From IMG/VR virus record IMGVR_UViG_3300028800_000331, positions 1 to 22,100 of that record: a stretch of DNA of 22,100 nt. One strand, given 5' to 3'. The stretch comes from a virus. The position numbers and the translations under genes were made by a program. Position 1 is the first letter of the stretch. Each line of letters opens with the position of its first letter. Positions 1-22,100 of the stretch are shown piece by piece. The notes under the pieces are model-generated. The model made no database searches. It was not told the DNA's origin and was given only the letters and a program-made list of their open reading frames with translations.

Positions 1-2
1 TC

Positions 3-1658
3 ATGGTCGACCACAGCGACAAGCAGGGCGATTCGTTCGATTGGGGCAAGCTCAAGGCCGAGTGGAAGAACGACTGTTGGGTCGTCAAGATGGGCGAGCT
101 TTGGTCGCGCGGCAGCGGCCGCCCCTCGGAGGGCAGCAAGGCCGCTGCCGATGGTTCGCCGGGTGCGCCTGAGATCGTCAATATCGGCAAGGCTGGCGAC
201 TACGGCACGCATGAGGAAGCCGGCTACGCCGATCCCGGGTACCAGGCGGACCAGAAAGCGCGGCTGCCTTTGAAGAAAGGTGGCGTCCTGTGGGCTCACC
301 GCGTCCGCGGCGCTTGGACGTACTTCACCAAGAATGTCAGCAACTACCCGCCGGACAAGGCGCCTCTCGTCGAGAAGGCAATCGTCGATGCGTGGCGCAC
401 GGTTTTCATGGACAACGGCCCGCCTTCCGCCAAGGCAATCACCACCAATGAGGACAAGCAAATGAAACATGCCGCCTTGCAGGCCCTCGGCAAGGCCGAC
501 GCAACCGGGGGCCTCTTGAAGGGGCTGTACTCCGCTTGCTCGGCGATCTCGCTGTTGGGCCAGTTGAAGTACCTGCAGGAAGACCTCGCACGCGAAGCCG
601 CGGTCGAGGGCGATAATTCGCCGATGCCGGGCCGCTTCCGATCGTTGCTGGAGATGATGGCGGGGCTCGTACAGGCTGTCCTCGAAGAGGAAGTCGAGGA
701 GATGTTGAACAATACCGACGCCGTCGATATGAACGGCGGCATGATCATGTATGCCGCGCAGCCCCTCGGGCTGGCCAAGACGCGCGTCGGACGCAAGGCA
801 TTCGCCGAGGTCTTGACCAAGGCCATTGGCGATAAGACCGGCTCGCCTAAGTTCGAGGCGATGTCCGCTTTGGCCGAAGCGATCGGCAAGGGCGAGGTGG
901 CCCAGACCCAGTCGTGGGGCGAAATGGCCGGCTCGCTGTCGACCGCGCCGAACAATGCGTGGTCCGAGAACAGCCATCCGCAACTGACGAACGATGTCTG
1001 GGGCGCGCATGGCGAGCATGCGCAGAAGGTCCACGACATCGCAGTCAGCAAGGGCGCCAAGTGCGACACCACTCATAAGGCGGCCGAGGCCGCCGCAAGC
1101 GGAAAGGATACCCCTGACGTGACGAAGACAGCACCCGATATGGTGGCGCTGGCCGCCAAGTTCGACGAAATCTTCGACTCCGAGAAGCACCGGAGCATGG
1201 GCGATCTCGCGAAGGCTCTGGACGTCAGCGAGGATGTGGCGCGCGATCTCGTGGTCGGTGCGCTCGCCAAGGCGAAGAAGGATAAGGATAAGGCCAAGAA
1301 CGACCGCAAGAACCCGGATGACGGCAATGACAGCGAGGACGATGCCGACGGCGACGAGGCCAAGAAAGCTCGTGAGTCGCTGGACCGTCTCGGGCTTGGC
1401 CCGTTCGTCGACGCCCTGATCGATGTCAGCAAGGGACAGGCTGTCTTGCACGAGAAGATCGACAACATCGTGGCGGGCGCCAACGGCCGTCGCAATCCCG
1501 CCGGCAAGGGTCACTCGGGCGTGGCCACTGTCGTCGAGAAGTCCGAGGATGGCATCGGCCTTGGCGCCAAGACGGCCACCATCGATCCCAAGGACCCGAC
1601 TTATGCCGGCAGCGTGCTCAAGGGCTTGCTGGCAAATCCGCGGGTCGTTTCCCGGTAA
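3..1658 (+). CDS. Capsid-assembly (scaffold-position) protein with DUF6582-like motif, possibly 5' partial
   Basis: This 551-residue hydrophilic protein lies directly upstream of the major capsid gene, where siphoviruses usually keep the scaffold or protease-scaffold gene. Residues about 74-137 (YADPGYQAD, then RGAWTYF, then NVSNYPPDK) resemble the DUF6582-type segment of many phage head proteins, in which YADPGYQ.DGKKRYP is followed by a helix reading RAAWSYI. Residues about 150-400 look mostly helical. Residues about 400-460 are very rich in Lys, Asp and Glu, as in scaffold or delta domains. No Ser-His protease motif is recognisable. The first ATG is at base 3 and the frame is open to the window edge, so the true start may lie upstream and an N-terminal protease domain could be missing. 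A scaffold role is inferred from position and composition. Confidence is high that the gene is real and moderate for the role. Confidence 0.7.
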   Translation: MVDHSDKQGDSFDWGKLKAEWKNDCWVVKMGELWSRGSGRPSEGSKAAADGSPGAPEIVNIGKAGDYGTHEEAGYADPGYQADQKARLPLKKGGVLWAHRVRGAWTYFTKNVSNYPPDKAPLVEKAIVDAWRTVFMDNGPPSAKAITTNEDKQMKHAALQALGKADATGGLLKGLYSACSAISLLGQLKYLQEDLAREAAVEGDNSPMPGRFRSLLEMMAGLVQAVLEEEVEEMLNNTDAVDMNGGMIMYAAQPLGLAKTRVGRKAFAEVLTKAIGDKTGSPKFEAMSALAEAIGKGEVAQTQSWGEMAGSLSTAPNNAWSENSHPQLTNDVWGAHGEHAQKVHDIAVSKGAKCDTTHKAAEAAASGKDTPDVTKTAPDMVALAAKFDEIFDSEKHRSMGDLAKALDVSEDVARDLVVGALAKAKKDKDKAKNDRKNPDDGNDSEDDADGDEAKKARESLDRLGLGPFVDALIDVSKGQAVLHEKIDNIVAGANGRRNPAGKGHSGVATVVEKSEDGIGLGAKTATIDPKDPTYAGSVLKGLLANPRVVSR

Positions 1659-1672
1659 CCTCTAACCCCCTA

Positions 1673-1689
1673 GCGGCTGGGTCAGCCGC
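1673..1689 (+). other. Perfect 7-bp hairpin downstream of the scaffold-position gene
   Basis: GCGGCTG (1673-1679) and CAGCCGC (1683-1689) form a perfect stem around a GGT loop, 14 bases after the stop codon at 1658. No T-run follows, so this is at best a weak or Rho-assisted terminator, a processing site or a pause site. Confidence 0.45.
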
Positions 1690-1731
1690 ATCCCGCAACC
1701 CTAACCAAAGTTAATCAACCTCTTACCGAGA

Positions 1732-1758
1732 GCTTGGAATGGTCGAGTACCACCAAGC
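1732..1758 (+). promoter_or_regulatory. Leader hairpin immediately upstream of the capsid ribosome binding site
   Basis: GCTTGG (1732-1737) pairs with CCAAGC (1753-1758). TGGT (1740-1743) pairs with ACCA (1749-1752) around the loop CGAGT, and AA is bulged on the 5' side. The stem ends three bases before the strong ribosome binding site AGGGGGAAG (1762-1770), which stays unpaired. Such a position fits an mRNA-stabilising 5' hairpin for a very highly expressed gene. That role is inferred. No convincing promoter could be picked out in 1659-1776. Confidence 0.4.
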
Positions 1759-1776
1759 CTCAGGGGGAAGACAGAT

Positions 1777-3309
1777 ATGCAGATCACGAAAGAGACTTTG
1801 GGCCAGATGTTCCAGAATGTCATGAAGGGACGCAATGCTGGCCTGCCGCCGGAGATGATCCCGTCGGTGATGAAGGCGATCACCCAGTCGACCGGGCTGG
1901 TCTGGTACGACCTGGAACCCTACGCCAAGCTGCTGTTTCCGGTCATCACGCCTCTGCGCAACGAGATCCCGCGTGTCCCGGGCGCCGGTGGTACGTCGAC
2001 CCACTGGATCTCGATCACCGGCATCAACATCGCCAACGTCTCGATCGGCCTCGGCGAAGGCCAGCGCGGCGGCTCCGTCACCACGCAGGTCATCAACAAC
2101 ATCGCGCTGTACAAGAGCTTCGGGCTCGACGACAGCGTGACGTTCGAGGCCGATCTGGCGGCGGTCAACTTCGACGATGCCAAGGAGCTGGCGGTCAGCA
2201 ACTTGCTCCGCGCCGTAATGATCGGCGAAGAGAAGGCGATCGTCGGTGCCAACGCGTCGCTTGCCCTCGGGCTGACTCCGCTGCCGTCGGTCGCGGACGC
2301 AGGAACCGCTAAGGGCACCATCAACGCCAATACGCTGGTGTCGGTCATCTGCGTGGCGCTGACGTTCGATGGCTTCCTGGCCGACAGTGTGGCCGGCGGC
2401 GTGCTGGCTTCGGTCAGCCGGACCAATACCGATGGGTCGAGCGTGACCTATGGCGGCGGCTCGGCGCAGAAGTCTTCGGCGGCTTCGGTCACCACGGCCA
2501 ATGACGCTACCAATACCCACGGCGTCTCGGCTTCGGTTACCGCGGTGAACGGCGCCGTCGGCTATGCCTGGTTCTGGGGGCCGGCCGGCTCCGAGAAGCT
2601 GGGCCAGATCACCACGATCAACAGCGCGCTTCTGACGACCGCGGCCGGTACGGGCACGCAGCTTGCGTCCTCGCTCCCGAACTCGGACAACAGCCAGAAC
2701 CAGCTACTCTTCGATGGCCTGCTGACCCAGATTTTCACGCCGGGCAGCAACTCGATCGTCACCGTCCAGCCGACCGGCACCGCCGGCACGGGCACCCCGC
2801 TGACGGCCGATGGGGCCGGCGGCATCGTCGAGATCGACACGGCGCTCAAGGCGTTTTGGGATAACTCCCGCTTGAGCCCGCAGGTGATTCTCGTCAACAG
2901 CCAAGAACTGCTGAATATCACGAAGAAGGTCGTCGCGGGTGGGCAGGCGCCGCTGTTCCGCTTCCTGATCGACTCGGCCTCGATCACCAACCCGAGCCAG
3001 CTGCAGGCAACCGCGGGCACGGTCGTCGGCCAGTATCTCAACAAGTTCACGATGGCCGGCGGGCAGCTGATCAACGTGCTTCTGCACCCGAATGTGCCGC
3101 CCGGCACGCTGATCTTCTACAGCCGGTCGCTGCCCTACCCACTGTCGAACGTCAAGAACCTGCTACAGATGAAGATGCGGCGCGACTACTTCCAGATCGA
3201 GTGGCCGATCGTGCGGCCCGCCTACGAATATTCGGTCTGGGCGAACGGGCTGCTGCAGAACTACTTCCCGCCGGCCTTCGGCGTAATCACCAACATCGGC
3301 AACGGCTAG
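1777..3309 (+). CDS. Major capsid protein (HK97-like fold) with inserted domain
   Basis: This 510-residue protein forms the icosahedral head shell. The N-terminus (LVWYDLEPYAKLLFPVITPL, about 41-60, then RNEIPRVPGAGG and WISITGIN) is the signature of a large group of siphovirus capsid proteins. A later block (about 351-384, ALKAFWDNSRLSPQVILVNS) and the C-terminal stretch ending PAYEYSVWANGLLQNYFPP match the same family. Residues about 180-300 are rich in Ser, Thr, Gly and Ala, include SVTAVNGAVGYAWFWG, and look like an inserted beta-rich surface domain. The start is fixed by AGGGGGAAG seven bases upstream. No maturation protease is recognisable here, and it may lie upstream of the window. 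Hairpins flank the gene on both sides, as expected for the most abundant virion protein. Confidence is high from motifs, gene order and length. Confidence 0.92.
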   Translation: MQITKETLGQMFQNVMKGRNAGLPPEMIPSVMKAITQSTGLVWYDLEPYAKLLFPVITPLRNEIPRVPGAGGTSTHWISITGINIANVSIGLGEGQRGGSVTTQVINNIALYKSFGLDDSVTFEADLAAVNFDDAKELAVSNLLRAVMIGEEKAIVGANASLALGLTPLPSVADAGTAKGTINANTLVSVICVALTFDGFLADSVAGGVLASVSRTNTDGSSVTYGGGSAQKSSAASVTTANDATNTHGVSASVTAVNGAVGYAWFWGPAGSEKLGQITTINSALLTTAAGTGTQLASSLPNSDNSQNQLLFDGLLTQIFTPGSNSIVTVQPTGTAGTGTPLTADGAGGIVEIDTALKAFWDNSRLSPQVILVNSQELLNITKKVVAGGQAPLFRFLIDSASITNPSQLQATAGTVVGQYLNKFTMAGGQLINVLLHPNVPPGTLIFYSRSLPYPLSNVKNLLQMKMRRDYFQIEWPIVRPAYEYSVWANGLLQNYFPPAFGVITNIGNG

Positions 3310-3334
3310 GCCTCATCGGCCCGGCCTTCACCCG

Positions 3335-3364
3335 CGATGGCGCCGCTCTATCCCGGCGCCATCG
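3335..3364 (+). terminator. 10-bp hairpin downstream of the capsid gene (first of three)
   Basis: CGATGGCGCC (3335-3344) and GGCGCCATCG (3355-3364) form a perfect stem around a 10-base loop, 25 bases after the capsid stop. A second small perfect hairpin follows at once (GGGGGA 3370-3375, TCCCCC 3379-3384, loop TAG). Neither has a T-run, so they may protect the 3' end of the capsid mRNA or cause pausing rather than terminate alone. Confidence 0.5.
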
Positions 3365-3405
3365 TAGTTGGGGGATAGTCCCCCGGCTTCGTTTCCTCTC
3401 AACTT

Positions 3406-3436
3406 GAGGGCCGGCCCTTGTCGGCCCTCCTTTTCC
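3406..3436 (+). terminator. Probable intrinsic terminator after the capsid gene
   Basis: GAGGGCCG (3406-3413) and CGGCCCTC (3422-3429) form an 8-bp GC-rich stem, followed by CTTTTCC. It is the third consecutive hairpin between the capsid gene and the next gene and the only one with a T-run. The T-run is short, so termination is probably partial and lets some transcription reach the tail genes. Confidence 0.6.
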
Positions 3437-3453
3437 AGACGAGGTAAATCGCA

Positions 3454-3798
3454 ATGAGAATGAAACCCCCTACTGGCGGCGGCCAGTTCACGTTCAACGG
3501 CGTCACGCACCATCCGGACGCCGAAGGGTTCGTGGATGTTCCGGTCGAGGCCGAGCAAGCGGCCGTCTCGCACGGCTACTCGCATGCGCCCGCGCCGCCA
3601 CCACCGCCGCCGCTTCCGCCGACCGAACTGACTCCCGAGGAAAAGGTCCTGAACCTGACCAAGGGGCAGTGCGGTGACTACTTCGACAGCCTTGGCCTCG
3701 ACCCGCCGGAATTCGATATGGCGCGGCCGACCATCGCCGACTGGCGCAAGGCGGTCTACGACCACATGGTGGCGACGGCCCCCAAGCCGCAGGGCTAA
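3454..3798 (+). CDS. Small proline-rich head-region protein (unknown function)
   Basis: This 114-residue protein was not matched to a named family. The N-terminal 45 residues (GGGQFTFNGVTHHPDAEGFVDVP) look like the short beta segment of small phage head proteins, in which an expected input value is restated as a protein surface. A linker at about 46-57 contains two runs of proline (APAPPPPPPLPP). The C-terminal part (about 58-110, LTPEEKVLNLTKGQCGDYFDSLG, then ARPTIADWRKAVYDHM) looks like a small helical domain. AGGT lies ten bases upstream of the start. Its place between capsid and decoration candidates suggests a minor head, head-completion or assembly role, but this rests on position only. 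Confidence 0.65.
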   Translation: MRMKPPTGGGQFTFNGVTHHPDAEGFVDVPVEAEQAAVSHGYSHAPAPPPPPPLPPTELTPEEKVLNLTKGQCGDYFDSLGLDPPEFDMARPTIADWRKAVYDHMVATAPKPQG

Positions 3799-3819
3799 AG
3801 GGCCGGCTGCTACCTTCTG

Positions 3820-3843
3820 CCCAAAGCCGCCATCGGCCTTGGG
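3820..3843 (+). other. Hairpin between the two small head genes
   Basis: CCCAA (3820-3824) and TTGGG (3839-3843) enclose GCCG (3826-3829) and CGGC (3834-3837) with one A/C mismatch and a CCAT loop. No T-run follows. It continues the pattern of structured gaps around the head genes. The rest of 3799-3894 holds only the ribosome binding site AGAAGGA before the next gene. Confidence 0.4.
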
Positions 3844-3894
3844 GAAGCCACCGGCCAGTTCATTGGCCAATAGCTGAGAAGGAACCACACCGAA

Positions 3895-4575
3895 ATGACC
3901 ACACAGCTTTTCGTTCCCGGCAATGTCAACGAACTGGTCGGCTTGTCCGGGACCGTATACATTGCCGACGCCAACGGATGCGTCCAGGCGGTGCCCACCG
4001 ATGTCCCGGGTTTCTTGGCCGCCGGGGCGCGCCTCGCTGTTAGCGTGGCCGGCAAGGCGGATTTCGCCGCGCCGGTTGCGGCTGCCGCCAACAACATCGT
4101 CTCGGCCGTGACCATCGCCAACAATGCGGCGCTTACCATCGCGGCGCAGCCGGGCTACGCTGGCCGCATCAAGGCCCTGATGACGCTCGGTTCCGGCACG
4201 ATTACCGCCGGCAATCTCGCCATCACCGGCGTGACCCCGCAGGGCGTGACCCTGTCCGAGACCCTGTCGATGATCGCCGCCGCGAGCAAGACGCTGACGA
4301 CGACCAATGCCTACGGCTCGATCCTCACGGCGGCTATCTCCGGCCTCGCCGGCACCAGCACCGGCTCGATCAGCCTCGGGTCCGGGTTCGATCTGGCCTT
4401 GCCGCTGCCGACCGGCTTCGCTGGCCTCACCGAGTACAAGGAGGTGACCGACGGCGCCAACAACGCCACGCTGGGCACCGTCGATACGGTCTCGGGATGC
4501 GTCATCCCGAACACCGCGCCGAACGGTACCCACAACTACTCGTTCTACTACAAATACCTCTACCCCGCCGGCTAA
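3895..4575 (+). CDS. Putative head decoration or virion structural protein
   Basis: This 226-residue protein is rich in Ala, Gly, Thr and Ser with almost no charged patches, typical of beta-sandwich virion proteins. Residues about 86-165 (RIKALMTLGSGTITAGNLAITG, then GVTLSETLSMIAAASKTLTTT, then GSISLGSG) follow a pattern common in phage structural proteins: GTVTITGTD, G..VTETIT, a TT-A-AY step and a closing G-G-GLP. The segment LALPLPTGF (about 165) is the expected end of that module. AAGGAAC lies before the start. The gene sits between the capsid and connector genes and is followed by the strongest terminator in the window, so an abundant decoration protein is the best guess. A head-fibre or major virion protein of other kind is the alternative. 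Confidence 0.65.
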   Translation: MTTQLFVPGNVNELVGLSGTVYIADANGCVQAVPTDVPGFLAAGARLAVSVAGKADFAAPVAAAANNIVSAVTIANNAALTIAAQPGYAGRIKALMTLGSGTITAGNLAITGVTPQGVTLSETLSMIAAASKTLTTTNAYGSILTAAISGLAGTSTGSISLGSGFDLALPLPTGFAGLTEYKEVTDGANNATLGTVDTVSGCVIPNTAPNGTHNYSFYYKYLYPAG

Positions 4576-4594
4576 GCCGGGATGGGGTGCGCGG

Positions 4595-4625
4595 AGCGGG
4601 AGGGGTTCGCCCCTCCCGCTTTCCC
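4595..4625 (+). terminator. Strong intrinsic terminator: 11-bp stem, UUCG loop
   Basis: AGCGGGAGGGG (4595-4605) pairs perfectly with CCCCTCCCGCT (4610-4620) around the extra-stable tetraloop TTCG (4606-4609), followed by TTCCCTCTT. It lies 19 bases after the stop of the decoration candidate and closes the head-protein block. It is the best terminator in the window. Confidence 0.8.
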
Positions 4626-4650
4626 TCTTCGCGTGCGAACCTACGCGTTT

Positions 4651-4687
4651 CAGGGCCTCGTGGCTAGGATGGAGCCTGCCGGCCCTG
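4651..4687 (+). other. Two-tier hairpin in the leader before the small Cys/His gene
   Basis: CAGGGCC (4651-4657) pairs with GGCCCTG (4681-4687), with an inner GGCT (4662-4665) and AGCC (4673-4676). It lies downstream of the terminator and upstream of the gene starting at 4724, so it could be a 5' leader structure of a new transcript. No convincing promoter was found in 4621-4723. Role unknown. Confidence 0.3.
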
Positions 4688-4723
4688 AGATGCGTGTCCT
4701 ACAACGCCTGAAGGGTTCCGGCT

Positions 4724-5071
4724 ATGGTCCAACGCTATAAGCTTCGCGATCTCGAACCAAAGTTGCTGCGCTATGCTGCCGGCCGTCATCCATGCGTACA
4801 ATCATTGGCTGAGGCGCAGGGTGTCCGCTTTCTGTGTCCGAAATGTTTCGAGACGAACGGCGGCGCCGCCGGCACGCATGGGGTTATCTGCTGGTCCTCT
4901 TCGCGAGGAGTACCGGATGATGCGCACCCCCGGCCGGGGCGGTGGCGCTTGGTCGGCACCAGCCTGGACGACCTGTCCCTCATGGAAGAGCCGGGCAAGT
5001 CGCGATCGGTTCTTTTGGTGGGCGGCTGCGCTTGGCATGGCTTTGTGACGAACGGAGACGTCCATGATTAA
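4724..5071 (+). CDS. Small Cys/His protein, DUF6527-like, putative zinc-binding
   Basis: This 115-residue protein contains GVRFLCPKC (Cys38, Cys41), Cys56 in GVICW, a central WRLVGTSLDDLSL segment and a C-terminal CAWHGFVTNGDV (Cys102, His105). CPxC followed by Cys-x-x-His-x-x-(V/I)-x-x-G is the pattern of small phage proteins classed as DUF6527, thought to bind a metal ion. The function is not established and no role in the virion can be claimed. The start follows AAGGG by eight bases. The 3' end overlaps the connector gene by eight bases, so the two are probably translationally coupled. A second ATG in another frame at 4773 opens a shorter shadow frame without these motifs. Confidence 0.7.
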   Translation: MVQRYKLRDLEPKLLRYAAGRHPCVQSLAEAQGVRFLCPKCFETNGGAAGTHGVICWSSSRGVPDDAHPRPGRWRLVGTSLDDLSLMEEPGKSRSVLLVGGCAWHGFVTNGDVHD

Positions 5072-5924
5072 CGACCTGACAACGGTGGCCAATGTCAAGG
5101 CATGGCTGTCGGACGGGAGTGGTACAGGCAAGAGTGATGTGGTCATCGCGCAAACCATCACCCGGGTCTCGGCCGCGCTTCTGGCATGGCTGTCGATCCC
5201 TTCGTTTACGAAGCGCGTAGTCACCGAGCAGCGCCTGGGCGTAGGCGGGCAGCAACTCATGCTGAAGCAATTCCCGGTCCTCTCGATATCGTCACTGATC
5301 ATCAACAACCAGACTGTGGTGCCTGGGCCGCCGAATACGGCAGGCGCACAAGCGAGCAACCAGCTACCGGGCTACTACCTCGATCCATGGGACGGCTTGC
5401 CGCCCGCTTCGCCGCAACTGTTGACCATGGTCGGCATCTCGCTTACGAGGTCGGCCGGCTATCCCAACATCAGCGTCGTCTACAATGCCGGCTATGTCTA
5501 TTCCACCGACACGCAAGTGATCCCCAGCGAAGCCACACTCGCGCCGACCTCGCCCTTGGGCCTCATGGTGCAGGATGCCGGGGTGGTCTACGCCAACGGT
5601 ACGCCGTTGGTAGCTGTCGCCAGCAACCCGGCTGTAGGGCAATACGTAGCGCCATCGCCCTTGGCCGCTTCGCCGACATCGCTGTACCAATTCAATGCAG
5701 GCGATGCCGGCCAGACAGTGACGCTGTCCTATTCCTATGTGCCGGCCGCAATCGAGGGATGCGCTTGCGAGTGGGCCGCAGAGCGTTTGTCATATCGCAC
5801 GCGTATTGGGCAACGTAGCAAGAGCCTCGGCGGGCAGGAGTCGGTGTCCTTCGATATCTCGGGTATCCCGAAATGGGTGCAAGTCGTGCTGACGCAATTC
5901 CGCCAAGTCGTACCAATCGGGTGA
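5064..5924 (+). CDS. gp6-like head-tail connector protein with inserted beta-module
   Basis: This 286-residue protein probably forms the adaptor ring under the portal. The N-terminus (LTTVANVKAWL, then TITRVSAALLAWLSIPSF) and the C-terminal helix region (EWAAERLSYRTRIGQRSKSL, then SVSFDISGIPKWV and LTQFRQVVP) match the helical HK97 gp6-like connector fold. It is longer than typical family members. The extra length lies in a beta-rich middle. Within it, residues about 171-227 (DAGVVYANGTPLV, then LYQFNAGDAGQTVTLSYSYVP) closely resemble a segment of the tail tube protein encoded at 6882. The start overlaps the upstream gene by eight bases. Order and motifs agree, so confidence is good. Confidence 0.82.
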   Translation: MINDLTTVANVKAWLSDGSGTGKSDVVIAQTITRVSAALLAWLSIPSFTKRVVTEQRLGVGGQQLMLKQFPVLSISSLIINNQTVVPGPPNTAGAQASNQLPGYYLDPWDGLPPASPQLLTMVGISLTRSAGYPNISVVYNAGYVYSTDTQVIPSEATLAPTSPLGLMVQDAGVVYANGTPLVAVASNPAVGQYVAPSPLAASPTSLYQFNAGDAGQTVTLSYSYVPAAIEGCACEWAAERLSYRTRIGQRSKSLGGQESVSFDISGIPKWVQVVLTQFRQVVPIG

Positions 5925-5928
5925 TCTC

Positions 5929-6414
5929 ATGCTGACTGTACGCCTTCAGGGCGACGCCGCCCTTATCAAGCGCCTGCAAGTAATGCCGGGCTCGATCCAG
6001 GCAGCGCTTGTTCGAAAGGTCACGCAACTGACCTTGATGCTGGAGCAAAAAGTCAAGGGCAAGCTGACTGACGACGTGCTCCATGTGCGCACGGGCAAGC
6101 TGCACAACAGCGTCTTTCACGAAGTCGAAGCGGACAGCACCAAGGTGATCGGCAAGGTCGGCGCCGGCCGCAATGTAGCGTATGCCGCCATTCACGAATT
6201 CGGCGGTCAGACCAAGGCGCATGTGATCGAGGCCATGAACGGAAAGGCGTTGTACTTTCAGATGGCGGGCAAGCCTGTATTCGCAAAGCGCGTCAATCAT
6301 CCGGGGTCGACCATCCCGGAGCGCAGCTACTTGCGATCGTCCCTGGCCGAGATGAAAGAGGAAATCATTGACGGCATGGCCGAAGCCATCCGTGAGGGAG
6401 CGAGGAAGCGATGA
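5929..6414 (+). CDS. HK97 gp10-like head-closure / tail-completion protein
   Basis: This 161-residue protein has the hallmarks of the HK97 gp10 family: a helical N-terminal half (ALIKRLQVMPGSIQAALVRK), VRTGKLHNSV at about 64-73, YAAIHEFGG at about 85-93, and the C-terminal block HPGSTIPERSYLRSSLAEM at about 124-142. In gp10-type proteins this fold acts at the neck, in head closure or tail attachment. The gene starts five bases after the connector stop and its own stop overlaps the next start (ATGA at 6411-6414), which indicates translational coupling. Family and role are well supported by motif and gene order. Confidence 0.85.
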   Translation: MLTVRLQGDAALIKRLQVMPGSIQAALVRKVTQLTLMLEQKVKGKLTDDVLHVRTGKLHNSVFHEVEADSTKVIGKVGAGRNVAYAAIHEFGGQTKAHVIEAMNGKALYFQMAGKPVFAKRVNHPGSTIPERSYLRSSLAEMKEEIIDGMAEAIREGARKR

Positions 6415-6851
6415 GCATTGTTACGCGCGAAGCGGTCTTTACGGCGCTGTTCGATCTCATCGCGAGCAGCTATGTTTTCGTTACCTCCGAGAGGCGCTTG
6501 CGCCTATGGGCGGATGTGCCTGTAGACCAACGCCCATATTTAGGGGTAGCTGAGCGGGCCGAGGATAATGCCGGCGGCGACCGTGGCCTTGCTGGCACGC
6601 CGGTGGTCCGCACATGGCATGTCGATTTCTTTGTCTATACCGACGCACACAGCGCGAGCGTGCCGGCCTCGCTGCTGAACCCCATTCTCGACGCGGTAGA
6701 GTTGGCGATGCGGCCGAGCCCTCTTACTGGCCGACAGACCCTCGGCGGTCTGGTAGCGCATGCCTGGATCGTCGGTCAGACGTTCAAAGATCCAGGCGAC
6801 ATCGACGGCGATGGGATGCTGATCATCCCTGTGTCAATCTTGGTGCCCTGA
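6411..6851 (+). CDS. Tail terminator candidate (gpU/gp17-like position)
   Basis: This 146-residue protein lies between the gp10-like gene and the tail tube gene, the usual site of the tail terminator that caps the tube and joins it to the head. The sequence RPYLGVAERAED, then VRTWHVDFFVYTD, and the C-terminal GDIDGDGMLIIPVSILVP match the general beta-alpha pattern of minor tail proteins in this slot, in which the last strand carries a D-G-x-G-x-x-I-x-x-V motif. The start overlaps the previous stop by four bases. Placement is firm, and the exact structural role is inferred. Confidence 0.72.
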   Translation: MSIVTREAVFTALFDLIASSYVFVTSERRLRLWADVPVDQRPYLGVAERAEDNAGGDRGLAGTPVVRTWHVDFFVYTDAHSASVPASLLNPILDAVELAMRPSPLTGRQTLGGLVAHAWIVGQTFKDPGDIDGDGMLIIPVSILVP

Positions 6852-6881
6852 GAAGGGCTCCTCAATTGGGAGAAAGAGACG

Positions 6882-7634
6882 ATGACGGCGTACTTTTTTG
6901 GCAGTGGTACTATCATCGCCAAGCGAGTCGGTGTAGCCAATGCGCAGCCGGCTTTCCTTGGCACGATGCAAGATTTCGAGTTCGACATCGACCAGACCAT
7001 CAAAGAATTGATGGGCCAGTACAAGGTCCCGGTAGCGATCGCCGCCGGCCAGACCAAAATCACCATGAAGGCGAAGTTCGCCCGGGTCCAGGCGAATACG
7101 ATCAACAGCCTGATGCTGGACCAAAGCCTGTCGCCTTCGTCAGGCATCAATCTGGCGGTCGCCGAGAACGGCGCCATCCCGAACACCACCACGAGCACCA
7201 CGGTGGTGGTCTCGAATGCGACGTCCTTCACGACCGATCTCGGCGTGTTCTACGCCTCGAACGGCACTCAGCTAGTGCCCGGCACATCGGCCTCGGCCGC
7301 CGGCACTTATTCCGTCGCCGCAGGCACCTACTCGTTCAACGCCTCGGACAAGGGGCTGCTCGTACAGATCTATTACGAGTATGCCGTCACGAACATGCAA
7401 TCGATCGCATGGAACAACCAGCTGATGGGCCAGCAGCCGACGTTTCAGCTGGACGCGCAGGAGCAATTCAATTACCTCGGCAGCCAGAAGACCATGGTGC
7501 TGAAGCTCAATGCCTGCGTCAGCAGCAAGCTTACCTTCCCGTTCAAGAACACCGACTTCATGATCTCGGAAATGGACATCATGGCGTTCGCCGACGCATC
7601 CAACTCGATCGGCACGATCGCCATCTCCGAGTAG
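6882..7634 (+). CDS. Major tail tube protein with inserted beta-module
   Basis: This 250-residue protein polymerises into the tail tube. It is placed just before the tail assembly chaperone and tape measure. Its N-terminus (GTMQDFEFDIDQTIKELMGQ, about 27-46), the following KITMKAKFARV, and the C-terminal LKLNACVSSKLTFPFKNTDF are typical of phage tail tube proteins that read a reference value and then oppose long beta strands. Residues about 118-169 (DLGVFYASNGTQLV, then GTYSFNASDKGLLVQIYYEY) look inserted and match a segment of the connector protein at 5064. GGGAGAAAGAG gives a clear ribosome binding site. Two hairpins follow the stop. Confidence is high for the role. Confidence 0.85.
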   Translation: MTAYFFGSGTIIAKRVGVANAQPAFLGTMQDFEFDIDQTIKELMGQYKVPVAIAAGQTKITMKAKFARVQANTINSLMLDQSLSPSSGINLAVAENGAIPNTTTSTTVVVSNATSFTTDLGVFYASNGTQLVPGTSASAAGTYSVAAGTYSFNASDKGLLVQIYYEYAVTNMQSIAWNNQLMGQQPTFQLDAQEQFNYLGSQKTMVLKLNACVSSKLTFPFKNTDFMISEMDIMAFADASNSIGTIAISE

Positions 7635-7646
7635 GGCTGGCAGCGC

Positions 7647-7668
7647 CCCAAGGGCCAAGGCTCTTGGG
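7647..7668 (+). terminator. Hairpin after the tail tube gene (first of two)
   Basis: CCCAAGGGCC (7647-7656) and GGCTCTTGGG (7659-7668) form a 10-bp stem with one G-T wobble around AA, so the end pair probably opens to a four-base loop. It lies 12 bases after the tail tube stop. No T-run follows, so partial termination or 3'-end protection is more likely than full termination. Confidence 0.45.
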
Positions 7669-7684
7669 ATCAAGCGCAGGGGGT

Positions 7685-7715
7685 GCCGCCGAGGCTGTAC
7701 CAGGGCCTTGGCGGC
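7685..7715 (+). terminator. Hairpin after the tail tube gene (second of two)
   Basis: GCCGCCGAGGC (7685-7695) and GCCTTGGCGGC (7705-7715) form an 11-bp stem with one G-T wobble and a 9-base loop. No T-run follows. With the hairpin before it, it separates the very abundant tail tube message from the chaperone gene, whose product is needed in small amounts. Confidence 0.45.
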
Positions 7716-7756
7716 CTCTGCGCCTCAATCAATAAAAGCATGAGGAACGAACGAAT

Positions 7757-8173
7757 ATGGATATTGTAGTACCAAATCAACAGCAGATCGACGCCAAGAC
7801 GCCGACCATCGTGCTCGGCGGCGTAGCATGGCCAATCCCGCCTCTTGCTATCAAGCAGAACCGGGTGGTGCTGCCCTTGCTGGTGGATCTGTTCCCGGAG
7901 ATGGCCGCAGTCGCCGGCTTGCGAAAGCCGGATGGCTCGATGGACCAAAGGGCCTTCATGAAGGCCGTTATGCTGTTCAGCGAGAACACGCTGGACAAGC
8001 TGATCGAGGTCGTCTACAACGCGCTTCTGCGCGCCCATCCCACGCTTACGCGCGAGCAATTCAACGACATGCCGATCGCGCCCATGGAGCTGTTCGGCGC
8101 TCTTGAAGTTATATCGGCGGCGGTGGGCTTGTTGACCAGGACGGACAAGGTGGCCGCCCCGGGGGAAGCGTAG
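7757..8173 (+). CDS. Tail assembly chaperone, upstream (gpG-like) frame
   Basis: This 138-residue protein sits between the tail tube and tape measure genes, the invariant position of the siphovirus tail assembly chaperone. It begins with a short beta segment (TIVLGGVAWPIPPLAIKQNR, about 17-36), then becomes helical (LPLLVDLFPEM, LDKLIEVVYNALLRAHPTLT, APMELFGALEVISAAVGL). This matches gpG-like proteins, which coat the tape measure during assembly and are absent from the finished tail. The 3' end carries CCCGGGG, a heptamer able to shift ribosomes by -1 into the next gene at the position expected for a gpG/gpGT pair. Confidence is high from context and fold pattern. Confidence 0.82.
   Translation: MDIVVPNQQQIDAKTPTIVLGGVAWPIPPLAIKQNRVVLPLLVDLFPEMAAVAGLRKPDGSMDQRAFMKAVMLFSENTLDKLIEVVYNALLRAHPTLTREQFNDMPIAPMELFGALEVISAAVGLLTRTDKVAAPGEA
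8158..8164 (+). promoter_or_regulatory. Probable -1 programmed frameshift slippery site (C CCG GGG)
   Basis: Read in the frame of the gene starting at 7757, the bases are C CCG GGG, an X XXY YYZ heptamer. A -1 slip gives CCC GGG GGA AGC GTA GGC GGG TCC ATG, which is stop-free and in frame with the ATG at 8182. The fusion would have 136 residues of the first frame plus 87 of the second, 223 in all. Frameshifted chaperones are widely conserved in siphoviruses. The heptamer is GC-rich and not the lambda one (GGGAAAG), so efficiency is unknown. Confidence 0.7.
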
Positions 8174-8181
8174 GCGGGTCC

Positions 8182-8427
8182 ATGCCTGATTGGACGTCCA
8201 TCATTGCCAGGATCGCCACGGTCACCGGTTGGACGTGGGAGACTTGCGAGGATGAACTGACATGGCCCCGCATCGAAGCGCTTTACGAGGAATGGGCCGA
8301 TCATCCGCCCGTACACGAAACGGTCGCGGCTTACCTCGGCTACAAGCCAAAGTCAAAAAAGAGCAAGCAGTACGGCGATCTATCCGAATTGATCGGGATG
8401 TTCCCGACTGGTAGAGTCGCATTCTAG
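8182..8427 (+). CDS. Tail assembly chaperone, downstream (T-like) frame
   Basis: This frame encodes 81 residues from its first ATG but is probably expressed mainly as the C-terminal part of a fusion with the preceding gene, with coding continuing from about 8164. TGWTWETCEDELTWPRIEALYEEW and HPPVHETVAAYLGYK (about 14-54) follow the pattern of gpT-like or second chaperone proteins: W-(D/E)-x-x-x-x-x-(L/M)-T-W, then W...(H)PP..., then a small-residue-GY. The T part is thought to bind tube subunits and bring them to the tape measure. The ATG at 8182 has only a distant ribosome binding site (GGGGGAAG, 13 bases away), which favours frameshifting over independent initiation. Confidence 0.75.
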   Translation: MPDWTSIIARIATVTGWTWETCEDELTWPRIEALYEEWADHPPVHETVAAYLGYKPKSKKSKQYGDLSELIGMFPTGRVAF

Positions 8428-8442
8428 AGGAAAGGGCCGCCC

Positions 8443-11025
8443 ATGTCTGACGTTGATGTCGAATTCGGCGCAAGTATCGGTGGAGCTATTGCTGGCATCG
8501 ATAAAGTAACCGAAGCTATCGAAAGCATGGGCGGCAAGGTCAAAGGGCTTACCGAGGTCTTCACCGGGCTGGCCGAGGCGTTCCTTGCGGCGTTCGCTGT
8601 CGAGAAGATCATTGATTGGGTCGAGAAAATCAGCGAGGCCGGCGCCGAGGTAGAGCACCTTACGCACCAGCTAGGCTTGTCGGCCGAGGCGGTCAGCAGC
8701 TTTCAATTTGCTGCCGAGGCCATGGGCATTTCTTCCGGCTCGGCCGCGATGCAGTTGACGCGCCTCGAACGGAATATTGCGCAAGCTGCCAGCGGAAGCG
8801 GCGCCGCCGCCTCGGGCTTTCGCGCTTTGGGCATCACGACTCAGGAGCTGAAAGACCACGGCAACGATATGCAGTATATGTTGCAGTTGATTTCTGAGAA
8901 GTTTGCGACTACCGCTGACGGCGCTAACAAGACTGCTGTGGCTATCGCGATCGGCGGGCGTGGCTTTGCCCAGATGATCCCGTTGTTGGATCGCGGGGCT
9001 GCGGGCTTCAAGGAAATGGCTGACGCGCAGGAGCGCGCCGGCACGCTGATGACCGGCCCGATGGTCGAGGGCATGGAAAAGACGTCACTTGAGTTGCACG
9101 AAATGTGGGAGGCGATCAAGGGCGTCTCGCTTACGATCTATGAGGCGTTCAAGCCGGCGATCGACGCCATTGTCCTTGGGTTCATTGCGGTCGTCGAAAG
9201 CTTCAACAACGCCCTCAAGGGCACCAGCCTTTTGCACGACGGTCTAACTGCCCTGGTCGTTGTACTTGATTTGGTCATCGGTGCTGTAGCCTTCCTCTCG
9301 ACCGGTCTCAACCAGTTGTGGCAAGTCGCTGCGTTGGTGGCTGAAGTAATCGTTACGGTGTTCCAGGCAATCAGCGCCGTGATGATTGACGCTACGACTG
9401 GCGCGTTTGGCAAGATCGAAGTCGACGGCGAAGCCGCCATGGACCACATAAAAGAGGTAACCGCCGATCGCCTCAGCAAGATGAAGGCGGCCTGGACTGA
9501 CTACGAAGATACCATCCGCAAACTGATGTCGAACCTTAATTCGAGCGGTGTGGTAACGGTGCCGCCGGAAGCGGAAGGCCAGGACAAGGCGGCCAAGCCG
9601 CAGATGCCGGCGATGAGCAAGATGAATGCCGGCAGCAAGAATATTGTAAGTGAATGGACGCAGCAGCTACAGGAGCTTATCGCCAAGCAGGCCGGGTTCT
9701 TCAAGGATTCGACCGATCTGGAAATCAAGTTCTGGCAGGACAAGCTCGCGACGGTCAAGGCCGGCACGAAAGAGTACTTGGAGGTCGAGGCTAAGCTTTA
9801 CGAAGCTGAGAAGAAGCAAGCGACGCAGGGGCTGGCTGATTGGGAAGCCGGCATTAAGTACAAACAGCAGATATTCCACAACGACTATCAGCAGGTGATC
9901 GCCCTAGAGGAACAGAAGGTCCAGCACCTGAAGGAATTGTACGGCGAGGATAGCCGGCAGTACGTAGCGGCCCTTCGTGAGAAAGACATCATGGAGCGCC
10001 AGCACCTTGTCGAAGTGCGTGCGATGGAAGTAGAGCACGCCGATGCCATGCGCGAAATCCAGAAGGCCGGTATCGACGATCAGATCGCGGCCTTGGACGC
10101 TTCGGTAGCGGATGGCCGGATTACGAATTCGGAAAAGCTCGAAGATTTGCGGCGCCTCAAGACGGAAGAATACTTATTGGAGCTTCAAAGCCTTCAGGCT
10201 AAAAAGACGCTGCTCGATCAGTCTGTCGCCGATCAGCAAAAGACTGACGACCAAATCCTGCAGCTAGAGCGCAAGCACCAGATCGAAATGCGCCAGATCG
10301 ATCGACAGTCGGCGACCGCCTCGCGTCAGGAATGGCAGTCGTTGTTCTCGACGATGAGCAGCGGGTTTCGTAATGTTATTACCGGCATGCTGCAGGGCAC
10401 CCTTACCTGGAAACAGGCGTTGGCGAACACGGTCCAGAACCTCGCGCTGACCTTCATCGACATGGAGGAAAAGAAGCTCGAAACGTATCTGGCCAACCTG
10501 CTGACCGAGGATGCCGCGACCGAGGCTTCGACGGCGGCCAGGACTGCCGCCGAGCAGACGGCAAGCTCGGCCTCGATCATCGGCTATATCGAAAAGGCTC
10601 TAAAGTTCATCGCTACATCCGCGGCCGAGACCTTTGCCGGGGTGTTCGCCTTCCTCTCGGGCGTTATGGGGCCGGCTGCCGCGGGACCGGCCACCGCCGC
10701 GGGCGCCCTTGTCCAAGGCGCTGCCGCTATGTTCTCGATGCCGTCCGCCGCTGGCGGGTGGGAGGTCTCGCAGGATTCCCTTGCTATGGTGCATAAGCGC
10801 GAAATGATCCTGCCCGCCGATCTGTCCTCAGGCATAAGCCGGCTCATTCGTGCCGGCAGCAGCGGCGGCGGCGGGACAAGCCAGAATGGCGGTACGCAAA
10901 TCGTTATCAACGCCATGGATGCCAAGTCCGTACACGACCTGCTGATGAAGCAAGGGCCGGCTGTAGTTAAAGCGGCGCGGCGCCAAGCCCGCAGCTTCGA
11001 CCCGAACGCACAACCGCGGGGGTAA
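8443..11025 (+). CDS. Tail tape measure protein
   Basis: This is the largest tail assembly protein before the tip, 860 residues, directly after the chaperone genes. The N-terminal third has the usual pattern (HLTHQLGLSAEAVSSFQFAA about 72-91, then AIAIGGRGFAQMIPLLDRGA about 167-186). Hydrophobic helices occupy about 263-315 and about 720-765, consistent with membrane-interacting segments released at infection. Residues about 400-640 are charged heptad-like coiled coil (EYLLELQSLQAKKTLLDQ). The C-terminus carries LAMVHKREMILPADL (about 780-794), a motif common to phage tape measures. AGAGGAAAGGG precedes the start. Using the usual 1.5 angstrom per residue, the tail would be about 130 nm, an estimate only. 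Confidence 0.93.
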   Translation: MSDVDVEFGASIGGAIAGIDKVTEAIESMGGKVKGLTEVFTGLAEAFLAAFAVEKIIDWVEKISEAGAEVEHLTHQLGLSAEAVSSFQFAAEAMGISSGSAAMQLTRLERNIAQAASGSGAAASGFRALGITTQELKDHGNDMQYMLQLISEKFATTADGANKTAVAIAIGGRGFAQMIPLLDRGAAGFKEMADAQERAGTLMTGPMVEGMEKTSLELHEMWEAIKGVSLTIYEAFKPAIDAIVLGFIAVVESFNNALKGTSLLHDGLTALVVVLDLVIGAVAFLSTGLNQLWQVAALVAEVIVTVFQAISAVMIDATTGAFGKIEVDGEAAMDHIKEVTADRLSKMKAAWTDYEDTIRKLMSNLNSSGVVTVPPEAEGQDKAAKPQMPAMSKMNAGSKNIVSEWTQQLQELIAKQAGFFKDSTDLEIKFWQDKLATVKAGTKEYLEVEAKLYEAEKKQATQGLADWEAGIKYKQQIFHNDYQQVIALEEQKVQHLKELYGEDSRQYVAALREKDIMERQHLVEVRAMEVEHADAMREIQKAGIDDQIAALDASVADGRITNSEKLEDLRRLKTEEYLLELQSLQAKKTLLDQSVADQQKTDDQILQLERKHQIEMRQIDRQSATASRQEWQSLFSTMSSGFRNVITGMLQGTLTWKQALANTVQNLALTFIDMEEKKLETYLANLLTEDAATEASTAARTAAEQTASSASIIGYIEKALKFIATSAAETFAGVFAFLSGVMGPAAAGPATAAGALVQGAAAMFSMPSAAGGWEVSQDSLAMVHKREMILPADLSSGISRLIRAGSSGGGGTSQNGGTQIVINAMDAKSVHDLLMKQGPAVVKAARRQARSFDPNAQPRG

Positions 11026-11030
11026 GTTGA

Positions 11031-11657
11031 ATGTCGAGCGCAGTCTTTCCGACGCTGCCGGGTCTTGCGTACAGCGTGTTCCGTACGCCCATCTGGTCGA
11101 CGTTGATCCAGACCGCCGTCAGCGGAAAAGAGCAGCGTTGTGATCTGTGGTCGTATCCTCGTTGGTCGTGGTCCCTTTCATTCTCGGTCCTGAGGTCTGA
11201 CATTACCTTTGCGGAATGGCAGACTTTCGTAGGGTTCTTCAATCTGCGGCAAGGGATGTTCGATCCATTCCTATATAAAGATGTTGACGACAATTCTGTC
11301 AGCAATCAGAACATCGGGGTCGGCAACGGAAGCAACAAGGTCTTCCAATTGGTGCGTACCTTGGGCGGGTTCGTAGAGCCGATCCCGGCGCCCAACATCA
11401 TCTCTGATATCCAGGTGGATGGGTCTACCATCGGGGGTGCCTATACCGTCGATCCCGCCACGGGCCTTGTGACGCTGACGTCGGCGCCGGGAAACGGGCT
11501 GCTCGTTACGGCCAGCTTCTCATACTACTGGCGCTGTCGATTTGCCCAAGACAACAGCGGCTCCGGTAGCGGTAACTTTACGGGTGATGCCATGACTCTG
11601 GAAAAGTTCATGAACCAGTTGTGGACTACGGGCGTCAGCTTTATCTCGGTGAAGTAA
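11031..11657 (+). CDS. DUF2460 distal tail protein (GTA gp12-like)
   Basis: This 208-residue protein is the first of a four-gene tail-tip cassette. FPTLPGLAYSVFRTPIWST at the N-terminus, SGKEQRCDLWSYPRW (about 31-45), then FVGFFNLRQGMFDPFLYKDVDDN (about 66-88), IGVGNGSNKVFQLVRTLGG (about 94-112) and VDPATGLVTLTSAPGNG (about 141-157) are all DUF2460 hallmarks. In the Rhodobacter gene transfer agent the DUF2460 protein is the distal tail protein that links the tube to the hub. The gene starts five bases after the tape measure stop. Confidence is high for family, and the role follows from the homologous particle. Confidence 0.88.
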   Translation: MSSAVFPTLPGLAYSVFRTPIWSTLIQTAVSGKEQRCDLWSYPRWSWSLSFSVLRSDITFAEWQTFVGFFNLRQGMFDPFLYKDVDDNSVSNQNIGVGNGSNKVFQLVRTLGGFVEPIPAPNIISDIQVDGSTIGGAYTVDPATGLVTLTSAPGNGLLVTASFSYYWRCRFAQDNSGSGSGNFTGDAMTLEKFMNQLWTTGVSFISVK

Positions 11658-11659
11658 AA

Positions 11660-12511
11660 ATGAAGGTCTCGACCCCTCAGCTTCGCGCGCTGCTGTTCTC
11701 AGGCCAATTCGCCATGGCCGAGCTTTATACGTTTACTGTCATCGATGGCACAGCCTATCGCTACACCTCTTGGGACCAGGATCTCACGGTGGGCGGCTTT
11801 ACGTATGCCGCCGACGATGTGCTGATCAACCGAGATCAGATCAGTTGGAAGACCGGGCTTCAGGTAGGCCAGCTGCAGCTTACGGCCTACCCCGGCGATG
11901 CAAGCGAGCTTGAGGGCTTGCCGTTCCTGTCGGCGGTTCGCTACGGGCTGCTCGACGGCGCTACTTTTACGTGCTATCGGCTCTTCATGCCGACAGCCGG
12001 CGATACTTCGGTAGCCCCCGTCTTTATTTTCCAAGGACGGGTTGGCGAAGCCGTGGCCGGGCGCACCTCTGTCGAGATCACCGTCTATGACTTTATTGAG
12101 GTCCTGAACATTGACATGCCGCGCCATCAATGGCAGCCGTCATGCGTCTGGACTGTATACGATACCGGCTGTTCTCTGAACCGGAATAGCTTCAAGGTAA
12201 CAACATCCGTCACCGGCTCGCCCACGCAATCGCAAATCGGCTTCAGCAGTGGCCAAGCGAACGGCTACTTCCAAGATGGGACATGCAAGTTTACCACAGG
12301 CGACAATGCCGGCTTGACGCGCACGATCGGCACAAACACCAGCGGCAACCTCATGCTCGTCTCGCCCTTTCCTTTCGTGCCTACACCCGGCGACATGATG
12401 GAATTGTTGCCGGGCTGCAATCGTACGCAGACGCGGTGCGTCAGTCCTTTCAACAACCTCGTCAATTACCGCGGATATGACTATGTCCCGGTTGTGGAGA
12501 CCGCGCTATGA
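11660..12511 (+). CDS. DUF2163 / BR0599-type tail hub protein, putative Fe-S binding
   Basis: This 283-residue protein corresponds to the hub of gene-transfer-agent-like tails. The N-terminal half (ELYTFTVIDGTAYRYTSWDQ, about 21-40, then SVEITVYDFIEVLNI) is DUF2163. The C-terminal half (GFSSGQANGYFQDG, then PGCNRTQTRC and NLVNYRGYDYVP) is the BR0599-type domain. Cys162, Cys171, Cys253 and Cys260 (spacings CX8C and CX6C) are the conserved quartet that in lambda gpL and the GTA hub holds a 4Fe-4S cluster. I chose ATG 11660, preceded by GGTGAAG, rather than the in-frame ATG 11621, which would overlap the upstream gene by 37 bases and add 13 residues without family similarity. The stop overlaps the next start. 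Confidence 0.87.
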   Translation: MKVSTPQLRALLFSGQFAMAELYTFTVIDGTAYRYTSWDQDLTVGGFTYAADDVLINRDQISWKTGLQVGQLQLTAYPGDASELEGLPFLSAVRYGLLDGATFTCYRLFMPTAGDTSVAPVFIFQGRVGEAVAGRTSVEITVYDFIEVLNIDMPRHQWQPSCVWTVYDTGCSLNRNSFKVTTSVTGSPTQSQIGFSSGQANGYFQDGTCKFTTGDNAGLTRTIGTNTSGNLMLVSPFPFVPTPGDMMELLPGCNRTQTRCVSPFNNLVNYRGYDYVPVVETAL

Positions 12512-12987
12512 TGGACGAGAAAGAGAAGCGCGAACGCGAGGCGGTGGTGGCCGAGGCTAAGTCATGGTTGCGTACGCCCTACCATCCCATGGGCAAGATC
12601 AAGGGCGTGGGCGTCGACTGCGGGCAATTCCTCATCGCGGTCTTTGAAAATGTCGGGCTCATCCCGCCGACCGACACCGGCTTCTATGTGCCGGACTGGC
12701 ACTTCCACCGCGATGACGAACGCTATCTCGGGTTCGTCGAGAAGTTCGCCGCGCCCTTTCCCGGGCCGCCCTTGCCGGGCGACATCATCCTCTACAAGTT
12801 TGGCCGCGTGGTCAGCCACGGCGCTATCGTCATCGAATGGCCAGTCATCATCCACGCCTTGCGGAAGAAGTTCGGGCCTGGACAGGTGCGCCTCGACGAG
12901 GGCGAGAACAACGACTACTTGACCCAGCGCCAGCGCAAGGTCGATGGCGCCAAGATATACTACAGCGTATGGCATAAGCGAGGATAG
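12508..12987 (+). CDS. NlpC/P60 cell-wall peptidase of the tail tip
   Basis: This 159-residue protein is a cysteine peptidase that cuts peptide crosslinks in peptidoglycan during genome entry. The catalytic Cys38 lies in GVDCGQFL, His104 in VVSHGAIVIE, and a third polar residue, His116, in IIHAL, giving the NlpC/P60 triad. LPGDIILYKFG (about 89-99) is the conserved strand before the catalytic His. AKSWLRTPYH (about 17-26) is the usual lead-in to the active site. Position after the hub gene equals gene transfer agent gp14. The start overlaps the hub stop (ATGA at 12508-12511). A second ATG at 12511 is an equally good start. Confidence is high. Confidence 0.9.
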   Translation: MMDEKEKREREAVVAEAKSWLRTPYHPMGKIKGVGVDCGQFLIAVFENVGLIPPTDTGFYVPDWHFHRDDERYLGFVEKFAAPFPGPPLPGDIILYKFGRVVSHGAIVIEWPVIIHALRKKFGPGQVRLDEGENNDYLTQRQRKVDGAKIYYSVWHKRG

Positions 12988-12993
12988 CAACTC

Positions 12994-15900
12994 ATGGGCT
13001 TTCTGCTAGGCGGCCTTACGGCCTCGAAGCCTCAGGCTAAGACCAAGCCCGCCTACACAGGGCTCCAGACGCAGACCTCATCCTATGGTGGGGTTGTGGT
13101 GCTGGTGTTCGGGGCGACGCGGGTCGCGCCGAATATCATTTGGTATGGCGACTTCCTCGCCATCCCGCACACCACCAAAACGAAATCCGGCGGCAAGGGC
13201 GGCGGGTCCGCCAACACGGCTACTACGACTTACACTTATCAGACCGCCGTCGCTCTCGGCTTGTGCCAAGGCATATGCACCAAGATCGGCACGGTGTGGA
13301 AAGCCAAGGCGCAGACTACGTTGGCGGCTGAGGGGTTCACATTCTTCAACGGCGCCTATGGGCAAGCCGCTTGGAGCTATCTTGTTACCAATCATCCGAC
13401 GCAAGCTATCCGCTATTCCGGCACGTGCTACATCGCGGCTGACGCCCTCGATCTGGCGGACTCGGCTGATCTGCCGAACTACACCTTTGAGATATTCGGC
13501 CTTGCGCAGAACGGCATTTCCAGCGGGCCGGATGCGCTGCCACGCGACATCGTCACATTGTTGACGACAAACGCTTATTGGGGCGCTGGCCTGCCTTCGG
13601 CCTTGCTCGATGCTTCCATGACCCAGTTTAATAACTGGTGCAAAGCGACGGGCATGGTAATGTCGCCGGCCTATTCCGAGGCGAAGCCGTGCGCCGAGCA
13701 TATTCAAGATATCCTTACATTGACTTCAAGCGCTTGGGTTTGGTATGGCGGCATCTACACCATCATCCCCTATGCCGAAGTCGCGGTCTCGGGAAACGGT
13801 ACGACATTCACGCCGGCGCTGACCCCTGAATACGATTTGACCGATGACGATTTCTTGACCGATCCGGGCAACGATCCGATCAAGTTGAAGCGCAAGCGCC
13901 CTTCGGATGCCTACAATTCGGTCAAGCTGGAATATCTGCTCCGGTCGAACCAATACAACTCAGAGGTGGTCGAAACCAAGAACCAGGCGGCGATCGATCA
14001 ATATGGCTTGCGGCCGATGTCGACGACGCAGGCGCACCAATTCTGCCTTACGCAAGCGGCGCTGCAGTCGGCGCACTATATGCTGCTGCGCGAGAGCTAT
14101 CTTAATACTTACGAGTTCAGTGTTGGGTGGAAGTTCATTCTTCTCGACCCCATGGATATCATCACGATTACTGACACCAAAATGGGCATCATTCGGCAGC
14201 CCGTCCGCATCCTTGAGATTACCGAGGATGATCAAGGGCGCCTTGCCATGGTTGTCGAGGAATTGCTGACCAACCAGGCGACGGGCGCCGTCTTCGCAGA
14301 GCCGCAGGGCACACGCTATTCGGTCGACTACAATGTTGCGCCGGGGCCGATCAATATCCCGATCATGTTCGAGCCGCCGCTGGCCTTGCTCAGCACAGGC
14401 GTACAGCTGGAAATCTGGTGCGGCGTCAGCGGCGTCAATCCCAACACGTGGGGCGGCTGCAATGTCTGGGTGTCGTACGATGGCGACACCTATCAGGAAA
14501 TCCAGGACCGGGTTGTCGGCTCCAGCAATATGGGCGTGACGACTGCTACGCTGGCGTCCTTTACGAGAGCGGCAGTGGGTAATACTTTGGACACCATTCA
14601 CACCCTGGCTGTCGATGTAACTAAGGGCAATGGCACGCTTCTTTCGGGCACGGCGCAGGATGCGCAGAACCTTGCGACGCTGTGCTATGTCGGCGGCGAA
14701 TTGATCGCCTACCAGACGGCAACGCTGACCGGCTCGCACAAGTACAATCTGACTTACCTCATTCGAGGCGCTTATTCGTCGACCATCGCCAGCCATGCCG
14801 CCGGCACGAACTTCATGCGGCTGGACCAAAGCATCATCCGCGTACCGGTCAACACCGAGAATATCGGCCGACAAATCTATCTGAAATTCCAGGGCTTCAA
14901 TATCTACGGCGGTGCGATCGAGGATCTGGCCGATGTGCCGGCCTACACCTATACGCCTACGGGCGCGGCGTTGGCCTCGGCCTTGGCGAACCCTACGAAT
15001 GTCACTACAGCCTTCGTCGCGAACATCCTGCAGATTACGTGGGACCCGATCGTCGATCTCCGATCGCCGATTGACTATGAAGTCCGCAAGGGCGCTACCT
15101 TTGCGAATTCTCAGGTCCTCGGGCGAACAGACTCGACGCATGGCTTCCCGGCGCACGGCGATGGGACCTACTGGATTTCCGCGCACTATCGCGCGCCCAC
15201 GGGCCTCGACATCTATTCGTTCAATCCGCCGAGCATCGATATTGTCGGCGCTGACATTACGCAGAACATCATCGCCTCATGGGATGAGGGCGCTACAGGG
15301 TGGTCCGGCACGCTTACCAGCATGGTCAAGGATGGGCTTACTATCGAGCTTCAAGGCGCGGGCGATCTCTTGTCGTCTTCGGATTGGTTGGCCGAGACTG
15401 ATCTGCTTTTCGGCGGCGTAGTATCAAGCGGGTATTACGAGGCGCCGGCAGGCCATATCATTACGCTGGCTGCGGTGAACACCTGTCCGATCCTCATGGC
15501 TTGGGAAGTCTTCGGCGTATCGCTGTCCTCGGACTTCCTCGACATCGCCGACTTCCTTGGCAATCCTGATTTCCTCGGGGCGCAATTCAATGCTGAAGTA
15601 TCCGTACAGCCTCAGGTCTCTTTGAGCCAGGATGGTGTGACGTACGCCGCCTGGATCAATTGGAACCCCGGCAGCTATACGTTCCTTACAGTCAAGGCTC
15701 GGATATTGGTCAGCACATTGAACCCGGCGGTGAATGCTATCGTTGGCAGCTGGCAATGGGGCGTCGATGTGCCGGACCTGATTCAAAGCGCGTTCGGTGT
15801 GCCCATCCTCGCCGCGGGCTCGACGATCACGTTCCCTAAGAAGTACAATCTGGCTACGCCGGCAGTGTCTGTAACTATTCTCGATCGACAGACCGGCGAC

Positions 15901-16053
15901 GTAGATGTGCTGACCGAAGCCAACATCAACGCTTCAGGCTTTACATTCCAGGTGCTGAACGGCGGCGTAGGCGTAGCTCGGCACATCAATTGGATCTCAC
16001 GCGGGTTCAGTGTTGCTTTTGCATTGCTGTCTGTGCTATCTATGTGGGCATGA
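12994..16053 (+). CDS. Large tail-tip / host-specificity protein (GTA gp15- or gpJ-like)
   Basis: This 1019-residue protein forms the tail tip and probably contacts the host. The N-terminal third (SYGGVVVLVFGATRVAPNI, about 30-48) opens like gpJ-type tip proteins. Residues about 278-430 (DDDFLTDPGNDPIKLKRKRP, then NSVKLEY) match the 'putative phage tail protein' hub domain. LIRGAYSSTIASHAAGTNFM (about 588-608) is a conserved family block. About 663-745 resembles a fibronectin type III domain. Residues about 932-1007 (PAVSVTILDRQTGD, then GFTFQVLNGG and HINWISRGF) look like the usual C-terminal end. The last 14 residues after SRGF are unlike the family and probably came with the downstream insertion. 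GAGGA lies 13 bases upstream of the start. Confidence 0.85.
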   Translation: MGFLLGGLTASKPQAKTKPAYTGLQTQTSSYGGVVVLVFGATRVAPNIIWYGDFLAIPHTTKTKSGGKGGGSANTATTTYTYQTAVALGLCQGICTKIGTVWKAKAQTTLAAEGFTFFNGAYGQAAWSYLVTNHPTQAIRYSGTCYIAADALDLADSADLPNYTFEIFGLAQNGISSGPDALPRDIVTLLTTNAYWGAGLPSALLDASMTQFNNWCKATGMVMSPAYSEAKPCAEHIQDILTLTSSAWVWYGGIYTIIPYAEVAVSGNGTTFTPALTPEYDLTDDDFLTDPGNDPIKLKRKRPSDAYNSVKLEYLLRSNQYNSEVVETKNQAAIDQYGLRPMSTTQAHQFCLTQAALQSAHYMLLRESYLNTYEFSVGWKFILLDPMDIITITDTKMGIIRQPVRILEITEDDQGRLAMVVEELLTNQATGAVFAEPQGTRYSVDYNVAPGPINIPIMFEPPLALLSTGVQLEIWCGVSGVNPNTWGGCNVWVSYDGDTYQEIQDRVVGSSNMGVTTATLASFTRAAVGNTLDTIHTLAVDVTKGNGTLLSGTAQDAQNLATLCYVGGELIAYQTATLTGSHKYNLTYLIRGAYSSTIASHAAGTNFMRLDQSIIRVPVNTENIGRQIYLKFQGFNIYGGAIEDLADVPAYTYTPTGAALASALANPTNVTTAFVANILQITWDPIVDLRSPIDYEVRKGATFANSQVLGRTDSTHGFPAHGDGTYWISAHYRAPTGLDIYSFNPPSIDIVGADITQNIIASWDEGATGWSGTLTSMVKDGLTIELQGAGDLLSSSDWLAETDLLFGGVVSSGYYEAPAGHIITLAAVNTCPILMAWEVFGVSLSSDFLDIADFLGNPDFLGAQFNAEVSVQPQVSLSQDGVTYAAWINWNPGSYTFLTVKARILVSTLNPAVNAIVGSWQWGVDVPDLIQSAFGVPILAAGSTITFPKKYNLATPAVSVTILDRQTGDVDVLTEANINASGFTFQVLNGGVGVARHINWISRGFSVAFALLSVLSMWA

Positions 16054-16697
16054 CAAGCGGCATCTATAAAGTAACAAATGCGGCCAATGGCAAGTACTAT
16101 ATTGGGTCTTCAAGTGACATAGAAGCTCGGTGGGAAGACCACTTGTTTCACCTGCGACGCGGTACGCATACAAACCCCCACCTACAAGATGATTGGCGGC
16201 GCTTGGGTGGCGCTTCGTTTTTCTTATCGGTTGTTCGTATAGTGCGAAAAGACAAAGCTGCGCTAATCAAGGCGGAGCTTCGTGCTCTGTCCCAACTGTA
16301 CCCGTTCGATCCTGATGTGGTCTACAACATTAAGCTTATATCGGGCAGTAGTCTTGGATCGAAACGAACACTTGCCCAGCGAGCAGCGATGTCCCTTGCG
16401 GCGCAGCCACAAGCTGAACGGCAGCGAGGTATGTCGTTCGGTAAGAAATGGCGGCCAGGGGAAATGTCTAAGGAGCATCGTGCCAAGATTGGCAGGGCAA
16501 GCCGCCGGCGTTGGGCTGACCATAACTATCGAGAAGAGGTTTCAGCTAGAATATCAGCCGGCCTTAAAGGCCACCAAGTCTCTAATGAGACGCGGGCGAA
16601 AATGGCAGCAGCCAAACGAGGTCGAAAGTTGTCAGACGATACTCGTGCCAAAATGCGAGAAGCCCAACGACAGCGCCGAGCGCGTGAAGGCTGGTGA
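16050..16697 (+). CDS. Free-standing GIY-YIG homing endonuclease
   Basis: This 215-residue protein is a DNA endonuclease of the Seg/Mob type that spreads itself by cutting alleles lacking it. GIY (4-6) and YIG (17-19) are followed by Arg27 and His31, Glu76 and Asn93, the expected catalytic set. The basic C-terminal half has three NUMOD3-like DNA-binding repeats, at about 139-153 (MSKEHRAKIGRASRR), 178-191 (SNETRAKMAAAKRG) and 195-209 (SDDTRAKMREAQRQR). I chose ATG 16050, which overlaps the tail-tip stop (ATGA), because the motif starts at residue 4. An ATG at 15990 would add 20 residues read from tail-tip sequence. The DNA is visibly more AT-rich than its neighbours, a sign of transfer. No intron is seen. 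Confidence 0.88.
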   Translation: MTSGIYKVTNAANGKYYIGSSSDIEARWEDHLFHLRRGTHTNPHLQDDWRRLGGASFFLSVVRIVRKDKAALIKAELRALSQLYPFDPDVVYNIKLISGSSLGSKRTLAQRAAMSLAAQPQAERQRGMSFGKKWRPGEMSKEHRAKIGRASRRRWADHNYREEVSARISAGLKGHQVSNETRAKMAAAKRGRKLSDDTRAKMREAQRQRRAREGW

Positions 16698-16701
16698 AAC
16701 G

Positions 16702-16727
16702 CGTATGGTTGAAAGGATAACCATACG
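16702..16727 (+). promoter_or_regulatory. Perfect 9-bp hairpin upstream of the methyltransferase gene
   Basis: CGTATGGTT (16702-16710) and AACCATACG (16719-16727) pair perfectly around the loop GAAAGGAT, which itself looks like a ribosome binding site. The working site for the next gene, AAGGAAAC, starts one base after the stem. The stem is AT-richer than the other hairpins. It begins four bases after the endonuclease stop, so it could be a weak terminator, a translational control hairpin, or part of the insertion boundary. Confidence 0.5.
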
Positions 16728-16740
16728 AAGGAAACGAAGA

Positions 16741-17619
16741 ATGACCGAAGCGCTGATTTCACCAATCGCTGTAACGCCTGTTCGCGAAGGCGTTCTCGCC
16801 TACTTACGAACTGATGTCTATGTCGGGCGCTGCCTGGAGCTTTACGGCGAGCACTCGCCCGGCGAAGTTCGTCTTTTTCACGCATTGCTGAACAAAGGCG
16901 ACGCGGTGGTTGAGGCCGGCGCCCATGTGGGCGATCATACCTTGGCTCTGGCCAAGATCGTCGGCTCCGAAGGAAAGGTCGTCGCGTTCGAGCCTCAAGA
17001 GGCTCTTGCGGGCCTGCTGCTGACAAACCTCGCTATCAACAACGTCAGCGGGTGGACTTATGTAGCGCCCATCGCCCTTGGCGATGAAGCGGCCAAGGAT
17101 GATGTCTTCTGCCCCGATACCAATTACCTCGCGCCGGGCAATTTCGGCGGCATCAGCCTCAACGCCGTCAAGCACGGCAAGATCGTCACGCTCCAGTCTT
17201 TGGATAGCTTCGAACTCCCAAAGCTGGATTTTCTCAAGATCGATGTCGAGGGTATGGAGCTTGCCTTGCTCCGAGGCGCGGTCAACACCATTGGCATGCA
17301 CCGCCCGGTAATCTATGCCGAGAATGACCGGCCCGAGAAGTCGGCCGACCTCATTCGCTGGCTCATGGAAGCCGACTATCGGCTGTGGTGGCATTTGCCG
17401 CGGATGATCGATCGCGACAACTACAAGGGCAAGGCCTCGATCATCTACCCGAACATGGTCTCGATCAACATGCTAGCGTTGCCGTCGAAATTCCATCTGT
17501 CCTACTTCGATATCGAAGAACGTGATGGCAATCGGATGTGGCCAGTGGCCCAGATCGACGATCGGCCCGATGCAGAATACGACCGACGCCTAAAAACAGG
17601 AGTGATCAAGGATGCGTAA
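16741..17619 (+). CDS. FkbM-family SAM-dependent methyltransferase
   Basis: This 292-residue protein has a class I methyltransferase core. Motif I is VVEAGAHVGDHTLALAKIVG (about 56-75), the acidic end of strand 2 is VVAFEP (80-85), and LDFLKIDVEGMELALLRGA (about 162-180) is the FkbM signature. FkbM relatives mostly O-methylate sugars or small molecules. The substrate here is unknown: host surface glycan, virion glycan or something else. The open frame extends upstream to 16282, but that part only shadows the endonuclease gene. ATG 16741 has AAGGAAAC at a good distance. Codon use returns to the GC-rich style of the phage. Its stop overlaps the fibre start by eight bases, so it is probably co-expressed with the fibres. 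Confidence 0.85.
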   Translation: MTEALISPIAVTPVREGVLAYLRTDVYVGRCLELYGEHSPGEVRLFHALLNKGDAVVEAGAHVGDHTLALAKIVGSEGKVVAFEPQEALAGLLLTNLAINNVSGWTYVAPIALGDEAAKDDVFCPDTNYLAPGNFGGISLNAVKHGKIVTLQSLDSFELPKLDFLKIDVEGMELALLRGAVNTIGMHRPVIYAENDRPEKSADLIRWLMEADYRLWWHLPRMIDRDNYKGKASIIYPNMVSINMLALPSKFHLSYFDIEERDGNRMWPVAQIDDRPDAEYDRRLKTGVIKDA

Positions 17620-18775
17620 CATGATCAAGCACAGCATGTCGTGGGCGGCGGCGGCGCTGTGTATGCTGTCCGCCCTCTACGTCGGAATGCACCAGCCGAC
17701 CACCATGTCGGCGCCCGCCTCGCAGAACGCTACCGCGCTGCCGACCAGTAGTACCTATTCCGGTCTCCAGGCGGCAATCATCATCAACGGCGCGCTCGAT
17801 ACGTTGCTGTCGCAATCCTCGGGCGCCTCAGCACCGCCCACGCCTACCACATGGCAGACGTGGGCCGATACGACCAACAACCTGCTCAAGATCTGGAACG
17901 GCTCGGCTTGGCTGACGATGGGCAGCTTTGCCAGCAACCAGTGGGTAGGCTTTACCGGCGGAGTCAAGGACTCGGCGCCGACTACGACCGGGTCGGCGAA
18001 CGCCTATGTCCTCACCTATTCGCCGGCAACCACGGCCTACGTCTCGGGCATCGCCTATACCTGGACGGCCAGCTTCAGCAATACCGGCGCGGCTACCATC
18101 AACATCGATGGGCATGGCGCCGTCGCCATTACCAAGCGCGGGACAAGCGCTGTCGCTAATGGCGATATTCTTACCGGGCAGGTGGTGTCGTGCGTCTATG
18201 ACGGCACGGAATGCCAGATGTCCTCGCCGACAGCGGCGGTGGGCTTTACCGGCCCCGGCTCATCGACCGACAATTCGCTGGTGCTCTGGAATGGTACGAG
18301 CGGCAGTGCGGTTAAGGATGGGCCAGCCCTTGGCTCTTCTGGGCAGGTGATGACCAGCAATGGCGGTAGCTCCGCGCCATCGTTTCAGAACCTGCCGGCG
18401 ACGATCTCGGCCGCGACGCAGGCGCAGCAGGAAGCGGCAACGGCGACTACTGTCTATGACTCACCGGGCCGGCAGCAATTCCATCCCTCGGCGGCGAAGG
18501 CGTGGGCTTATGTCAATTCCGCGGGCACGATCGTCACCAGCTACAATACAAGCGGCAGCACGCATCCCGGCACAGGGCAATACACTGTGTCGTGGAACAC
18601 TGACTTTTCATCGGCCAATTACGCATGTGCCGCGATGATGACGGGTATCGCCACGAATGGCACAGTCAGCATCGCGAGCCAAGCGGCTGGCTCGGTGACG
18701 GTTAATGTCCGTTCGGGAAGCTCGCCGAGCCAATCAGATACCGCTTTTGAAATCATTTGCTTCGGCGACCAGTAG
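17612..18775 (+). CDS. Tail fibre-like protein with signal-peptide-like N-terminus
   Basis: This 387-residue protein has a fibre-type body. About 113-205 (GFTGGVKDSAPTTTGSANAY, then ATINIDGHGAVAI) is a repeat module common in phage fibres. The C-terminal region from about 290 (HPSAAKAWAYVNSAGTIVTS, then GTGQYTVSWNTDFSSANYAC, ending FEIICFGDQ) is a widespread fibre-tip domain. The N-terminus is odd: after a Lys/Arg segment comes the hydrophobic stretch SWAAAALCMLSALYVGM (about 10-26), like a signal peptide or membrane anchor. AGGAG nine bases before ATG 17612 supports this start, and no later ATG (17636, 17663, 17687, 17705) has a comparable site. It is probably a receptor-binding fibre, but may be exported or membrane-attached instead. 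Confidence 0.72.
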   Translation: MRNMIKHSMSWAAAALCMLSALYVGMHQPTTMSAPASQNATALPTSSTYSGLQAAIIINGALDTLLSQSSGASAPPTPTTWQTWADTTNNLLKIWNGSAWLTMGSFASNQWVGFTGGVKDSAPTTTGSANAYVLTYSPATTAYVSGIAYTWTASFSNTGAATINIDGHGAVAITKRGTSAVANGDILTGQVVSCVYDGTECQMSSPTAAVGFTGPGSSTDNSLVLWNGTSGSAVKDGPALGSSGQVMTSNGGSSAPSFQNLPATISAATQAQQEAATATTVYDSPGRQQFHPSAAKAWAYVNSAGTIVTSYNTSGSTHPGTGQYTVSWNTDFSSANYACAAMMTGIATNGTVSIASQAAGSVTVNVRSGSSPSQSDTAFEIICFGDQ

Positions 18776-18784
18776 GAGTCACCA

Positions 18785-19876
18785 ATGCCCACTTATGCTG
18801 ACCTTCCTACGACACCGCCGCTTCCGGGGCTGGCTGGCGTCGGCGATATGAACAACAACTTTAACGCCCTTATCGCCGCCCTGTATCCATCGTCGTTGAC
18901 CATCAACGACGACTTCTCGGTCTGGCAGAACAGCCAAGCGTTGGGCTCGACGGCGGTCGCCGATGATATCTATACCAGCTGCGACGGCTTCTATGTGCTA
19001 ACGCAGACCGCCAGCGTCAACGTTAGCCAGCTTACGTTTCCCGAGAATGGCTACCCCTTCGCCTTGCGGGTAACGCAGAACCAGGCTTCCGCCCAACGCT
19101 TCGGCTTGGCGCAGATTATCGAAGCGGCGGACTCGCAACGCTACCGCGGCGGTAATATCGCCGGCCAAGCCCGCATCCGCTGTTCATCCTCGCAGGCGAT
19201 CCGCTATGCCCTATGCGAGTGGGTCGGCACGGCCGATGCGGTGACCAGCGACATCGTCGCCTCATGGACCAGCGGCACCTATACGCCGGGCAACTTCTTT
19301 CTCGCGTCCAACCTGAATGTGCTGGTGGTGGGTGCTGTTACGCCGACAGCCAATGTGTGGACCGATCTGGCCGCCGTCACCGCGGCTTGCGGCAATTCGG
19401 CGAACAACTTGATCCTGTTTGTATGGACAGAAGGAACCGCCGCGCAAAACGTCACTCTCGACTTCAACAGGTTCCTCATACAGCCCGGCGCCTCGATCTT
19501 CAAGCCGGCGCGGCTGCCCTATGCTGTCAATCTGGAGCGGTGCCAACGGTTCCTTCCGGTGTTCGACGCAGCCCTTGGGGCTAGCTCGCCGGTAGGAGCG
19601 GGGTTTCTGGTTAGCGGCACCACGGCTCGAATTACCTACAGGTACCCGAAACGCACACTCAAGGCGCCGACTGGTGTTACCGTACTGAACGCCGCCAATT
19701 TCGTCGTCGAGAATTTGGCGACCAGCACCGCTGCATCGGGGGTCGGGCTTGTCAGCGCCGGCACCGATGCTTGTGAGTTTAACTTTACTGTAACCGGCTT
19801 GACCGCCGGGCAGGGGATTGTTGGTCGAGCCGGCAATGTTAATTGTCTGTTCCTGCTAACTGGTAGCCAGCTGTAA
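18785..19876 (+). CDS. Second tail fibre / carbohydrate-binding tail protein
   Basis: This 363-residue protein starts with a short segment (PTYADLPTTPPLPGLAGVGD, MNNNFNALIAAL) typical of fibre N-termini. Residues about 38-260 (LTINDDFSVWQNSQALGS, then SCDGFYV, then the strand LDFNRFLIQPG) follow the jelly-roll pattern of phage tail proteins reading N-x-D-F-x-x-W/Q-x...DRW. The C-terminal 100 residues are beta-rich, without charged clusters. This looks like a glycan-binding adhesin. AGGAG lies before the start, nine bases after the previous fibre's stop. Its composition and position support a role in host attachment, but the ligand cannot be read from the sequence. Confidence 0.72.
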   Translation: MPTYADLPTTPPLPGLAGVGDMNNNFNALIAALYPSSLTINDDFSVWQNSQALGSTAVADDIYTSCDGFYVLTQTASVNVSQLTFPENGYPFALRVTQNQASAQRFGLAQIIEAADSQRYRGGNIAGQARIRCSSSQAIRYALCEWVGTADAVTSDIVASWTSGTYTPGNFFLASNLNVLVVGAVTPTANVWTDLAAVTAACGNSANNLILFVWTEGTAAQNVTLDFNRFLIQPGASIFKPARLPYAVNLERCQRFLPVFDAALGASSPVGAGFLVSGTTARITYRYPKRTLKAPTGVTVLNAANFVVENLATSTAASGVGLVSAGTDACEFNFTVTGLTAGQGIVGRAGNVNCLFLLTGSQL

Positions 19877-19916
19877 CGCGATGGCCGTATGGCTTGGTGG
19901 AAGGGAGAAACAGGCT

Positions 19917-20654
19917 ATGGCAATCAAAATTCCGGACATCGCTATCATCAATCGCAGCTCGGTCGTCAGCGATCAGGATGTCGCCGCCGCTACCAACGCA
20001 GTCCAGAAACAGATCAACGACAACTTTGCGCCGGTGTGGAACCAGATTGCTTTGCTTGTCGTGATGACCAAGTTCGATGCCATTCCGCCGGGCTTCTGGA
20101 CCATGATCATTGCGGACGATACCGATCAGGCGAACGCCCTCGGCTATCATCTGCAGGATACGACGCCTGCAGGTTTCGTGTTCGCCAAGACCGACGCTTC
20201 CTATGGTCTTTCATGGACTGTGACATACAGCCACGAAATCCTTGAGATGCTGGCCGATCCTTGGGTGGCTGCTACCGCTCTCAAGATGGACCCGGTTACG
20301 AAACAGCCGCTTGCCCTGATCTCTTGGGAGGTGTGCGATCCGGTAGAGGCGGATGATCTCGGCTACGCCATCGACGGCATTCGGCTTAGCGATTTTGTCT
20401 ATCCGGCATACTTTCAGGATTGGAACACCTACAGCGCCTACGACAAGATGGGGCACATAGCTGCCCCGTTCGAAGTGGCTCGGGGCGGCTATGTGTCGGG
20501 GTTCGTTCCCGGCCAAGGCTGGGTGTCCCAGCAAACCGCACATCAGAGTACCCGACTGGCGAGAAGGGGGCCGTACAGTCGGACATCCCGCCGGCCTCAG
20601 GCCTTGGCCGAAAGCTTGCGGAATCATCAGCCCCTCAAATCACGACCACTCTGA
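19917..20654 (+). CDS. HExxE-type metallopeptidase-like protein
   Basis: This 245-residue protein carries SHEILEMLADPW (His106, Glu107, Glu110, Asp114) and ISWEVCDPVEADDLGYAIDG (Glu138, Asp141), then LSDFVYPAYF and PFEVARGGYVSG. I recognise this pattern from uncharacterised bacterial and phage proteins of the form SHE-x-x-E-x-x-x-DP ... E-x-x-DP-x-E ... SDFV-P-x-(Y/W)F. The arrangement suggests a metal site, but peptidase activity is unproven and I cannot name a family. ATG 19917 follows AAGGGAG by nine bases. The in-frame ATG 19881 lacks such a site. There is no signal peptide. The last 40 residues turn Arg-rich and may reflect a frame change. A virion, lysis or host-directed role is possible. 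Confidence 0.65.
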   Translation: MAIKIPDIAIINRSSVVSDQDVAAATNAVQKQINDNFAPVWNQIALLVVMTKFDAIPPGFWTMIIADDTDQANALGYHLQDTTPAGFVFAKTDASYGLSWTVTYSHEILEMLADPWVAATALKMDPVTKQPLALISWEVCDPVEADDLGYAIDGIRLSDFVYPAYFQDWNTYSAYDKMGHIAAPFEVARGGYVSGFVPGQGWVSQQTAHQSTRLARRGPYSRTSRRPQALAESLRNHQPLKSRPL

Positions 20655-20671
20655 AAAGGAAACAGAAGCCT

Positions 20672-21343
20672 ATGCGCTACATCAACCAGTTGGCGGCTGT
20701 CGCGGTCCTCGCGCTGTCGCTGATGGGGTGCGCCAACAGCGGCGTTACCACTACTTCATCCCAGACTTCCACCCAGCAACTCTACCAATCCTTCGTGGCA
20801 ACGCCGGTGGCGGCTTCGATCTTGGCGCAGACCGGCGCTTCGCTCGAAACCGCATGCGTGATCAAGCCGAGCAGCCAGCTTCGAACCGACGTCAATACGG
20901 CGCTGCTCTCGATCTCGGCGGCGCTCACCGCCGGCAACAAGGTGATTCAGGATGCCGCCGCCGCGTCGCCGCCTGCCGATCCATCCGCGGCATCGGTTGG
21001 CCTCAATTCCGCCGAAGCGGTTCTTTCGACGCTGCAATCGCAGCTGGCGGTCCTCAAGGTATCCCCAGCGGCCGCGTCCCGAGCCTTGGCGGCAACGCAC
21101 AGCAAGGGCGCGTCCATCGCTACGCTGGCGCCGGTCATCATCAACTTGGTGATCCAGAACCTGCCGCTGATCATCAGCAGCGTCAGTTCGTTGGCGCCCA
21201 TCGTCGAGGGGTGGATCGATTCCCTGAGAGGCGGTACGGCGACGACGGCGCCTCTGACAGCGGCCGATGTACAGCACGCCATCGATTCCTTGAACGGCAG
21301 CCTCGCCTCTTGGCAGAATGCCGGCTCGACGGTGTGCCAATGA
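20672..21343 (+). CDS. Phage-encoded lipoprotein (unknown function)
   Basis: This 223-residue protein begins with a lipoprotein signal peptide (RYINQLAAVAVLALSLMGC), with Cys20 as the likely lipidated residue. Ser22 and Asn23 zones follow without an Asp at +2, so outer-membrane sorting is plausible. The mature part is Ala/Ser-rich and helical (DVNTALLSISAALTAGNKV, then SAEAVLSTLQSQLAVLKV). Residues about 150-178 (IATLAPVIINLVIQNLPLII) are strongly hydrophobic. AAGGAAAC provides the ribosome binding site. The stop overlaps the holin-like gene start (ATGA). No family was recognised. Position at the head of the lysis block suits a lysis accessory protein, and superinfection exclusion is another option. 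Both are inferences. Confidence 0.75.
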   Translation: MRYINQLAAVAVLALSLMGCANSGVTTTSSQTSTQQLYQSFVATPVAASILAQTGASLETACVIKPSSQLRTDVNTALLSISAALTAGNKVIQDAAAASPPADPSAASVGLNSAEAVLSTLQSQLAVLKVSPAAASRALAATHSKGASIATLAPVIINLVIQNLPLIISSVSSLAPIVEGWIDSLRGGTATTAPLTAADVQHAIDSLNGSLASWQNAGSTVCQ

Positions 21344-21810
21344 GCGCGGCCGGCATCGTCATCGATTGGTCGCCGCTGGTCACCGCCGGGCTGCAGGCGC
21401 TGGCGGGGCTTGTCCTGGCTCTCGGCGGGGTGGCCATTACCCGCCTGATGGCGAAGCTCAAGATGGACAAGGATGACAAGGTCCGCGGCTATCTCGACAC
21501 CGCGCTGAACAACGCGGTCAACTATGGGCTGGAGCAATCCAAGGTTCTGGTGACGGGGGATCATCTCGATACCACGATCAAGAACCAGGTCGTGGGCAAT
21601 GCCATCGCCTACGTACTTCAGCACGTGCCGGATGCCGTCGACAAGTTTGCCGGCGGCAACCCCGAGGCTTATGTCCAGCAGCGGGTGGAATCCATCCTCG
21701 GGGCCAGAACGAACGATGTGGCCACCCAGGTAGCGGTGGCCACGGCCTCGGCACCAACCACCGTGGTCGAGGCGCCGAAGCCGAAGCCGCCCGAGCCCGA
21801 GGGTCGATGA
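21340..21810 (+). CDS. Holin-like membrane protein (LLH-type pattern)
   Basis: This 156-residue protein has one N-terminal membrane segment (about 11-34, SPLVTAGLQALAGLVLALGGVAI), followed by a charged helical domain (YLDTALNNAVNYGLEQSKVL about 51-70, then KNQVVGNAIAYVLQHVPDAV about 81-100, and YVQQRVESILG about 111-121). It ends in a Pro/Lys/Glu tail (EAPKPKPPEPEG). One membrane helix followed by an A-V-x-x-x-EQ helix and a K-x-x-x-(V/A) block resembles LLH-type holins. It overlaps the lipoprotein stop (ATGA at 21340-21343) and the following gene start (ATGA at 21807-21810). This coupling and the spanin-like genes behind it support a lysis role. A small structural membrane protein is the alternative. 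Confidence 0.62.
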   Translation: MSAAGIVIDWSPLVTAGLQALAGLVLALGGVAITRLMAKLKMDKDDKVRGYLDTALNNAVNYGLEQSKVLVTGDHLDTTIKNQVVGNAIAYVLQHVPDAVDKFAGGNPEAYVQQRVESILGARTNDVATQVAVATASAPTTVVEAPKPKPPEPEGR

Positions 21811-22013
21811 CCGTCTGGGATTTCATCGGCCCTATCATCAAAGCGGTCCTTGCCTTGCTCATGGGCAAGGACCGCCAGACGGGGCGCGATGAGCAGCGGG
21901 CCGCTGACGATGCGGCCGCTGCCAAGGTCGTGGAGAAACAGCGCGATGAAGCGAACAAGCCTGCTCCTACTGCTGACGATCTTCTGCAGCGGATGCGTGA
22001 CGGGGAATTCTAG
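21807..22013 (+). CDS. Short inner-membrane spanin-like (Rz-like) protein
   Basis: This 68-residue protein has an N-terminal hydrophobic segment (about 5-19, DFIGPIIKAVLALLM) followed by a highly charged helical region (KDRQTGRDEQRAADDAAAAK, then KVVEKQRDEANK) and a C-terminus DLLQRMRDGEF. One membrane anchor plus a charged helix and a nested lipoprotein frame in its 3' part is the Rz/Rz1 arrangement. It is much shorter than lambda Rz, so the bridging would need a short periplasmic reach or a different mechanism. The identification rests mainly on the overlap with the lipoprotein frame at 21946. Confidence 0.6.
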   Translation: MTVWDFIGPIIKAVLALLMGKDRQTGRDEQRAADDAAAAKVVEKQRDEANKPAPTADDLLQRMRDGEF

Positions 22014-22100
22014 TCTCAAGCCGGCGGTGGGCACACCCGGCACATCGGTGACGATCTGCCCGCAATGGCCGGTCGCCGGCCATTGCGGGCAGCAGCTTGC
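21946..22100 (+). CDS. Outer-membrane spanin-like lipoprotein (Rz1-like), 3' partial
   Basis: This frame was found by reading the +1 frame inside the preceding gene. It starts ATG AAG CGA and encodes MKRTSLLLLLTIFCSGC, a lipoprotein signal peptide with Cys17 as lipidation site, then a Pro/Gly-rich chain (LKPAVGTPGT, CPQWPVAGHCGQ). It is open to the window end (51 complete codons). GGAGA lies nine bases before the ATG. A lipoprotein gene that starts within an Rz-like gene in the +1 frame is the classic Rz/Rz1 layout. Cys14 at position -3 of the lipobox is unusual. The last 45 bases encode a perfect inverted repeat, so the protein end is unknown. Confidence 0.65.
   Translation, partial: MKRTSLLLLLTIFCSGCVTGNSSLKPAVGTPGTSVTICPQWPVAGHCGQQL
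22056..22092 (+). repeat. Perfect 17-bp inverted repeat with TCG loop
   Basis: The left arm is 22056-22072 and the right arm 22076-22092. All 17 pairs match and the loop is only TCG. The core is GCAATGGCCGG / CCGGCCATTGC. It lies within the open frame of the outer-spanin candidate. It may be a strong terminator whose T-run lies beyond the window, a mobile palindromic repeat, or a packaging or nicking signal. No T-run is seen in the eight bases left. Confidence 0.7.

Follow-up and report, generated by a model that had tools for sequence, protein, structure and literature searches.

A FkbM-type methyltransferase gene with a predicted glycan substrate in a phage tail operon, between a homing endonuclease gene and the fibre genes

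On the basis of its sequence and a structural model, the open reading frame at 16741-17619 of the window (the whole 22,100-nucleotide stretch of viral DNA analysed here, positions 1 to 22,100 of IMG/VR record IMGVR_UViG_3300028800_000331) is a genuine FkbM-type class I methyltransferase gene with predicted O-methylation activity. Its role is best explained, with a probability of roughly 45%, as that of a tail-operon accessory gene which would methylate a host-made surface or flagellar glycan and so alter the receptor. The annotated features of the tail-tip and fibre region are as follows.

12994..16053, + strand: tail-tip gene, J/TipJ-like, with Phage-tail_3 and Rcc01698_C domains (1019 amino acids; Pfam and PHROG)
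16009..16053, + strand: 14-residue C-terminal extension of the tail-tip protein, SVAFALLSVLSMWA, plus stop (G+C 0.44; missing from six homologues)
16050..16697, + strand: free-standing homing endonuclease gene, GIY-YIG and NUMOD3 (Pfam, PHROG, TIGR01453)
16741..17619, + strand: FkbM-family SAM-dependent methyltransferase gene (292 amino acids; AAGGA ribosome-binding-like site upstream)
17612..18775, + strand: first fibre gene (387 amino acids; PHROG and alignment to the fibres of relatives)
17612..17704, + strand: leader at residues 1-31 of the first fibre protein, hydrophobic and resembling a signal peptide
18785..19876, + strand: second fibre-like gene (363 amino acids; PHROG 4492 tail fiber, 1.3e-6)

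The methyltransferase reading frame is intact, with an ATG start and no internal stops. Its protein, P0001, was found to exceed the curated cut-offs of both family models, Pfam Methyltransf_21 (PF05050; 70.8 bits, cut-off 22.7, E 2e-19) and NCBIfam fkbM_fam (TIGR01444; 71.6 bits, cut-off 37.7), and it also matches the PHROG 8156 methyltransferase (E 8.5e-23). NCBIfam matches to MnmM and isoaspartate methyltransferase were far under their own cut-offs. The SAM site and FkbM signature claimed in an earlier, sequence-only reading are both present: in an alignment of 52 sequences (P0001 and 51 viral or bacterial relatives) P0001 retains every invariant column, among them the SAM-motif residues G60 and G64 as well as E84 and KIDVEGME at 166-173, and the AlphaFold model shows a confident class I (Rossmann-like) methyltransferase fold (pLDDT 88.9, pTM 0.88). 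P0001 departs at three columns that are 90% conserved (N62H, V176L and N234I), with H62 also being found in the relatives L017 and L170. Loss of the SAM-binding residues in homologues, which would have spoken against the claim, was not observed, as these residues are kept among the aligned relatives. The top match to P0001 in a Foldseek search of the PDB was the solved FkbM protein 2py6 (E 8.9e-8), a match that is only moderate by query length (TM 0.46). COMT and tRNA methyltransferases were also among the structural matches, but they have only the general fold in common with P0001.

The fibre start ATG at 17612 falls within the methyltransferase gene, whose stop codon occupies 17617-17619, to give an overlap of 8 bases, and an AGGAG lies about 9 nt upstream of this ATG. 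The translational coupling to the first fibre gene that had been proposed thus agrees with the layout. Overlap-type coupling of the methyltransferase gene is to the fibre gene only, and a 43-base gap separates it from the endonuclease gene. The gene does sit within the block of tail-tip and fibre genes, as previously described, but it does not adjoin the tail tip, since the intervening endonuclease gene at 16050-16697 had been overlooked. No promoter-like site was found for the methyltransferase gene in a sigma-70-type scan, and terminator-like sites occur at about chance level; within the reach of a scan that sees sigma-70-type promoters only, the gene does not have the promoter and terminator of its own that define a classical phage moron. 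The tight packing, the overlap with the fibre gene and the lack of such a promoter-like site suggest that it would be read through together with the tail genes. Expression alongside the virion genes fits this layout, from which we infer late expression.

The tail-tip gene appears to have been altered at its end by the arrival of its neighbour. Homology of the tail-tip protein, as judged from the blastp and tblastn ends of homologues, stops at residue 1005 (base 16008), and six homologues (those of L084, L185, L189 and L194, a Herbaspirillum protein and a Pusillimonas protein) end at the matching residue. The segment 16009..16053 is likely to be the left edge of the endonuclease insertion, and the tail-tip protein is probably 14 residues longer than these six homologues because the endonuclease gene arrived there. 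The start of this gene overlaps the tail-tip stop (ATGA). Its product is intact and carries both a GIY-YIG domain (1.2e-8) and a NUMOD3 DNA-binding motif (8.2e-6), with further matches to a PHROG homing endonuclease (2.5e-22) and to TIGR01453 (1e-21), and cleavage is a predicted activity only. A group I intron around the gene was ruled out, as none was found in a permissive Rfam search and the homology of the tail tip is also complete upstream of the endonuclease. The only other viral match to this protein is partial and 26% identical. The endonuclease gene is a mobile element and stands outside the function of the methyltransferase.

Synonymous codon usage separates the two genes. The methyltransferase gene scores 0.249 bits per codon, within the range of the other genes of the phage (0.08-0.55), whereas the endonuclease gene is an outlier at -0.292 bits per codon, with a GC3 of 0.49 vs 0.70. 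As the former lies within the phage range and the latter far outside it, the methyltransferase gene is suggested to be the older resident, settled in the phage, and the endonuclease gene apparently the newer one.

Both genes are extras at this junction, because in related tails the next gene directly adjoins the tail tip. The next tail- or fibre-like gene lies within about 55 bases of the tail tip in L084, L086, L092, L093, L094, L185, L189, L194, L195 and L196. From residue 37 on, the first fibre protein aligns with the fibres of L194 (z 21.6), L195 and L196, starting at their residue 2; in these relatives the fibre directly adjoins the tail tip. A recent stray insertion of the methyltransferase gene from a bacterium is disfavoured, given its phage-like codon usage and its many viral relatives, yet the gene is missing at the junction of the relatives. 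The 31-residue leader on the first fibre protein is missing from the fibres of L194, L195, L196 and L084; a signal-peptide-like leader is unexpected in a virion protein, and similar hydrophobic N-termini were observed in the Bradyrhizobium prophage L185 (7160-8608) and in the fibre-position protein of L092 (4151-7009). Among viral contigs, the fibres have only an identical copy as a relative, and 385 genomes from one class gave four matches to the tail tip (33-44% identical). The phage appears to be of siphophage type and to belong to Proteobacteria, the host being assigned from tail relatives only.

Two near-identical contigs lengthen the readable part of the phage, whose record is a fragment, to about 30 kb, adding a prohead protease domain upstream and lysis-type and other genes downstream. 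Among the 38 proteins of this part, neither a glycosyltransferase family nor an integrase family was found. The upstream extension (window 3-1658 with L188:4283-6934) completes an 884-residue protein whose N-terminal part is a prohead protease domain and whose long remaining part is uncharacterised. In the late block, 20672-21343 encodes a predicted small lipoprotein (LMGC lipobox) without a family match, which may act at the surface or in exclusion. The near-identical contig L083 stops about 70 bases short of the insertion edge; compared with window 14572-15936, seven of its nine differences fall within its last 1.4 kb, and this clustering may reflect a strain mixture at the site.

Relatives of P0001 are widespread. 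Pattern-based scans confirmed 299 stretches encoding relatives in viral contigs and at least 514 in bacterial genomes, so the concern that homologues might be confined to bacterial loci does not hold. Looking at phage homologues and their neighbours, as had been suggested, showed many in viral contigs, some of them near terminase and head genes or glycosyltransferases; neighbours include terminase, major head, portal, fibre gp80, Glyco_transf_9 and methyltransferase genes. In the tree, viral and bacterial sequences are clustered yet interleaved, with 16 changes by parsimony, at least three of which are forced by well-supported branches. Transfer of function to P0001 is weak because it sits on a long and poorly placed branch (1.53), in no supported group, with a highest identity of 43%. 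Its nearest viral relative in the tree, with weak support, is in L017, where a head-morphogenesis gene immediately precedes the FkbM gene and a Glyco_transf_9-like gene immediately follows it. A Glyco_transf_9-like gene also follows the relative in L005, and the relative in L010 lies beside a PHROG glycosyltransferase. L032 (5992-8046) and L035 (5992-8196) encode proteins in which FkbM, TPR and Glyco_transf_9-like parts are fused; these two come from large viral contigs of 511 kb and 343 kb. TPR proteins head the tally of neighbours of the bacterial relatives among the matches listed.

A glycan is the likeliest class of substrate, because relatives are joined to TPR proteins and glycosyltransferases and because flagellin glycosylation islands hold FkbM enzymes; the sugar substrate expected in the earlier reading is thus likely, given that some relatives are fused to glycosyltransferases or encoded next to them. 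The enzyme would use SAM to methylate a sugar hydroxyl, as its family and its glycosyltransferase-joined relatives suggest. Since the readable part of the phage holds no glycosyltransferase, the acceptor is most likely a host-made glycan, with a surface polysaccharide or a protein-linked flagellar glycan as candidates. Methylation would then change the receptor while progeny are being made and thus lessen re-adsorption and superinfection. The GIY-YIG homing endonuclease gene has settled between the tail-tip gene and that of the methyltransferase. Some considerations count against this explanation. FkbM itself methylates a ring hydroxyl of a polyketide, not a sugar, and the long branch of P0001 makes the transfer of function weak. 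A gene expressed late would also have little time to profit from excluding superinfecting phages if the phage is not temperate, and the readable 30 kb showed no integrase.

The main rival to a host glycan is a glycan of the virion itself, on a fibre, tail-tip or head protein, which would be built by the host or by unseen phage glycosyltransferases and whose methylation would affect receptor binding or stability. We regard this as doubtful, although it draws on the overlap with the fibre gene, the genes on either side of the L017 relative (head morphogenesis and Glyco_transf_9-like), and the links of relatives to TPR and glycosyltransferase-like proteins of the protein-modifying kind. In addition, the jumbo phage XacN1 has an annotated FkbM gene and glycoproteins detected by proteomics (PMC5852040). 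However, closeness within a packed operon is no proof of a virion substrate, and the phage glycosyltransferases that such a glycan might call for are missing from the readable 30 kb. A non-glycan acceptor, be it a host metabolite, a lipid, a protein side chain or nucleic acid, would accord with the work of FkbM itself in macrocyclic polyketide synthesis (PMC5537653) and with the COMT and tRNA methyltransferase folds, even if these agree in general fold only. We consider it unlikely, as the sequence family is specifically FkbM, the neighbours of relatives indicate sugars, and the MnmM and isoaspartate methyltransferase scores were too low.

It is also conceivable that the two genes form one mobile cassette, homing of which would transfer the methyltransferase gene to competitor phages along with the tail and fibre genes on either side. 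The endonuclease is intact, both genes jointly split the tail tip from a fibre that is its direct neighbour in relatives, and the phage RHph_X2_25 has an HNH endonuclease gene inside its tail/fibre block, between the counterparts of 16-3 p020 and p021. Against these stand the sharp difference in codon usage between the two genes, the finding of the pair at no other locus (with the distant, partial match as the sole viral relative of the endonuclease) and the fact that no close relative showed an empty site, L083 ending before the edge; such a cassette is improbable. More improbable still is a joint invasion module in which homing would co-convert the host-range genes while glycan methylation locks rivals out. 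Methylation of a host-made glycan remains the preferred reading. If the target is indeed such a glycan, a single enzyme would provide a simple receptor-changing step.

These observations add a well-defined example of a methyltransferase of the glycan type inside a phage tail operon, adjoining host-range genes, with a homing endonuclease settled at the same junction of tail tip and fibre. The wider viral FkbM family, including some fusions with TPR and glycosyltransferase-like parts, is little described in the literature searched. The gene had been called an uncommon cargo for a virion block; the place is still uncommon, but it has a precedent in a Sinorhizobium phage and there are relatives beside head and terminase genes. 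That precedent is gene p49 of phi3LM21, an alphaproteobacterial prophage, which is FkbM-like and directly follows the tail fibre gene (PMC5537653). Like the window gene it adjoins a fibre gene, but it lies after and not before it, is only distantly related to P0001 (23% identity over part) and has no homing endonuclease gene annotated alongside. ORF 21 of phage AP-16-3, which is flanked by the genes for a tail protein and fibre H and was named FkbM (PMC10460002), was rejected as the closest precedent: the AP-16-3 DNA over this stretch is 90% identical to that of 16-3, whose counterpart p021 (L187:13270-13680) is a DUF6950 protein and not FkbM, and the published name looks like a best-hit label.

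The free-standing GIY-YIG/NUMOD3 phage homing endonucleases of PHROG 314 and 7168 resemble that of the window in catalytic and DNA-binding domains and in their intergenic site, and comparison by sequence revealed no notable difference. Flagellin glycosylation islands combine FkbM methyltransferases with GT41 glycosyltransferases that carry methyltransferase domains (PMC4875605). They share with the window an FkbM-family enzyme in a sugar-modification setting, but they are bacterial chromosomal loci with GT41, whereas the window holds a lone enzyme of a phage tail operon with no glycosyltransferase found in about 30 kb. A putative surface-modifying acyltransferase gene lies beside the fibre gene of the Bradyrhizobium prophage ppBdUSDA122-1, which has a tail tip related to that of the window; this gene differs in specifying acyl rather than methyl transfer, in lying on the opposite strand and in following the fibre gene. 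Set beside these systems, the methyltransferase gene of the window would be a further instance of an established type of phage gene that modifies surfaces, its function being predicted.
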